Below, piece after piece: positions 1 to 64,000 of a DNA stretch of 64,000 nt. The position numbers and the translations under genes are program-made. The notes beneath the pieces are model-generated. The model was given only the letters and a program-made list of their open reading frames with translations. It was not told the DNA's origin and did not search any database. This stretch comes from Alcaligenes sp. SORT26. Lineage in GTDB: Bacteria; Pseudomonadota; Gammaproteobacteria; Burkholderiales; Burkholderiaceae_B. The stretch is from assembly GCF_017377875.1 (NCBI RefSeq), contig NZ_CP070975.1, positions 1-64,000 of the forward strand. The letters are read 5' to 3'. Position 1 is the first letter of the stretch. Each line of letters starts with the position of its first letter.

Positions 1-1436
1 ATCAGGATGGCGCCGGACAGAACGGCGGTATCCACCAGCATGGGGTAGAGCTTGCGCCAGTCGAATTGGCGGTAGATCACCAGGCCCGCAATCATGGCGT
101 AGACGATGCCGATGGTGGAAACTTCAGTCGCTGTGGCTACGCCTTTGACCACGGCGGCGCGAATAACAAAAGGCAAGGCCAGTGCGGGCAGGGCGATCAG
201 GAACAGTTTCAGGGCTTCTTTAGCGGGGACGCGCACCACATTGGAGAGGTCCTCGTGGCGGTTGCGCCAGCCTACTACCACACACAAGCCGATACCCAGC
301 ACCAGTGCGGGCAACATGCCACCGGTGAACAGGGCAGCGATGGAAACGCTGGCTACCGAGCCAATCGTGATCAGCACAATAGATGGCGGGATGGTTTCTG
401 TTTGTGCGCCGGTCGCTGAAAGCAGGGCGACCAATTCGCCTTCTTTTGCGCCGCGCTTGGTCATTTCAGGGAACAGGGCCGGGGCGATGGCGGCCATATC
501 TGCCGCTTTGGAACCGGAGATACCGGACACCAGATACATCGCGCCAATCAGCACATAAGACAGGCCGCCTTTTACGTGACCCAGCAGGCTGGCCAGAAAC
601 TGCACCATGGCGCGTGCCATGCCCGTCATTTCCAGCAGCAGGCCCAGGAAAATAAAGGTGGGGATGGCCAGCAGCATCAGGTGTGACATGCCCTCGTCCA
701 TGCGACCAACCAAGGTCATCACGGGAACGCGGGTGGTCAGGGCCAGATAGCCCAATGTAGCCAATGCAAACGTGAAGGCGATAGGCACACTGCTCAGCAC
801 GCTAACGCCCACAATCAGCACAAAGAAAATCAGCAGGTTGATATAGCCCAGTCCTTGCAGATAGGGCTTGATCAGCCATACCAGCAGGGTTAAGGCCAGC
901 ACGCTCAGCACGGCCAGTATGGCTTTGGGCTGGCGTATGACTTCAGCCATCTTGCCCAGGCCAAAGATCAGCGCCAGGCCAAAGCCCACCGGCAAGGCCG
1001 AGGCACGCCAGGCGTTGGAAATTTCCAGGGCAGAGGTGGTGATGAAGGCCTCTTCCATCGCAAAATCAATCGCTGGATACAGGATCAGGGCGAAGAACAG
1101 CGTGGTGGCTGTGATGGCAAAGGCGGTAAAGAAGGGCTCCCATTCGCTACCCAGGCGCGAGACCACGGCGGTCATGCGCATATGGGAAAAGCGATACGTC
1201 GCCAGGGCGGCCCCAAAGGTGGTCAGCCACAGGAACAGAATGCCGCCCAGCTCGTCGGACCAGGTCAGTGGGGAGTGAAACACATAGCGCGACACCACGC
1301 CCGAGAGCAAAAGAACAATGACTAAGGCCAGCAGAATCGCACTGATAAAGGCCGTCGCTTTAAACAAGCAAGTTTCAAATTTCTGCCACAGTGGTGGCCG
1401 TTCCTGTATCTGCAGGTTCTGACTGTCATTTGTCAT
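1..1436 (-). CDS. TRAP transporter fused small/large permease (DctQM), 3' end outside window
   Basis: Inner-membrane part of a tripartite ATP-independent periplasmic transporter that imports an organic acid with a sodium or proton gradient. The reading frame runs from ATG at 1436 to the left edge without a stop (478 codons). The first ~170 residues look like a DctQ subunit (four hydrophobic segments, the motif SPLTWSDELGG), and the rest like DctM (for example SGSKAADMAAIAP and TETIPPSIVL). The two are joined in one frame, as in SiaQM-type transporters. It lies 17 bp behind the binding-protein gene, so the pair is one operon. The substrate cannot be read from the sequence, but the divergent CoA-ligase operon suggests an acid that is activated to a CoA thioester. 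Confidence 0.9.
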   Translation of the reverse strand, partial: MTNDSQNLQIQERPPLWQKFETCLFKATAFISAILLALVIVLLLSGVVSRYVFHSPLTWSDELGGILFLWLTTFGAALATYRFSHMRMTAVVSRLGSEWEPFFTAFAITATTLFFALILYPAIDFAMEEAFITTSALEISNAWRASALPVGFGLALIFGLGKMAEVIRQPKAILAVLSVLALTLLVWLIKPYLQGLGYINLLIFFVLIVGVSVLSSVPIAFTFALATLGYLALTTRVPVMTLVGRMDEGMSHLMLLAIPTFIFLGLLLEMTGMARAMVQFLASLLGHVKGGLSYVLIGAMYLVSGISGSKAADMAAIAPALFPEMTKRGAKEGELVALLSATGAQTETIPPSIVLITIGSVASVSIAALFTGGMLPALVLGIGLCVVVGWRNRHEDLSNVVRVPAKEALKLFLIALPALALPFVIRAAVVKGVATATEVSTIGIVYAMIAGLVIYRQFDWRKLYPMLVDTAVLSGAIL

Positions 1437-1453
1437 TGTGCTGTGCCCTTAAC

Positions 1454-2464
1454 TTATAAACTTCCGACCACCGATTCCAATTGCTCCCAGCCTGCTGCCG
1501 GGAATTTCTTCTTCCATTCGGCATAGAAACCGGCATCAATCAGACGTTGCTTGAAGGCGGCGGTATCGGCCTGAACAAACTGCATGCCTTTGCCCTCCAG
1601 ATCGCTTTGCAATTGCTCGGACAGGCTGAACAGGTCGGCGCGTTCCTGGACGGCGCTCTGGTTCAGGTTCTTGCGCACGATTTCCTGAATATCTTCGGGC
1701 AGACCGTCGAAGTTGCGACGGTTAGCCAGCAGCCAGAAACCATCCCACATATGGTTGGTCATGGCGCAGTACTGCTGCACTTCGTACAGCTTCAGGGTGG
1801 AAATCACGGCCAGCGGGTTTTCCTGGGCATCGACAATCTTGGTCTGCAAGGAGGAGTACAGCTCGTTGGCGTTGATCGTGGCCGGTGCTGCGCCCAGAGA
1901 GCTGAACAGCGAGGTCCACATAGAGGAGGGCGGAACGCGAATCTTCATGCCGCTGATGTCAGCGGGCGTGGCAGCGGCGCGGCCCGAACTGGTGATCTGG
2001 CGGTAGCCGTTGTCCCAAATTCGTTCAAAGGCGAACAGCGAACGGGTTTTAGCGATTTCAGCGCGAATGAATTCACCCAGGCCGCCATCCATGGCTTTCC
2101 AGACCTGGTCGTAGTCTTTGAATGCAAAGCCCAGACCACTGATAGCGCTGGAGGGAACCAGGGTAGAGAGCACCACACCGGACAGGCAAAGAAAATCAAT
2201 CGCGCCTGAACGGATCTGGCTCATCACATCGGTCTGCGAGCCCAATTGGTCCGAGGGGAAAATGCGCAGGTCAAAGCGCCCGTTTGTTTGTTCCCGAATA
2301 CGGTCTGCAGCTTCAACCAGGCGGATATGCAGGGGGTGATGGGTAGGCACGCTATGGGCAATGCGATACTCGAACTCGGCTGCTTGGGCGGATTTGGAAA
2401 AGCTCAATGCCCAAGGCAGGGCACTACTGGCAGCGACTGTTTTCAGAAATTCGCGACGCTTCAT
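1454..2464 (-). CDS. TRAP transporter substrate-binding protein (DctP family), Tat-exported
   Basis: Periplasmic solute-binding protein of a TRAP transporter, 336 residues, the usual DctP length. The N-terminus carries a twin-arginine signal (KRREFLK followed by a short hydrophobic stretch and SAQA), so export is probably by Tat in a folded state. The segment MKIRVPPS near residue 158 holds the arginine that in this family binds the ligand carboxylate. A Shine-Dalgarno GGGAG precedes ATG at 2464. It is first in an operon with the fused QM permease and divergent from the IclR gene; a 17-bp palindrome lies between its predicted transcription start and its start codon. Confidence 0.9.
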   Translation of the reverse strand: MKRREFLKTVAASSALPWALSFSKSAQAAEFEYRIAHSVPTHHPLHIRLVEAADRIREQTNGRFDLRIFPSDQLGSQTDVMSQIRSGAIDFLCLSGVVLSTLVPSSAISGLGFAFKDYDQVWKAMDGGLGEFIRAEIAKTRSLFAFERIWDNGYRQITSSGRAAATPADISGMKIRVPPSSMWTSLFSSLGAAPATINANELYSSLQTKIVDAQENPLAVISTLKLYEVQQYCAMTNHMWDGFWLLANRRNFDGLPEDIQEIVRKNLNQSAVQERADLFSLSEQLQSDLEGKGMQFVQADTAAFKQRLIDAGFYAEWKKKFPAAGWEQLESVVGSL

Positions 2465-2481
2465 TTTTTAATCTCCCGTGG

Positions 2482-2498
2482 GGTCCATTTGATGGACC
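2482..2498. promoter_or_regulatory. Probable IclR operator O1 (17-bp palindrome)
   Basis: Perfect 7-bp inverted repeat GGTCCAT / ATGGACC with a 3-bp spacer. A second 17-bp palindrome with the same outer GGTCCA...GGACC arms lies at 2656-2672. O1 lies 18 bp before the dctP start codon and downstream of the predicted dctP transcription start, a repressor-like position. Assignment to the adjacent IclR protein is inference. Confidence 0.6.
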
Positions 2499-2526
2499 TA
2501 TAGATTTATGTAAGCTGACCTTCCGC

Positions 2527-2555
2527 ATTACAAGACAGGCCAGAAATTAGGACAA
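2527..2555 (-). promoter_or_regulatory. Predicted sigma-70 promoter of the dctP-dctQM operon
   Basis: On the minus strand TTGTCC (2555-2550) and TGTAAT (2532-2527) are separated by 17 bp, giving a start near 2520. The -10 matches the consensus at five of six positions and the -35 at four of six. Read by eye only. Confidence 0.4.
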
Positions 2556-2655
2556 CCTAGTATTTTTACCTACGGGATTTACGTAAATATTTAATATACT
2601 GCCCAAAATGCTTCGCTAAAGGGCAGTTCACGTATTCCAATCTGAATCACTAAAT

Positions 2656-2672
2656 GGTCCAATATACGGACC
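2656..2672. promoter_or_regulatory. Probable IclR operator O2 (17-bp palindrome)
   Basis: GGTCC / GGACC arms in the same 17-bp frame as O1, centred 31 bp before the iclR start codon and 174 bp from the centre of O1. The pair could serve autoregulation of the regulator and control of the transporter. The rest of the intergenic region also contains a 12-bp palindrome ATTTACGTAAAT at 2577-2588 of unknown meaning. Confidence 0.55.
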
Positions 2673-2694
2673 TATATTATCAAGAGTGTGAAAA

Positions 2695-3495
2695 ATGGAT
2701 TCCAAAGAAAGCCCAGAGTCGATTTCTTCCAGTCAAACCCTGGATAGGGCCGTGCAGGTCATGCAGGTGGTCGTTGGCCTGCGTAATCAGGGCATAGGCT
2801 TGAGTGATGTCGTGAAAAAGGTCGAGCTGACCAAGCCCACCACCCGTCGCCTGTTACTGGCTTTGATGGGGAATGGCTTGATCGAGCAGGACCCGGTATC
2901 GCGCAAGTATTTCCCAGGCCCGGAGATTTATTCCCTGGGGCTGATGGCAGCGCATCGTTTTGGTATTCAGCGCATTGCTGAACGCAGCTTGGCGCGCATT
3001 GCCAAGGTGTCGGGCGACAGTGCCTTGCTAAGCGTGCGGCGTGACTATGAAACCGTGTGCCTGGCACGCGAGGAAGGGCATCACCCCTTGCGCTCGCATG
3101 TGCTGCAACCGGGGGATCGTCACCCTTTGGGCTGCGGGGCCAGTGGGATTGCATTTCTGGCTGCCATGAGCGATGAGCAGATTGGTGAGGCCTTGGAGGC
3201 GAATACAGAGCGTCTGCGCCATTACCCGCAACTGAGCACCGATATTTTGTGGGATCTGGTGGCCGAGACTCGCGAGCAAGGTTATGCCTTTAACCGTGGC
3301 TTTATTTTTGAAGGTTCCTGGGGGGTGGCGGTGTGTGTGTCTCATCCCACCAGTGGCATGCCCGCTTCTCTGGCGATTGCCAGTGTAGAGAGCCGTTTAC
3401 GCAATAAGCGACATGAAGAGTTGGTGGCGCTGTTGATGGAAGAGAAAGCCGTCATCGAGTCCATGAAGATTGGGGAACAAGTTACAGGCCCTTGA
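2695..3495 (+). CDS. IclR-family transcriptional regulator
   Basis: DNA-binding regulator of 266 residues. An N-terminal winged helix-turn-helix (about residues 12-75, including LTKPTTRRLLLALMGNGLI) is followed by the IclR effector domain (about 85-255, including HPLGCGASGIAFLAAM, the usual ligand-pocket loop). It is divergent from a TRAP operon and runs in the same direction as the thiolase, CoA-ligase, PPC-protein and SDR genes that follow. Its ligand is probably the imported acid or its CoA ester. Two matching palindromes in front of the divergent genes are its probable operators. The family is certain; the regulated pathway is inferred. Confidence 0.92.
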   Translation: MDSKESPESISSSQTLDRAVQVMQVVVGLRNQGIGLSDVVKKVELTKPTTRRLLLALMGNGLIEQDPVSRKYFPGPEIYSLGLMAAHRFGIQRIAERSLARIAKVSGDSALLSVRRDYETVCLAREEGHHPLRSHVLQPGDRHPLGCGASGIAFLAAMSDEQIGEALEANTERLRHYPQLSTDILWDLVAETREQGYAFNRGFIFEGSWGVAVCVSHPTSGMPASLAIASVESRLRNKRHEELVALLMEEKAVIESMKIGEQVTGP

Positions 3496-3560
3496 GGTGC
3501 CGTTTTGGCTTTTCAGGGGTGAGTGATTCATTGATCAAATTTTTACGTTCAAGGAAAACT

Positions 3561-4730
3561 ATGTCTGGACACGCATGTATTGTGGGATGGGCACATACCC
3601 CGTTTGGAAAGCTGGATAACATCGACATTGAAGAATTGATTCAAGCCGTGGTCAGGGATTCGATTGCGCACGCAGGCATACAAGCCAGCGATATCGATTT
3701 TGCGGCTGTGGGTGTCTATAACAATGGTTTGAATCCTCAAGGCTTCGAGGCCGGGTTGCTGTCCCTGCATCAGCCGGATCTGCGTTTCACGCCTGCCGTG
3801 CACGTGGAAAATGCCTGCGCGACTGGCAGTGCCGCGATTCATAGCGTGATGGATGCGATTGAAAGTGGCCGTGCCCGCATTGGTATTGCTGTCGGGGCAG
3901 AAAAAATGACAGGCGTACCACCTACTCGCATCCCTGAAATTCTCAGCTCCGGTTGCTATCGCAAGGAAGAGGACAATCCGCTGGGGTTTGCGGGAATCTT
4001 TGGTCAGATCACCCAGGCGTACTTTGATCGCTATGGTGATCACAGCCATTCCCTGGCGCAGATTGCCGCCAAGAACCACATTAATGCCTTGGCCAATTCT
4101 TACGCTCATGTGCGCCGTGATCTGGGGCTGGAGTTCTGCGATCAGGTTTCGGAAAAGAATCCTTTGGTTGCTGGACCGCTGCGTCGTACCGATTGCTCCA
4201 TGGTATCCGATGGTGCTGCCGCTCTGATTCTGGCGGACGAAGAAACCGCCCGCGCCTTGCGCCGCGCGATTCGTTTCCGTTCCCGTGTGCAGGTGAATGA
4301 CTTCATGCCTTTGTCGCGCCGCGACCCGATTGCGTTTGAAGGGGCGCATCGTGCCTGGCAGCAGGCCTTGTCCAAAGCCGGTGTGGGCATTCTGGATCTG
4401 GATCTGGTGGAAACCCACGACTGCTTTACCACCGCTGAAATGCTGGAGTATGAAGCCATGGGCCTGGCTCCGCGTGGCGAGGGCTGGAAAGTGATTCTGG
4501 AAGGTCGCACCCGTAAAGATGGTCAGTTGCCTGTGAACGTGTCTGGCGGTTTGAAGGCACGCGGTCATCCTCTGGGTGCAACCGGTGTTTCCATGCATGT
4601 CATGGCTGCCATGCAACTGGCCCAGGAAGCCGGTGACATGCAATTGCCGCAGGCTGAGCTGGCAGGCATCTTCAATATGGGTGGTGCGGCTGTGGCTAAC
4701 TATGTCTCGATTCTGGAACGCTTGAAATGA
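3561..4730 (+). CDS. Thiolase family protein (SCP2-thiolase/acetyl-CoA acetyltransferase-like)
   Basis: Predicted to cleave or condense a 3-oxoacyl-CoA with CoA. ATG at 3561 is chosen because AAGGAAAA precedes it and the thiolase fold begins at once (MSGHACIVGWAHTPFGK); the frame is open farther upstream but has no homologous look. The nucleophilic cysteine is Cys86 in ENACATGSAA. HDCFTTAEML and the GGLKARGHPLGATG loop give the other active-site elements. The C-terminal second cysteine of classical thiolases is replaced by NMGGAAVAN, as in SCP-x-like thiolases, so a non-canonical or branched substrate is possible. The stop overlaps the start of the CoA ligase (ATGA). Confidence 0.88.
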   Translation: MSGHACIVGWAHTPFGKLDNIDIEELIQAVVRDSIAHAGIQASDIDFAAVGVYNNGLNPQGFEAGLLSLHQPDLRFTPAVHVENACATGSAAIHSVMDAIESGRARIGIAVGAEKMTGVPPTRIPEILSSGCYRKEEDNPLGFAGIFGQITQAYFDRYGDHSHSLAQIAAKNHINALANSYAHVRRDLGLEFCDQVSEKNPLVAGPLRRTDCSMVSDGAAALILADEETARALRRAIRFRSRVQVNDFMPLSRRDPIAFEGAHRAWQQALSKAGVGILDLDLVETHDCFTTAEMLEYEAMGLAPRGEGWKVILEGRTRKDGQLPVNVSGGLKARGHPLGATGVSMHVMAAMQLAQEAGDMQLPQAELAGIFNMGGAAVANYVSILERLK

Positions 4731-6349
4731 TGACAAACGCAGTGGTACAGCCCATGTCGAATCGGGCCATGAATTTGTCGCATCTGCTGACCCAGAATGC
4801 TCGCCGCTTGCCGGATCAGCCTGCGCTGATCTGGGGCGAGGAAAGCTGGAACTGGCAGGAGCTGGATGCTCAGGTATCAGCCCTGGCAGCGGGCCTGAAA
4901 GCCCGTGGCGTGCGGGCTGGCAGTGCGATTCTGGTGCACTCTAAAAACAGCAATGAGATGTTCCTCTCCATGTTCGCCGCCTTCCGTCTGGGGGCGATCT
5001 GGGTGCCGACCAACTTCCGCGTCAAACCGGAAGAGTTGCTGCATATGGTGGAAGTCTCCGGCAGTACGGTGTTTCTGTGTCAGACAGATTTTCCTGAACA
5101 TGCGGAAACCGTCACCAAGCACTTTCCGGAAATGGATTTGCTGTGGTTACGCGGCACGCCAGAGCCCAAGGATTCACGTCCGCTGGTACGGGATTTGTTG
5201 GAGCAGCACAGCGGTGTTCACACTCCCAATCAGGATGTGTTTTCCAATAGCCCTTGCTGGCTGCTGTTTACATCGGGGACGACGGGCAAGCCCAAGGCAG
5301 CCGTGTTGACGCATGGGCAGATGGCGTTTGTGCTGACCAATCACTTGGCCGATCTCTTGCCAGGTACGCGCAGTGAAGATGGCGGTCTGGTCCTGGCTCC
5401 CTTGTCGCACGGGGCTGGCGTGCATCAGTTGAATCTGGTGCTGCGCGGTGCAAAAACCGTGCTCTTGCCGGGCGACAGCTTCAGCACCGAGCAAGCCTTT
5501 GCCTTGATCGAAAAGTACAAGCTCAGCACCTTGTTCACAGTACCGACGATTTTGAAATTGCTGGCCGAATGCCCGCATATTGATCAGTACGATCACTCCA
5601 GCCTGCGCCATGTGATTTATGCCGGTGCACCCATGTATGAGGCGGACTTGCGCCTGGCGCTACAAAAGTTTGGCCCGGTGCTGGTGCAGTATTACGGCCT
5701 GGGTGAAGTCACCGGAAATATCACCGTGCTGCCGCCTTTTGATCATCAGGGTGCCGATGGCAGCATCAGTCATCCTGCCAGTTGTGGCTATGAACGCGCC
5801 GGTATGCAAGTGTCCATTCAGGACGAGCAAGGCCGGGAAGTGGAGTACGGTGAAACTGGCGAGGTCTGCGTGATTGGCCCAGCCGTGTTCGCGGGCTATT
5901 ACAACAATCCCAAAGCCAATGCCGAGTCCTTCCGCAATGGCTGGTTCCGCACGGGCGATATTGGCCATATGGATGAACGTGGCTATGTGTACCTGACGGG
6001 GCGCGCCTCGGACATGTACATCTCCGGTGGCTCCAATATTTACCCGCGCGAGATCGAGGAATACATCCTGCTGCACGGCGCGATTACTGAAGTGGCGGTA
6101 GTGGGTGTGCCAGATCGGCAGTGGGGTGAGGTCGGGGTGGCGGTTTGTGTGCTGAAAGAAGGGGCGGCTCTGACAGAAACCGAGCTGCGCACCTGGCTGA
6201 CGGATCGCATCGCCCGCTACAAGATGCCCAAGTACATTTTGTTCTGGGACTCGCTGCCCAAGTCGGGTTACGGCAAAGTGCCCAAGCGCATGGTGAAAGA
6301 TGAGCTGATGAAGTGCCTGCCCCAATTGGCACAGGAGGCGCCATGCTAA
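4727..6349 (+). CDS. AMP-dependent acyl-CoA synthetase/ligase
   Basis: Class I adenylate-forming enzyme of 540 residues that would activate a carboxylic acid to its CoA thioester with ATP. Visible motifs in order are the P-loop FTSGTTGKPKA, the adenine-binding YYGLGEVTGN, the hinge GWFRTGDIGHMDERG and GRASDMYISGGSNIYPREIEE, and the C-terminal catalytic lysine region SGYGKVPKRM. It overlaps the thiolase stop by 4 bp and the next gene by 7 bp, so translation is probably coupled. Similar enzymes act on fatty, aromatic or cyclic acids; the motifs alone do not decide the substrate. Confidence 0.92.
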   Translation: MMTNAVVQPMSNRAMNLSHLLTQNARRLPDQPALIWGEESWNWQELDAQVSALAAGLKARGVRAGSAILVHSKNSNEMFLSMFAAFRLGAIWVPTNFRVKPEELLHMVEVSGSTVFLCQTDFPEHAETVTKHFPEMDLLWLRGTPEPKDSRPLVRDLLEQHSGVHTPNQDVFSNSPCWLLFTSGTTGKPKAAVLTHGQMAFVLTNHLADLLPGTRSEDGGLVLAPLSHGAGVHQLNLVLRGAKTVLLPGDSFSTEQAFALIEKYKLSTLFTVPTILKLLAECPHIDQYDHSSLRHVIYAGAPMYEADLRLALQKFGPVLVQYYGLGEVTGNITVLPPFDHQGADGSISHPASCGYERAGMQVSIQDEQGREVEYGETGEVCVIGPAVFAGYYNNPKANAESFRNGWFRTGDIGHMDERGYVYLTGRASDMYISGGSNIYPREIEEYILLHGAITEVAVVGVPDRQWGEVGVAVCVLKEGAALTETELRTWLTDRIARYKMPKYILFWDSLPKSGYGKVPKRMVKDELMKCLPQLAQEAPC

Positions 6350-7218
6350 GAGAGGTCAAACATCCCGGAGTGCAGCGGGCTCAGCCGTATAGGCTGGCCG
6401 CTTGCCAGACGGAAAGTCATAGACAGACCTTGCGGGCTGGGCATTCCTTGCTTGATGCCTTCCGCCTGGTGGGGGAGGCCCATAATTTGTACAGCGCGGT
6501 CGGGCGTTTCAAGGGTGGGCAGTTTGCAGATCTGCATTATGTGATGCCTGCCTTGTCCTCTTCGCCCGATCATTCGGTGTACTACAGCCAGCATTACACC
6601 CATCCTGGCCCGGCTCAGATTGAGCAGGCCAGTGTGACCTTGGGGCGTAATCGTGAAGGTGAGCTGTGGCTGCATTGCCATGCAGCCTGGCGTGATGCTC
6701 AAGGGCAATTGCAGGCTGGGCATATCCTGCCGGATCAAACCATTCTGGGTGGCTCGCCCGAGCTGGATATGACGTATGTGCGTGGCGCAGCCTTTGAGAC
6801 TCTGCCTTGCCCGGAAACGAATTTCAGCTTGTTCACGCCTGTGGCCAGGCCCGAGCTGTTGTCAGCCCAAGCTCAGTCTGAAAGCCCGAAAAGCTGGATT
6901 GTGACTTTGGCTCCGAATCAGAATATCTCGGCTGTTTTGCGAGACATTTGTCAGGAGCTGGGCCTGACGCGTGCCCTCATTCGTGGCGGTGTCGGGAGTC
7001 TGGTGGGGGCGATTCTGGAGCCAGAAATCGTTGTTGAACCCTTCGTAACCGAAGTTCTGATCGAGGAAGGCCGTCTTGATCTGAGCCTGCCCGCCGAGCA
7101 GCAGGTGCAGTTGGATGTGATCATTGTTGATTACCAGTATGGCGTGCATCGTGGTCGTTTGAAGCCAGAGGTGAACTCGGTATTGGTCACCTTTGAAATG
7201 GTTCTGGAGGCAGCCTGA
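6343..7218 (+). CDS. Protein with two tandem PPC/DUF296-like domains
   Basis: Function not known. The start is ATG 6343, placed after AGGAGG, which gives 291 residues. The N-terminal half (about 25-165) has PPC-type features, with PGPAQIEQASVTLGR followed by WLHCHAAWRDAQGQLQAGHIL, whose histidines would bind a metal in this family. The C-terminal half (about 185-290) begins SWIVTLAPNQNISAVLRDIC and continues ALIRGGVGSLVGAILEP, again like a PPC domain, with GVHRGRLKPE at the place of the first half's GHIL loop. Bacterial PPC proteins are usually single-domain trimers of about 140 residues; a fused pair inside a CoA-dependent catabolic operon is unusual. It overlaps both neighbours by a few bases. 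Confidence 0.75.
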   Translation: MLREVKHPGVQRAQPYRLAACQTESHRQTLRAGHSLLDAFRLVGEAHNLYSAVGRFKGGQFADLHYVMPALSSSPDHSVYYSQHYTHPGPAQIEQASVTLGRNREGELWLHCHAAWRDAQGQLQAGHILPDQTILGGSPELDMTYVRGAAFETLPCPETNFSLFTPVARPELLSAQAQSESPKSWIVTLAPNQNISAVLRDICQELGLTRALIRGGVGSLVGAILEPEIVVEPFVTEVLIEEGRLDLSLPAEQQVQLDVIIVDYQYGVHRGRLKPEVNSVLVTFEMVLEAA

Positions 7219-7970
7219 TGCAACATTCCTGGATGGTAGTGACGGGGGCGGCGTCGGGCATTGGGCTGGCAACGGTTGAGCTGTTGCTGGAGCAAGGCGC
7301 ATATGTTCTGGCTCTGGATAATAACGCCGAAAAACTGGCGGCCTTGACGGAGCAGTTCAAGCACTATGGTGATCATCTGGCCGCCGAGCTGCTGGATATT
7401 ACCGATGAAGCGCGTATCGCTCCTGTGCTTGAAACGTATCACTTGCAGCGTCCCATAGGCGGCTTGGTGAATTCTGCCGGGTTTGGACGGGACGTTACTT
7501 TTTTGAATACGGATTCGGCCTTGCTGCGTGCCACTTTCGAGGTGAACGTGCTGGCGGCTTTCAGTATCAGCCGGGAAGCGGCTTTACTGATGCGAGAGCA
7601 CAAGCAGGGCGCGATTGTGCATATTTCCTCCGTATCCGGTCTGGTAGGCAACCGGGGGCGTGCCGCCTATGGCATCACCAAAGCGGGTTTGATCAACCTG
7701 ACGCAGGTAATGGCCAATGAGCTGGCCCAGGAAGGCATACGGGTGAATTGTGTGTGTCCAGGTCCCATCATGACGCCATTGGCCATGCAGGTGCATACGG
7801 AGCAGGTGCAGGAAACCTGGAAGTCTGCCGTGCCCATGCATCGCTACGGCACGCCGCGCGAAGTGGCGCAGGCAATCTGCTTTTTGCTGGATAGCGAAAA
7901 AACAGCGTATATGACCGGGCAGATCATCAGCGTGGACGGTGGCTTTGCGAACACTGGCTTGCTGGCCTGA
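7218..7970 (+). CDS. Short-chain dehydrogenase/reductase (SDR)
   Basis: NAD(P)-dependent oxidoreductase of 250 residues with the classical SDR layout: the cofactor loop TGAASGIG at residues 8-15, an NSAG motif in place of the usual NNAG, the catalytic serine in HISSVSG, YGITK as the YxxxK pair, and PGPIMTP after strand 6. LALDNN at the end of strand 2 places an acidic residue that usually favours NAD over NADP. The start overlaps the stop of the PPC gene (TGATG). In this operon it could oxidise a hydroxyacyl-CoA for the thiolase, but this is inferred from position only. Confidence 0.9.
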   Translation: MQHSWMVVTGAASGIGLATVELLLEQGAYVLALDNNAEKLAALTEQFKHYGDHLAAELLDITDEARIAPVLETYHLQRPIGGLVNSAGFGRDVTFLNTDSALLRATFEVNVLAAFSISREAALLMREHKQGAIVHISSVSGLVGNRGRAAYGITKAGLINLTQVMANELAQEGIRVNCVCPGPIMTPLAMQVHTEQVQETWKSAVPMHRYGTPREVAQAICFLLDSEKTAYMTGQIISVDGGFANTGLLA

Positions 7971-7998
7971 GGATACTGCGGTGAATCTGACAGGCAGG

Positions 7999-8031
7999 AA
8001 AAAGGGGCTGTAAAAACAGCCCCTTTTTTTT
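7999..8031 (+). terminator. Rho-independent terminator after the SDR gene
   Basis: A perfect 12-bp inverted repeat (AAAAAGGGGCTG, loop taaaaa) runs straight into eight T residues. A-runs on the left side let it also act for efp on the opposite strand. Confidence 0.9.
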
Positions 8032-8064
8032 GCGTGTACCGCACTGGGCGGCACGACGTCTTTC

Positions 8065-8622
8065 TTACATCACGCGGCTGCGGTATTCGCCAGTGCGGGT
8101 GTCGATTTCGATCTTGTCGCCGATGTTGCAGAACAGAGGCACGCTGATTTCGGTGCCTGTGTTGATCTTGGCGGGCTTGAGCACTTTACCGGAGGTATCG
8201 CCTTTCACAGCAGGTTCTGTGTAGGTGATTTCGCGCACGATGATAGTGGGCAGCTCAACCGAGATAGCACGACCTTCGTAGAAAACGGCCTCAACGGTCA
8301 TGTTTTCTTCCAGGTAGTCCAGGGCGTCGCCCATGCTTTCGGCTTCGATTTCGTACTGGTTGTACTCTTCGTCCATGAAAACATACATGGGGTCAGCAAA
8401 GTAGGAGTAAGTACATTCGCGCTTTTCAAGCTGGACAACTTCAAATTTTTCGTCAGCTTTGTGCACGGCTTCGCTGTTCGAGCCGGTCAGCAGGTTCTTG
8501 AACTTCAGTTTGACAACGGCGGAGTTGCGACCGGATTTGTTGTATTCCGTTTTCTGAACGACCAGAGGGTCGCCATTGACCATCGCGACGTTACCAACGC
8601 GCAGTTCTTGTGCGGTTTTCAT
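8065..8622 (-). CDS. efp: Translation elongation factor P
   Basis: EF-P binds the ribosome between P and E sites and relieves stalling at proline stretches. ATG at 8622 follows GGAG and gives 185 residues, the family length, with KOW-like domain I, then two OB domains ([21 protein letters not shown] near the end). The tip of domain I reads NKSGRNS and puts arginine exactly at residue 32, the residue rhamnosylated by EarP in the betaproteobacterial/pseudomonad type (lysine in the EpmA type). earP lies 72 bp upstream on the same strand, which supports the modification. Confidence 0.97.
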
Positions 8623-8694
8623 TAAAAAAACTCCGAATGGGACAGGCTCCGCCAAACGTAGTGTCAGGGAGCTTTTAAGAGGTAATCCGCTATT

Positions 8695-9834
8695 TTAGCG
8701 TTTTCGGGCGACTTGGGTGTAAAAACTCAGCAAACTGCTGGCCAAATCGGCTTGTTCAGCCAGTTTTGCACTATATGCACGGGCTTCTTGTTGCCATAGA
8801 CGCAACACCTGGGGTTCCAGACAGTGGCGCAAGGCAGTGGTCGCACCCGCTTGGTCGCTGCTGCTCCAGGCCAGATGCAGGGCTTGAACGGGTTCAGGTA
8901 ATTTGCCGGTATCCAGCCAGGCTTGCAGCTTGTCCAGATGGGCCTGTTCTTCCTGCACGTAAGGCTGCCACAGCATGGGCTGACCGGCCCAGATGGCGCG
9001 CACCAGAGAATCTTCGCCACGCACTATATTCAGTGCGCTGCGCCAGAGCAGAGCGTCAAAATCGGCCTGGTTCACAGCGGGGATGCGTTGGATCAGCAGG
9101 TGGCCTTTGGCTAATTCCGGGATGCGCTGGGCAACCGACTCGGGCACCAGCAGCAGGGTTTTTTGCGCCAGCGTGGACAGAACCTCAGGCAGGGCCAGTA
9201 CGGGCGCATCGGGATAGCAGAACAGAAACATTTGCTGCATCTCGCCCTGGAGCAGGGCTTGGATGTGTTCCTGCGATACGCCCAGACGGCTCAGCATGGT
9301 CTGGTAGGCGGCATCGTCTTGCTGAAAGGCATCTCGGCGGGCCAGCAGATCCGTTTCGCGAAGTAGGCCGCCTGTTTGTGGGACAAAGCCGGGGAAAAAG
9401 AAATACTTGTTGGCCCCGTTTGCTTGCGGGGAGGGCAAGCCGTGGCAGCCTTGCACCCAGGGCTCGGCGCTCAGGTAATCCAGATTGAGCCACACATGGT
9501 TGTCTGCCGTCAGTTGCCTTGTCATGGCTTCGGGCGGCTCGCAGGCAAACGCTTCGATCACAAAGGGGTGTGGTGCGGGGTAGTCCTGACGCGCATCGTG
9601 CCAGTGTTCAATATCCACACCTTGCAATTGCTGGCTTTGCAGGCCGTTTTGTACTTCGGACTGAATGCGGGAGAAGCTGTGAAGGTCATCCACCCACAGG
9701 CGTAGTTGTGCGACCTCAGGCCGGGCGGCCAGTTGACGGGCCAGCCGCCAGCACACGCCTATATCCCCCAAATTGTCGATAACTCGGCAAAACAGGTCTA
9801 TGGATACAGGCTGGGAAATAGAAGCGGTATTCAA
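8695..9834 (-). CDS. earP: EF-P arginine rhamnosyltransferase EarP, probable TTG start
   Basis: Glycosyltransferase that transfers rhamnose from dTDP-rhamnose to Arg32 of EF-P. The N-terminal segment DLFCRVIDNLGDIGVCWRLA carries the conserved aspartates, and RGEDSLVRAIWAGQPMLWQPY carries the conserved Glu-Asp-Ser nucleotide-sugar site. The frame is open far upstream, inside the preceding gene, but homology begins only near 9834. No ATG or GTG lies there, so TTG at 9834 is the best start, one base after the stop of the upstream gene; this gives 379 residues, normal for EarP. Translation is probably coupled to the upstream gene. The exact start is uncertain. Confidence 0.9.
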   Translation of the reverse strand: MNTASISQPVSIDLFCRVIDNLGDIGVCWRLARQLAARPEVAQLRLWVDDLHSFSRIQSEVQNGLQSQQLQGVDIEHWHDARQDYPAPHPFVIEAFACEPPEAMTRQLTADNHVWLNLDYLSAEPWVQGCHGLPSPQANGANKYFFFPGFVPQTGGLLRETDLLARRDAFQQDDAAYQTMLSRLGVSQEHIQALLQGEMQQMFLFCYPDAPVLALPEVLSTLAQKTLLLVPESVAQRIPELAKGHLLIQRIPAVNQADFDALLWRSALNIVRGEDSLVRAIWAGQPMLWQPYVQEEQAHLDKLQAWLDTGKLPEPVQALHLAWSSSDQAGATTALRHCLEPQVLRLWQQEARAYSAKLAEQADLASSLLSFYTQVARKR

Positions 9835-9835
9835 T

Positions 9836-11053
9836 TTAGTGCAGTTGTACTGGATCCAGATCGATTTCGTCCGGCAGTTCCGGATGCTGCATCTCGCCGT
9901 TAATGTCCGGGAAGAAGGGCGCGTTGCAATCGTCGCAGGTCTCGGTGGAGTGCAGGCCGGGCAGGCGTTGAATCTGGACCAGGCCCAGGGTGCTGAGCAG
10001 GGCCGCAATCACGTCCGGGATGTCGATATGATCATCGCTATGGAAGGAGGACTCGGCCTCTTCCTGGCTCAGAACAGGCCAGATACAGCCGTAAATCACG
10101 GTGGGCGAGGAAAGGGTGCTGAAACCCACGCGATACTCTTCGATCTGCTCTTCGCCGCAGGCCACAATAACGGCTCGCAAATGGTCGGGCGACAGTTTCA
10201 CCGCTGTTTGCAACCAGGTGATGCCCGCGGTCAAGGCTAGCGGGCGGATTTCACGGTCCGACTCACGGTTGTTCACGTAATAGGCATTGGGAGCCAGGAA
10301 CTGCAACTGGCAGCCAGTAAACAAAGGCGTGACGATGGCGGAGTAACGCTCCACCCATTGTTCTACACAACGCAGGTGATCGGCTTGCAGCGTATCGCTG
10401 GATTGCTGCCAGCGAAACAGTGGCTGGCCGACGGGGGCCATGACCACGCCAATCAGAAAGCGGGCATCGGCCAGCAGGCTGCTGGCTTCTTCGGGCTTGT
10501 TCAGGGGGACGGCTTCCTGGCTGCGGCCCAGGGCTTGCGCGGTCAGGCTGCGAGTCCATTCATAGGCTTGCTGATAGGTCTGGGGCATCTCGTCGTAATT
10601 GACCAGATTGGGCAGCAAGGTACACATCGTGCCTTCAGCCAGAACGGTGGCCCGCAAGGCGTCTTCCAGTTCTTTGTGCTGTTGTGGCTTGAGTGTGCCC
10701 TGGGGCAATTGATAGCGCGTCCAGGCGGTCAGCGGGGCCGAGAACAGCAAGGCATCGTACAAGACGCCCTCATGTTCGATTTGCTGGCATTCGGCCTGGG
10801 ACTCGGCCAGTTCCATCAAAATTTCGTAATGCTGGTTTTGTTGTTGGCTGCCCAGCAGTTCCAGCGTTTGTTCAACGGCTGAATTGCGACGTCCGCTATA
10901 GAGCTTTTCCAGCAATTGAGCGGCCAGCCCTTGCCAGTAGCGATCTTCGATCTGCGAGCCAGAACGGACCAGCGCATCTGTGTAATTGATCAGACGCTGG
11001 ATCTCTTTGGGTTGTTGGGCGAGCAGTTTGGAATTGAGTTGCGACATGGACAT
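9836..11053 (-). CDS. Conserved protein of unknown function (DUF2863-like)
   Basis: About 405 residues with no catalytic motif that I can name; it resembles the DUF2863 family that I associate with Burkholderiales. The sequence is rich in Gln, Leu and Glu, without signal peptide or clear membrane segment, so it is probably cytoplasmic. A CDDC pair near the C-terminus (ETCDDCNAPFFPD) could bind a metal, and the last 15 residues are acidic. Starts are possible at ATG 11053, ATG 11047 or TTG 11074; ATG 11053 is used here, although the upstream AAGGG fits the TTG better. It is cotranscribed with earP and efp by spacing, which hints at a role linked to translation. Confidence 0.65.
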   Translation of the reverse strand: MSMSQLNSKLLAQQPKEIQRLINYTDALVRSGSQIEDRYWQGLAAQLLEKLYSGRRNSAVEQTLELLGSQQQNQHYEILMELAESQAECQQIEHEGVLYDALLFSAPLTAWTRYQLPQGTLKPQQHKELEDALRATVLAEGTMCTLLPNLVNYDEMPQTYQQAYEWTRSLTAQALGRSQEAVPLNKPEEASSLLADARFLIGVVMAPVGQPLFRWQQSSDTLQADHLRCVEQWVERYSAIVTPLFTGCQLQFLAPNAYYVNNRESDREIRPLALTAGITWLQTAVKLSPDHLRAVIVACGEEQIEEYRVGFSTLSSPTVIYGCIWPVLSQEEAESSFHSDDHIDIPDVIAALLSTLGLVQIQRLPGLHSTETCDDCNAPFFPDINGEMQHPELPDEIDLDPVQLH

Positions 11054-11186
11054 ACAAAACCGGTATAGGGACAAGCTAGTTTACCCTTTGCCACGACCGG
11101 GGTGTGTGAATGCGGGAAGCTCCCTAGGCGTGAGGGGGAGAACGCACGTATTAATAAAATACAGACTGTTGACGAGCCATCGTGAA

Positions 11187-11222
11187 ACGAAAAAGCCGCT
11201 GCATTCGGAAATGCAGCGGCTT
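11187..11222 (-). terminator. Rho-independent terminator of the second TRAP operon
   Basis: A 13-bp perfect stem (AAGCCGCTGCATT and complement, loop of 4) is followed on the minus strand by five T residues. It lies 31 bp after the dctM stop. Confidence 0.85.
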
Positions 11223-11252
11223 ATGCTGTGGCCTGCTCCTACCGGGCCGCAA

Positions 11253-13175
11253 TCAGTACAGCACGCTGGGTAGCCAGAGGCCAATACCAGGGAAAAGGTA
11301 CAGGATGATGATCGCCAGAATCTGAATGCCCATGAAGGGCATCATGCCCAGGAAAATCTGGTTCAGGGTGACATGAGGGGGCGAGACTCCCTTCAGGTAG
11401 AAGGCCGACATGGCAACCGGTGGTGACAGGAAGGCCGTTTGCAGGTTCAGGGCTACCAGCAAACCGAAGAACAGTGGATCGATCTGGTAGTGCGCCAGCA
11501 GCGGTAGGAAAATGGGCATGAAGATAATAATGATCTCGGTCCATTCCAATGGCCAGCCCAGCAGGAAAATGACAATCTGCGCCAGAATCATGAACTCGAT
11601 GGGCGTCAGATCCATCGACAGCACCCAGTTATTAATCAGTTCCTGGCCGCCCAGCAAGGCAAAGGCAGCCGAGAAAATACTGGAACCGACAAACAGCCAG
11701 CAGACCATGGCGCTGGTCTTGGCGCTGAGGTACACCGACTCGCGCACCATGGAGAAATTCAAGCGGCGGTAGGCGAAGGCCAGCAGGATGCCGCCCAGCG
11801 CCCCCAAGGCTGCCGCTTCGGTAGGGGTACACAGGCCGATGACGATACTGCCCAGCACGGCGAGGATCAGGATGGTCAGCGGAAAGAAGGAGCTGAGCAG
11901 CATCTTGAAGATTTCCAGCCGGGCGAAGTTCAGCATGGCGTAGTAGCTCAGCAATGCCAGACTGCCAACGATCAGAAAGATCCAGAACGTCATGGGCGCT
12001 GCTCGGCGCTCTGCTGTGGAGACTTCGTCGGTGGTCCCCACTTCGGCGACAGGGGCCTCTGCGCCCAGTTCGCTTGCACCCAGCGCAGTGAGCGGTTCAC
12101 TGCCTTCAGGTTCGGATAAACCGCCAGAACCCGGAGGTTCTGCCAGCCCGCCGCCGCTGTAGTCGCTGTCAAAACTATTGAAACCGCCGCCCATTTCCTG
12201 CAGCTCGTAGTGTTCGACAGCCTTGGGCGCGGTGACTGATTGATAGCTAAAGCCCATGACGCTAAAGAAGATCAGGGCAGGCAGCAGGGCTATCGCCAGG
12301 TTCTTGAGCAGCAGGTTCATGGGTACGTCGACGTTGCGAGGTCCCTTCATCGCGCTGATCAGGCCGGGCACGGCACGGTCCGTGATGGTTTCCTTGATGG
12401 TTTTTGCGAAGGCGGGCAGCGGTACGATCCGGTCTTCCGGAGAGAGAGGGGGCGCAACGCTGGGCCTGAGCTTGGCCAGGATGATCACATACAGCACATA
12501 CATCACAGCCAGCATCAGGCCAGGGAAGAAGGCACCGGCATACAGCTTCACGACCGAGACACCAGCCACGGCACCGTACAGGATCAGGAGCACGGACGGA
12601 GGCAGCAGAATACCCAGGCACCCCCCGGCGGTGATGGAACCGGCCGTCAGTTGTACGCTGTAGCCCGCCCGCAGCATGGCGGGCATCGCCAGCAGCCCCA
12701 TCAGTGTCACCACGGCACCCACGATACCCGTGGCCGTAGCGAAGATAGCGCAGGTGACAATAGTGGCCACAGCCAGCGAACCCGGGATTCGTGCCATGGC
12801 CAGGTGCATGCCCTGGAACAGGCTCTGGATCAGGTTGGCGCGTTCAACCAGGTAACCCATGAAAATGAACAGGGGCACAGCAATCAGTACGTCGTTGGTC
12901 ATGACGGCGTAGGTGCGCAGGACCATCAGGTCCAGGGTTTGCTGGATGGCTTGTTGTGTGCCCATGTCTCTATAGGCAAGCCAGGTGAAGATCACCCCCA
13001 TCCCCATCAGCGTGAAGGCAGTGGGAAAGCCCAGCATGATGGTGACGACGATCAGGGCCAGCATGAGCAGCCCCAGGTGACCGTTGCTCATGTCGGCGGG
13101 GGCGGGCATGAAGATGGCGATGCTCAGGACAATGCCGATCAGTATGGTGAGCCCGAACCAGATTTCTTTTCTCAT
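11253..13175 (-). CDS. TRAP transporter large permease (DctM) with low-complexity insertion
   Basis: Large membrane subunit of 640 residues, against about 430 in a usual DctM. Core features are present: GGCLGILLPPSVLLILYG (about 184-201) and LCTPTEAAALGALGG in the second half. Between the two halves, about residues 328-391, lies a hydrophilic segment rich in Gly, Ser, Glu, Pro and Ala (EMGGGFNSFDSDYSGGGL and onward), preceded by a long loop from about 240 to 290. Larger DctM proteins occur with TakP-type binding proteins that take 2-oxo acids, so the size agrees with the binding protein of this operon. The start overlaps the dctQ stop (ATGA). Confidence 0.9.
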   Translation of the reverse strand: MRKEIWFGLTILIGIVLSIAIFMPAPADMSNGHLGLLMLALIVVTIMLGFPTAFTLMGMGVIFTWLAYRDMGTQQAIQQTLDLMVLRTYAVMTNDVLIAVPLFIFMGYLVERANLIQSLFQGMHLAMARIPGSLAVATIVTCAIFATATGIVGAVVTLMGLLAMPAMLRAGYSVQLTAGSITAGGCLGILLPPSVLLILYGAVAGVSVVKLYAGAFFPGLMLAVMYVLYVIILAKLRPSVAPPLSPEDRIVPLPAFAKTIKETITDRAVPGLISAMKGPRNVDVPMNLLLKNLAIALLPALIFFSVMGFSYQSVTAPKAVEHYELQEMGGGFNSFDSDYSGGGLAEPPGSGGLSEPEGSEPLTALGASELGAEAPVAEVGTTDEVSTAERRAAPMTFWIFLIVGSLALLSYYAMLNFARLEIFKMLLSSFFPLTILILAVLGSIVIGLCTPTEAAALGALGGILLAFAYRRLNFSMVRESVYLSAKTSAMVCWLFVGSSIFSAAFALLGGQELINNWVLSMDLTPIEFMILAQIVIFLLGWPLEWTEIIIIFMPIFLPLLAHYQIDPLFFGLLVALNLQTAFLSPPVAMSAFYLKGVSPPHVTLNQIFLGMMPFMGIQILAIIILYLFPGIGLWLPSVLY

Positions 13176-13804
13176 GTGGGGCTCCCTTTCTTGCCGTCGC
13201 CTGTGACAAAGGCATCCAGCTTTTTAATATCGTCGCTGTTGACGTCCACCATATCCATCAGCTTGTCTACATCGACCTCTTCAACGTCCTTGTCGCGCGA
13301 AGGCCACTTTCCGTCCCGCAGGCAGCGTACGCAGTACACCATTTCCACAAAGCTTTGCAGCAGCAGGCACAGGCCAGCCAGCGGGATGATGGCCTTGAAC
13401 GGATAGATGGGCGGCCCGTTGGCCGTGATATTCGAGTGCTCCGTGATGGCCCAGGACTCGGCGGCAAAGTGGTAGCCAGCCCAGAACATGGCGACCACAC
13501 CGGGGATGAAGAACAGGATGTAGAGGATCAGGTCCAGGCCTGCTTGCAGGCGGGGCGGAAAAAAACCATACAGCACATCCCCTCGGACATGGCCGTTCTT
13601 GGAGAGCGTGTAGGCACCTGCCATCATGAACAGGCCGCCGTACAGCATGTTCATCATGTCAAAGGCCCAGGCGTGTGGGTTGGACAGCACGTATCGCGAG
13701 AAGACTTCGAAGGAAACAAACAGGGTCAATGCCAGGACTAGCCAGCCGAACAACTGGCCTATCCACGTATTGAACCGGTCGATAAAGACCAGGATTTTCT
13801 GCAT
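13172..13804 (-). CDS. TRAP transporter small permease (DctQ) with acidic C-terminal tail
   Basis: Small membrane subunit of 210 residues with four hydrophobic segments in the first ~165 residues (GWLVLALTLFVSFEVFSRYV is the first). The last ~45 residues form a charged tail (DKDVEEVDVDKLMDMVDVN and onward) absent from most DctQ proteins of about 160-170 residues. The partner DctM also carries an extra hydrophilic segment, so the two may interact. It sits between dctP and dctM, 4-bp overlap with dctM. Confidence 0.88.
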   Translation of the reverse strand: MQKILVFIDRFNTWIGQLFGWLVLALTLFVSFEVFSRYVLSNPHAWAFDMMNMLYGGLFMMAGAYTLSKNGHVRGDVLYGFFPPRLQAGLDLILYILFFIPGVVAMFWAGYHFAAESWAITEHSNITANGPPIYPFKAIIPLAGLCLLLQSFVEMVYCVRCLRDGKWPSRDKDVEEVDVDKLMDMVDVNSDDIKKLDAFVTGDGKKGSPT

Positions 13805-13889
13805 GGTAGGTTCACCTTGCTAGCGTGGAAAAGGTTCTGATGCGTGTCGGCAGCGGCGTTGGGCGCGGCCGGCCTGGAGTGGGGGGAGA

Positions 13890-13920
13890 CGTCATCCACA
13901 TCCGGGAGGATGGGATGACG
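13890..13920 (-). repeat. Intercistronic hairpin between dctP and dctQ
   Basis: CGTCATCC...ATCC and GGAT...GGGATGACG form a stem with a small bulge in the 137-bp dctP-dctQ gap. It has no T-run, so it is not a typical terminator. Such hairpins can protect the upstream binding-protein mRNA and raise its level over the membrane subunits. Confidence 0.5.
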
Positions 13921-13941
13921 CGGGGCGATGGCCGATAGGGC

Positions 13942-15108
13942 TCAGCTCTTGGCTGGAGCAGCCTTGCGACCGAAGTAGTGGTTGTAGGCCATACGGCGGT
14001 TATTGTTGGTGTCCATGTCCCACGCCATGGCGCGTGCCGCGAATGCACGTTGAGAAGCGTCGATTTCTTTGAAGAGAGGATTGGTCTCGGCTTTCTTGGC
14101 GACGATCTGGTCCCACACGACCAGTTGTTGCTGCAGGATGGTGTCGGGCGTTTTGTAGAATTTGACGCCGTCTTCCTTTTGAAGGCGCTGGTAGTCTTGC
14201 GAGTAACGGTCCACCGCCTTCCAGGACATGTCGGCTGATGAGGCCTCGACGGCGTTGTCGACAATGGCCTTCAACTGTGTTGGCAAGGCGTTGTACTTGT
14301 CCTTGTTGAACATGATCTCGAAGGTTTCCGAGGCCTGGTGGAAGCTTTGCAGCATGCAGACTTTGGATACGTCAGGGAAGCCCAGAGCGCGATCCGATGC
14401 AGCGTTGTTGAACTCGGCGCCATCAAGCAGGCCGCGGTCCAGTGCCGGGACGATTTCACCACCAGGCAGCGCATTGACGGCAGCGCCCATTTCGGTGAAC
14501 AGATCGATCGCCAGGCCATTGGTGCGGAACTTCAGGCCCTTGAGGTCTTCGGTCTTGGTGATGGGTTTCTTGAACCAGCCGAAGGGTTGCGTGGGCATCG
14601 GGCCAGTCAGGAAGGAGACGACGTTGCCACCGATGGCATCGTATAGCTTGGCTAGCAGCTCCTTGCCACCGCCGTATTTGTGCCATGCCAGCACCATATT
14701 GGCGTCCATGCCGAAGGCCGGACCCGACGAAAATAAAGCCAGGGCGTTTTGTTTGCCGTAGTTGTAGCCCAGTACACCGTGGCCGCCGTCCAGCGTTCCC
14801 TTGGAGACGGCATCGAGCAGGCCAAAGGCCGGTACGACGGCCCCTGCGGGCAGGACTTCGATTTTCAGATCGCCACCGGTCATGTCGTTGACCTTCTTGG
14901 CGAAATCAAGGGCGAATTCGTGGAAGATGTCGACGGTGGGCCAGGTGCTTTGGAAGCGGAAGTTGGTGGGACCCTGCGCGCGAGCGATGGCAGGAAAGCC
15001 CATCGTTGCTGCAGCCGCGGTGCCGGCTGCAGCACCGCTCAGGAACTTGCGCCGGGAAGCGCCAGTTTGTTCGTGTGGCGCGGTGCTTTTTTTGATCCTG
15101 TTTCTCAT
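13942..15108 (-). CDS. TRAP transporter substrate-binding protein (TakP-like), Tat-exported
   Basis: Periplasmic binding protein of 388 residues, longer than usual DctP and like the TakP group that binds 2-oxo or monocarboxylic acids. The N-terminus has a twin-arginine motif (SRRKFLSG) after 18 residues and ends in a hydrophobic stretch with ARA before QGP. LKFRTNGLA carries the ligand arginine; GPMPTQPFGWFKK and ALDRGLLDGAEF are segments I associate with TakP relatives. GGAG precedes ATG 15108. First gene of dctP-dctQ-dctM. Four direct repeats at 15170-15208 lie in the promoter region. Confidence 0.88.
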   Translation of the reverse strand: MRNRIKKSTAPHEQTGASRRKFLSGAAAGTAAAATMGFPAIARAQGPTNFRFQSTWPTVDIFHEFALDFAKKVNDMTGGDLKIEVLPAGAVVPAFGLLDAVSKGTLDGGHGVLGYNYGKQNALALFSSGPAFGMDANMVLAWHKYGGGKELLAKLYDAIGGNVVSFLTGPMPTQPFGWFKKPITKTEDLKGLKFRTNGLAIDLFTEMGAAVNALPGGEIVPALDRGLLDGAEFNNAASDRALGFPDVSKVCMLQSFHQASETFEIMFNKDKYNALPTQLKAIVDNAVEASSADMSWKAVDRYSQDYQRLQKEDGVKFYKTPDTILQQQLVVWDQIVAKKAETNPLFKEIDASQRAFAARAMAWDMDTNNNRRMAYNHYFGRKAAPAKS

Positions 15109-15168
15109 GGGGTGTGTCTCCGAAGTGGCTGTAAGCGTTCGAGAGCAAACTGCAGCAATCTGATGGTG

Positions 15169-15208
15169 TTTTCAGCTTTATTTCAGTCTTCTTTCAGTTT
15201 GCTTTCAG
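15169..15208 (-). promoter_or_regulatory. Four CTGAAA direct repeats with exact 11-bp period
   Basis: On the minus strand CTGAAA begins at 15208, 15197, 15186 and 15175, always 11 bp apart. Head-to-tail hexa/heptamers at one helical turn are the binding pattern of OmpR/PhoB-type response regulators. The array ends 61 bp before the dctP start codon. No two-component genes are in the window, so the regulator must be elsewhere. Confidence 0.6.
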
Positions 15209-15376
15209 CTTTATAGGCGATTCAAACGCTAGCCGTACATAAGGAGTAACCACAATGCTGATAGGGGTATACCCGTGGACAAGTAGTCGTGGATGTGAGC
15301 ACTGAGAACTGCGGGTAGCCCCTGAAATGAGGCTTTGTGCATGCACCTTGGGAGATAGCCATTTCAAACGGGCAAA

Positions 15377-15413
15377 GAAAAACGCCTTCGCCGCATGAAG
15401 CGGCGAAGGCGTT
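15377..15413 (-). terminator. Rho-independent terminator of acnB
   Basis: Perfect 14-bp stem (AACGCCTTCGCCGC and complement, 5-nt loop) 19 bp after the acnB stop, followed on the minus strand by TTTTTC. Confidence 0.92.
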
Positions 15414-15431
15414 ATTTGCAAGCGCTAGGGC

Positions 15432-18017
15432 TTACAGACCTACGGAGTCAGCAATTTCCTTGAACTCTTCGATCTGGTCGAAGTTCATGTAGCGATAGAT
15501 GTCTTCGCTATTGGCTTGCAGTACGCCCATGTCGGTCAGGTACTCTTCGCGGGTTGGGATACGACCCAGACGCGAGCAGATGGCAGCCAGTTCAGCCGAA
15601 CCCAGGAACACGTTGGTGTTCTTGCCCAGACGGTTGGGGAAGTTGCGGGTGCTAGTGGACATGACGGTGGCGCCTTCGCGAACCTGTGCCTGGTTACCCA
15701 TGCACAGCGAGCAACCGGGCATTTCCATACGAGCACCGGCTACGCCCAGAACGCCGTAGTGGCCTTCTTCGCTAAGCTGTTGCTGGTCCATCTTGGTCGG
15801 AGGAGCGACCCACAGACGGGTTGGAATGTCGCGCTTGCCTTCCAGCAGCTTGGAAGCGGCACGGAAGTGACCGATGTTGGTCATGCAGCTACCGATAAAC
15901 ACTTCGTCGATCACGGTGCCGGACACCTCGGACATGGTTTTCACGTCGTCAGGGTCGTTCGGGCAAGCCACGATAGGCTCGTGGATTTCAGCCAGATCGA
16001 TGTCGATAACAGCGGCGTATTCAGCGTCTGCATCGGGTTCCAGCAGTTCCGGGTTAGCCAGCCAGGCTTCCATGCCCTTGATACGACGTGTGATGGTGCG
16101 CTCGTCTTCGTAGCCATTGGCAATCATCCACTTGAGCAGCGTGATGTTGCTGTTCAGGTATTCGATGATGGGCTCTTTGCTCAGACGCACGGTACATGCG
16201 GCAGCGGAACGCTCGGCGGAAGCGTCGGACAGCTCGAAAGCCTGTTCGATCTTCAGGTTGGGCAGACCTTCGATTTCCAGAATGCGGCCGGAGAAGATGT
16301 TCTTCTTGCCTGCTTTCTCGACAGTCAGCAAACCTTGCTTGATGGCGTACAGAGGAATGGCGTTAACCAGGTCACGCAGGGTGACGCCGGGCTGCATTTC
16401 GCCTTTGAAGCGCACCAGCACGGATTCTGGCATGTCCAGAGGCATCACACCGGTAGCAGCAGCAAAGGCCACCAGACCGGAACCAGCGGGGAAGCTGATG
16501 CCGATAGGGAAACGGGTGTGCGAGTCGCCACCGGTACCAACGGTATCGGGCAACAACATGCGGTTCAGCCAGGAGTGGATGATACCGTCGCCTGGACGCA
16601 GGGAAACACCACCGCGTGTGCTGATGAAAGCAGGCAGTTCGTGGTGAGTTTTAACGTCAACAGGTTTGGGGTAAGCGGCGGTGTGGCAGAAGGACTGCAT
16701 CACCAGATCGGACGAGAAGCCCAGGCAAGCCAGGTCTTTCAGTTCGTCGCGAGTCATTGGGCCAGTGGTGTCCTGGCTGCCAACGGTGGTCATGCGTGGT
16801 TCGCAGTAGGTGCCGGGACGCACGCCTTCGCCTTCAGGCAGACCGCAAGCACGGCCAACCATCTTCTGGGCCAGGGAGAAACCTTTACCGGAATCAACAG
16901 GGCTTTGTGGCAGGCGGAACAGGGTGGTTGGGGGCAGACCCAGTGCTTCGCGAGCACGGGTGGTCAGGCCACGGCCAATGATCAGGGGAATACGGCCACC
17001 GGCACGCACTTCGTCAAACAGTACGTCGGACTTGACCTGGAATTCGGAGATCAGCTCGCCATTCTTGAAGGCTTTGCCTTCGTAGGGACGCAGTTCAACC
17101 ACATCGCCCATTTCCATATTGGAAACGTCCAGCTCGATAGGCAGCGCGCCAGCATCTTCCATGGTGTTGTAGAAGATAGGAGCAATCTTGCTACCCAGAC
17201 ACACGCCACCAAAGCGTTTGTTAGGAACGAAAGGAATGTCTTCGCCGGTGAACCACAACACGGAGTTGGTGGCCGATTTACGCGAAGAACCGGTACCGAC
17301 CACGTCGCCCACGTAGGCAACCAGGTGGCCCTTTTCTTTCAGGGATTCGATGAAGCTGACAGGGCCTTGTTTGCCGGGCTCTTCAGGTTCGATACCTGGG
17401 CGCGGGTTTTTCAGCATGGCCAGAGCGTGCAACGGAATGTCCGGGCGGCTCCAGGCGTCAGGGGCGGGGGACAGATCGTCCGTGTTGGTCTCGCCAGTGA
17501 CTTTGAAAACGGTGACAGTCAGGCTTTCGGGGACTTCAGGGCGGCTGGTGAACCACTCGCCGTCGGCCCAGCTTTGCAGTACTTCTTTAGCAAAGACGTT
17601 GCCCTTTTCGGCTTTTTCCTGAACGTCGTGGAAAGAGTCAAACATCAACAGGGTGTTTTTCAGGCCGTTGGCGGCGATCTGGCCCAGTTCGGGCTTGTCC
17701 AGCAGTTCGATCAGCGGGCTGATGTTGTAGCCACCCAGCATGGTTCCCAGCAGCTCAGTGGCACGCTCGCGGCTGATCAAGGCACAGGTTTCTGTGCCCA
17801 GCGCGATGGCGGCCAGGTAAGAGGCTTTAACCTTGGCGGCGTCGTCCACACCGGCGGGGACGCGGTGCGTCAGCAGGTCGACCAGGACGGCTTCTTCACC
17901 GGCAGGTGGGTTCTTGATGAGCTCGATCAGCTCGGCGGTCTGCTGAGCCGACAAAGGCAGCGGGGGAATGCCCAGAGCGGCGCGCTCGGCAACATGTTCG
18001 CGGTAAGAGTCCAGCAT
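15432..18017 (-). CDS. acnB: Aconitate hydratase B / 2-methylisocitrate dehydratase
   Basis: Interconverts citrate and isocitrate in the TCA cycle; AcnB enzymes also handle 2-methyl-cis-aconitate in the methylcitrate cycle. ATG at 18017 gives 861 residues (E. coli AcnB has 865) and starts directly with the HEAT-like N-domain. The 4Fe-4S ligands are visible in GSCMTN and in CSLCMGNQ near the C-terminus. The gene lies downstream of prpB-prpC and two small genes on the same strand, but has its own predicted promoter and a 21-bp palindrome, and its own terminator. No prpD or acnD is in the window. Confidence 0.97.
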
Positions 18018-18078
18018 AGTGCAGGTGCCTATCGGTAAATGGTTGATATGAAAATGCAATAAATCGCTTGTTGCCCTA

Positions 18079-18107
18079 ATTGTAATTTGAAGCGGGCAGC
18101 GAAGCAA
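18079..18107 (-). promoter_or_regulatory. Predicted sigma-70 promoter of acnB
   Basis: Minus strand TTGCTT (18107-18102) and TACAAT (18084-18079) with 17-bp spacing; start near 18072, 55 bp before the start codon. The weak -35 lies 2 bp from the 21-bp palindrome, a layout shared with mdh. Confidence 0.55.
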
Positions 18108-18109
18108 TG

Positions 18110-18130
18110 GTCTTATATCTTATATAAGAC
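18110..18130. promoter_or_regulatory. 21-bp palindrome, copy 1 (acnB), probable GntR operator
   Basis: Perfect 9-bp arms GTCTTATAT and ATATAAGAC around CTT, centred at about -48 of the predicted acnB promoter. An identical copy is at 24486-24506. Assignment to the GntR protein encoded at 24608 is inference from proximity. Confidence 0.65.
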
Positions 18131-18156
18131 TTACAAGAAACTGAATGTTGCTGTGT

Positions 18157-18432
18157 TCAGGCCAGCAAGTCGGCGTATTCAGGGTGGCGGCGGAAATAGA
18201 CCACGGCATAGCTGCAAACAGGGCGTACTTTCCACTGTTGGTTTTTTGCCGTTTCCAGCGCAAAGCGGGTCAGTTGCCCAGCAATGCCGCGGCCTTCCAG
18301 CTCGGGCGGCACGCGGGTGTGGGTGATGCTCATGATGGCATCGTCCAGTTCGTATTCGATGACACTGCGCAGGTTTTCAACGTCGCAAAAAAACAGACGC
18401 GCTTGCGGGTCGTGGTGGATCTCGGTGGTCAT
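18157..18432 (-). CDS. Small GNAT-type N-acetyltransferase (YidJ/COG2388-like)
   Basis: A 91-residue protein with the acetyl-CoA loop VPPELEGRGIAGQLTRFAL and the terminal SYAVVYFRRHPEYADLL typical of the minimal GNAT fold of this group. ATG 18432 follows AAGGAG. The frame is open farther upstream but reads as the end of the neighbouring gene there. The substrate is unknown. It lies 11 bp after a small membrane-protein gene, between prpC and acnB. Confidence 0.82.
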   Translation of the reverse strand: MTTEIHHDPQARLFFCDVENLRSVIEYELDDAIMSITHTRVPPELEGRGIAGQLTRFALETAKNQQWKVRPVCSYAVVYFRRHPEYADLLA

Positions 18433-18443
18433 GGCAGGCTCCT

Positions 18444-18845
18444 TCAAGTGGGGTTGGAGTGCAGGGCAATCAGAACCCAAACAGCCAGCATGCAGATCAT
18501 GCCCAGAAAGCAGCCGCCCCACAGTCCCATCAGGGGCCATTTGATGCCCATGGGAACATCTTCGGGCTGTACGTGCTTGAGCAGACGGTTGGCATTGCCA
18601 AACAGCGAGCTTTGGCGTTTGGGAAAGTTCAGGCGCAGGAAATAATCCAGTAGCACGCCTGCTTTCAGGGAAAAGCTGAGTTTTTCCCAGGGATACTGGT
18701 CCAGATAAGGGTGACGCAACACCTGATTGCTGCGGCGCAGATTAAAAAGTAGCAAATACGCACCGGAGACCAGACTGGTCAGGGCACAGGCGATCATCAG
18801 GGTTCCGGCCAGGGGCAGGGCATAGCGTACAAAATCAGAGAGCAT
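18444..18845 (-). CDS. Small membrane protein of unknown function
   Basis: 133 residues with one hydrophobic segment near the N-terminus (about 10-35, PLAGTLMIACALTSLVSGAY) and one or two near the C-terminus (WPLMGLWGGCFLGMICMLAV and onward); the charged middle part should face the cytoplasm. ATG 18845 is used; a TTG 15 bp upstream is possible. No family recognised. It lies 88 bp downstream of prpC and is cotranscribed with the GNAT gene. Confidence 0.65.
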   Translation of the reverse strand: MLSDFVRYALPLAGTLMIACALTSLVSGAYLLLFNLRRSNQVLRHPYLDQYPWEKLSFSLKAGVLLDYFLRLNFPKRQSSLFGNANRLLKHVQPEDVPMGIKWPLMGLWGGCFLGMICMLAVWVLIALHSNPT

Positions 18846-18861
18846 GGAAGTCACCAGCAAG

Positions 18862-18893
18862 ACGGCCCCGCCTGCGCAATGCAGCGGGGCCGT
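18862..18893 (-). repeat. GC-rich hairpin after prpC
   Basis: ACGGCCCCGC and GCGGGGCCGT form a strong stem in the 88-bp gap after prpC. No T-run follows on the minus strand, so it may be an mRNA-stabilising or partial termination element. Confidence 0.5.
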
Positions 18894-18933
18894 GAGTCAA
18901 ATCACAGGCGAATAATAGCCCAGGATCTGTGAC

Positions 18934-20097
18934 TTATGGGCGCTGATCCAGAGGCACAAAGCTCTGATTTTCAGGGCCAATGTAGTTGGCGGTAGGACGA
19001 ATAATCTTGTTGTCCACGCGCTGCTCAATCACGTGAGCCGCCCAGCCAGCCGTACGCGCGATCACGAACAAAGGCGTGAACATGGCGGTAGGCACGCCCA
19101 TGGTGTGGTAGGACACGGCCGAGAACCAGTCCAGATTGGGGAACATTTTTTTCACTTCCCACATCACGCTTTCCAGACGCTCGGCAATGTCGAACATGCG
19201 GGTGTTGCCATCGGCCACGGCCAGCTCTTTGGCTACCGATTTGATGACTTCGTTGCGTGGGTCGGAGATGGTGTAGACGGGGTGACCGAAGCCAATAATG
19301 ACTTCCTTGTTTTCCACGCGCTTGCGGATGTCTTCTTCAGCCTGGTCGGGGTTCTCGTAGCGCTTCTGGATTTCAAAAGCCACTTCGTTGGCACCACCGT
19401 GCTTGGGGCCGCGCAGGGCACCGATAGCACCGGCAATGGCGGAGTAGAAGTCCGAACCCGTACCGGCGATAACGCGGCTGGTAAAGGTGGAGGCGTTGAA
19501 CTCGTGCTCGGCGTACAGGTTCAGCGACACGTGCATGGCTTTCTCCCACTCGGCCGATGGCTTCTCGCCATGCAGCAGGTGCAGGAAGTGCGCGCCGATG
19601 CTGTCATCGTCAGTCTGCACATCAATCATTTCGCCGTTGTGGCTGTAGTGGTACCAGTACAGCAGGGCCGAACCCAGGCAAGCCATCAGACGGTCAGCGA
19701 TGTCGCGCGCGTCGGGCAGGTTGTGGTCGTCTTTTTCAGGCAGCACGCAACCCAGAACCGATACGGCAGTGCGCATCACATCCATAGGGTGGCTGTGGGC
19801 AGGCAGGGTTTCCAGTGCGGTTTGCAGGGCCAGAGGCAGGCCGCGCAGACGCTTGAGCTTTTGCTTGTACGCGCGCAGTTCGTCGCGGTTGGGCAATTTG
19901 CCGTGAATCAGCAAATGGGCCACTTCTTCAAATTCGCAAGCCTGGGCCAGATCCAAGATGTCGTAGCCGCGGTAGTGCAAGTCATTGCCACTGCGACCGA
20001 CCGTGCACAAGGCGGTATTACCTGCGACAACGCCAGACAGGGCCACCGATTTCTTGGGTTTGAAGCCAGTGCTAGGGGTGTTCTCAGTACTACTCAT
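18934..20097 (-). CDS. prpC: 2-Methylcitrate synthase
   Basis: Condenses propionyl-CoA with oxaloacetate to 2-methylcitrate. 387 residues, shorter than the type II citrate synthase GltA in this window (434) and of the PrpC size. Active-site elements include [21 protein letters not shown] and [11 protein letters not shown] 20097 follows AGGAG. The gene is 104 bp downstream of prpB on the same strand, so prpBC is one unit driven by the sigma-54 promoter at 21171-21185. Assignment as PrpC rather than a second citrate synthase rests on size and on prpB/prpR as neighbours. Confidence 0.95.
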
Positions 20098-20201
20098 AAA
20101 GGTCTCCTGGTTGCTGGGCAGCCAGCACGAGGCTGGCTGCTGAATGGGGTTTTATCCGCGCCAAAGCCCTGTCAAAGGGCCAGGCGGGAGCCTGTGGCGG
20201 C

Positions 20202-21101
20202 TCAGGACTTCTTGTTTTTCTGGAACAGCTTGTCGAGGCTTTGCTCGTAAGCATGGTAGCCGATACGATCGTACAGTTCTTCACGAGTCTGCATCAAATC
20301 GATGACATTTTTTTGATGTCCGTCACGACGGATCGCCTGGTAGACAGTTTCGGCGGCCTTGTTCATGGCGCGGAAGGCGGACAGTGGGTAGAGCACCATG
20401 GCTACATTGGCCGAAGCCAGTTCTTCCACAGTGAACAAGGGGGTTTGACCGAACTCGGTAATGTTGGCCAGCACAGGCACATTCAGAGTTTCGGTAAAGC
20501 GACGGTAGGTGTCCAGGTCGTAGCAGGCTTCAGCAAAAATGCCGTCTGCACCTGCTTCCACGCAAGCCTGGGCACGTTCCAGAGCGGCGTCCACGCCTTC
20601 AACTGCAATCGCATCCGTACGAGCCATGATGAAAAAATCCGGGTCGGTACGAGCGTCGACAGCAGCTTTCACACGGTCGGCCATTTCGCCGGTGCTGACG
20701 ATCTCTTTACCGGGGCGGTGACCGCAACGCTTGGCACCGACCTGGTCTTCAATGTGGCAAGCGGCTGCGCCGAACTTGATCAGGCTTTTAATGGTACGGG
20801 CGATGTTGAAGGCCGAGGCACCAAAGCCGGTATCAATGTCCACCATCAAAGGCAGGTCGCACACATCGGTAATGCGACGAATGTCAGTCAGCACGTCGTC
20901 CAGGGTGTTGATGCCCAGATCAGGCAAACCCAGAGAGCCAGCAGCCACACCGCCGCCCGACAGGTAAATGGCACGGTAGCCGGCGCGTTGGGCCAGCAAA
21001 GCGTGGTTGGCGTTGATGGCGCCAATGATTTGCAAAGGCTGCTCTTCACGCAAGGCCTGGCGGAAACGGGCGCCTGCCGATGTCAGTTGGTTTTGGCTCA
21101 T
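20202..21101 (-). CDS. prpB: 2-Methylisocitrate lyase
   Basis: Cleaves 2-methylisocitrate to pyruvate and succinate, the last step of the methylcitrate cycle. 299 residues of the isocitrate lyase/PEP mutase fold, with the metal site [12 protein letters not shown] and the catalytic [12 protein letters not shown] loop (KRCGH is the family signature). GGAG stands before ATG 21101. First gene after the sigma-54 promoter and divergent from its probable activator gene prpR. Confidence 0.97.
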
Positions 21102-21170
21102 TTGGGGCTCCAGATCACAAGATAAGAAAATGTCGTCAGCGCGAGGCTGCGATGGGTTGGTTCTACTAAA

Positions 21171-21185
21171 GCAAATGCTGTGCCA
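21171..21185 (-). promoter_or_regulatory. Consensus sigma-54 promoter of prpBC
   Basis: Minus strand TGGCAC-N5-TTGC is an exact match to the -24/-12 consensus with the invariant GG and GC 10 bp apart. The start would be near 21160, 58 bp before the prpB start codon. PrpR, encoded divergently, is a sigma-54 activator. Confidence 0.88.
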
Positions 21186-21294
21186 AGTTCAGGTATGGGG
21201 AGGATGAAACGCCTGAAGCCAGACTGGACGGGGGTCTCTTCCGTGGTTTGCTGTTGTCATTCCTTTCTGTGAATACTGCTTTTTCCTGTTTTGT

Positions 21295-21322
21295 GTTTCA
21301 ATGTTGAAACGTAATTTGAAAC
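21295..21322. promoter_or_regulatory. Probable PrpR enhancer sites
   Basis: A perfect palindrome GTTTCAA-TG-TTGAAAC (21295-21310) is followed by a further half site TTGAAAC at 21316-21322, and GTGAAAC at 21346-21352 may be another. They lie about 135-190 bp upstream of the sigma-54 start, the normal distance for an enhancer, and just before prpR, where they could also serve autoregulation. Confidence 0.6.
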
Positions 21323-21355
21323 AACGTCGCATTGTTGATGCCTGGGTGAAACTGC

Positions 21356-23269
21356 ATGCCTTATTCTTCTTCTCCTCCTGCTCGTCTGCGTCTGGTGGCT
21401 TTTGGCCTGCATGGACTGCGTTCTCTACTGGAAGAACTGGTGCCGCAGTTCCGCGCCCAGGCTGAAATTCTGATCGTGGACAAAGCCTATGGCGAGGCCG
21501 TAGAAGCCGTGCAGGTTTTGCGACAAACAGGTGAAATCGACGTGCTGGTGTCCGCCGGTTCCAACGGTAGTTATTTGCGCGAGCATCTGGACTTGCCGGT
21601 GGTGCTGGTGCATCCCGGTGGCTTTGACATTATGGGCAGTCTGGCCTCGGCACAGGCCGAGCGCAAAGCCGTGGTGACCTATGGCGAAATGCCGCTGGAA
21701 CTGATGGAGTTCGTGCAGCGTTTTGATCTGCCTGTAGAGCTACGGAGCTATCGTAGTGAAGCCGATGCACGTAGCTGTGTTCAGGATTTGAAAGAGCTGG
21801 GTGTGGAGTGGGTGCTGGCACCCGGTCTGGTGGTGGATTTGGCGCGCGAGAACCAGATGGAAGGCGTGCTGCTGTATTCACAAGGAGCAGTGCGGCAGGC
21901 ACTGGAATCCGCTATCGAACTGGCCCGCGTTGCTCGCGCCGAAGCGGCTCGTCGGGATCGCTTGAATACGATTCTGGCGCAGTTGCGTGACGGTGTGGTG
22001 TCAGTGGACAGGGACGAGCGTATTGAAACCATTAACCCGGCGATGGAGGCCTGGTTGGGGCAACCGGCGCAAGCCATGATTGGCCGCCGCTTGGGTTCCT
22101 TGTATCCCGAGCTGGATCTGGCGGGCACGCTGCGCAGTCTGGAAGTGCAACTGGATACCGTGCAACAAGTGGGCGGCCGTACCGCGATCGTTACCCGTAT
22201 GCCGATTCTGGAGCAGGGGCGCTTGAGCGGGGCGGTGTTGCTGTGTCAGGACCCGGCAGCGATTCAACGACTGGACCGCAGCTTGCGCTCGCGCAGTCAG
22301 CAAGCGGCATCGCGTCATGCCCGGTACGAGCTGTCTGATCTGGTGGGGCAAAGCTCGCCCATGCGCAAGCTGCGAGCTCAGGCTCAGGCTTGTGCACAAA
22401 GCACAGCGACGACCTTGATCATTGGCGAGAGTGGTACAGGCAAGGAACTGCTGGCCCAAGGAATTCACAGTGCCAGCGCCAGACGTGCACAACCTTTTGT
22501 GGCAGTGAACTGCGCGGCGTTCCCCGACAGCCTGCTGGAAAGCGAGTTGTTCGGTTATGTGGAAGGCGCATTTACAGGTTCCAGCCGGGGCGGCAAAGTC
22601 GGGCTGGTGGAAGCGGCTCACACCGGCACCCTGTTTCTGGACGAGATCGGGGAAATGCCCTTGCCACTGCAAACCCGTTTGCTGCGGGTGCTGCAGGAAA
22701 AAGAAGTCCTGCGCATCGGGGCGATTGAGCCAACGCCCGTCGATGTGCGCGTGATTGCGGCCACTCACCGTGATCTGGCCGCGCAAGTTAAAGCAGGCGT
22801 GTTCCGTCAGGATCTGTTTTATCGCCTGAATATTCTGGTGCTGCGCTTGCCACCTTTGCGTCTGCGCACACAGGACTTGCCGGAACTGGTGGAGCATCTC
22901 TTGGCAAAAGTGGCCCAGCGTCTGGGTGGGGCCGTTACGCTGAATTCCGATTGGCTGGCTGAACTGCTGGAACTGGGCCGTCACTACACGTGGCCCGGCA
23001 ATATCCGCGAGCTGGAAAACCTGATCGAACGCTTGATGGTCTTGGGCACAGTGCAAGGTGATCAGGCCGTGGTGCTGGAAGATATTGCGCCGGAGCTGCG
23101 GGCGGTAGTGGCAGAGCCCGCCATGCCTGCGCTGCGTGATCAGCAAGAGCGCAGCGAGCAGGAGCATCTGGCCAAGGTGCTGGAAGAGTGTGGGGGTAAT
23201 CGCGCCCTGGCCGCCCAGCAACTGGGGATTAGTCGTAGCACTTTGTGGCGGAAGTTGCGTAAAGGCTGA
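21356..23269 (+). CDS. prpR: Propionate catabolism sigma-54 activator PrpR
   Basis: Enhancer-binding activator of 637 residues. The PrpR-type sensor domain covers about residues 8-190, followed by a PAS-like segment (about 205-310), the AAA+ domain with Walker A GESGTGKE near residue 357 and GAFTGS near 404 for contact with sigma-54, and a C-terminal Fis-type helix-turn-helix ([20 protein letters not shown]). In known systems 2-methylcitrate is the effector. It is divergent from prpBC, which has a consensus -24/-12 promoter. The start at ATG 21356 is preceded only by a weak GGGTG. Confidence 0.95.
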
Positions 23270-23287
23270 GCTGGCCGCTGTACAGGC

Positions 23288-23318
23288 AAAAAAAATCCCC
23301 GCCGATCAGGCGGGGATT
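23288..23318 (-). terminator. Terminator of mdh, between convergent prpR and mdh
   Basis: Perfect 10-bp stem AATCCCCGCC / GGCGGGGATT with 5-nt loop, followed on the minus strand by a T-run (complement of 23288-23295). The plus side has no T-run, so it mainly serves mdh. Confidence 0.88.
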
Positions 23319-23337
23319 GCAGACACTGGTGGCTTAA

Positions 23338-24327
23338 TTAGCCCAGCAGGTCTTTCACACCGTCGCGCTCTTCCAGCAGCTCGTTCAGGGTGTGGTCCAT
23401 GCGCTCACGCGAAAAGGCGTCGATTTCCAGGCCTTCAACACGCTTGTACTCACCGTTTTCGGTGGTCACAGGCACGCCGTAGATGATGCCTTCAGGAATG
23501 TCGTAGGAGCCGTCCGAAGGAACACCCATGGTGACCCATTTGCCGTTGGAGCCCAGGACCCAGTCACGCACGTGGTCGATGGCCGCGTTGGCAGCCGAAG
23601 CAGCCGAGGACAGGCCACGGGCTTCGATGATGGCGGCGCCACGTTTGCCCACGGTGGGGATGAAGGTTTCGCGGTTCCAGGCCTGATCGTTGATGATCGC
23701 GTCGATCTTCTCGCCGTTCACGGTAGCGAAACGGGTGTCAGGGTACATGGTGGGCGAGTGGTTGCCCCACACAATCAGGTTCTCGATGTCAGCAACAGCC
23801 TTGCCGGACTTGGTGGCCAACTGCGACAGGGCGCGGTTGTGGTCCAGACGCAGCATGGCGGTGAAGTTCTTTGCTGGCAGATCAGGAGCCGACTTCATGG
23901 CGATGTAGGCGTTGGTGTTGGCAGGGTTGCCGACCACCAGCACTTTCACGTCACGGCTGGCCACTTTGTTCAGGGCACGGCCTTGTGCAGTGAAGATCTG
24001 GGCGTTGAAGGCCAGCAGATCTTTACGCTCCATGCCTGGGCCGCGAGGACGGGCACCGACCAGCAGGGCGATATCAACATCCTTGAATGCGGTTTCAGGG
24101 TCGCTGTGGGCGGACATGCCTTGCAGCAGCGGGAAGGCGCAGTCGTCCAGTTCCATCATGACGCCCTTCAGGGCCTTTTGGGCTTTCTCGTCGGCGAGTT
24201 CCAGCAACTGCAGGATTACAGGCTGGTCTTTGCCCAGCATTTCGCCAGAGGCGATGCGAAACAGCAGGGCGTAACCAATCTGGCCAGCAGCGCCGGTAAC
24301 GGCGACACGCATTGCGGGTTTGGACAT
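23338..24327 (-). CDS. mdh: Malate dehydrogenase
   Basis: Oxidises malate to oxaloacetate with NAD. ATG 24327 gives 329 residues; the open frame upstream has no homologous character. Visible are the Rossmann loop [14 protein letters not shown], the mobile catalytic loop [15 protein letters not shown] with the substrate arginines, [15 protein letters not shown], and the catalytic histidine in [11 protein letters not shown]. This is the MDH type common in Burkholderiales. A predicted promoter and the second copy of a 21-bp palindrome, shared with acnB, lie upstream. Confidence 0.97.
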
Positions 24328-24454
24328 GAGAGTAAGACTCCGTTTTTGGGTTTGAAGACGGTGACGAAAAACACAGTTTAAATCTTTTGCTGACCGGTCG
24401 GCTGGCGTGGAAAACGGTTTTTCGCAAGAGGAAAAGCCTCTTTTTTCACTGCGC

Positions 24455-24483
24455 AGACTAGACCAAAACGATAGCGGCGTCAA
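24455..24483 (-). promoter_or_regulatory. Predicted sigma-70 promoter of mdh
   Basis: Minus strand TTGACG (24483-24478) and TAGTCT (24460-24455) with 17-bp spacing; start near 24448. The -10 is weak. The palindrome begins 2 bp upstream of the -35, as at acnB. Confidence 0.45.
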
Positions 24484-24485
24484 AC

Positions 24486-24506
24486 GTCTTATATCTTATA
24501 TAAGAC
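24486..24506. promoter_or_regulatory. 21-bp palindrome, copy 2 (mdh/gntR), probable GntR operator
   Basis: Identical in all 21 positions to the copy at 18110-18130; centred at about -48 of the predicted mdh promoter and 112 bp upstream of the gntR start. Confidence 0.65.
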
Positions 24507-24607
24507 ATAAGAGCGTTAGACATTCGGGGCCGGTCATGCGAAAATTAGTGCACTGTCTATTTTATGAACAAATGCGCGCCGCAGGCTGTATTGATCGCGC
24601 ATTTTTT

Positions 24608-25387
24608 ATGAGCCCCATGTCTGATAACGTGCCGCCGCTACGCACCCAGGAAATCGAAAAATCCGCTCCTAGCGCGGCCTATAGCCCTCTGTATCAACAG
24701 ATCAAGGCTTTGCTGCTGCAAGGGCTGGATCGTGGCGAGTGGAAACCCGGCGAAGCCATCCCCAGCGAACTGGAACTGGCCGCCCGTTTTCAGGTCAGCC
24801 AGGGCACGGTACGTAAAGCCATTGACGAGCTGGCTGCCGACAATCTCCTGATTCGTCGCCAGGGTAAAGGCACCTTTGTGGCTACCCATCACGAAGCGCG
24901 TGTGCGTTTTCGTTTTTTGCGTCTGGCCCCGGACGATGGCAAGCCCGTCGCCTCCCAAAGCCGCATTCTGGATGTGCGCCGCATGAAAGCGCCTACCGAT
25001 GTGGCCGTGCTGCTGGATCTGCGCACCTCGGACATGGTGGTGAACCTGCGTCGGGTTCTGTCCTTTGATCAGGTCCCCACCATTTATGACGATATCTGGT
25101 TGCCTGGCTCCGTCTTCAAGGGTTTGACCCTGGAAGCCGTCGAGCAGAACAAGGGTCCGATGTACGCCTGGTTCGAGAGCAAGTTTGGCGTCAGCATGGT
25201 GCGCGCCGATGAAAAGATTGGCGCAATCAGCGCTACCGAGGAGGCCGCAGCGGTCTTGCAGGTGGCGGCTGGATCGCCACTCCTGCACGTGGAACGCGTG
25301 TCCTATACCTATGGTGACCGACCGATGGAGTTGCGCCGGGGCTTGTACCTAACTGAGCGCTTCCATTACCGAAACACGCTCAGCTAG
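24608..25387 (+). CDS. GntR-family regulator with UTRA domain (HutC type)
   Basis: Transcription factor of about 259 residues: N-terminal winged helix (YSPLYQQIKALLLQGL, PGEAIPSELELAARF, SQGTVRKAIDEL, RRQGKGTFV) and a C-terminal UTRA ligand domain (about 105-255). The start is uncertain because no ATG in the frame has a ribosome-binding site: 24608 and 24617 agree with the family, 24572 is possible. It lies between mdh and sdhCDAB, and a palindrome shared with the acnB promoter lies directly upstream. It may sense a TCA or related acid; ligand unknown. Confidence 0.9.
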   Translation: MSPMSDNVPPLRTQEIEKSAPSAAYSPLYQQIKALLLQGLDRGEWKPGEAIPSELELAARFQVSQGTVRKAIDELAADNLLIRRQGKGTFVATHHEARVRFRFLRLAPDDGKPVASQSRILDVRRMKAPTDVAVLLDLRTSDMVVNLRRVLSFDQVPTIYDDIWLPGSVFKGLTLEAVEQNKGPMYAWFESKFGVSMVRADEKIGAISATEEAAAVLQVAAGSPLLHVERVSYTYGDRPMELRRGLYLTERFHYRNTLS

Positions 25388-25402
25388 TGCGGCGGCATAC
25401 GG

Positions 25403-25431
25403 TATTTGATACTGCACCGTAGTGTCAAATA
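25403..25431. promoter_or_regulatory. Inverted repeat upstream of sdhC
   Basis: TATTTGATACT and AGTGTCAAATA are 11-bp arms with one mismatch and a 7-bp spacer in the 102-bp gntR-sdhC gap. It has no T-run, so an operator for the sdh operon is more likely than a terminator. Different from the 21-bp palindrome at acnB and mdh. Confidence 0.45.
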
Positions 25432-25489
25432 GGTGAAAATACCAAGGTTAAAAATTTTATGACTTTTTTTTATCTACTTCGAGGCCATC

Positions 25490-25903
25490 ATGTCTGATAC
25501 CGCACCCAAGCAGCGCCCGCAGTATCGCAATATCAGCGTGCCGCAGATATTGAATTACCGCTTGCCCCTGGCTGCAAAATCGTCGATTTTGCATCGCGTC
25601 AGTGGCGCATTGCTGTTTCTTTGCCTGCCGCTCGTCTTATTGCCACTGTTCTCTTTGAGCGTCAGCTCTCCAGAGTCCTTCGAGACCTTGCGCAGCTACG
25701 TCGACAACCCCGTCTGTAAGCTGATCCTTCTGGTCCTGATCTGGGGCTACCTGCACCACTTCTGTGCCGGTATCCGCTATCTGGCACTGGACCTGCACCT
25801 GGGTAACGACAAAGAGTCCGCCAAGAAATCGGCCGGTATGGTGTTCGGGGTTAGCTTGGCGCTGACCGTTGTGTTTGGTTTGAAACTGTTTGGGGTGTGG
25901 TAA
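25490..25903 (+). CDS. sdhC: Succinate dehydrogenase cytochrome b556 subunit
   Basis: Membrane anchor of complex II, 137 residues with three hydrophobic segments. SILHRVSGALLF contains the HRxSG motif of the quinone site, and HHFCAGIRYLALD contains the haem-ligand histidine. It overlaps sdhD by one base (TAATG) and starts the sdhCDAB-sdhE-gltA run. Confidence 0.95.
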   Translation: MSDTAPKQRPQYRNISVPQILNYRLPLAAKSSILHRVSGALLFLCLPLVLLPLFSLSVSSPESFETLRSYVDNPVCKLILLVLIWGYLHHFCAGIRYLALDLHLGNDKESAKKSAGMVFGVSLALTVVFGLKLFGVW

Positions 25904-26286
25904 TGGCAAATCGTGAGCGCATTGGCGCAAACCGCCTGGTAGTGGGTGCCCACTACGGTACCTTGGACTTTCTGGCACAACGCGTTACCGCAGTCATCAT
26001 GGCCATCTACACCTTGGTCATTGTTGGCGGCATCCTGTTCAGCAGTGAATTGAATTTCGAGACCTGGCGCGGCCTGTTCTCGTTCACGGTCGGCTCCCTG
26101 CCTTTGGGTCAGTTGCTGGCAACCTTGTTCTTCCTGTCTTTGTCCTGGCACGCCTGGATTGGTGTGCGTGACATCTGGATGGACTACGTCAAGCCCGCTG
26201 GTTTGCGCTTGTTGCTGCAGGTGTTGACCTTGCTGTGGCTGGTTGCCAGTGTCGTCTTTTTTGCAAAAATTATCTGGAGTCTCTAA
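25903..26286 (+). CDS. sdhD: Succinate dehydrogenase membrane anchor subunit
   Basis: Second membrane anchor, 127 residues from ATG 25903, with three hydrophobic segments. WHAWIGVRDIWMDYV includes the conserved histidine and aspartate near haem and quinone. A GTG 6 bp earlier is in frame, but the ATG overlapping the sdhC stop is the natural start. Confidence 0.94.
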   Translation: MANRERIGANRLVVGAHYGTLDFLAQRVTAVIMAIYTLVIVGGILFSSELNFETWRGLFSFTVGSLPLGQLLATLFFLSLSWHAWIGVRDIWMDYVKPAGLRLLLQVLTLLWLVASVVFFAKIIWSL

Positions 26287-26289
26287 ACC

Positions 26290-28068
26290 GTGGCTTCCAT
26301 CACAAACTCTTTGCCCCGCCGTCAGTTTGACGTAGTGGTGGTCGGTGCCGGTGGCGCCGGTATGCGTTGTTCCCTGCAATTGGCTCAGGCTGGCTTGTCC
26401 GTGGCCGTGCTCAGCAAGGTGTTCCCAACCCGCTCCCACACCGTGGCTGCTCAAGGTGGCGTCAGTGCCTCTTTGGGTAACATGAGCGAGGACCACTGGT
26501 ACTGGCACATGTACGACACCGTTAAAGGTTCGGACTGGCTGGGCGACCAGGACGCCATCGAATTCATGTGCCGTGAAGCTCCACACGCTGTGTACGAGCT
26601 CGAGCACTTCGGTATGCCGTTTGACCGTAACCAGGACGGCACCATTTATCAGCGTCCATTTGGTGGTCACACCGCCAACTTCGGTGAAAAGCCTGTTCAA
26701 CGTGCCTGTGCCGCTGCTGACCGTACTGGCCATGCCATGCTGCACACGCTGTACCAGCGTAACGTGGCTGCTCGTACCCAGTTCTTCGTGGAATGGATGG
26801 CTCTGGATCTGCTGCGTAACGAAGCAGGCGACGTTCTGGGCGTAACCGCTCTGGAAATGGAAACCGGCGAAATCTACGTTCTGGAAGGCAAGCGCGTGGT
26901 GCTGGCTACCGGTGGTGCTGGCCGTATCTGGGCTGCTTCCACCAACGCCTTCATCAACACCGGTGACGGCCTGGGTATGGCTGCTCGTGCCGGTCTGCCT
27001 TTGCAAGACATGGAGTTCTGGCAATTCCACCCCACTGGCGTTGCCGGTGCTGGCGTGCTGATTACCGAAGGCGTGCGCGGTGAAGGCGGTATCTTGCTGA
27101 ACAAAGACGGCGAGCGCTTCATGGAGCGTTACGCTCCCACCCTGAAAGACTTGGCCCCACGTGACTTCGTGTCCCGTTCCATGGACCAGGAAATCAAGGA
27201 AGGTCGTGGTTGTGGCGACGGCAGCTATGTGGTGCTGAAGCTGGATCACCTGGGTGCTGACGTCATCAAGAAACGCTTGCCATCGATTCGCGAAATCGCG
27301 ATCAAGTTCGGTAACGTGGACCCGATCAAAGACCCGATCCCCGTGGTTCCAACCATCCACTACCAGATGGGCGGTATCCCCACGAACTACTACGGTCAGG
27401 TTGTGACCCAAACGCCAACCGGCGAGAACAAGATCGTCAACGGTCTGTACGCCATCGGTGAATGTGCCGCTACTTCCGTGCACGGTGCCAATCGTCTGGG
27501 TACGAACTCCTTGCTGGATCTGATCGTGTTTGGTCGCGCTGCGGGCAACCACATTGTGGATTCGCACCCCGAGAAAACTCACGCTCACCAGGAAATCAAC
27601 GAGTCCTCCATCGAGTACTCGCTGGATCGCGTCAACCGTCTGGAATCCCGTACATCGGGCGAAAAGGCACAGGACGTGGGCAACAAGATTCGTGTGGCCA
27701 TGCAGGCTCACTGCGGCGTGTTCCGTACCCTGGATCTGCTGCACAAGGGTGTCGAACAGATCGATTCCCTGGTTCCCGAAGTCAAAGACATTTACTTCAA
27801 AGACAAGTCCAAGGTGTTCAATACCGCCCGTATTGAAGCCCTGGAAGTGGCCAACATGATCGAAGTGGCTCGTGCCACCACGAAGTCGGCCGCCAATCGT
27901 ACTGAAAGTCGCGGTGCTCATGCCCTGAACGACCACCCGGAACGTGACGACGAAAACTGGCTGCGTCACACCCTGTGGTTCTCGGAAGGCAGCCGTCTGG
28001 AGTACAAGCCTGTCCAGATGAAGCCTCTGACAGCCGAAACGATTCCGCCCAAGGCCCGGACTTTCTAA
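26290..28068 (+). CDS. sdhA: Succinate dehydrogenase flavoprotein subunit (GTG start)
   Basis: Catalytic subunit that oxidises succinate to fumarate. 592 residues. The FAD-binding VVVGAGGAGMR is at the N-terminus, and RSHTVAAQGGVSASLGN contains the histidine for covalent FAD. GEGGILLNKDGERFME and HGANRLGTNSLLDLIV are further active-site and FAD contacts. The start is GTG at 26290, three bases after the sdhD stop; no ATG is near. Gene order and spacing show one operon. Confidence 0.97.
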   Translation: MASITNSLPRRQFDVVVVGAGGAGMRCSLQLAQAGLSVAVLSKVFPTRSHTVAAQGGVSASLGNMSEDHWYWHMYDTVKGSDWLGDQDAIEFMCREAPHAVYELEHFGMPFDRNQDGTIYQRPFGGHTANFGEKPVQRACAAADRTGHAMLHTLYQRNVAARTQFFVEWMALDLLRNEAGDVLGVTALEMETGEIYVLEGKRVVLATGGAGRIWAASTNAFINTGDGLGMAARAGLPLQDMEFWQFHPTGVAGAGVLITEGVRGEGGILLNKDGERFMERYAPTLKDLAPRDFVSRSMDQEIKEGRGCGDGSYVVLKLDHLGADVIKKRLPSIREIAIKFGNVDPIKDPIPVVPTIHYQMGGIPTNYYGQVVTQTPTGENKIVNGLYAIGECAATSVHGANRLGTNSLLDLIVFGRAAGNHIVDSHPEKTHAHQEINESSIEYSLDRVNRLESRTSGEKAQDVGNKIRVAMQAHCGVFRTLDLLHKGVEQIDSLVPEVKDIYFKDKSKVFNTARIEALEVANMIEVARATTKSAANRTESRGAHALNDHPERDDENWLRHTLWFSEGSRLEYKPVQMKPLTAETIPPKARTF

Positions 28069-28081
28069 GCAGGATACTGAT

Positions 28082-28798
28082 ATGAGCCAAAAACGTAAGG
28101 TCAAATTTGAAATCTATCGCTACGATCCTGATAAGGACGAGCGTCCCTACATGCAGAAAATCGAAGTCGAGTTGGAACCAACCGACAAGATGCTGCTCGA
28201 TGCGATTTTGCGCATTAAAAACGACATGGACGACAGCCTGGCGCTGCGTCGTTCCTGCCGCGAAGGTGTGTGCGGTTCCGATGCCATGAACATCAATGGC
28301 AAGAACGGTCTGGCCTGCACCACCAATATGCGTGACTTGAAAGAACCTGTGGTCTTGCGCCCACTGCCAGGTCTGCCGGTTATCCGTGACCTGATCGTGG
28401 ACATGACCCACTTCTTTGATCAGTACCATTCGGTCAAGCCATTCCTGATCAACGATGCACCTCCTCCAGAGAAAGAGCGTTTGCAAACGCCTGAAGCCCG
28501 TGAGGAGCTCGATGGTCTGTACGAGTGCATTCTGTGCGCCTGCTGCTCGACCTCTTGCCCATCGTTCTGGTGGAACCCCGACAAGTTCGTCGGTCCTGCT
28601 GGTTTGTTGCAAGCCTATCGTTTCATTGCTGACTCGCGTGACGAAGCAACGGGCGAGCGTCTGGATAATCTGGAAGATCCATACCGCTTGTTCCGCTGCC
28701 ACACGATCATGAATTGCACGGACGTCTGTCCAAAAGGACTGAACCCGTCGCATGCCATCGGCAAGATCAAAGAAATGCTGGTGCGTCGCAGTATCTAA
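28082..28798 (+). CDS. sdhB: Succinate dehydrogenase iron-sulfur subunit
   Basis: Electron-transfer subunit of complex II, 238 residues. The 2Fe-2S ligands are in SCREGVCGSDAMNINGKNGLAC (abridged: CREGVCG and the later LAC), the 4Fe-4S ligands in CILCACCSTSCP, and the 3Fe-4S ligands in CHTIMNCTDVCPKGLNP. AGGA precedes ATG 28082. Confidence 0.97.
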   Translation: MSQKRKVKFEIYRYDPDKDERPYMQKIEVELEPTDKMLLDAILRIKNDMDDSLALRRSCREGVCGSDAMNINGKNGLACTTNMRDLKEPVVLRPLPGLPVIRDLIVDMTHFFDQYHSVKPFLINDAPPPEKERLQTPEAREELDGLYECILCACCSTSCPSFWWNPDKFVGPAGLLQAYRFIADSRDEATGERLDNLEDPYRLFRCHTIMNCTDVCPKGLNPSHAIGKIKEMLVRRSI

Positions 28799-28816
28799 AA
28801 AGGTGGGTATGTACCG

Positions 28817-29077
28817 ATGAGAACATTGACGGAATTGGAGCGTGCGCGTCTGCGTTGGCGTGCTCGCCGGGGCTTGCTTGAAAACGACTTGATGATCACC
28901 CGTTTTCTGGATCAATACGAAAACGAGCTGACTGATCAGGACGTGTCGGCCCTGACCCGCTTGTTCGAAATGGACGATACAGTTTTGCTGGATGTCCTTC
29001 TGGCTCGCTCCGAGCCAGAAGGGCAGTACGCCACACCGGACATTCAGCGACTAGTAGACATTATGCGAAAGCTATAA
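28817..29077 (+). CDS. sdhE: FAD assembly factor SdhE
   Basis: Small cytoplasmic protein (86 residues) that promotes covalent FAD attachment to SdhA. RLRWRARRGLLENDLMITRFLD contains the family's RGxxE signature (RRGLLENDL). AGGTGGG stands before ATG 28817. Between sdhB and gltA, the common betaproteobacterial order. Confidence 0.95.
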   Translation: MRTLTELERARLRWRARRGLLENDLMITRFLDQYENELTDQDVSALTRLFEMDDTVLLDVLLARSEPEGQYATPDIQRLVDIMRKL

Positions 29078-29095
29078 CCATTGAGGAAAAAAGTG

Positions 29096-30400
29096 ATGGA
29101 ATTGTCAGATAAAAAAGCCACGCTATCCTTCTCCGACGGAAGCCCTTCGGTTGAGTTCCCTGTACACAAGGGCACCGTAGGTCCGGACGTGATCGATATC
29201 CGTAAGCTCTACGGTCAGACAGGTATGTTTACCTATGACCCCGGCTTTATGGCGACGGCGGCTTGCGAATCCGGTATCACCTACATTGACGGCGACAAAG
29301 GCCAGTTGATGTACCGTGGCTACCCGATCGACCAGTTGGCACAAAAGTGCGATTTCATGGATGTGTGCTACCTGATCCTGAACGGCGACTTGCCGAACGC
29401 AGATCAGAAGCAGGAATTTGATTCCCTGGTCACGAACCACACCATGGTTCAGGAACAGATGCAGCACTTCCTGCGTGGCTTCCGTCCGGACGCTCACCCC
29501 ATGGCAATACTGACTGGCCTGGTCGGTGCCTTGTCGGCGTTCTATCATGATTCCACGGACATCACGAATCCTCATCACCGTCATGTGTCGGCTATTCGCT
29601 TGATCGCCAAGCTGCCTACTCTGGTTGCGATGGCGTACAAGTATTCTTTGGGACAGCCTTTCATCTATCCCAAGAATGATTTGTCCTACACCGGCAACTT
29701 CTTGCGCATGATGTTCGCTACCCCTTGCGAAGACTACAAGGTCAACGAAGTGGTTGAGCGCGCTCTGGACCGTATCTTCATCCTGCATGCAGATCACGAG
29801 CAAAACGCCTCGACCTCCACCGTGCGTCTGTGCGGTTCGTCCGGCACCAATCCTTTCGCTGCGATTGCTGCGGGTGTTGCTTGCTTGTGGGGGCCTGCCC
29901 ACGGTGGTGCAAACGAAGCTTGCCTGAACATGCTGGAAGAGTTGCAAGCCAACGGTGGCATCGACAAGGTTGGCGAGTTCATGGAGAAGGTCAAGGACAA
30001 GAACTCGGGCGTTCGCCTGATGGGCTTTGGTCACCGTGTCTACAAGAACTACGACCCACGCGCCAAGCTGATGCAAGAGACTTGCAAGGAAGTTCTGGAA
30101 GCCCTGGGCCTGGAGAACGATCCTCTGTTCAAGCTGGCCATGGAAGTCGAGCGCATTGCTCTGGAAGATCCATACTTCGTCGAGCGCAAACTGTACCCCA
30201 ACGTGGACTTCTACTCGGGTATCGTTCAGCGTGCTATCGGCATCCCGACGTCCTTGTTCACAGCGATCTTCGCTTTGGCTCGTACCGTAGGCTGGATTGC
30301 TCAGTGGAACGAAATGCTGTCCGATCCAGATTACAAGATTGGCCGTCCACGTCAGTTGTACGTGGGTCCAGTCCAGCGCGACGTACCTGCTCAGCGTTAA
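29096..30400 (+). CDS. gltA: Citrate synthase (type II)
   Basis: Condenses acetyl-CoA with oxaloacetate. ATG 29096 after GAGGAAA gives 434 residues, as in other proteobacterial GltA. Catalytic segments are [28 protein letters not shown] with the active histidine, and [11 protein letters not shown]. The N-terminal extension of about 45 residues relative to PrpC is the part linked to NADH control in hexameric enzymes. It is 18 bp behind sdhE and the last gene of the sdh operon. Confidence 0.97.
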
Positions 30401-30402
30401 TC

Positions 30403-30480
30403 GCTGATGCTTTTCCCCTGCGGCATCAGCAGTAGGGGAAGGCAAAAGTACGCACTCCTTGATGGGGTGCGTTTTTTTTT
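30403..30480 (+). terminator. Double hairpin with terminator after gltA
   Basis: A first stem GCTGATGC/GCATCAGC (30403-30430) has no T-run; the second stem ACGCACTCC/GGGGTGCGT (30450-30472) is followed by a run of T residues to 30480 and is the probable rho-independent terminator. Confidence 0.88.
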
Positions 30481-30529
30481 GCCTTGCCAACTACTATACG
30501 GATTGAAATCAAACGACAGAGGTGGGGTG

Positions 30530-31288
30530 ATGGAAGAGTCCAAGTTCAAAGATCACTTTTCTACGGTTGCAGCCGACTATGCCAGCTACCGCCCCAGCTA
30601 TCCACAAAAGCTGGTTGATGTATTGGCTGAGCTCAGTCCCGCACAGGATAGAGCGCTGGATTGCGGCTGCGGGACAGGGCAGCTTTCTGTGCTGTTGGCC
30701 AAGCGATTCAAGGAAGTGATCGCCACGGATGGCAGTGCTGATCAGATTGCCCAGGCGCAGCCGCAAGAGGGTGTGAGCTATCGGACTGCCCTGGCTGAAA
30801 ACAGCGGTCTGCCTGATGGCAGCGTGGATTTGATCACCGTTGCGCAAGCAGCTCATTGGCTGGACCTGGAGCTTTTCTACGCCGAGGTTCAGCGTATTGC
30901 CCGACCTGATGCCTTGCTGGCATTGATCACCTACGGCGTGCTGCACGTGGAAGGTGGGGTAGATAGCGTGATGCAGCACTTCTACTATGAAACCATCGGT
31001 GCTTACTGGCCACCGGAGCGTCGCCATGTGGAGGAAGGTTATCGTAGTTTGGACTTTCCTTTTCAGGAGCTGAGCTTGCCTTCTTTGGCGATAGAAGTGG
31101 ATTGGAATCTTCCGCAGTTATTGGGATACATCAGAACCTGGTCTGCGGTGAAAGCAGCAGAGAAGGCACTGGGCAGTAGTGTCTTGAGTGAGGTGGAAGC
31201 AGAACTGCGTAAACAGTGGGGCGATTCTGATCTGCACCGTCGAATCAATTGGCCTTTGTCTGTGCGCGCTGGACGAGTGCGGAAGTAG
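30530..31288 (+). CDS. Class I SAM-dependent methyltransferase
   Basis: 252 residues. Motif I is ALDCGCGTGQLSVLLAKRF, followed by VIATDGS (end of strand 2) and SVDLITVAQAAHWLDL (motif for the substrate side in small-molecule methyltransferases). N-terminal HFSTVAADYASYRPSYP is frequent in this group, which includes trans-aconitate-like and ubiquinone-type enzymes. ATG 30530 follows AGAGGTGGGG. It stands alone after the gltA terminator. Substrate unknown; its place among TCA genes does not prove a link. Confidence 0.85.
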   Translation: MEESKFKDHFSTVAADYASYRPSYPQKLVDVLAELSPAQDRALDCGCGTGQLSVLLAKRFKEVIATDGSADQIAQAQPQEGVSYRTALAENSGLPDGSVDLITVAQAAHWLDLELFYAEVQRIARPDALLALITYGVLHVEGGVDSVMQHFYYETIGAYWPPERRHVEEGYRSLDFPFQELSLPSLAIEVDWNLPQLLGYIRTWSAVKAAEKALGSSVLSEVEAELRKQWGDSDLHRRINWPLSVRAGRVRK

Positions 31289-31403
31289 GTCGCTCCTGCG
31301 TCGTGGTGCATGTTTAGCTGGGTTGAAATGAGTTCGGTACGACCGTGTGTGCTGATTCTGAGATTTAAGTTCTATGACCCATCAAATAGTCCCAAACAGA
31401 TCA

Positions 31404-31441
31404 ATTTGATTGGAAATGAAAAACAATTGATTGGATTTGAT
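31404..31441 (+). promoter_or_regulatory. Direct repeat with 21-bp period upstream of the PEBP gene
   Basis: ATTTGATTGGAAATGA and AATTGATTGGATTTGA agree at 13 of 16 positions and start exactly 21 bp apart (31404 and 31425), the two-turn spacing typical for AraC-family activators. An AraC-family gene follows the PEBP gene. No convincing -35/-10 pair was found nearby. Confidence 0.45.
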
Positions 31442-31536
31442 GCTTTTGAAGAGTGTTTGCGTCCTTAGAATGCTTATCTATTGTGCGCAGGTCGGTACAA
31501 CAGCGCTTTTTCAACAATCACCAGAAGAAAACTCAC

Positions 31537-32172
31537 ATGCAACTCATCAGTCAAAGCTTCCAGGACGGCCAGGCGATTCCAGGCGAATTTGCTTTCGCCA
31601 TACCCGATGCCAGCGCACACATTGCGCTGTCGTCGAATCGTAATCCGCATCTTGCCTGGAGCGATGTTCCCGCAGGTACTCAGTCATTCGTCATCGTCTG
31701 TCATGACCCGGACGTGCCCAGTCGTGGAGATGATGTGAATCAGGAAGGCCGTGACGTGCCTGCTGATCTGCCTCGAGTCGACTTTTTTCACTGGCTGCTG
31801 CTCGACATTCCTGCCAATACGACGCAGATCGCATCAGGCTCGCATTCCAGCAGTGTCACGCCGCGTGGCAAGCCCGGCCCTGAGCTTGAAGGCGGTTTGC
31901 GCCACGGCATCAACGACTACACCGCCTGGTTCGCTGGTGACGAACAAATGAAGGGCGATTACCACGGCTATGATGGCCCATGCCCGCCCTGGAATGACAC
32001 ACTGGTTCACCGCTATATCTTCACGGTCTATGCCTTGGCGACACCCGCGCTTGCGTTGGATGGTCCACTCACAGGTGTTAACGTGCGCGCGGCACTGGCT
32101 GCTGCTCCGGTGCTGGGGCAAGCCAGCCTGACTGGCTTGTACAGCCTAAACCCTTCCGTGTCGCTTGGCTGA
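31537..32172 (+). CDS. YbhB/YbcL-family (PEBP-like, Raf-kinase-inhibitor-like) protein
   Basis: 211 residues of the phosphatidylethanolamine-binding-protein fold. FVIVCHDPDVPSRGD contains the DPD.P ligand-site motif, and YHGYDGPCPPWNDTLVHRYIF contains the GPCPP.....H.Y signature. No signal peptide is visible, so it is probably cytoplasmic. ATG 31537 is chosen because the fold starts at MQLISQSF. The following AraC-type gene begins 4 bp after the stop, so the two are one unit. Confidence 0.88.
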   Translation: MQLISQSFQDGQAIPGEFAFAIPDASAHIALSSNRNPHLAWSDVPAGTQSFVIVCHDPDVPSRGDDVNQEGRDVPADLPRVDFFHWLLLDIPANTTQIASGSHSSSVTPRGKPGPELEGGLRHGINDYTAWFAGDEQMKGDYHGYDGPCPPWNDTLVHRYIFTVYALATPALALDGPLTGVNVRAALAAAPVLGQASLTGLYSLNPSVSLG

Positions 32173-32175
32173 TTT

Positions 32176-33078
32176 GTGAGCCAGCGCAAGTGGGGCACTG
32201 CAGAGTCACGGCAAAGCGAGCAAGCAATCGCTCAGACAACTGCACAATCTGAGCCTGGCCGTCACTGGTCGCTGCCATCTGGCACGCCAGTGCTTCGGCG
32301 TGGCTTGTGCGCCTTGGCGCAGCCAGTACTGACTCAGGTGCAGTACACGCCGCGGTTTTTGTTCCATGATGCCACCGTGCTGCTTGTCGCTACGGGGCAG
32401 CTCGACTTGAATGATGATGCCCACCCGCTTGCGATTGACACTCCAACGTCGCTATTGCTCGTCGAACCGGGCACTTGCGTCGACTTGCTGAAAACGCCAG
32501 ATGGCCCCGAGAAGCGTTTCTGCTCTATCTTCCTGACGCTCTCGGCAGACCTATTGGACGTCTTTCAGCGTGATCGCTCCGCTCAAACATTGGAGCGCGC
32601 GAGCCTGATGCCTTATCGGCTGGCATCACTGGACGCGGACCTCGAATCTACGTTCCATCGAGTTCTCGAAAGCGTGGATGCCAAACGTGTGAGCGATGAA
32701 AGGCTCCAGTGCCGACTGATGGATTTCCTCTTTGCCCTTGCCGAGCGAGGTCATGTATTCAAGGGCATCAAACAGAACGGTACTGCCGGGCGCTTGCGCA
32801 CCTTGATAGGTGAGGCGCCGGATCAGAACTGGACAGCGCATGAGGCTGGCCGTGCATTGGCGATGAGCGAGGCCACCTTGCGGCGACGTCTTGCCGGTGA
32901 AAGTGTGCGTTTCGAGGAGCTGCTGATCGACACTCGTATGCACCATGCCCTGATGTTGCTCCAGACGACATCCTGGACCATTCCACATATTGCACAGGCT
33001 TGCGGATATCAGTCCCGTGCTCGTTTCTCCGACCGATTCCGCGCACGTTTTGGTTATTTGCCTTCCGCTGTTCGCTAA
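32176..33078 (+). CDS. AraC-family transcriptional regulator (GTG start)
   Basis: 300 residues; the first ~190 form a ligand/dimer domain and the last ~100 the double helix-turn-helix (AHEAGRALAMSEATLRRRL, then TTSWTIPHIAQACGYQSRARFSDRFRARF in abridged form SRARFSDRFRARFGYLP). GTG 32176, 4 bp after the PEBP stop, is the only early start. It probably controls the PEBP operon through the direct repeat at 31404-31441. Confidence 0.88.
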   Translation: MSQRKWGTAESRQSEQAIAQTTAQSEPGRHWSLPSGTPVLRRGLCALAQPVLTQVQYTPRFLFHDATVLLVATGQLDLNDDAHPLAIDTPTSLLLVEPGTCVDLLKTPDGPEKRFCSIFLTLSADLLDVFQRDRSAQTLERASLMPYRLASLDADLESTFHRVLESVDAKRVSDERLQCRLMDFLFALAERGHVFKGIKQNGTAGRLRTLIGEAPDQNWTAHEAGRALAMSEATLRRRLAGESVRFEELLIDTRMHHALMLLQTTSWTIPHIAQACGYQSRARFSDRFRARFGYLPSAVR

Positions 33079-33210
33079 AGGACATCGGTCACTATGCGCC
33101 TGTGCTGTGTCTGTTGCGGGGTAAATGAGCTTGATCTTGAGTATTGATACTCTGTGGGATCAGGCGACAGATCTGTTTATTGAAGCAGGGTGCTGGAGTC
33201 AGCATGAAAT

Positions 33211-33249
33211 AAAAAAACCGGATGCGGCGTAAAGCGGCATCCGGTTTTT
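33211..33249 (-). terminator. Terminator of maeB (bidirectional by sequence)
   Basis: Perfect 13-bp stem AAAAACCGGATGC and complement with A-run on the left and T-run on the right. It serves maeB on the minus strand and could also stop the AraC-gene transcript on the plus strand. Confidence 0.88.
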
Positions 33250-33265
33250 ATTCAGCTAAACAGGA

Positions 33266-35560
33266 TTAGCTGTTTTGCTGGGCTTCTTGCTGAGCATCCA
33301 CAACAGCCAGGGCTGTCATGTTGATGATGCGACGCACAGTAGCGCTGGTGGTCAGGATGTGGATGGGGCGAGCCGCACCCAGCAGGATGGGGCCCATGGC
33401 CACACCGTTGCTGCCTGTCATCTTCAGCATGTTGTACGTGATGTTGCCAGCGTCCAGGTTAGGAGTGATCAGCAGGTTGGCCGAACCGCGCAGCGTGCTG
33501 TCGGGGAAGGCTTTCAGGCGGATCTTCTCGGACAGGGCGGAGTCAGCGTGCATTTCGCCGTCCACTTCCAGGTCTGGAGCACGTTCTGCCAGGATCTGAC
33601 GAGCCTTGGCCATCTTGCGCGAGGACTCGGTCTGGCGGCTGCCAAAGTTCGAGTGCGACAAGAGAGCCACGCGAGGCACCACGCCAAAACGACGAACTTC
33701 CTCGGCGGCCTGGATCGTCATGTCGGCGATCTGTTCGGCGTTGGGGTTCTCGTTAACGTGCGTGTCGCACACAAACAGAGTTTGTGTTGGCAGCATCAGT
33801 ACGTTCATGGCGGCGAAGGTTTGTGCTTCTTTCTTCAGGCCAATGACTTGCTCAACGTATTGCAGTTGGCTGTCGTAGTTGCTGGCCACACCGCAGATCA
33901 TGCCGTCCGCGTCACCGCGTTGCAGCAGCATCACGCCGATCAGCGAGTTGTGCTTGCGGATCATGGCTTTGGCGATGTCTGGAGTAACGCCTTCACGTGC
34001 TTTGAGCTTGTAGTAAGCGGTCCAGGTGTCGGTAAAGCGGTCGTCGTCTTCGGGGTCAACGATTTGCACGTTCTTGCCTGCTTCCAGACGCAAACCGGCT
34101 TTCTTGACGCGCATTTCGATCACGTTGGGACGGCCGACCAGGATAGGCTGGGCCAGCTTTTCGTCCACCACGGTTTGCACGGCACGCAATACGCGCTCGT
34201 CTTCGCCGTCAGCGTAAATGATGCGCTTGGGCGCGGCCTTGGCCTGCATGTACAACGGACGCATCAGCGGGCCGGTGTGGTAGGTCATGGCGATCAGTTT
34301 CTGACGGTAGGCGTCCATGTCTTCGATAGGACGGGCGGCAACGCCGGAGTCCATCGCAGCTTGGGCCACGGCAGGAGCGATCTGAACGATCAGACGGGAA
34401 TCAAACGGTTTGGGGATGATGTACTCAGGACCAAAACGCAGATCTTCGCCGCCGTAAGCGGTGGCCATATCGTCGCTTTGCTCGACCTGGGCCAGCTCGG
34501 CAATGGCTTTCACGCAAGCCAGCTTCATTTCTTCGTTGATCACGCTGGCGCCAACGTCCAGGGCACCACGGAAAATGAAGGGGAAGCACAGCACGTTGTT
34601 GACCTGGTTCGGGTAGTCCGAACGGCCGGTCGCGATGATGCAGTCAGGGCGGGCAGCCTTGGCCACTTCAGGGCGGATTTCAGGCTCGGGGTTAGCCAGG
34701 GCCAGAATCAGAGGCTTGTCGGCCATGGTCTTGACCATGTCGGCACTCAGAACGCCAGGAGCCGAACAACCCAGGAATACGTCAGCGCCGACCATGGCAT
34801 CAGCCAGAGTGCGGGCGTCGGTGTCTTGAGCGTAGCGAGCCTTGTTGGGCTCCATGTTCTCGTCACGGCCTTTCCAGATGATGCCACGCGAGTCAGCCAC
34901 GAAAATGTTGCTCAGCTTCACGCCCAGGGCAACCAGCAAGTCCAGGCAAGCAATGGCAGCAGCGCCAGCGCCCGAGCACACCAGTTTGATGTCGCCAATG
35001 TTCTTGTTAACGACTTTCAGGCCGTTCAGAACTGCGGAGGACGAGATGATGGCGGTACCGTGCTGGTCGTCGTGGAACACGGGAATGCTCATGCGCTCGC
35101 GCAGCTTCTTCTCGATGTAGAAGCACTCGGGGGCCTTGATGTCTTCCAGGTTCACACCGCCCAGGGTGGGTTCCAGTGCAGCAATGATGTCGACCAGCTT
35201 GTCCGGATCGGTTTCGTTCAATTCGATATCGAACACATCAATGCCAGCGAATTTCTTGAACAGGCAGCCTTTGCCTTCCATGACGGGCTTGGCGGCCAGA
35301 GGGCCGATATTGCCCAGACCCAGCACAGCGGTACCGTTGGTGACCACAGCCACCAGGTTGGCGCGCGAGGTGTACTTGGCGGCGGCTTCTTCGCCTTCGG
35401 CGTGGATGGCCATGCAAGCAGATGCGACGCCGGGGGAATAGGCTAGCGAGAGGTCATCTTGATTGGCTAGGGTCTTGGTGGGAACCACCGAGATTTTCCC
35501 GGGAGTGGGATACGCGTGATAGTCCAGCGCAAGTTTGGCCAGATCGGCGTTGGCATCCAT
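33266..35560 (-). CDS. maeB: NADP-dependent malic enzyme with phosphotransacetylase-like domain
   Basis: Converts malate to pyruvate and CO2. 764 residues, the size of MaeB. The malic-enzyme part covers about 1-425 ([44 protein letters not shown] for the cofactor), and the phosphotransacetylase-like part about 430-755 ([31 protein letters not shown]); in MaeB the second part is regulatory, with acetyl-CoA as ligand. AGGAG before ATG 35560. Divergent from the sucA operon, so one region controls the entry to and exit from the lower TCA cycle. Confidence 0.96.
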
Positions 35561-35917
35561 TTGGTAAAGCTCCTGATAGGATTTTTTATGTGTAAAAGTA
35601 AATCTAATTTATAAGAAATACAGTCACCAGGTAGGTGCTGATTTGTTATAGACAGCATATGTCATGGCAACGCTTGTTGCCTGCCTCAAGGTGACCAAGG
35701 GCAGGCTGGGCTCGGTTTGGTGGAAAAGGGGCCCGCGAAGCGCGTACTTGCTGCACACGATTAGCATATCGGAATTTTTCCTTCATGTGGGGCGCCACAG
35801 GGGCGTCAATCATGATTTGGAGCGCTTCTTTTGTAAGAATTCGCCCTTGTGATAGATCGATGTGTTTGTTAATGCCAACGGTCTGATGCAGTCGCCAAGC
35901 ATTTTAGATGTCATTAA

Positions 35918-35945
35918 TTGCGCCTTTTGTGTGCGGCGTTATACT
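35918..35945 (+). promoter_or_regulatory. Predicted sigma-70 promoter of sucA-sucB-lpd
   Basis: TTGCGC (35918-35923) and TATACT (35940-35945) with 16-bp spacing; start near 35952, giving a leader of about 130 nt. Confidence 0.5.
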
Positions 35946-36047
35946 AGATCGATACGGCTTGTATAAGGCGTCCTACGTTGCCTTCTGCTCCTGCTATCCG
36001 CTAACCGGCGAGGTCCGTGTCGCGGAAGGTTTTCCTGCATCTCAACA

Positions 36048-36062
36048 CGAGTGAAACACTCG
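36048..36062 (+). repeat. Small hairpin next to the sucA ribosome-binding site
   Basis: CGAGTG-AAA-CACTCG ends 3 bp before the AGGTG used by sucA. In the mRNA it would sit beside the ribosome-binding site without covering it. Confidence 0.4.
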
Positions 36063-36080
36063 GCTAGGTGAAGCGTAATA

Positions 36081-38948
36081 ATGTCATCGCAAAAAGAACT
36101 GCTCAGTAACTCTTATTTGTTCGGGAGCAATGCTCCTTACGTCGAAGAACTCTACGAGTCCTACCTCGACAATCCAGGCTCCGTCGCCGACCAGTGGCGC
36201 GAGTACTTCGATCAGTTGCAGCATCAGCCTGCTACTGACGGCCGCGACAGCACCCGCGATCAAGCTCACGCTCCTATCGTCGAGTCTTTCGCCCAACGTG
36301 CCAAAGCCAATGCCTTCCTGACCAGCGCGCAAGCTCCGGACCTGACAGTTGCCATGAAGCAAGTGTCGATTCAGTCCATGATTGCTGCTTACCGCTCCCT
36401 GGGTGCCCGCATTGCCGAACTGGATCCCCTGAAGCGCTCCGAACGCCCCAGCATCCCTGAACTGGACCCCGCTTTCTACGGTTTGACCGAAGCGGATCTG
36501 GACCAGGTCTACTCCGCCACCAACACCTACTTCACCAAAGCCGACACCATGACGCTGCGCGACATGCTCAAGGCCTTGCGTGATACGTACTCGCGTTCGG
36601 TGGGCGCAGAATTCATGTACATCTCCGACCCCGTCGTCAAGCGCTGGATTCAACAGCGCCTGGAGTCGGTGCATGGCACAGGTTCTTTCGACGTTGACCA
36701 AAAACGCAACATCCTGCAGCAGTTGACCGAGGCCGAAGGCCTGGAGCGCTTCCTGCACACCAAATACGTAGGTCAGAAACGCTTCTCCCTGGAAGGTGGC
36801 GAGAGCTTCATCGCTTGTATGGATGAGGTCGTCAACCACGCTGGCGAGAACGGCGTTCAGGAAATCATCGTGGGTATGGCCCACCGTGGTCGTCTGAACA
36901 TGCTGGTCAACATCATGGGCAAAATGCCCGGTGACCTGTTTGCCGAATTTGAAGGTCATCACGCTGAAGGCCTGACCGACGGCGACGTGAAATACCACAA
37001 CGGTTTCTCCAGCGACCTGTCCACCCGTGGCGGTCCAGTTCACCTGTCCCTGGCCTTTAACCCATCCCACCTGGAAATTGTGAACCCAGTGGTCGAGGGT
37101 TCGGTCCGTGCTCGCCAGGATCGTCGTAACGACGAAGAAGGCAGCCAGGTGTTGCCCGTGCTGGTACACGGTGACGCGGCATTTGCCGGCCAGGGCGTGG
37201 TCATGGAAACACTGAACCTGGCCCAGACTCGTGGCTACGGTACCGGTGGCACGCTGCACATCGTTATTAACAACCAGATCGGTTTCACCACCTCTGACCC
37301 CCGCGATACACGCTCCACGCTGTATTGCACGGACGTGGTCAAGATGATTGAAGCCCCTGTGTTCCACGTCAACGGCGACGATCCCGAAGCTGTTGTGTTC
37401 GTGACTCAGTTGGCTCTGGACTTCCGCCGCGAATTCAAGCACGACGTCGTGGTTGATATTGTTTGCTTCCGTAAACTGGGCCACAACGAGCAAGACACTC
37501 CCTCGATGACCCAGCCGCTGATGTACAAGAAGATTGGTCAGCATAACGGTACGCGCAAACTGTACGCCGACAAGCTGGTTGCTCAAGGCATTCTGGCCGA
37601 GAACGAGCCCGAAGATCTGGTCAAGGCCTACCGTCAACTGATGGAAGACGGCAAGCGCACGGTTGAACCTGTTCTGACTGACTACAAGAACAAGTACGCG
37701 ACCGACTGGTCCGCTTTCCTGGGCGCCAAATGGACTGACCAGGCAGACACCGCTTTGCCTCTGTCCGAACTGGCACGCATCGGTGAAAAACTGACTACTG
37801 TGCCTGAAGACTTCACCGTTCACCCACTGGTCAACCGCATGCTGAACGACCGTCGTGCCATGGCACGCGGCGAAGCCCAAGTGGACTGGGGCATGGGCGA
37901 GCACTTGGCCTTTGCAACTTTGGTGAACAATGGCTACGCCATCCGTATTACCGGTCAGGATTCGGGCCGTGGTACGTTCACACACCGTCACGCTGTATTG
38001 CACGATCAAAAACGTGAGCGCTGGAATGATGGTGCTTACATTCCTCTGCAAAACGTGTCGGAAGGCCAAGCCAACTTCACGGTGATCGACTCGGTCCTGT
38101 CCGAAGAAGCCGTGCTGGCCTTTGAATACGGTTACGCCTCTGCAGAACCTAACATCCTGACCATCTGGGAAGCCCAGTTCGGCGACTTCGCCAACGGTGC
38201 TCAGGTTGTGATTGACCAGTTCATTACATCGGGTGAAGCCAAGTGGGGCCGTCATTGCGGTCTGACCTTGATGCTGCCACACGGCTACGAAGGTCAGGGT
38301 CCGGAGCACTCCTCGGCCCGTATCGAGCGTTTCTTGCAATTGTGCGCAGACAACAACATCCAGGTTGTCCAGCCTACCAACGGCGCCCAGATCTTCCACG
38401 TTCTGCGTCGTCAGATGATCCGTCCTTTCCGCAAGCCTTTGGTCATCATGACGCCCAAGTCCTTGCTGCGTAATAAAGACGCTACCTCGCCAATGAGCGA
38501 TCTGGCTGAAGGTCATTTCATGCCCGTGATCGGCGAGACGGATCAGGCAATTGATGCAGCCGCTGTCAAACGTGTTCTGGCTTGCTCGGGCAAGGTTTAC
38601 TACGATCTGGTGAACCACCGTAAAGAGCTGGAGCGCAACGATATTGCCATTATCCGTGTGGAGCAGTTGTATCCGTTTGCCCACAAGGCCTTCCAGGCAG
38701 AGCTGGCTAAATACAGCAACGCCAAGGAAGTTATCTGGGTTCAGGACGAACCTCAAAACCAAGGTGCATGGTTCTACGTTCAGCATCACATCTACGAGAA
38801 CATGACCGAAGGTCAGAAGCTAGGCTACGCCGGTCGTGCCGCGTCCGCTTCGCCTGCAGTGGGTTACCTGGCCAAGCACCAGGAACAACACAAGGCGCTG
38901 CTGGAGCAGGCTTTCGGCGTCCGCAAAGGCTTCATGCTGACCAAATAA
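36081..38948 (+). CDS. sucA: 2-Oxoglutarate dehydrogenase E1 component
   Basis: Thiamine-diphosphate enzyme that decarboxylates 2-oxoglutarate (955 residues; E. coli SucA 933). N-terminal NSYLFGSNAPYVEELYESYL docks to E2. GMAHRGRLNMLVNIMGK, FNPSHLEIVNPVVEGSVRAR (abridged here), HGDAAFAGQGVV and KLGHNEQDTPSMTQPLMY are the cofactor and substrate segments. AGGTG precedes ATG 36081. It heads sucA-sucB-lpd; the succinyl-CoA formed would feed sucCD, not in this window. Confidence 0.97.
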   Translation: MSSQKELLSNSYLFGSNAPYVEELYESYLDNPGSVADQWREYFDQLQHQPATDGRDSTRDQAHAPIVESFAQRAKANAFLTSAQAPDLTVAMKQVSIQSMIAAYRSLGARIAELDPLKRSERPSIPELDPAFYGLTEADLDQVYSATNTYFTKADTMTLRDMLKALRDTYSRSVGAEFMYISDPVVKRWIQQRLESVHGTGSFDVDQKRNILQQLTEAEGLERFLHTKYVGQKRFSLEGGESFIACMDEVVNHAGENGVQEIIVGMAHRGRLNMLVNIMGKMPGDLFAEFEGHHAEGLTDGDVKYHNGFSSDLSTRGGPVHLSLAFNPSHLEIVNPVVEGSVRARQDRRNDEEGSQVLPVLVHGDAAFAGQGVVMETLNLAQTRGYGTGGTLHIVINNQIGFTTSDPRDTRSTLYCTDVVKMIEAPVFHVNGDDPEAVVFVTQLALDFRREFKHDVVVDIVCFRKLGHNEQDTPSMTQPLMYKKIGQHNGTRKLYADKLVAQGILAENEPEDLVKAYRQLMEDGKRTVEPVLTDYKNKYATDWSAFLGAKWTDQADTALPLSELARIGEKLTTVPEDFTVHPLVNRMLNDRRAMARGEAQVDWGMGEHLAFATLVNNGYAIRITGQDSGRGTFTHRHAVLHDQKRERWNDGAYIPLQNVSEGQANFTVIDSVLSEEAVLAFEYGYASAEPNILTIWEAQFGDFANGAQVVIDQFITSGEAKWGRHCGLTLMLPHGYEGQGPEHSSARIERFLQLCADNNIQVVQPTNGAQIFHVLRRQMIRPFRKPLVIMTPKSLLRNKDATSPMSDLAEGHFMPVIGETDQAIDAAAVKRVLACSGKVYYDLVNHRKELERNDIAIIRVEQLYPFAHKAFQAELAKYSNAKEVIWVQDEPQNQGAWFYVQHHIYENMTEGQKLGYAGRAASASPAVGYLAKHQEQHKALLEQAFGVRKGFMLTK

Positions 38949-38982
38949 CGCACCCCAAATTTTAAATACGGAAAATATAATC

Positions 38983-40194
38983 ATGGCAATTACCGACGTT
39001 CTGGTTCCCCAACTCTCTGAATCCATCTCCGAAGCGACTTTGCTGGAATGGAAAAAACAACCTGGCGAAATGGTCCAGGCTGACGAAATCCTGATCGAAG
39101 TTGAAACCGACAAGGTCGTGCTGGAAGTTCCAGCTCCTGCTTCGGGCGTGCTGAGCGAAATCGTCAAGGCTAACGGCAGCACCGTTACCTCCGGCGACGT
39201 GCTGGCTCGTATCGACTCCGAAGGCAAAGCCGCCGCTGCTGCTCCTGCCGCCGCTGAACAAGCCGCTCCTGCTGCTGCCCCCGCCGCTGCTCCTGCTGCC
39301 AGCACTGCTGCTTCTTCCGTTGCTTCGCCTGCCGCTGCCAAGATCCTGGCTGAAAAGGGCGTGGAAGCCAGCTCCGTGGAAGGTTCCGGCCGTGGTGGTC
39401 GCATCACCAAGGGTGACGCACTGCAAGCTAACGCTCCTGCCACCAGCAAGCCTGCTGCCGCTCCTGTTGCACCTCCAACCCTGTCCCTGGACGGTCGTCC
39501 AGAACAGCGCGTGCCCATGAGCCGTCTGCGTGCCCGTATCGCCGAGCGTCTGCTGCAGTCGCAATCCGAAAACGCCATGCTGACCACGTTCAACGAAGTG
39601 AACATGCAAGCTGTGCTGGATCTGCGTAAAAAATACAAAGATCAGTTCGAGAAAGAACACGGTGTGAAACTGGGCTTCATGTCCTTCTTCGTTAAAGCCG
39701 CTGTTGCTGCTTTGAAGAAATACCCCGTGCTGAACGCCTCGGTTGATGGCAAAGACGTCATCTACCACGGTTACTTCGACATTGGTGTGGCTGTTGGTAG
39801 CCCACGTGGTCTGGTGGTGCCTATCCTGCGTAACGCTGATCAAATGTCGATTGCTGACATCGAAAAGCAAATCGCTGACTTCGGTGCCCGTGCTCGCGAC
39901 GGCAAGCTGACTCTGGAAGAAATGACAGGCGGTACCTTCTCGATCTCCAACGGTGGTGTGTTCGGCTCCATGCTGTCCACCCCGATCATCAACCCACCTC
40001 AGTCCGCCATCCTGGGCATTCACGCCACCAAGGACCGCGCTGTTGTTGAAAACGGTCAGATCGTGGTTCGCCCCATGAACTACCTGGCTATGTCCTACGA
40101 CCACCGCATCATCGACGGCCGCGAAGCCGTTCTGGGTCTGGTAGCCATGAAAGAAGCGTTGGAAGATCCTCAGCGTTTGCTGCTGAACGTCTAA
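38983..40194 (+). CDS. sucB: Dihydrolipoyl succinyltransferase (E2 of 2-oxoglutarate dehydrogenase)
   Basis: 403 residues. Lipoyl domain at about 1-77 with the lipoylated lysine in EVETDKVVLEVPAP; an Ala/Pro-rich linker (about 80-120); the E3-binding domain (SPAAAKILAEKGVEASSVEG, GRGGRITKGDAL); and the acyltransferase core with SYDHRIIDGREAV carrying the catalytic histidine. 34 bp after sucA. Confidence 0.97.
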   Translation: MAITDVLVPQLSESISEATLLEWKKQPGEMVQADEILIEVETDKVVLEVPAPASGVLSEIVKANGSTVTSGDVLARIDSEGKAAAAAPAAAEQAAPAAAPAAAPAASTAASSVASPAAAKILAEKGVEASSVEGSGRGGRITKGDALQANAPATSKPAAAPVAPPTLSLDGRPEQRVPMSRLRARIAERLLQSQSENAMLTTFNEVNMQAVLDLRKKYKDQFEKEHGVKLGFMSFFVKAAVAALKKYPVLNASVDGKDVIYHGYFDIGVAVGSPRGLVVPILRNADQMSIADIEKQIADFGARARDGKLTLEEMTGGTFSISNGGVFGSMLSTPIINPPQSAILGIHATKDRAVVENGQIVVRPMNYLAMSYDHRIIDGREAVLGLVAMKEALEDPQRLLLNV

Positions 40195-40355
40195 GCACGC
40201 GGTAGTTTCGGTCTAGTTTGTATACGGCCAAGTGCTTGCTTCTAAGCCTTGGCCGACTTTGTTTAAGGACCTGGGGGTTGGCTGTTGCCACCTGATTGTT
40301 TCCCGTCTGATTCTTGGGCGGTCCAGTGTGCCTTTTCACATTTATGGGATTTTTT

Positions 40356-41783
40356 ATGGCTAAGCAATTTGATGTTGTCGTGATTGGTGCAGGCCCTGGT
40401 GGCTACATTGCCGCCATCCGTGCTGCTCAACTGGGTATGAGCGTCGCTTGCGTGGACGCCTGGTCCACCGCTGAAGGCAAACCCGCTCCTGGCGGTACTT
40501 GCACCAACGTAGGTTGTATTCCTTCCAAGGCCTTGCTGCAATCGTCCGAACACTTCGAGCACGCCAATCTGCATCTGGCCGAGCACGGCGTGGACGTCAA
40601 GGGCGTGTCGCTGAACCTGGACAAGCTGGTCGGCCGTAAAGATGTGGTCGTCAAGCAAAACAACGACGGTATCTTGTACCTGTTCAAAAAGAACAAAGTT
40701 AACTTCTTCCACGGCACCGCTTCGTTTGGCGCCAAGGTTGACGGTGGCTGGTCGGTGAACGTGGCCGGTGCCAACGCTGAAGAGCTGGTTGCCAAGAACG
40801 TCATCATCGCTACCGGTAGCTCGGCTCGTGCCTTGCCCGGTGCCGAGTTCGACGAAGAACAAATTCTGTCCAACGACGGCGCATTGCGTCTGCCCAAGGT
40901 TCCCAAGAAACTGGCCGTTATCGGTGCCGGTGTGATTGGTCTGGAACTGGGTAGCGTGTGGCGTCGTCTGGGTGCCGAAGTGACCATTCTGGAAGGTGCT
41001 CCCGAGTTCCTGTCCGCCGTGGATCGCGACGTTGCCAAGGAAGCCCTGAAAGCTTTCACCAAGCAAGGTCTGAAGATCAATGTGGGCGTGAAAGTTGGCG
41101 AAATCAAAAAGACCGCCAAGCACGTGGCCATCAACTACGTAGATGCTTCGGGTGCCGAGCAAAAGCTGGAAGCCGACAAGCTGATCGTCTCCATTGGCCG
41201 TGTTCCTAACACTGCCGGTCTGGGTGCTGACACCATTGGCCTGAAGCTGGACGAGCGTGGTTTCGTGGTTGTGGACGACGATTGCGCCACCAGCCTGCCA
41301 GGTATCTGGGCTGTGGGTGACGTGGTTCGTGGTCCTATGCTGGCTCACAAAGCCGAAGAGGAAGGTGTGGCTGTGGCCGAGCGTCTGGCTGGTCAGCAAC
41401 CTCACGTCAACTTTGACACTGTGCCTTGGGTTATCTACACCTCCCCTGAAATCGCTTGGGTTGGCAAGACCGAACAGCAACTGAAGACCGAAGGCCGTGC
41501 TTACCGCGCTGGCAGCTTCCCCTTCCTGGCTAACGGCCGTGCCCGCGCACTGGGTGACACCACCGGCTTTGTGAAGGTTCTGGCTGATGCCAAGACCGAC
41601 GAAGTTCTGGGCGTTCACTTTGTGGGCCCTGTGGCTTCCGAGCTGGTGGCTGAAGCTGTTGCGATCATGGAATTCCGTGGCGCGTCGGAAGACATCGCCC
41701 GTATTTGCCATGCTCACCCAACCCTGTCCGAAGCCCTGAAAGAAGCGGCCTTGGCAGTGGACAAACGTGCTCTGAACTTCTGA
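40356..41783 (+). CDS. lpdA: Dihydrolipoyl dehydrogenase (E3)
   Basis: Reoxidises the dihydrolipoyl groups of E2 with FAD and NAD. 475 residues from ATG 40356 ([20 protein letters not shown]). The redox disulfide is in [16 protein letters not shown], the NAD loop is [15 protein letters not shown], and the C-terminal [15 protein letters not shown] supplies the catalytic His-Glu pair from the other subunit. 161 bp after sucB; this gap holds no clear terminator, so it is probably cotranscribed. Confidence 0.96.
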
Positions 41784-41805
41784 TAGACTTTCAGGGTGTT
41801 GTTGG

Positions 41806-41837
41806 AAAAGGGCGGGCACGGGCTCGCCCTTTTTTTC
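41806..41837 (+). terminator. Terminator of the sucA-sucB-lpd operon
   Basis: AAAGGGCG...GC stem with CGCCCTTT on the other side, one internal mismatch, running into a T-run to 41837. Confidence 0.88.
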
Positions 41838-41965
41838 GTCACGAAAGGCTGATCAAAGCAGTCCGTAGCGGCTGCAGTGCGTGAGATAATTGACCGCACA
41901 GTATGCTCAGACCCTGCATCAGAAGCCGTACTGCTGTGGACCGCAGTGCATGCTGGCAGACCACT

Positions 41966-41982
41966 ACCTGTCCTGGACAGGT
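41966..41982 (+). promoter_or_regulatory. Palindrome with T-rich 3' side just before zapE
   Basis: ACCTGTCC-T-GGACAGGT is a perfect 17-bp palindrome, followed by TCTTTTATTTT and then the zapE ATG at 42001. It could be an attenuator-like terminator in the zapE leader or an operator. Confidence 0.45.
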
Positions 41983-42000
41983 TCTTTTATTTTCAGTGAT

Positions 42001-43092
42001 ATGAATGTTCGCGAGTATTACCATCAGGCTTTAGCGGAAAAAGGCTACCGTGCCGACGAGGCACAGGAGCAAGCTATAGACCGGCTGCAACGCTATTACG
42101 ACGAGTGGGTGGAGTACCGCAAAATGCGCTCCAGTACCTTGCGTCGCATGTTTTCCCGCCCGGAGGTGCCGCGTGGCGTGTACCTGTGGGGTGGCGTAGG
42201 GCGTGGCAAGAGCTTCCTGATGGACGCCTTCTATCTGACGGTGCCGCTCAAGCGCAAAACCCGGATTCACTTCCATGAGTTCATGCGTGGCGTGCACAAG
42301 GAGCTGAATCAGGTCAAAGGCATGAGCGACCCGCTGGACGAAGTCGCCAAGCGTATCGCCAAGCGTTACCGCCTGATCTGTTTTGACGAGTTCCACGTCT
42401 CGGATGTGGCCGATGCCATGATTCTGTACAAGCTGCTGCTGGGTCTGTTCGAGCGTGGTACGTCCTTTGTCATGACCTCCAACTACGAGCCATCCACGCT
42501 GTACCCGGAAGGTTTGCATCGTGACCGGATTCTGCCCGCGATTGCGCTGATCCAGAAGAACATGGACATCATGAACGTGGATACGGGCGTAGATTACCGT
42601 CGCCGCGCTCTGGAGCAGGTCAAAACCTATCTGACTCCGCTGGGCCCTGACACGACGGCAGAGCTGCAATCCATGTTCTCGTCCTTGTCGGATACAGCTC
42701 CGCTGGAACCTGTGCTGACCATTGAGAACCGCGAAGTGAAGGCCGTGGCCTTGTCAGGTTCTGCCGTGTGGTTTGATTTCGAGACCCTGTGCGTCAGCGC
42801 GCGCTCGCAGAACGATTATCTTGAACTGGCCAACCGTTTCCAGACCGTGATCCTGTCTGATGTCCCTCGCATGACCGCCCGTGATGCTTCTGCTGCACGG
42901 CGCTTTACCTGGCTGGTGGACGTTTTCTACGATCACAAAGTCAAATTCATTATGTCCGCGGCGGTGCCCGAGGAAGAGTTGTATGTAGATGGCCCCATGG
43001 CCAATGAGTTCCACCGTACTGTCTCGCGTTTGATGGAAATGCAATCGCGCGAGTACCTGGAGTCAGAACGGCGCCAGGCAGTTATTTTGTAG
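42001..43092 (+). CDS. zapE: Cell division ATPase ZapE (AFG1-like)
   Basis: P-loop ATPase that acts on the FtsZ ring. 363 residues from ATG 42001; the frame is open back to 41890, but ZapE proteins start near MNVREYY. Walker A is YLWGGVGRGKSFLMD and Walker B LICFDEFHVSDVAD; FVMTSNYEPSTLYPEGLHR is the sensor region typical for the family. No strong ribosome-binding site. It follows lpd, a common order in Burkholderiales. Confidence 0.93.
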   Translation: MNVREYYHQALAEKGYRADEAQEQAIDRLQRYYDEWVEYRKMRSSTLRRMFSRPEVPRGVYLWGGVGRGKSFLMDAFYLTVPLKRKTRIHFHEFMRGVHKELNQVKGMSDPLDEVAKRIAKRYRLICFDEFHVSDVADAMILYKLLLGLFERGTSFVMTSNYEPSTLYPEGLHRDRILPAIALIQKNMDIMNVDTGVDYRRRALEQVKTYLTPLGPDTTAELQSMFSSLSDTAPLEPVLTIENREVKAVALSGSAVWFDFETLCVSARSQNDYLELANRFQTVILSDVPRMTARDASAARRFTWLVDVFYDHKVKFIMSAAVPEEELYVDGPMANEFHRTVSRLMEMQSREYLESERRQAVIL

Positions 43093-43167
43093 GGCCTGGG
43101 CGCGGCCGGTGGCCAATGCGCCTGATCCCTGACCCTGACACGTAGTTTTATAAGCGTATTTTTTATC

Positions 43168-44490
43168 ATGACGACACGAGTACTGACCGGCGTTACCACG
43201 ACCGGTATTCCACACTTGGGCAACTATGCTGGGGCGATTCGTCCTGCTATCCGCGCTAGCCAGCAAGCCGATGTCGACGCATTTTTCTTCATGGCTGACT
43301 ACCACGCCCTGATCAAATGTGACGACCCGGAGCGCGTAGCCATTTCGCGCCGTGCGATTGCGGCTACCTGGATAGCCTGCGGCCTGGATGTGGAAAAAGT
43401 TACGTTCTACCGTCAATCCGATATTCCAGAGATCCCGGAACTGTCCTGGATGTTGGGTTGTGTGACTGGTAAAGGTCTGATGAACCGAGCCCACGCTTAT
43501 AAAGCTTCCGTGGATAAAAACGAAGCTGCTGGTATTGAGCCTGATGATGGCGTCACCATGGGCTTGTTCAGCTACCCCGTGCTGATGGCGGCCGACATCT
43601 TGATGTTCAACGCGCACAAAGTGCCCGTGGGTCGCGATCAGGTACAGCACCTGGAAATGGCGCGCGATATCGCCAAGAGCTTCAACCATTTGTACGGTCG
43701 GGGCAAAGAGCTGTTTGTGTTGCCTGAAGTGCAGGTAGAAGAAGACCTGGCTTTGTTGCCAGGCCTGGACGGTCGCAAGATGTCCAAGAGCTACGACAAC
43801 ACCATTCCCTTGTTTGAAGGTGGTGCCAAGGCACTGAAGTCTGCTATTGCCCGTATCGTGACGGACTCCAAAGGTCCAGGTGAACCCAAGAACCCGGACG
43901 ATTCCCACCTGACGGCTTTGTACAAGGCCTTCGCGACGCCAGAGCAGACCCAGATTTTCCGTCAGCAACTGATCGAAGGGATGGCGTGGGGCGAGGCCAA
44001 AGAAGCCTTGCATCAGGTTCTGGAGACCATGATCGCTCCCATGCGCGAGCGTTACGAGTCCCTGATGGCTCGCCCTCAGGAAATTGAAGAGCTGCTGCAA
44101 GTGGGTGCCCGCAAGGCACGTGCCTACGCAACGCCTTTCATCCACGAGCTGAAGGCCGCTGTGGGCCTGCGTGATCCTTTGAGTACCGCTGCCAGCAAGT
44201 CCGAAGCCAAGGCCCGTAAAGCCCGTTTTGTGAACTTCCGCGACGAAGACGGCACCTTCCGTTTCCGCCTGCAAGATGCTGCCGGACAAGAGCTGTTCCT
44301 GTCCCGCTCCTACGCTGACCCTAAACAGGCTGGTGTAGCGATCAAGGCATTGCAGATCGCAGCGTTTGCAGAGGTGTCCAAGCAGGACGGCCAGGAGCTG
44401 CAAATCCATTGTGCTGGTGAAGAAGTCGCCCGCGTATCGGCAGATCTGCGTGATGCGGTCGAAGCTGCTTTGGATTCGATGCGTGACTAA
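43168..44490 (+). CDS. trpS: Tryptophanyl-tRNA synthetase
   Basis: Charges tRNA-Trp. 440 residues, longer than the ~330-residue classical bacterial enzyme; the Rossmann core with TGIPHLGNY (HIGH) and [10 protein letters not shown] (KMSKS) is followed by an extra C-terminal domain of about 100 residues ([20 protein letters not shown] and onward). This long form is usual in several proteobacteria. No second trpS is in the window. Confidence 0.96.
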
Positions 44491-44507
44491 GTAGTGTGTC
44501 TGCTGCA

Positions 44508-44535
44508 GGATTGATCCTTGACTGAGGATCAATCC
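44508..44535. repeat. Perfect inverted repeat between convergent trpS and acetyltransferase gene
   Basis: GGATTGATCCT and AGGATCAATCC (11 bp, 6-nt loop) between the two stop codons. No T-run on either side, so termination by it alone is doubtful. Confidence 0.6.
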
Positions 44536-44566
44536 CGCGCTGAATGCAGTGAGCTTGAGTCAGGAG

Positions 44567-45211
44567 CTAGACTGTGGACTTCTGGTCCCAGTCTTTGCTG
44601 GCCAGCTCCAATGCCGCAATATCTTCTGCGCAGATCACGTCGCGCAGAGCTGTGAATTTCTCTTCCGGCCATTCATATATCTTCAGGCCCAGCAATCGTT
44701 CAATGCTTGCCTCAGCAAAGCGCTTGCGCACGGGCACAGCCGGGTTCCCGGCCACAATCGTGTACGGTGCCACGCTCTTGGTCACAATCGCACCGGAGGC
44801 CACGACAGCGCCTTCACCAATCACTACACCGGGCATGATCATGGCCCGCATGCCGATCCAGGCACCGTCATGGATATGGGTGTCGCCTTTGCCAACATAG
44901 GCATCCGTAATCTTGTCCACGAAGGGATACAGGCTGAACCAGTCCATGCGATGGGTATGGTTACCCCCCATCAGAATCACGGCCTCGGCGCCGATACATA
45001 CGTAGTCGCCAATATGTAGCTGGTCTACCGGCCATTGAGAGGTCCAGGCCTTGCGGCTGTATTCGTCTCCGTACAGGTAACGCACCACGCTTTCTTCAAA
45101 ACTGCCGGTCCAGGCATGGCTGTAGTAGCTGTGTGTGCCACGCACATGGATATTGGGGTTGGATACGGTTTCGTGCAGGAGTTCGACCTGCGACCAGTGC
45201 TTTTGCACCAT
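44567..45211 (-). CDS. CatB/Vat-like xenobiotic acetyltransferase (hexapeptide repeat)
   Basis: 214 residues of left-handed beta-helix type: HIGDYVCIGAEAVILMGGNHTHRMDWFS contains the family's catalytic histidine (GGNHTHRMDW), and GAWIGMRAMIMPGVVIGEGAVVASGAIVTK gives the hexapeptide repeats (abridged: IGEGAVVASGAIVTK). Related proteins O-acetylate chloramphenicol or streptogramins, but many chromosomal members have other acceptors. Resistance cannot be concluded. AAGGAG before ATG 45211; single gene. Confidence 0.88.
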   Translation of the reverse strand: MVQKHWSQVELLHETVSNPNIHVRGTHSYYSHAWTGSFEESVVRYLYGDEYSRKAWTSQWPVDQLHIGDYVCIGAEAVILMGGNHTHRMDWFSLYPFVDKITDAYVGKGDTHIHDGAWIGMRAMIMPGVVIGEGAVVASGAIVTKSVAPYTIVAGNPAVPVRKRFAEASIERLLGLKIYEWPEEKFTALRDVICAEDIAALELASKDWDQKSTV

Positions 45212-45383
45212 GCTTCTCCTTCTGGACCTTGCTGTGCTGGATCTGGCTTTGCGCCAGTGAGGGCAAGGTGAGATGTTCGTGTTTGGGCCAGGCAGTCAGG
45301 CGAGTGTAGGAAGCTCGCTTTGTTGACGCTGATGGCGGGACTAGTCTAATGCGCTTTGAGGCGCTTTGCATTCAGGCAGGCCA

Positions 45384-45426
45384 AAAGCATCAAGCCCCGC
45401 ATGAATAATTCATGCAGGGCTTGATG
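45384..45426 (-). terminator. Terminator after the tex-linked gene
   Basis: CATCAAGCCC-GCATGAA type stem, 18-bp arms with one mismatch and 3-nt loop, 27 bp after the stop at 45453; on the minus strand it is followed by TTTT. Confidence 0.75.
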
Positions 45427-45452
45427 ATGGGCTTGGGCCAGAAATACCTGTC

Positions 45453-45965
45453 TTATTCGGCAGGCTGGGCGGGAATACCCAGTTTTTCACACAGGCTCAG
45501 AATTTCGTCCAGGTTCTCGCGTTTAACGACGATAAGCTGAAATTCCTCGTCATAGCTTTGGGCAAACTCCAGCAGGCAGTAGGAAGGATGAAACTCCTTC
45601 AATTGCTCGTTGGCCCATTGGAAAAAGCCGTCCACATCCTGAAATGGCATGTCCTCGTAGGGGAAGGCGGGCAGGTCCTGGCTTTCAAACGCGGCCAGGA
45701 TTTCTTCCCACAGTTCGTCCACGGTATCGGCCAGGGCCAGGTAGTCGTCCAGTTCGTAGCTGATGGCCAGGATCAGAGCGCCATCAGGGTCATGCTCCAT
45801 CAGGTTCTGGGCGTGCTTGCCATATGCTTCGCCCATCGCTGCCGGGCTGGCGCTGGCTGTCAGCACGGACTGGCTGATGGCTGCAATATCCTGTTCCTTC
45901 TGATCAAATCCGGTCAGCAGATTGAGCAGACGCGTCAGTTGGGAAAGGCGCTCGGTCTCAGTCAT
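45453..45965 (-). CDS. Hypothetical acidic protein downstream of tex
   Basis: 170 residues, strongly acidic, without signal peptide or membrane segment. No family recognised with certainty. FHPSYCLLEFAQSYDEEFQLIVVKRENLDEIL (abridged: QLIVVKRENLDEIL) suggests an alpha/beta fold. The start codon follows the tex stop by 3 bp, so it is translated from the same mRNA. Confidence 0.75.
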   Translation of the reverse strand: MTETERLSQLTRLLNLLTGFDQKEQDIAAISQSVLTASASPAAMGEAYGKHAQNLMEHDPDGALILAISYELDDYLALADTVDELWEEILAAFESQDLPAFPYEDMPFQDVDGFFQWANEQLKEFHPSYCLLEFAQSYDEEFQLIVVKRENLDEILSLCEKLGIPAQPAE

Positions 45966-45968
45966 GGC

Positions 45969-48317
45969 TTATCTCCGAAGTTTGCTAAAGGCGGCTGCCA
46001 TTGCACCTGTCGGTGCCGGTTCAGCTTGCCGGTTGGGGCGATTGTTACCGGAACGGCGCTGGGGAGCATTGCTTGTGCTGCTGGAACCACGCACCGGGGC
46101 GCTGTCGTCGTTCAGGCGCATGGTCAAACCAATACGCTTGCGGGCTACATCCACTTCCTGAACTTTAACCTTAACCGTCTGACCAACGCGAACGACATCG
46201 CGCGGGTCTTTCACAAAGGTCTCAGACAGGGCCGAGATATGGACCAGACCGTCCTGGTGTACACCGATATCCACAAAGGCCCCAAAGTTGGCTACGTTGG
46301 TAACCACACCTTCCAGAATCATGCCGGGCGACAGATCTTTCAGGGAGTCGATGCCTTCCTGGAACTTGGCGGTGGTGAACTCAGGGCGAGGATCGCGGCC
46401 GGGCTTTTCAATTTCGTTAAAAATATCACGCACGGTCGGTAAACCAAAGCGTTCATCGGTAAAGTCCGAGGGCGACAGGCCTTTCAGTGCGCCGGACTTG
46501 CCCATGACTTCACTGGCTTCGGTTTGCAGACGCTCCAGAATACGGGCCGCTACGGGGTAGGCCTCAGGGTGAACCGAGGAGGCATCCAAGGGATTGGCCG
46601 CACCTGGAATACGCAAAAAACCAGCGGCTTGCTCGAAGGCTTTTTCACCAAAGCGGGGCACATCACGCAATTGCTTGCGGCTTTGGAAAGCGCCGTTCTC
46701 GTCACGCCAGGTGACGATGTTCTTGGCCAGCGTATTGTTCAGGCCGGAAACACGGGCCAGCAGGGGAGCCGAAGCTGTATTGACGTCCACACCTACCGCG
46801 TTCACACAATCTTCCACCACGGCATCCAGGCTGCGAGCCAGTTCGCGCTGGTTCACATCGTGCTGGTACTGGCCGACACCAATGGATTTGGGGTCGATTT
46901 TGACCAGTTCGGCCAGCGGATCTTGCAGGCGGCGTGCAATGGAGACGGCACCGCGCAGGCTGACGTCCATATCAGGAAATTCCTGGGCGGCCATCTCGGA
47001 AGCGGAGTACACCGAAGCACCTGCTTCGGATACCACCACACGGGTCAGCGGCAATTGCGGGAAAGCGGACTGCAGGTCAGCGACCAGTTTCTCGGTTTCG
47101 CGCGATGCGGTGCCATTGCCAATCGCCACCAGTTCGACCTGATAACGTGTTGCCAGACCGGCCAGAGTGCGAATCGAGCCCTCGCGGTCACGGCGTGGCT
47201 CGAAGGGGTAGACGGTGGCGGTATCCAGCACTTTGCCGGTCGCATCGATCACCGCGGCTTTCACGCCGGTACGAATACCAGGGTCCAGACCCAACACGGC
47301 TTTATTGCCAGCGGGGGCGGCCAGCAGCAGATCGCGCAGGTTGGCAGCAAACACGCGGGTAGACTCTTGCTCGGCTTCTTCGCGCAGACGGCCAATCAGC
47401 TCGGACTCAAACGCCGTCAGCAGTTTGACGCGCCAGGTCCAGCGGCAGACCTCGGCCAGCCAGTGATCGCGTGGGCTGGCGTCGGCGGAGAAGTCTGCAC
47501 CGATGTCAGTCAGCTCGGCCACTTTCAGCACACAAGGGTGTGGCAGCAGTTGATCTTGTTCGGGGTTCAGGCCCAGGCGCAAGTCCAGCGCCCCTTGCTG
47601 GCGACCGCGCAGCAAAGCCAGAACACGGTGGGAAGGCAGTTGACGCAGTGCTTCGTTGAAATCGAACCAGTCGCGGAATTTGTCACCGTCCTGCTCCTTG
47701 CCTTCGGCAACCTTGGAGTACAGGTGGGCAGACTTCCACAGATGGTCGCGCATGGCTTCCAGCAGATCGGCTTGCTCGGCAAAGCGCTCGGCCAGAATGT
47801 CGCGGGCACCGTCCAGGGCCGCTTTGGCCGTGTCGATTTTGGCCTCGGCATTCAGATAGCCTTCGGCCAGCGCCAGCGGGTCGGCATTGGCTTGTGCCAG
47901 GATAGCGTCAGCCAGCGGCTCCAGGCCCGCTTCGCGGGCAATCTGGGCACGGGTACGACGCTTGGGCTTGTAAGGGGCGTACAAGTCTTCCAGACGCTGC
48001 TTGGTGTCGGCCGCCAGAATGGCTTGCTCCAGCTCGGGCGTCAGTTTTTCTTGCTGGCGGATCGATTCCAGAATGGCATGACGACGCGATTGCATATCGC
48101 GCAAATAGATCAGGCGCACTTCCAGGTCACGCAGGACATTATCGTCCAGGCCGCCGGTTGCTTCTTTGCGATAACGGGCGATAAAAGGGACCGTGGCCCC
48201 GTTGTCCAAGAGCTCTACCGTCGAGGCGGCTTGTTGGATGCGGATGTTCAGTTCAGAGGCCAGTAGCGCCAGAATCTGTTGGTGATCCTGTTGCTGGGCG
48301 AGGGTTTCCACAGTCAT
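45969..48317 (-). CDS. tex: Transcription accessory protein Tex (YhgF)
   Basis: 782-residue RNA-binding factor. N-terminal helical part (FIARYRKEATGGLDDNVLRDLE), YqgF-like RNase H fold (VLGLDPGIRTGVKAAVID), helix-hairpin-helix (NTASAPLLARVSGLNNTLA), and a C-terminal S1 domain (GMILEGVVTNVANFGAFVDI) with a short basic Ser/Arg-rich tail. ATG 48317 is the start by family length; the frame is open 90 bp farther. It forms an operon with the hypothetical gene at 45453. Confidence 0.96.
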   Translation of the reverse strand: MTVETLAQQQDHQQILALLASELNIRIQQAASTVELLDNGATVPFIARYRKEATGGLDDNVLRDLEVRLIYLRDMQSRRHAILESIRQQEKLTPELEQAILAADTKQRLEDLYAPYKPKRRTRAQIAREAGLEPLADAILAQANADPLALAEGYLNAEAKIDTAKAALDGARDILAERFAEQADLLEAMRDHLWKSAHLYSKVAEGKEQDGDKFRDWFDFNEALRQLPSHRVLALLRGRQQGALDLRLGLNPEQDQLLPHPCVLKVAELTDIGADFSADASPRDHWLAEVCRWTWRVKLLTAFESELIGRLREEAEQESTRVFAANLRDLLLAAPAGNKAVLGLDPGIRTGVKAAVIDATGKVLDTATVYPFEPRRDREGSIRTLAGLATRYQVELVAIGNGTASRETEKLVADLQSAFPQLPLTRVVVSEAGASVYSASEMAAQEFPDMDVSLRGAVSIARRLQDPLAELVKIDPKSIGVGQYQHDVNQRELARSLDAVVEDCVNAVGVDVNTASAPLLARVSGLNNTLAKNIVTWRDENGAFQSRKQLRDVPRFGEKAFEQAAGFLRIPGAANPLDASSVHPEAYPVAARILERLQTEASEVMGKSGALKGLSPSDFTDERFGLPTVRDIFNEIEKPGRDPRPEFTTAKFQEGIDSLKDLSPGMILEGVVTNVANFGAFVDIGVHQDGLVHISALSETFVKDPRDVVRVGQTVKVKVQEVDVARKRIGLTMRLNDDSAPVRGSSSTSNAPQRRSGNNRPNRQAEPAPTGAMAAAFSKLRR

Positions 48318-48477
48318 TTCAGTTATGGGTCCATCGTTGTAAAAGGGTCTGCAAGCGCCGCATTTTGCCATAAAGACCGGCAGCGACCCAGAATTGGCAG
48401 GTATCATCTTGTATGTATTCCACTGTGATTGTAGACAGTTCTGTCATTCGTCACCTCTCCCTTAGCGGTTTTGCCCC

Positions 48478-50532
48478 ATGTTGTTGCAGGATTATTCCGA
48501 TATATTTTCCCCCCAAGGCCCACTGGCAGAGTCTGTCCCGCACTATCGTCCGCGGCAGGCTCAGTTGGAGCTGGCCCAAGCCATCAGCGAGACCGTCGCC
48601 GAGTCTGGCGTACTGATCGCCGAGGCGGGCACAGGAACGGGCAAGACCTGGGCCTATCTGGTGCCCGTGTTCATGCAAGGCGGTAAAGCGCTGGTCTCGA
48701 CCGGGACGCGTACCTTGCAGGATCAATTGTTCCGTCGGGATATTCCCCATCTGCGTAAAGCGCTGGCTTTGCCGGTCGATGTGGCCTTGCTCAAGGGCAG
48801 AAGTAATTACGTCTGTCATTACCATCTGGAACGACTGGGGCAGGATGACCGGGCCCTGAAGTCCCGTGCGGAAATCGCTTACCTGCGTGCCATTCAGCTT
48901 TTTACCGAACGCAGCCGTAGCGGCGACAAGGGCGAGCTGGCCGAAGTCCCCGAGGATGCGGATATTTGGCACCGAGTCACTTCCACACGGGATAACTGCC
49001 TGGGTCAGGATTGTCCCTTTGTGCGCGACTGCTTTGTGATGAAAGCGCGCCGCCATGCCCAGGATGCGGATGTGGTGGTGGTGAACCACGCCCTGTTCAT
49101 GGCCGATCTGGCCTTGCGCGAAGAGGGGGTGACGGACTTGCTGCCCAGCGTGGATCTGGTGGTGTTTGATGAAGCACACCAATTGCCCGACGTGGCCACC
49201 CGTTTTCTGGGTAGCAGCGTGTCCTTGTATCAATTGACGGATTTGTGTCGACAGATTGAAGTGGCGGGTCTGGCTCAGGCGCGAGAGACGGTGGACTGGA
49301 GTCAGGTCGCCCGCAAGCTGGAACAAGCGGCTCGGGACTTGCATCTGCGTACCGCCTCGCTGGCCGCGCAGGGTGGCCGTGCCACCTTCCAGGCCTTGCC
49401 CGAACCAGAACGCTTTGACGAGGCGCTGGAACAACTGCTGGAAACCTTCGACAAGGTCATCAAGATGCTGGCTATGGTGGCTGAACGCCATCCTGATCTG
49501 GCGGCTGCACATAAAAGTGCACTGGAATTACGGGCACGCCTGTTTCAGTGGAGTCAGCCAGATCGCCAGGGCCGCCACGCCTATCTGCCTGAAAGCGAAA
49601 AAGATGAAGATCAGCCTGACGAGTTTGTACGTTGGGTAGAAAGCGGCCAGCACTATCTGCGTCTGCATAGTGCGCCTTTATCCGTGGCCAAGATTTTCTC
49701 GCGCTACAGAGGCAAAGAGCAGTCCTGGGTGCTGACTTCGGCCACGCTTTCTGTACATGGTGATTTCAATCACTTCAAACGGCAGTTGGGCTTGTTCGAT
49801 GCCCGTACCGAGTCCTGGGCCTCGCCTTTTGACTACCCCAATCAAGCGCTGTTCTATGTGCCCAGTACCTTGCCGCTGCCTAGTCACCCGAATTTCAACC
49901 AGGCCTTTGTCGACGCGCTGATGCCTTTGATCAAAGCCGGGCAGGGCGGTGTGCTGGTGCTCTGTACGACCTTGCGCTCGGTAGAGCGGATTGCGGATAT
50001 GTTGCGTGATCGTTTTGATCAGGAAGACATAGAGCGTAATGTGCTGCGCCAAGGGGAGCGTTCACGGCAAGTGCTGCTGGACGAATTCCGTGCGCGCGGC
50101 AATGCCGTGCTGGTGGGTAGTGCCAGCTTCTGGGAAGGGATTGACCTGCCTGGGGATGCTTTGACCCTGGTGGCTATCGACAAGCTGCCCTTTGCGCCAC
50201 CGGATGATCCCGTGCTGGAAGCGCGTATCAAGGAGTGCAAGGATCGAGGTGGTAATCCCTTTATGGAATACCAACTGCCAGAGGCTGCAATTGCCTTGAA
50301 ACAAGGGGCTGGCCGCCTGATTCGTACTGAACGCGATTGGGGTGTGCTGCTGGTGGGCGATACCCGTATTGTTGAAAAACCCTATGGGAAATTATTGTGG
50401 CGTGGCTTGCCACCCTTTGCCCGTACCCGTGATCCTGCGCGTGCGTTGGCGTTTCTGCGGGAGCAGAAGGCCAAACGGCAGAGTGCCCAAGTAAGCGATG
50501 TGGAGCTGAATGACAGCTCGGAGCAGGCTTGA
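48478..50532 (+). CDS. DinG/YoaA-type ATP-dependent helicase
   Basis: Superfamily 2, XPD-like 5'-3' DNA helicase of 684 residues. Walker A is EAGTGTGKTWAYL and the Walker B box VVFDEAHQLPD. Four cysteines for a 4Fe-4S cluster are visible: one in NYVCHYHLERL and three in DNCLGQDCPFVRDCF. ASFWEGIDLPGDAL and QGAGRLIRTERDWGVLLVGD are motifs V and VI. Length lies between E. coli YoaA and DinG, so I leave out the symbol. Divergent from tex. Confidence 0.93.
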   Translation: MLLQDYSDIFSPQGPLAESVPHYRPRQAQLELAQAISETVAESGVLIAEAGTGTGKTWAYLVPVFMQGGKALVSTGTRTLQDQLFRRDIPHLRKALALPVDVALLKGRSNYVCHYHLERLGQDDRALKSRAEIAYLRAIQLFTERSRSGDKGELAEVPEDADIWHRVTSTRDNCLGQDCPFVRDCFVMKARRHAQDADVVVVNHALFMADLALREEGVTDLLPSVDLVVFDEAHQLPDVATRFLGSSVSLYQLTDLCRQIEVAGLAQARETVDWSQVARKLEQAARDLHLRTASLAAQGGRATFQALPEPERFDEALEQLLETFDKVIKMLAMVAERHPDLAAAHKSALELRARLFQWSQPDRQGRHAYLPESEKDEDQPDEFVRWVESGQHYLRLHSAPLSVAKIFSRYRGKEQSWVLTSATLSVHGDFNHFKRQLGLFDARTESWASPFDYPNQALFYVPSTLPLPSHPNFNQAFVDALMPLIKAGQGGVLVLCTTLRSVERIADMLRDRFDQEDIERNVLRQGERSRQVLLDEFRARGNAVLVGSASFWEGIDLPGDALTLVAIDKLPFAPPDDPVLEARIKECKDRGGNPFMEYQLPEAAIALKQGAGRLIRTERDWGVLLVGDTRIVEKPYGKLLWRGLPPFARTRDPARALAFLREQKAKRQSAQVSDVELNDSSEQA

Positions 50533-50561
50533 AAATATTCCTCGTATTCCGTCTATTAAAA

Positions 50562-51041
50562 CTAGGGCAAGGACTCGTCTGCCACGATGTCCTCTGCCAC
50601 CAAACCCCATAAAAACAGGCTGGGCGTGCCAGCGCCTTCCAGGCTGCCCTCTAGCTGCTGAAGAACGGACATGACGGCGCTGCGATTGCTGACTGCCTCA
50701 AATGCTTCCCGAGTGATAGGCGCAAACCAGCCTTTTTTGAGTACCGCCACTGCCATTGCCAGTGCGACGGAAAACACATGCTGGCCCAGCATGGGGACTT
50801 TAACCGTCTCACCTGCACGGTTGTACACATCAAACATCTGCTCTTCGTCGGGTAAGGCGGCACCCAGACGCCAGGCTAGTGCTAGCCCGAAGGCCTCGGG
50901 AATCATCACGCAAAGCTTGGTTGCTCGTACTTCTGACAGGCCGCTGGCTTGCAGTTGGGCGATGCACTCCTCGATGCTTTGATCTTTTGCCAGCACAGGA
51001 ATGGCTTGCAGTACCAGCGTTTCTGCTTGTTCGTGATTCAT
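50562..51041 (-). CDS. Hypothetical protein
   Basis: 159 residues from ATG 51041 (MNHEQAETLVLQAIPVLAKD). Mostly helical and acidic, with one moderately hydrophobic stretch (MLGQHVFSVALAMAVAVLKKG). No family recognised. It lies between the helicase (convergent, 29 bp) and the HxlR gene, 25 bp downstream of the latter and in the same direction; no link in function can be seen. Confidence 0.7.
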   Translation of the reverse strand: MNHEQAETLVLQAIPVLAKDQSIEECIAQLQASGLSEVRATKLCVMIPEAFGLALAWRLGAALPDEEQMFDVYNRAGETVKVPMLGQHVFSVALAMAVAVLKKGWFAPITREAFEAVSNRSAVMSVLQQLEGSLEGAGTPSLFLWGLVAEDIVADESLP

Positions 51042-51066
51042 GGTCTTGTGACTCAGTAACTCTGTA

Positions 51067-51480
51067 TCAAGGCTTCTTGGCATCGTATGTTTGACGTGAT
51101 GCCTGTATACGCGGAAGATTCTCTCTGACCCACACATTGACGCCTTTCAGTGCATCGAACATATTTTTTCCCATCTCCGTCAGTTCGTATTCCACACGTG
51201 GAGGTACCTCGGGAAAATAATGGCGTTCTACCAAGCCATCTCGTTCCAGGTTTCGCAGTGTCAGCGTCAGCATGCGTTGTGTGATTCCGTCCACCTCACG
51301 CTTGATCTCGGAAAACCGCAGCCTACGATCACCCACGATGGCAAGGCGCCAGATGACCTGCACGGTCCATTTGTCACCGAGGCGCGTGCAGACGCCATTC
51401 AAGGGAATCGGCAGGAAGGATGAGTCGCTGTCGTGCTTCTCCTTGAGAGAATCCGACTCTGCTGGATCTATGGGTTTCAT
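51067..51480 (-). CDS. HxlR-family transcriptional regulator
   Basis: 137-residue winged-helix regulator: CTRLGDKWTVQVIWRLAIVG, FSEIKREVDGITQRMLTLTL and GLVERHYFPEVPPRVEYELT are the HxlR signatures. Some members sense quinones or aldehydes through a cysteine near the N-terminus; one cysteine is present in GVCTRLG. Divergent from an NmrA-type gene with 89 bp between, the usual pairing of regulator and target. Confidence 0.92.
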   Translation of the reverse strand: MKPIDPAESDSLKEKHDSDSSFLPIPLNGVCTRLGDKWTVQVIWRLAIVGDRRLRFSEIKREVDGITQRMLTLTLRNLERDGLVERHYFPEVPPRVEYELTEMGKNMFDALKGVNVWVRENLPRIQASRQTYDAKKP

Positions 51481-51535
51481 TTTTGTGCCTGAGGTTCAAA
51501 AAAGTGCCGTCTTCCGCAATTCATGTATCGAGGAA

Positions 51536-51550
51536 AGAATACGACATTCT
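51536..51550. promoter_or_regulatory. Small palindrome in the HxlR/NmrA intergenic region
   Basis: AGAAT-ACGAC-ATTCT, 20 bp before the NmrA start codon. A possible HxlR operator; the arms are short, so chance is not excluded. Confidence 0.3.
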
Positions 51551-51569
51551 CTTTTTTTCGAGCTGAATC

Positions 51570-52457
51570 ATGAACAAAGTACATCGTCCTATTCTGGTTT
51601 TCGGAGCCACTGGTCGGCAAGGCGGATCGGTAGTCAAAGCACTGCTGGAGGCTCACTGGCCTGTGCGCGCTTTTGTGCAAGCCCCATCCGGGCCCGCTTC
51701 AATTGCGTTGCGGGAGGCAGGCGCTGAACTCGTGCAGGGCTCATTGGACGATGCCAATCTTATCGCGTCGGCCATGAAGGGTGTATATGGCATTTTCAGC
51801 GTGATGCCTGCCAATCTATCGGCAGAGGAGGAGGTTTGTTATGGCACACGCGTTGCTGATCTGGCGGCAAAGAATGGCGTCGAGCATTTTATCTATTCCT
51901 CGGGGGCGAGCGCTGGTGAAGAACTGACAGGTGTTCCGCGCTTCGATGCCAAGCCTCGTATCGAGGCACACATCCGTGAACTGCCGATTACCGCAACGAT
52001 CATCCGTCCGATGATCTTCATGGAGATGCTTGTGCGGCCAGGCTTTGGCCTGGATGAAGGGCGGCTGCTTTCCCTGATACACCGTGATCATTCGATTCAA
52101 CTCACTGCAGTGCAAGACATAGGGAAAATCGTTGCCACCCTGTTCGCGGACAGAGCACGGTTTGCCGGAATGACCTTGAAGATCGCTAGCGATCGTGTGA
52201 CCGGCCAGGAGCTGGAGGCCGCATTCTCGGAAGCCGCAGGTCGTTCCATCACCTATGCCCGATTCCCTGACGAAGTGTTGGCTGCCAACGCCGATTTGGG
52301 ACATATGGCGTCAAGCCTGAAAGATGGCCCTCTCGCCGAGCGGGTGGACCTCGACCTGATGCGCGAGATCAATCCTGGACTTGTCTCCTTGCGCTCATGG
52401 TTGATGGGAGAGGGGCGTGGAAAACTGGAAGAAGCGCTGCGCTGGAAACAGGCGTAG
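51570..52457 (+). CDS. NmrA-family NAD(P)-binding protein
   Basis: 295 residues of the atypical SDR fold with VFGATGRQGGSVVKALLEA at the N-terminus (NmrA-type GATGxQG loop). NmrA relatives act as redox sensors or as quinone/isoflavone-type reductases. The SDR catalytic YxxxK is not seen: the region reads HFIYSSGASAG. Probably controlled by the divergent HxlR protein. Confidence 0.88.
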   Translation: MNKVHRPILVFGATGRQGGSVVKALLEAHWPVRAFVQAPSGPASIALREAGAELVQGSLDDANLIASAMKGVYGIFSVMPANLSAEEEVCYGTRVADLAAKNGVEHFIYSSGASAGEELTGVPRFDAKPRIEAHIRELPITATIIRPMIFMEMLVRPGFGLDEGRLLSLIHRDHSIQLTAVQDIGKIVATLFADRARFAGMTLKIASDRVTGQELEAAFSEAAGRSITYARFPDEVLAANADLGHMASSLKDGPLAERVDLDLMREINPGLVSLRSWLMGEGRGKLEEALRWKQA

Positions 52458-52804
52458 AGAGGCTAGGCGAAGGAATGTGCGCAGATGGAGTCTGTTGCTT
52501 TCTCGCTGTGGCTGAAGGACTCCATTTCATTCGTGCGACCGAGCGATTGCTTGTTGAGTAGTCGCCACTGTCACGCGCTATTTCTCTTATCAGTAAGCCT
52601 GCTAAAAACAGCCAAAAACGCTGCGAAGAACCTTGCTCGCACAGCCTGTCACAAGGCCAATTAAATCATTTAAATGTAAAGCTCTCCTGCCCGGAACGCA
52701 GGGTAATCCCCATCTCTGAACGCATTGACGCGTCAAATTCGGCTCATTACCATCACAACATACAACTATGTATGTTCTAAAACCACTTGTGTTTGGTGAT
52801 CCAC
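52458..52804. other. Intergenic region before the cupin/oxidoreductase/TRAP cluster
   Basis: 347 bp without a supported gene. It contains a 12-bp palindrome TTGACGCGTCAA at 52725-52736, whose left half would also serve as a -35, and the 20-bp palindrome listed separately. No convincing -10 was found. Confidence 0.5.
52757..52776. promoter_or_regulatory. 20-bp palindrome upstream of the cupin gene
   Basis: Perfect 8-bp arms AACATACA / TGTATGTT with spacer ACTA, 28 bp before the start codon of the cluster. The size fits a TetR-type operator, and a TetR gene closes the cluster. Confidence 0.5.
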
Positions 52805-53170
52805 ATGACAACAGAAAAAACTTTGCCGCGAGTAATGCGTTTTGACGATTTGGTCTTCCAGCCCAGACAGGAAAAACCGGAGATGGCGCAGTTGGCGGAA
52901 ATCGTGGGTGAGGAAGACGGGACGCCCTTGGGGGCGGGGTATGCACGCTTGAACCAGGCTCGCATCGAATGGACTGTGCTTTACGACGAGGTCGTGACGG
53001 TGATCAAGGGCAGTATTCGCATTCATACGCCACAGGGCATTCTGGAAGCCGGTCCACGTGATTGCATTTGGCTGCCAGCAGGCACTCCCCTGATCTACGA
53101 AGCAGAATCTGCCCTGATCCACTACTGCGTGCATCCCAGCAACTGGGCCAGCGCACGGACGGCGGCATGA
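52805..53170 (+). CDS. Cupin-domain protein (EutQ-like)
   Basis: 121 residues forming a single cupin barrel: WTVLYDEVVTVIKGSIRIHT (cupin motif 1 with few metal ligands) and GPRDCIWLPAGTPLIYEAE (motif 2). The pattern is like the EutQ-type cupins found beside ethanolamine or other amine-use genes. Usual histidine ligands are mostly missing, so catalysis through a metal is doubtful. ATG 52805 is the start; the stop overlaps the next gene (ATGA). Confidence 0.8.
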   Translation: MTTEKTLPRVMRFDDLVFQPRQEKPEMAQLAEIVGEEDGTPLGAGYARLNQARIEWTVLYDEVVTVIKGSIRIHTPQGILEAGPRDCIWLPAGTPLIYEAESALIHYCVHPSNWASARTAA

Positions 53171-54492
53171 GCATCAAGAAAATTACGCGCCTGCCGGAGA
53201 ACGACAAGACCAATGGGTGGAGTCGGCTCTTGGCGCCCCGCACGCCCAAGCCCGCTTTGGCTAAAGACGTACAGGCTGATTGGGTGATCGTCGGTGGTGG
53301 TCTGGCCGGTTTGGCCGCAGCCCGTCGACTGGCAGAGAATCGCCCTGGCGATAGCATCGTGGTGCTGGAAGCTGATCAGGTGGGCGAGGGCGCTCAAGGC
53401 CGCAACTCCGGCTTTGCGATTGATAGCCCTCATAACGTCGGCAGTTCCATGGGCGAGCTGGATGCCGCTCGCTCGCATGTGCGCCTGGCGCGTACGGCGA
53501 TTGCTTATCTGAAAACCCAGGTCGAGCGTTACGGCATTGAGTGCGATTGGAGCCCCATCGGGAAATTCCACGCTGCCGTCTCCGAGGAGGGCGTACGCAC
53601 AACCTTGAAGCCTACGCTGCAAGTGCTGGAATCCTTGAAGGAACCGCATGAGTGGCTGGACGGCAAGGCCTTGCACGACAAGCTGGGGTTCAAGCATTTC
53701 CGCACAGGTATTTACACCCCCGGTACGGTGTTGCTGAACCCGGCGGGTTTGTCTCGCGGTCTGGCCGACAATATGCCTGCCAACGTCACTGTTTATGAAA
53801 AAACGCCCGTGCTGTCTGTGCAGCAAGGTGATGGCGTCACGCTGGAAACCCCCGGCGGCAAAGTTCGTGCAGGCAAGATGATTCTGGCCGTGAACGTCTT
53901 TGCAGAGCAATTCGGGTTTTATAGCGGCAAGCTGATGCCGATGGCTGCCCATGCCAGCCTGACCCGTTGTCTGACAGAAAGTGAACAGCGCGAATTGGGT
54001 GGTTTGCCTAGCTGGGGTTTGACGCCTGCCAATGCTTTTGTGGGCATCACCATGCGCCGCACCAATGACCAGCGCATTCTGATTCGTCAGCACATGACGT
54101 ACGCCCCCAATTTGCGTAGCGATGACGAGAGCCGTCGCCGCGTGCGCATAGAGCACAAAACCTTGTTTGATGAGCGTTTCCCGAATCTGAAAAACGTGGA
54201 AATGGAGCACACCTGGACGGGCTTTATCTGCCTGTCCCGTAATGGTTCACCCGGCTTTGGTCAGGTGGCCCCGCATGTGTATTCCGCGGTGTGTCAGAAC
54301 GGGGTGGGGCTGACCAAGGGCACGATCTCCGGCATGTTGGTGGCGGATCTGGCTTGCGGTGTGGATAACCCCTTGATTGCCGACATGCAGGCTTTGGGGC
54401 AACCCGATGCCTTGCCGCCACGTCCGTTTCTGGATGTTGGCGTCCGTGCCCGTTTGGGCTGGGAGTTGTGGCGGCACAGGGCGGAAGCCTGA
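53167..54492 (+). CDS. FAD-dependent oxidoreductase (DAO family; amine/amino-acid oxidase-like)
   Basis: 441 residues. The FAD site is DWVIVGGGLAGLAAARRLAE (about residues 38-57), followed by GEGAQGRNSGFAID, typical for the DadA/PuuB group (gamma-glutamylputrescine oxidase and relatives), and near the end SAVCQNGVGLTKGTISGMLVAD, the second flavin contact. It would oxidise an amine or amino-acid substrate. The start overlaps the cupin stop, so the two are coupled; the TRAP genes follow in the same direction after 48 bp. Substrate not known. Confidence 0.9.
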   Translation: MSIKKITRLPENDKTNGWSRLLAPRTPKPALAKDVQADWVIVGGGLAGLAAARRLAENRPGDSIVVLEADQVGEGAQGRNSGFAIDSPHNVGSSMGELDAARSHVRLARTAIAYLKTQVERYGIECDWSPIGKFHAAVSEEGVRTTLKPTLQVLESLKEPHEWLDGKALHDKLGFKHFRTGIYTPGTVLLNPAGLSRGLADNMPANVTVYEKTPVLSVQQGDGVTLETPGGKVRAGKMILAVNVFAEQFGFYSGKLMPMAAHASLTRCLTESEQRELGGLPSWGLTPANAFVGITMRRTNDQRILIRQHMTYAPNLRSDDESRRRVRIEHKTLFDERFPNLKNVEMEHTWTGFICLSRNGSPGFGQVAPHVYSAVCQNGVGLTKGTISGMLVADLACGVDNPLIADMQALGQPDALPPRPFLDVGVRARLGWELWRHRAEA

Positions 54493-54540
54493 TATCCGAA
54501 GTTTGAACAATAAATTTAAAAGAAATACCCAGGAGGAGTT

Positions 54541-55533
54541 ATGAAGCTTTTGAGCAAGACTTTGCTGACGGTGATGTTCAGCCTGAGTGCGGCCACGGTG
54601 TCCGCACAAACCTTGCGTATTGCCACGGATTCGGGCGCGCAGGGTTCGCCTAGTGGTGATGCCATCGAGAAATGGGCTGCGCTGATCAAAGAGGGCACGC
54701 AAGGCTCCTTGTCGCCACGTGTTTTTTATCAGAACCAGTTGGGTGGTCAGGAAGAGGTGTTCGACCAGCACGTGGCCGGTGATGTGCAGTTGATGTTGAA
54801 CTGGCCCATGACGTCCTACGACAAGCGCATTGCGGTGATCTACACGCCCTATATGTTCACCACCTGGGAGGAAGCCTTGGCCGCTTACCAGCCCGGTGGC
54901 TGGTTGAATGAAACGCTGGACGGTATCTACAAAGAGAACGGCCTGAAGTTCTTTGGTGCATGGCCTGAAGGGTTCAATGGCGTTGCGACCAAAGGCAAGC
55001 ATGCTTTGACGGTAGAGGATGCCAAGAGCATCAAGGTGCGCGTGCCGCCTATCTCCATGATGCAGCAGTCCGTGCAAGCCATGGGTTATCAGACGGCAGC
55101 CATTGATTGGGGCGAAGTCTTTACCTCGATTCAAACTGGCGTGGTGGATGGCGATGCAGCCAACGTCATTTATTACGACTACGAGTACTTCCGCGACACG
55201 CTGGATTTCTACGTGCGCAGCAAGCAGCAGTTCATTACCGGCGTGTTGTCCATGAATCTGGAAGCCTGGGAAGCCTTGAAACCCGAGCAGCAGGAAGTGG
55301 TTCAGTCCTCGGCCATCAGCATCATGCAAGAGCAGTTTGCCAAGGCTCAGGTAGCGGATGCGGACATTGTGGAGAAATGGAAGGCGCTGGGCAAAAACTA
55401 TATTGAACTCGACAAGGAGCAACTGGCCGCGCTGGGTACGCATGTCCGCGCTAAAGTCTGGCCTGCGATGCACGCTGAAGTGGGCGACAGCATCATGTCT
55501 CATATCGAGAAAAATGCCTCGGCTCTCCAGTGA
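54541..55533 (+). CDS. TRAP transporter substrate-binding protein (DctP), Sec-exported
   Basis: 330 residues with a Sec signal peptide (MKLLSKTLLTVMFSLSAATVSA, cleavage after VSA). IKVRVPPISMMQQSVQAMG carries the ligand arginine, and SIQTGVVDGDAANVIYYD is the typical C-domain hinge. Strong GGAGG before ATG 54541. It precedes dctQ and dctM and follows the oxidoreductase, so the imported compound is probably its substrate or a precursor. Confidence 0.9.
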   Translation: MKLLSKTLLTVMFSLSAATVSAQTLRIATDSGAQGSPSGDAIEKWAALIKEGTQGSLSPRVFYQNQLGGQEEVFDQHVAGDVQLMLNWPMTSYDKRIAVIYTPYMFTTWEEALAAYQPGGWLNETLDGIYKENGLKFFGAWPEGFNGVATKGKHALTVEDAKSIKVRVPPISMMQQSVQAMGYQTAAIDWGEVFTSIQTGVVDGDAANVIYYDYEYFRDTLDFYVRSKQQFITGVLSMNLEAWEALKPEQQEVVQSSAISIMQEQFAKAQVADADIVEKWKALGKNYIELDKEQLAALGTHVRAKVWPAMHAEVGDSIMSHIEKNASALQ

Positions 55534-55553
55534 ATACCTTCGATCAAGGGAGT

Positions 55554-56060
55554 ATGAATGTGAGTGAGGACATCCCGATTAAGCGCGGGCCGACCCTGAT
55601 CGCCCTGGAGTGGCTGGCCATTGTGTCCAGCATTGTGGTGGCGGCGGGCCTGGCCTATGTGGTGGCAGCCCGTTATTACCTGAACTGGCCGGCAACCGGA
55701 GTGCACACCATCGTCATGGTGGCGGCGATTTGGCTCTACATGACCGGGGCACTGATTGCCAGCCAGTCGCGCCAGCATCTGGTGGTGGATTACTTGTCGC
55801 ATCGTTTGAAGACGCCGCGTGCCCGCGCCATTCACCGTTTGCTGGTCTCGATTCTGGTGCTGATCATTGTGACGGCCTTTGCGTATTGGACCTTGCGCAT
55901 GTTCATGTGGGGTGCCCGTTTTTCGACCACGATGGCGGAGCTGGGGATTCCTGTCTGGGTGCCTCAGGCAGCGATTGGCTTGAATGCGGCGGGTAGCCTG
56001 CTGTATGCCTTGCGCGATGTTTATCAGTCTTTGATGGCCGTGCGCCATGGAGGCCATTGA
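55554..56060 (+). CDS. TRAP transporter small permease (DctQ)
   Basis: About 168 residues with four hydrophobic segments (LEWLAIVSSIVVAAGLAYVV, then IVMVAAIWLYMTGAL, LLVSILVLIIVTAFAYWTL and a last one near the C-terminus). Starts are possible at GTG 55530 (overlapping the dctP stop), ATG 55554 or GTG 55560; AAGGGAG at 55546-55552 has the best distance to GTG 55560 and is too close to the ATG. ATG is reported by convention. Confidence 0.85.
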   Translation: MNVSEDIPIKRGPTLIALEWLAIVSSIVVAAGLAYVVAARYYLNWPATGVHTIVMVAAIWLYMTGALIASQSRQHLVVDYLSHRLKTPRARAIHRLLVSILVLIIVTAFAYWTLRMFMWGARFSTTMAELGIPVWVPQAAIGLNAAGSLLYALRDVYQSLMAVRHGGH

Positions 56061-56062
56061 TT

Positions 56063-57358
56063 ATGCATGCTGGATTTTCTGTTCTCTTGCTCTTGCTGCT
56101 CTTGGGTATAGGGGTGCCGGTGGCCTGGTCCTTTGCCGGTACGCTGCTGATGTTGACGCTGGTGTATGACGTCAACTTGAACACCTTGATGCTGCAGGGC
56201 TTTCGTTCCTTGAACTCACTGGTTCTGCTGGCTTTGCCTTTGTTCATCATGGCGGGTTATTTGATGCAGGCAGGCGGGATTGCGCACCGTTTGGTGGGCT
56301 TTGCCGAAATGCTGGTCAAGAATCGCCGGGGTGGCATGGGAGCCAGCATGGTCCTGGCATCAGGTGTGTTTGGGGCTATTTCAGGTACAGCCTCGGCGGC
56401 GGTGGCTTCTATTGGCACCATTCTGGTCGATCCCATGGAGCAGCGCGGTTACCCGCGTCAATATTCGGCGGCCTTGCTGGGAATTTCTTCCTTGTTGGGG
56501 ATTCTGATCCCGCCATCCATCACCATGATTCTGTTTGCCGTGGTGACACAGCAGTCGGTGGTAGCTTGCTTTGCAGCCACTATCGGGCCAGGTCTGCTTT
56601 TGATGATCGGGCTGACGCTGTTCAACTACGTGGTGGCCGGGCGCTGGTTCAAGGAGTTGCCTGCTCAGCCCGTCGATGAGCAAAGTCGGCGATCTTCGTT
56701 GAAAACGCTGCTCTATGCCTTGCCAGCACTGTGCATCCCGGCCCTGATTCTTGGGGGCATCTACGGGGGCGTATTCACTCCTACCGAAGCGGCCGCCGTA
56801 GCGGTGGTGCTGGTGATTGGTATCGGCTGCTTTGTGTACCGCGAGCTGACGATGCGCACGCTGCGTGACAGCTTTGTGCGTACCGCAGAGACGACGGGCA
56901 CAGTCATTTTGATCTTGCTGTTTTCCTTCCTGATCGGCCGTATTCTGGTTGCCCAGGGTGTACCGCAGGATTTGACGGCCTTTGTGACCGGACTGGTTGA
57001 CAGCCCTATCGGCATTCTCTTGATGGTCAATGTCTTTCTTATTTTAGTGGGCATGATTATTGATGACGTATCACTGACGGTTGTGGTTGCTCCCTTGCTG
57101 CTGCCGCTGGTTGGTGTCGCTGATGTAAATCCGGTGCAGTTTGCTGCAATCGTGGCGTGCGCCGTGATCGTGGGTTCCAACAGCCCACCGATGGCGCCGG
57201 TGCTGTACATGTCCTGCCGCATCAGTAAAGTGGCGGTACACCGCTCCTTTGGTCCAGCGATTGCCATGATTGTTTTTGTGGCTATTCCGATTCAATTGAT
57301 CACCACCTTCGTGCCCGCTGTTTCCTTGGCGTTTCCACGAATGCTGGGCCTGTTATAA
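56063..57358 (+). CDS. TRAP transporter large permease (DctM)
   Basis: 431 residues, normal DctM size, hydrophobic throughout. Signatures: GVFGAISGTASAAVASIGTI, ISSLLGILIPPSITMILFAV and VFTPTEAAAVAVV. GGAGG at 56049-56053 fits ATG 56063; an in-frame TTG at 56057 is too close to it. It ends the transporter part; a TetR gene follows after 51 bp. Confidence 0.92.
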   Translation: MHAGFSVLLLLLLLGIGVPVAWSFAGTLLMLTLVYDVNLNTLMLQGFRSLNSLVLLALPLFIMAGYLMQAGGIAHRLVGFAEMLVKNRRGGMGASMVLASGVFGAISGTASAAVASIGTILVDPMEQRGYPRQYSAALLGISSLLGILIPPSITMILFAVVTQQSVVACFAATIGPGLLLMIGLTLFNYVVAGRWFKELPAQPVDEQSRRSSLKTLLYALPALCIPALILGGIYGGVFTPTEAAAVAVVLVIGIGCFVYRELTMRTLRDSFVRTAETTGTVILILLFSFLIGRILVAQGVPQDLTAFVTGLVDSPIGILLMVNVFLILVGMIIDDVSLTVVVAPLLLPLVGVADVNPVQFAAIVACAVIVGSNSPPMAPVLYMSCRISKVAVHRSFGPAIAMIVFVAIPIQLITTFVPAVSLAFPRMLGLL

Positions 57359-57409
57359 GAGGAGCGCCGGTATACTTTGGCGACTAAAGCGACTCTACAA
57401 GCAGGTGAT

Positions 57410-58090
57410 ATGAGCGATAAGGAACTGATTGAACGCGTGGCCCAGGCTGGGGCGTTGTCTGAGCCCAATGTGCATTTGACGCGGGCGGACTGGCTGGAAG
57501 CAGCCATTCGCCTTTTTATGCAGGAAGGTGTGGAGGCGGTGCGTATCACCCGTCTGGCCCAGGTCATGGCCGTCACGCGGGGCAGCTTTTATTGGCATTT
57601 CAAGGACAGGGACGATCTGCTCGATGGGCTGGTCGGTTTCTGGGAGCAAAAGAACATGCGCTCCACCATGCTGGCGCTGGAGAACGTGGACAATCTGCAA
57701 GATGGCATGTTGTCCCTGTTCTCCACCTGGCTGGACGTATCCCGTTTTGAGCCCGGCCTGGATATGGCCATGCGTGATTGGGCAAGGCGCTCCGAGCGGG
57801 TGCGTCAGGCCGTAGCGCGGGCGGACAAGGCCTGCATGAATGCCTTGGCCAATTTCTTTCAGCGTATGGGTTTGGAAGAGGTAGAAGCGCAGACCCGAGC
57901 CCGGACAACCTACTTTTGTCAGATTGGTTATTACCTGATTGGTCTTCAGGAGGACCTGAAGGATCGGATGGTCTACCTGGATGACACCATGAAGATTCTG
58001 GGCGGCCAGCCTCTGGACCCCGCCAAGGCCAAGGCGTTTGCAGAGCGTATGTATAGCGTGCAAAAGGACAATGCCAAGAACGCAGGGTGA
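57410..58090 (+). CDS. TetR-family regulator
   Basis: 226 residues. Helix-turn-helix in the first third: LEAAIRLFMQEGVEAVRITRLAQVMAVTRGSFYWHFKDRDDLLDGL (key parts RLFMQEGVEAVRIT and TRGSFYWHFKDR). The remaining helices form the ligand domain. Chosen start ATG 57410 after AGGTG; a TTG 33 bp earlier is open. As last gene of the cluster it probably controls it, with the palindrome at 52757-52776 as the likely operator. Confidence 0.9.
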   Translation: MSDKELIERVAQAGALSEPNVHLTRADWLEAAIRLFMQEGVEAVRITRLAQVMAVTRGSFYWHFKDRDDLLDGLVGFWEQKNMRSTMLALENVDNLQDGMLSLFSTWLDVSRFEPGLDMAMRDWARRSERVRQAVARADKACMNALANFFQRMGLEEVEAQTRARTTYFCQIGYYLIGLQEDLKDRMVYLDDTMKILGGQPLDPAKAKAFAERMYSVQKDNAKNAG

Positions 58091-58120
58091 TGTTTTGGAT
58101 ACCCTGAAGCCGGAAAACTG

Positions 58121-58157
58121 AAAGGGCCGAATCCCGTATGGGATTCGGCCCTTTTTT
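58121..58157 (+). terminator. Terminator of the cupin/TRAP/TetR cluster
   Basis: Perfect 15-bp stem AAAGGGCCGAATCCC and complement, 4-nt loop, with six T residues. 30 bp after the TetR stop. Confidence 0.93.
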
Positions 58158-58232
58158 GGGCTGTGTTCTGTGAGACGTTTTATTGTCGCGTCACAAAGGC
58201 AGTCCGTGTTTTGCGCTGCTTTGCTTCAAGGC

Positions 58233-59075
58233 TTAGAACCAGTTAATCGGGTTCCAGTAGTTCACCTTGGTATCCAGGCCTTCCTTGAAGTAAACCGAAT
58301 CAGGGAAGTTGTCGTCCATCACGCGTTTGGTGGTGTCACGCAGCTCGGTTTGACCCATCTTGTCGTAGGACAGGTACATCAAGTACAGAGCACGCTCAGC
58401 AATAGGTACACCCTTGAAGTCCGTAATCACGGTCTGCGCACGGTTCACCGCTGCCACGTAAGCACCGCGCTTGTAGTAGTACTCGGCCACGTGAACTTCG
58501 TTCTGGGCGATGGTGCTGACCAGCCAGGTCAAGCGCTTGGCGGCATCCGGTGCGTAACGGCTATTCGGATAGCGTTGCAGCAGATCGTTAAAAGCTTCGT
58601 AGGATTCGCGCAGGCCTTTGGGGTCACGCTCGCTGGGATCCTGTTGGGTAATGTTGGACAGGGCAGCGCTAGGAGGCGTAAAGGAGATCAGCCCTTTCAG
58701 GTACAACATGTAGTCGGTGCCGGGGTGGCTGGGGTATTGCTTCTGGAAGCGGTCGATAGCGGCCAGTGCTTTGGCAGGCTCTTCGTCTTTCCAGTTGATA
58801 TAGGCTTGGTCGATCAGCGACTGTTGTGCGAAGGTACCAAAGGGGTAGCGGGACTCGACGGCTTCCAGGCGGGCACGCGCATCTTTCCAGTTGCCAGCGG
58901 ACATTTCTTCGCGGGCGTCTTTATACAGGCGTTCGGCGGTCCAACCCGAGGTGGGGTCAACTTCTTTTTTGGTAGTGCCGCAGCCAGCAAGCAAAGTGGC
59001 GGCCAGCATTAATGCGGCTACTTGGGCCAGCTTGGTACCACGAATACGTGGCAAGTTCAGGTTCAGGCGAGTCAC
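58233..59075 (-). CDS. bamD: Outer-membrane assembly lipoprotein BamD (GTG start)
   Basis: Essential lipoprotein of the BAM complex with TPR-type repeats. No ATG is available at the N-terminus. GTG 59075 is preferred because AAGGA lies 7 bp before it; TTG 59108 has no such site. This gives 280 residues, with the lipobox LLAGC and Cys32 as lipidated residue. TPR-like segments such as YKDAREEMSAGNWKDARARL and RFQKQYPSHPGTDYMLYLKG follow. Divergent from rluD with 50 bp between. Confidence 0.95.
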   Translation of the reverse strand: MTRLNLNLPRIRGTKLAQVAALMLAATLLAGCGTTKKEVDPTSGWTAERLYKDAREEMSAGNWKDARARLEAVESRYPFGTFAQQSLIDQAYINWKDEEPAKALAAIDRFQKQYPSHPGTDYMLYLKGLISFTPPSAALSNITQQDPSERDPKGLRESYEAFNDLLQRYPNSRYAPDAAKRLTWLVSTIAQNEVHVAEYYYKRGAYVAAVNRAQTVITDFKGVPIAERALYLMYLSYDKMGQTELRDTTKRVMDDNFPDSVYFKEGLDTKVNYWNPINWF

Positions 59076-59125
59076 AAAAGCGTCCTTGGTGTTAGCATTG
59101 CTGCTCAATTATATGATTTGTCGCC

Positions 59126-60091
59126 ATGCCTGACACAGATACTGAAAAAGATAGTGTTGTTTCTTCCGACGCACTGCGTTTTATCCTTCCCATCACTGCG
59201 TCCCCAGACCGTCTGGACAAGACTTTAGCGCGTTTACTGCCACAGCATTCGCGCAGCCGTCTACAGTCCTGGGTCGAGAGCGGGCATGTTCTTGTTAACG
59301 GCCAGGCCGTCAAGGTCAAGCATACGGTTTACCCCGGTGATACCGTGCTGGTCTGGGAGCAGCAAGCCCCCGAAGACATGGCCTTCGAGCCCGATGACGT
59401 AGACTTTGAGATTGTGGCCCAAAGCGATTCCTGGCTGGTCGTCAACAAGCCCGTGGGTCTGGTCACGCACCCCGGTGCGGGTAACTGGCGCGGCACCTTG
59501 CTCAATGGTTTGCTGTTTCGCTTTCCCAATTTGCGTCAGGTGCCCCGTGCCGGTGTTGTACACCGGCTGGACAAAGATACGTCTGGCTTGCTGGTCGTGG
59601 CCCGCACGGAAGTGGCTCAAACTCACTTTGTCCGACAACTGCAAGAGCGTAGCATGGGACGCCAGTATCTGGCGTTGGTCCATGGTGTCTTGCCGGGTCA
59701 GGGTTCGGTGGATGAGCCTATTGGACGCGATTTGCGTGTGCCGGTACGCATGAGTACCGGGCCCTCTGTTGCCCCCAAGGCCGCCGTCACGCATTATCAG
59801 ATGCTGCGTCAGGGGTATGCAGGCGAAGAGTCCGTGACTGAGGTGGCGTGCCGTCTTGAGACCGGGCGTACCCACCAGATTCGTGTGCATCTAAGTTCGA
59901 TCAAGCATCCCTTGCTGGCCGACACCTTATATGGTGGTCGAGTGGTCGCCGGGGCCCAGCGCCAAATGTTGCATGCCCATGTGCTGGAGTTTGATGATCC
60001 CGATACGGGCGAGCGTCGCCGTTTCTCGGCGGCACCACCGTCTGATTATCAGTCTGTCGTAGAGGCGATTGAATGGCACACTCAAAGCTGA
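59126..60091 (+). CDS. rluD: 23S rRNA pseudouridine synthase RluD
   Basis: Forms pseudouridines 1911, 1915 and 1917 in helix 69 of 23S rRNA. 321 residues: an S4 domain (SRLQSWVESGHVLVNGQAVK) is followed by the catalytic domain with VVHRLDKDTSGLLVVART (catalytic aspartate in HRLDKDTSG) and RTHQIRVHLSSIKHPLLAD. bamD and rluD are adjacent in many proteobacteria. The last 19 bp overlap pgeF. Confidence 0.96.
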   Translation: MPDTDTEKDSVVSSDALRFILPITASPDRLDKTLARLLPQHSRSRLQSWVESGHVLVNGQAVKVKHTVYPGDTVLVWEQQAPEDMAFEPDDVDFEIVAQSDSWLVVNKPVGLVTHPGAGNWRGTLLNGLLFRFPNLRQVPRAGVVHRLDKDTSGLLVVARTEVAQTHFVRQLQERSMGRQYLALVHGVLPGQGSVDEPIGRDLRVPVRMSTGPSVAPKAAVTHYQMLRQGYAGEESVTEVACRLETGRTHQIRVHLSSIKHPLLADTLYGGRVVAGAQRQMLHAHVLEFDDPDTGERRRFSAAPPSDYQSVVEAIEWHTQS

Positions 60092-60840
60092 TTCCTACTG
60101 TTAGCGGCCCCGAACAAGCGGGGCTGCTTTATTTTTGTACGACCCGTGCCGGGGGCGTCAGCCAGGACGAGCGTAGCAGCTTGAACCTGGGACTCAACAC
60201 GGGCGACGACCCGGAGCGGGTGCAGGCCAATCGCCAACGGGTCGCGGAGTTTCTGGATTCCGATCCCATCTGGCTGGCACAGGTGCATGGCACAGACGTG
60301 CTGGACGCAGACCTGGATATCTTGCCTGCTGTACCCCGCGAGTTTGATGCAGCGATCACTACCCGCCGGGATCGCACGCTAGCGATTTTGACCGCTGACT
60401 GCTTGCCAGTAGTCATCTGGGATGAGCAGAGCCAAGTGCTGGGCGTGGCTCATGCTGGTTGGCGCGGTTTGCAAGCCGGAGTATTGGAACGAACCTGGCA
60501 GGCGATGGCGGCCCGCTGCCCGCAAGCACAGTCCTGGCAAGCCTGGATTGGGCCTGCCATTAGTCAGGAGCACTTCGAGGTGGGGCAGGAGGTTTTCGAT
60601 GCCTATGTTTCCAATGAGCCTGAATTAGCGCGCTTTTTTATTCCCGGTCAGCGTCCAGGGAAATGGCAGGCGGACTTGCCCGGTATTGCACGCCATCGTT
60701 TGGAAAAACTGTGCCCTGGAAAAATAACCGTGCATTTAAGTGGCCTGTGCACGTTTCAACAAAACGAATTGTTTTATTCCTACCGCCGCTCGCCCTTGAC
60801 GGGCCGACAGGCCACCATTGCTCGCTTGAACCCGCTTTAA
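60073..60840 (+). CDS. pgeF: Peptidoglycan editing factor / purine nucleoside phosphorylase-like (YfiH)
   Basis: 255 residues of the Cu-oxidase_4/YfiH family. TADCLPVVIWD and GVAHAGWRGLQAGVLERT contain the metal or nucleoside ligands (Cys, His), and FFIPGQRPGKWQADLPGIAR and CTFQQNELFYSYRRSPLTGR complete the family core. In E. coli PgeF prevents wrong amino acids in peptidoglycan precursors; related proteins cleave nucleosides. It overlaps rluD by 19 bp. Confidence 0.93.
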   Translation: MAHSKLIPTVSGPEQAGLLYFCTTRAGGVSQDERSSLNLGLNTGDDPERVQANRQRVAEFLDSDPIWLAQVHGTDVLDADLDILPAVPREFDAAITTRRDRTLAILTADCLPVVIWDEQSQVLGVAHAGWRGLQAGVLERTWQAMAARCPQAQSWQAWIGPAISQEHFEVGQEVFDAYVSNEPELARFFIPGQRPGKWQADLPGIARHRLEKLCPGKITVHLSGLCTFQQNELFYSYRRSPLTGRQATIARLNPL

Positions 60841-60982
60841 CGGTTTTTTGATCGTTTGAAATACGATAAGGAATCTTTAATTCTGTCTATTGGCGTGCCA
60901 GCCTAATTAATTACCCCAATTGACTGCTTTTGTTACGAACGTCATGCTCTAAGCGTATTTGCAATTCGTTTACAGGTGGCAG

Positions 60983-62614
60983 ATGTCGAGTAACAACAGT
61001 GCTTTTCAAGGTTTTGGCAAACCGATGGATGCCACCCGCTGTGCTGAACTTCAGGCTCGTTACACACAGCAGTGGCAGGATCTGTGGGACCAGGCTCAAC
61101 GTGGCGCCTTGCCACCCCCGCAGGATAGACGTTTTGCCGATGCCGCCTGGCAGAGCAATCCTACCGCCTTGTTCAATGCCCATATCTGGCAGCTTAGCGT
61201 TCAGGCCATGAACGATATGCTGGGCCTGATGGATCTGGAGGCTGCGCAGCGCGAACGCCTGAGCTTTTCCATGATGCAGTGGGCCGAAGCCATGTCGCCC
61301 AGCAATTATCTGATGCTCAACCCCCAGGCTCTGCAGACCATGATGGATACGGGCGGCCAGTCTGTGCTGGAAGGCATGTCCAATTTCATGGACGACTGGC
61401 AAAAAGGACGTCTGACGCAAACGGATGAAAGCAAGTTTCAGTTGGGGCAAAACGTGGGCACCACTTCGGGTGCCGTGGTGTTCCAGAACGATATTTTTCA
61501 GCTTATCCAGTACGCGCCCACCACGACGATGGTGCATGCGGTGCCTTTGCTGATTGTGCCTCCCTGCATTAACAAGTTCTATATTCTGGACTTGCAGCCG
61601 GAGAACTCCTTTGTGCGTCACGCCCTGGATCAGGGGCTGACGGTGTATCTGATGTCCTGGCGCAATCCTCAGCCTGACGATGCCGCACATATCCATGCCC
61701 TGGGTTGGCAGGATTACCTGGAGCAGGGCGTGCTGGAGGCCATTCGCGTCAGCCAGGAGCTGTCTGGCCAGAAAAAAATCAATACGCTGGGCTTTTGTAT
61801 TGGTGGCACCTTGCTGGCCAGTGCCTTGGCGCTGGCGCGTGACAAGGGCCAGGACCCGGCTGCGTCCATGACCTTGCTGACCACCATGCTGGACTTCACG
61901 GATGTGGGCATGCTCAATGTGTTCATTGACGAAGCGCAGGTGGCGTATCGGGAATGGCAGTTAGGGCAGGGCGGTTTGCTGAATGCTCGCGAGCTGGCCA
62001 GCACGTTTTCTTTCTTGAGACCGGCCGAGCTGGTCTGGAACTACGTCAACAGCAATTATTTGCAGGGCAAAAAGCCTCCGGCCTTTGACCTGCTGTATTG
62101 GAACTCTGACGGCACCCATTTGCCCGGTCCTTTCTTTACCTGGTATTTGCGTAATACCTATCTGGAAAACCGCCTGGTTCAAGAGGGCGGCGTGCCAGTA
62201 GGGGCTCACCGTGCTGATTTGAGCCAATTGGACTTGCCTGTGTACCTGTATGGCTCCAAAGAAGACCATATCGTGCCCTGGCAGTCGGCCTATGCCTCCT
62301 TGCAGGCTTTGCCTGCGGCCCAGCATCGTTTTGTGTTGGGGGCGTCGGGCCATATTGCCGGTGTGATCAATCCGCCTGCCAAGCAGCGCCGTAATTATTG
62401 GGTGTTGCAAGATGGGGAGCCGGTCGCCTCGCTGGATGCCCAGCAGTATATGGAACGGGCGCAGTCTGTTCCCGGTAGCTGGTGGTCGGACTGGATTGCC
62501 TGGCTGGCCCCTTTGTCCGGTTCGCGTCGCCGCGCCAAACGTAGTCTGGGCCATGCCCGCTACCCGGTGCTGGAAGAGGCACCAGGCAGCTACGTCAAAG
62601 TACGCGCCAGTTAA
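60983..62614 (+). CDS. phaC: Class I poly(3-hydroxyalkanoate) synthase
   Basis: Polymerises 3-hydroxyacyl-CoA, here mostly hydroxybutyryl-CoA by context. 543 residues from ATG 60983 after AGGTGGCAG; shorter than the ~590 of Ralstonia PhaC, mainly at the N-terminus. Lipase-box-like GFCIGG gives Cys272; YGSKEDHIVPW gives Asp428; ASGHIAG gives His457, with the same spacing as in class I enzymes. phaB and phaR follow. Confidence 0.96.
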   Translation: MSSNNSAFQGFGKPMDATRCAELQARYTQQWQDLWDQAQRGALPPPQDRRFADAAWQSNPTALFNAHIWQLSVQAMNDMLGLMDLEAAQRERLSFSMMQWAEAMSPSNYLMLNPQALQTMMDTGGQSVLEGMSNFMDDWQKGRLTQTDESKFQLGQNVGTTSGAVVFQNDIFQLIQYAPTTTMVHAVPLLIVPPCINKFYILDLQPENSFVRHALDQGLTVYLMSWRNPQPDDAAHIHALGWQDYLEQGVLEAIRVSQELSGQKKINTLGFCIGGTLLASALALARDKGQDPAASMTLLTTMLDFTDVGMLNVFIDEAQVAYREWQLGQGGLLNARELASTFSFLRPAELVWNYVNSNYLQGKKPPAFDLLYWNSDGTHLPGPFFTWYLRNTYLENRLVQEGGVPVGAHRADLSQLDLPVYLYGSKEDHIVPWQSAYASLQALPAAQHRFVLGASGHIAGVINPPAKQRRNYWVLQDGEPVASLDAQQYMERAQSVPGSWWSDWIAWLAPLSGSRRRAKRSLGHARYPVLEEAPGSYVKVRAS

Positions 62615-62739
62615 GACTTCAATTTTCAGGTTTCGGGAGCAGGGCGATTCGTCCGCTTCCTTTATCCCGATGTCGTTTGATGACATTGCCCAGGCCGGCA
62701 TCGGGATTTGAGCTATGTCACCCCTTTCAGGAGATGTAT

Positions 62740-63477
62740 ATGAGCAGCAAAGTAGCTTACGTAACTGGTGGTATGGGAGGGATAGGGACAGTCATTTGTC
62801 AGCGCCTGGCCAAGGACGGTTTTACCGTTATTGCCGGTTGCGGCCCTAACCGTGACTATCAAAAGTGGTTGGGCGAGCAGGCCGAGCTAGGCTATACATT
62901 CCATGCGTCGGTGGGCAACGTCGCAGATTGGGATTCGACGGTTGAAACCTTTAAAAAGGTTTTTGCCGATTTTGGTCGTGTCGATGTGCTGGTCAATAAT
63001 GCCGGGATTACACGCGACGGTACGTTTCGTAAAATGAGCCAGGAAGATTGGCGCATGGTGATCGATACCAACCTGAACAGCCTGTTTAACGTGACCAAGC
63101 AGGTCATTGATGGCATGGTGGAGCGTCAGTGGGGCCGTATCGTCAACATCAGTTCGGTGAACGGGCAAAAAGGGCAGTTCGGCCAGACCAACTACTCCAC
63201 CGCCAAAGCCGGTATTCATGGCTTTACCATGGCGCTGGCGCAAGAGGTTGCCAATAAGGGGGTGACGGTCAATACTATTTCCCCCGGTTATATTGGTACT
63301 GACATGGTGCGTGCGATTCGTCCCGATGTTCTGGAGAAAATCGTCGCGACCATCCCGGTAGGCCGTTTGGGTACGCCTGATGAAATCGGTTCCATGGTGG
63401 CCTGGTTGGCCTCGGTGGACTCGGGTTTTGCAACAGGCGCGGATTTCTCCCTGAACGGCGGCCTGCACATGAGCTAA
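62740..63477 (+). CDS. phaB: Acetoacetyl-CoA reductase
   Basis: NADPH-dependent SDR that reduces acetoacetyl-CoA to (R)-3-hydroxybutyryl-CoA. 245 residues from ATG 62740 after CAGGAGA. YVTGGMGGIGTVIC is the cofactor loop, followed by NNAGITRDGTF, NISSVNGQKGQFGQTNYSTAKAG (abridged: SSVNGQKGQ and YSTAK) and PGYIGTDMV. The PhaB subtype is recognisable by GQKGQFGQ. The 125 bp after phaC hold no terminator. Confidence 0.95.
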   Translation: MSSKVAYVTGGMGGIGTVICQRLAKDGFTVIAGCGPNRDYQKWLGEQAELGYTFHASVGNVADWDSTVETFKKVFADFGRVDVLVNNAGITRDGTFRKMSQEDWRMVIDTNLNSLFNVTKQVIDGMVERQWGRIVNISSVNGQKGQFGQTNYSTAKAGIHGFTMALAQEVANKGVTVNTISPGYIGTDMVRAIRPDVLEKIVATIPVGRLGTPDEIGSMVAWLASVDSGFATGADFSLNGGLHMS

Positions 63478-63536
63478 GGCTTGCCACTGTGCAATTCGTT
63501 TGTCTTTGTTTTATTGATTAGGAAGTAAGCACCAGC

Positions 63537-64000
63537 ATGGGATCCCCTCGGCTCATCAAGAAATACCCCAATCGTCGCTTGTACGACACGCAGGCCAGCG
63601 CTTACATCACCATGGTCGATGTCAAGCAGTTGGTCCTGTCAGGAGAGGAGTTCGCGGTCGTCGATGCCAAAAGCGGCGAGGACTTGACGCGCAGTATTCT
63701 GTTGCAGATCATTCTTGAGGAAGAAAGCGGGGGAATTCCCATGTTCTCGACCCCGGTGCTGATGCAAATCATCCGTTTCTATGGCAATGCCATGCAGGGG
63801 GTGATGGGCTCGTATCTGGAAAAGAACATCCAGGCTTTCATGGAAATCCAGGAACGCATGACCGAGCAGTCCAAAGGCGTGTACGGCGGGCAGTTCGGTC
63901 CTGAAGCCTGGGCGCAGTTCATGAGTGTGCAGGCGCCTGTCATGCAGACCGTCATGAACAGCTATATTGATCAGAGCAAAAATCTGTTCGTGCAAATGCA
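63537..64000 (+). CDS. phaR: PHA synthesis repressor PhaR, 3' end outside window
   Basis: Regulator that binds both DNA and PHA granules. 154 codons are present up to the right edge. The PHB/PHA accumulation DNA-binding domain begins SPRLIKKYPNRRLYDTQASAY and is followed by ILEEESGGIPMFSTPVLMQI (the phasin-binding-type part). AGGAAG before ATG 63537. Third gene of phaC-phaB-phaR; no phaA is in the window. Confidence 0.95.
   Translation, partial: MGSPRLIKKYPNRRLYDTQASAYITMVDVKQLVLSGEEFAVVDAKSGEDLTRSILLQIILEEESGGIPMFSTPVLMQIIRFYGNAMQGVMGSYLEKNIQAFMEIQERMTEQSKGVYGGQFGPEAWAQFMSVQAPVMQTVMNSYIDQSKNLFVQM

Follow-up and report, generated by a model that had tools for sequence, protein, structure and literature searches.

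The identical palindromes upstream of acnB and mdh in Alcaligenes sp. SORT26 very probably serve as operators for the GntR/UTRA protein whose gene lies at 24617-25387 and belong to its regulon, this protein being the Alcaligenes orthologue of SdhR. SdhR is a regulator known from computer prediction; the site itself is not new, and its Alcaligenes members are. Taken across genomes, SdhR seems to regulate central metabolism in much of a bacterial order, and the regular geometry between half-sites and promoters opens its mode of action to direct testing. The window (the whole stretch of 64,000 nucleotides that was analysed) contains the following features of the locus.

15432-18017, minus strand: acnB, bifunctional aconitate hydratase 2/2-methylisocitrate dehydratase (TIGR00117, 1520.6 bits, cut-off 1287.2)
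18079-18107, minus strand: candidate acnB promoter TTGCTT-17-TACAAT, by sequence reading
18110-18130: predicted SdhR operator of acnB, with the core ATCTTATATAAGAC at 18117-18130 and the promoter-proximal half-site GTCTTAT at 18110-18116
23338-24327, minus strand: mdh, malate dehydrogenase (NF003916, 572.5 bits, cut-off 271)
24455-24483, minus strand: candidate mdh promoter TTGACG-17-TAGTCT, by sequence reading
24486-24513: predicted SdhR operator of mdh/gntR, with half-sites at 24486-24492, 24493-24499, 24500-24506 and 24507-24513, and the core at 24493-24506
24516-24545, plus strand: candidate gntR promoter TTAGAC-18-GAAAAT, 2 bp past the other side of the array
24617-25387, plus strand: sdhR-like gene (gntR), regulator with GntR HTH and UTRA domains, HutC subfamily (PF00392, PF07702)
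25490-28798, plus strand: sdhC, sdhD, sdhA and sdhB, 3' of gntR (Pfam Sdh_cyt, FAD_binding_2/Succ_DH_flav_C and Fer2_3; sdhD, TIGR02968 with 111.9 bits, cut-off 41.8)
29081-30400, plus strand: gltA, citrate synthase (PF00285)

Homologues served to infer the gntR start at 24617: in many of them the alignment begins at residue 2 or 3 of the reading that starts at 24611. An in-frame ATG is also present at 24608. A generic promoter scan lists the gntR promoter as TAGACA-17-GAAAAT (24517-24545) and, at its threshold, omits the acnB and mdh promoters (2 found in the window vs 2.0 expected). Because the scan omits both, the acnB and mdh promoters are weak predictions when the window is considered alone, and conservation in relatives supports these predicted promoters. 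Elsewhere in the window, repeated TTTCAA/TTGAAA elements (GTTTCAATGTTGAAACGTAATTTGAAAC) occur at 21295-21325 between prpB and the divergent gene of the sigma-54 regulator PrpR; these are perhaps PrpR sites.

The repeated palindrome and the SdhR motif

The preliminary description had reported the same 21-bp sequence twice, with 9-bp arms and a CTT spacer, and a search of the window confirmed this exactly: GTCTTATATCTTATATAAGAC lies on the plus strand at 18110-18130 and at 24486-24506, with the arms GTCTTATAT/ATATAAGAC. Its placement of the 21-mer 2 bp from a -35 element with a 17-bp spacer is likewise correct for both acnB and mdh, as read on the minus strand. Outside the 21-mer the two sites are unequal, because a fourth half-site (ATAAGAG, 24507-24513) adjoins it at mdh/gntR. 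In the genome of 4,083,727 bases (one contig), these two copies are the only exact ones, even with the spacer left free in the search, and so small a number is what might be expected if both were chance occurrences or a mobile repeat with no regulatory role. We give this explanation practically no credence: GTCTTATATCTTATATAAGAC with up to three mismatches had no match in 100 dinucleotide shuffles of the window, on which ground a chance repeat was rejected, and the site is kept at the same genes throughout an order, such conservation at orthologous promoters being the observation that was set to refute a chance or mobile repeat.

A full-text literature search for the 12-mer TCTTATATAAGA, which also covered its inner 10-mer, found the 12-mer, among the matches listed, only in PMC4494728. 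The excerpt of that paper gives the motif TCTTATGTCTTATATAAGACATAAGA for SdhR (GntR family, HutC subfamily) and cites Suvorova, Ravcheev and Gelfand (2012, J Bacteriol) for this regulator. Compared with the motif as printed in the excerpt, the mdh/gntR site agrees at 25 of 26 bases (one differs) and the acnB site at 22 of 26 (four differ). The site had been described as one without a named regulon; given its match to TCTTATGTCTTATATAAGACATAAGA, the palindrome is the published SdhR motif of the excerpt (PMC4494728) and its regulon already has a name.

The protein encoded next to the mdh/gntR site belongs to the same family and subfamily as SdhR, based on its matches to PF00392 and PF07702. Likeness to the SdhR of the PMC4494728 excerpt thus extends to motif and subfamily, and the name points to sdh, which adjoins the gene here: gntR (24617-25387) is followed by sdhC (from 25490) with the site upstream, an adjacency that is expected from the name SdhR only. 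gntR would also be autoregulated. No NCBIfam model matched the protein at its cut-off, and SdhR as a protein name is absent from the NCBIfam and Pfam matches; the best named relative, from A. faecalis AU14, shares 99% identity. Within the open-licence literature, no functional study of SdhR, whether by this name or another, was among the matches listed. The structure 3cnv ('Putative GntR-family transcriptional regulator') aligns to residues 98-257 of the 24611 reading with 204.9 bits, which corresponds to the UTRA part; it is a chain of 162 residues that lacks the DNA-binding part. We take its source organism to be Bordetella bronchiseptica, and we know of no function for it.

Core, half-sites and predicted promoters

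The part of the site that is constant in relatives is an even-centred 14-bp core, RTCTTATATAAGAY, with 7-bp half-sites on either side that read ATAAGAY outward. In these terms the 21-mer consists of the core and one half-site, and the mdh/gntR array comprises four half-sites across 28 bp. Upstream of gntR, the core is present without mismatch in 41 of 50 order-wide loci and with at most one mismatch in 46 (named loci: 71 and 78 of 80, respectively). A divergent mdh was detected in 37 of the 50 order-wide loci, 33 of which have the core within one mismatch, as do all 13 loci in which mdh was not detected within the stretch read; distances to the gntR start in this set were extrapolated from the query and may be up to ~60 nt too short. 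Flanking half-sites are frequent as well: at least six of seven letters match at 60 of 76 proximal positions of the non-redundant mdh promoters vs 1 of 380 control positions.

The preliminary description took the odd-centred 21-bp palindrome (9-bp arms, 3-bp spacer) as the unit. That this palindrome is the operator, with its centre fixed at -48, appears improbable, even though the acnB promoters offer arguments for it: the exact 21-mer occurs at 13 of 23, the outer arms stay constant while the middle half-site is either CTT or AAG, and in Castellaniella (L180, L186 and L194) the same 21-mer is reversed with its 2-bp distance unchanged. In promoter sets preselected for the core, however, the exact odd 21-mer was found at just 31 of 76 mdh promoters and at none of 11 aceA promoters, compared to 69 and 8, respectively, for the perfect even 12-mer core, and in three loci (L039, L042 and L054) no proximal half-site can be recognised beside the core. 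As a general unit, the odd-centred 21-mer is therefore disfavoured, the even core being far commoner at mdh and aceA promoters.

The position of the core relative to predicted promoters was analyzed with a sigma-70 matrix scan (approximate matrices, 120 start positions round the core) and a shuffled-flank control of 40 rounds. Loci entered the non-redundant promoter sets if their core had one mismatch or none, which left out 5 of 114 mdh, 6 of 130 gntR, 10 of 34 acnB and 2 of 13 aceA loci, and near-duplicates (at least 80% identity over 100 bp) were left out too. The sequences share common ancestry, and most of the aceA and icd loci had been chosen for holding a site, so that the frequency of the core at these two genes is that given below for genomes with both gene and regulator. 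For position sets picked after the distribution was known, the best -35 lay +2 to +12 from the core at 66 of 76 mdh promoters (shuffled mean 3.7, maximum 7), at exactly +2, +9 or +16 at 16 of 23 acnB promoters (mean 0.4, maximum 2), at 0 to +9 at 5 of 11 aceA promoters (0.4, maximum 1) and at +2 to +12 at 35 of 85 gntR promoters (4.5, maximum 14). The best promoters of icd were scattered relative to the core.

Distances were then expressed from the array edge, with the -35 sought 0-24 bp from the core and promoters scoring <3 omitted (mdh, 2 of 76; acnB, 2 of 23; aceA, 3 of 11; gntR, 9 of 85). Among the scored promoters, the edge lies exactly 2 bp from the -35 at 17 of 21 for acnB, 2-5 bp at 62 of 74 for mdh (22, 19, 8 and 13), 2-3 bp from the best -35 at 36 of 76 for gntR, and 0-5 bp at all 8 for aceA. 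Since edges are near a -35 on either side, the mdh-gntR array parts two back-to-back predicted promoters. Measured from the core, the distance to the -35 in scored promoters ranges over 4-19 bp at mdh and is 2, 9 or 16 bp in 18 of 21 cases at acnB, i.e., 2 bp plus zero, one or two half-sites (2+7n). At acnB, two extra half-sites separate the core from the -35 in L162 and L171, one does so in many loci, and seven others (L180, L186, L194, L197, L202, L217 and L234) have none there and carry an extra half-site on the far side.

The core centre thus moves, because the distance to the -35 varies over 4-19 bp at mdh, and the centre at about -48 given in the preliminary description was not upheld; a fixed -48 centre was rejected for acnB also, where the distance varies. 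The equal geometry it saw at the two promoters holds and recurs in relatives as the short distance from edge to -35, and a constant centre does not recur. What is kept at the promoters is thus not the centre but the edge of the array, which mostly precedes the predicted -35 by 2-5 bp. The 2+7n spacing at acnB is one modest new regularity; the excerpt of PMC4494728 contains neither a geometry relative to promoters nor a sign nor a list of targets, and the regularity of the array edge at promoters is a feature from the present analysis. In 74 of 80 named loci the mdh strand carries TTGAC no more than 60 bp from the core, and among the 23 non-redundant acnB promoters the best -10 is TACAAT in 16.

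Distribution of the core and the regulon

We searched 150 genomes, of which 79 had a match to the GntR protein; 50 of the 79 were read further, and cores were counted in 26, with the reversed core pattern as control. In these 26 genomes, which were chosen for having the protein, there were 87 forward vs 8 control matches to the core with at most one mismatch, and 25 have at least one such core; genome G028 encodes the SdhR protein and has no core within one mismatch. Another 20 genomes of the order, with no GntR match at 1e-40, gave 25 forward vs 30 control matches, and 6 of the 20 have a perfect core. In four of these six (G004, G012, G020 and G026), the perfect core has mdh on one side and on the other a diverged gntR (33-38% identity), which is followed by sdhC. 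The other two, G039 and G040, together have 13 forward and 13 control matches; beside one of the three perfect cores of G039, and beside the single one of G040, the query proteins had no match. The remaining 16 genomes, which are SdhR-free, have 20 forward vs 28 control matches; even a threshold of 1e-15 gave no gntR match in 15 of the 16, and the sixteenth, G010, has one at 4.9e-20 with 29% identity.

This pattern of presence and absence across genomes ties the core to the GntR regulator, and it favours the link to the adjacent GntR/UTRA gene that had been suggested from the window, in that the core appears to track the protein (87:8 vs 20:28). The SdhR relatives of 33-38% identity are also seen at the loci L281-L284 (with L146, L147, L148 and L151), with the same core between mdh and sdhC. 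Because these relatives keep the core, conservation is much stronger in the DNA site than in the SdhR protein.

A motif scan of the genome and of relatives had been proposed in the preliminary description. The genome has five places with a core of at most one mismatch, four of which precede mdh/gntR, acnB, aceA (1400260) and icd (1735008). The fifth (C1 2056682-2056695; L010 1501-1514) has one mismatch, lies 27 bp before a gene for O-acetylhomoserine sulfhydrylase (aminocarboxypropyltransferase) and may be due to chance; this gene, aceA and icd were named by NCBIfam equivalogs. In relatives that have both gene and regulator, the core (up to two mismatches) precedes aceA in 13 of 23 genomes, and a core precedes icd in just 4 of 20, on which basis icd was rejected as a general target. 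For acnB, 24 of 34 loci have a core with at most one mismatch: 8 of the 17 from the 26-genome set, none of the one other locus, and all 16 named loci with a readable acnB start, in which the core is perfect. Single relatives have a core before acnA, a second-type isocitrate lyase, a monomeric isocitrate dehydrogenase, sucA, acs or prpE, the gene context of the 87 cores being that among the matches listed, with gaps chiefly in G066. Other cores in relatives fall within long open frames or close to genes of no evident connection, such as ornithine carbamoyltransferase-like, argD-like and methyltransferase genes; not all cores need therefore be functional, given those inside long open frames or without a clear gene link.

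Beyond mdh/gntR-sdh the regulon varies, as is evident from icd (4 of 20), aceA (13 of 23) and the absence of the acnB core in 10 of 34 loci. The picture is of a putative regulon for the TCA cycle, glyoxylate and short-chain acids, with mdh and gntR-sdh as its constant centre and a changing rim. Upstream of aceA, a second recurring element, TTTCATATCGnGAAA-like, is located ~45-60 bp upstream of the SdhR core in several families; it lies at L007 ~1557-1571 (C1 ~1400316-1400330) in this genome, with similar elements in L264, L269, L275 and L278, and is probably the site of another isocitrate lyase regulator.

Proposed action of SdhR and its direction

Conservation of the site, its joint occurrence with the regulator and its geometry relative to predicted promoters are results of the comparison; the binding, ligand, oligomeric state and sign of SdhR are inferred as follows. 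One dimer would occupy the even-centred core TCTTATATAAGA, with additional subunits on the flanking 7-bp half-sites. In this genome SdhR would jointly control genes of the TCA cycle and the glyoxylate pathway, namely acnB, mdh, gntR together with sdhCDAB, aceA and icd, in response to a metabolite bound by its UTRA domain. At acnB, mdh and gntR the array would act from a position immediately before the predicted -35, its proximal half-site being 2 bp away in this genome.

Direct activation at acnB, mdh and gntR-sdh is, in our judgement, an even call. An edge kept close to the -35 fits an activator that touches RNA polymerase, which is suggestive, the promoters being predicted ones. The position upstream of the -35, the constant edge and the weak acnB -35 (TTGCTT in 6 of 23 promoters, TTGCCT in another 6) all suit activation.

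Plausible as well, if short of probable, is that SdhR is a plain repressor, which near the -35 of mdh, gntR and acnB would hinder sigma region 4 or the alpha C-terminal domains and at downstream sites would block initiation or elongation, until the metabolite releases it. HutC-type regulators are mostly repressors. The mdh -35 is near consensus (TTGACG at 36 of 76 promoters, TTGACA at 21), as repression would allow, and G016 (locus L289), with no gntR match at 1e-15, keeps the mdh promoter TTGACA-17-TAAACT. At icd (L129, L132 and L134) and acs (L141), a candidate -10 picked by eye, GTGCATAAT/TACAAT, precedes the core. The mdh, acnB and some aceA sites, however, are upstream of the best predicted -35 and do not overlap the promoter, and repression does not require that the acnB edge stay at 2 bp despite changes in half-site number.

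FadR of E. coli, a GntR-family protein, represses the fad genes and activates fabA/fabB; it therefore provides a precedent in this family for activation from a site near the -35 and repression elsewhere, although it differs from SdhR in subfamily, ligand domain, motif and genes. SdhR might be a dual regulator that reads arrays, activating acnB, mdh, gntR-sdh and aceA and repressing icd and acs in some lineages, with the proximal half-site anchored 2 bp from the -35, the other half-sites varying in number and orientation (2+7n), and the contact with RNA polymerase surviving these half-site changes; we put this combined proposal forward as speculative. Through such dual action one protein would set the flux between the full TCA cycle and the glyoxylate shunt. 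If the array edge counts, the effect would persist when one 7-bp half-site is added or removed; if the palindrome centre counts, it would be lost.

The SdhR-free genomes also bear on the activation by SdhR proposed at mdh. An mdh was found at 1e-60 in 8 of the 16, and the promoter at L289 is of the same kind as that in genomes with SdhR, whereas the other seven differ. Because L289 has a like mdh promoter without SdhR, this comparison leans against a strong dependence on an activator. The locus itself (G016) retains the mdh-sdh neighbourhood with no core of at most one mismatch; SdhR was likely lost there and the mdh promoter retained.
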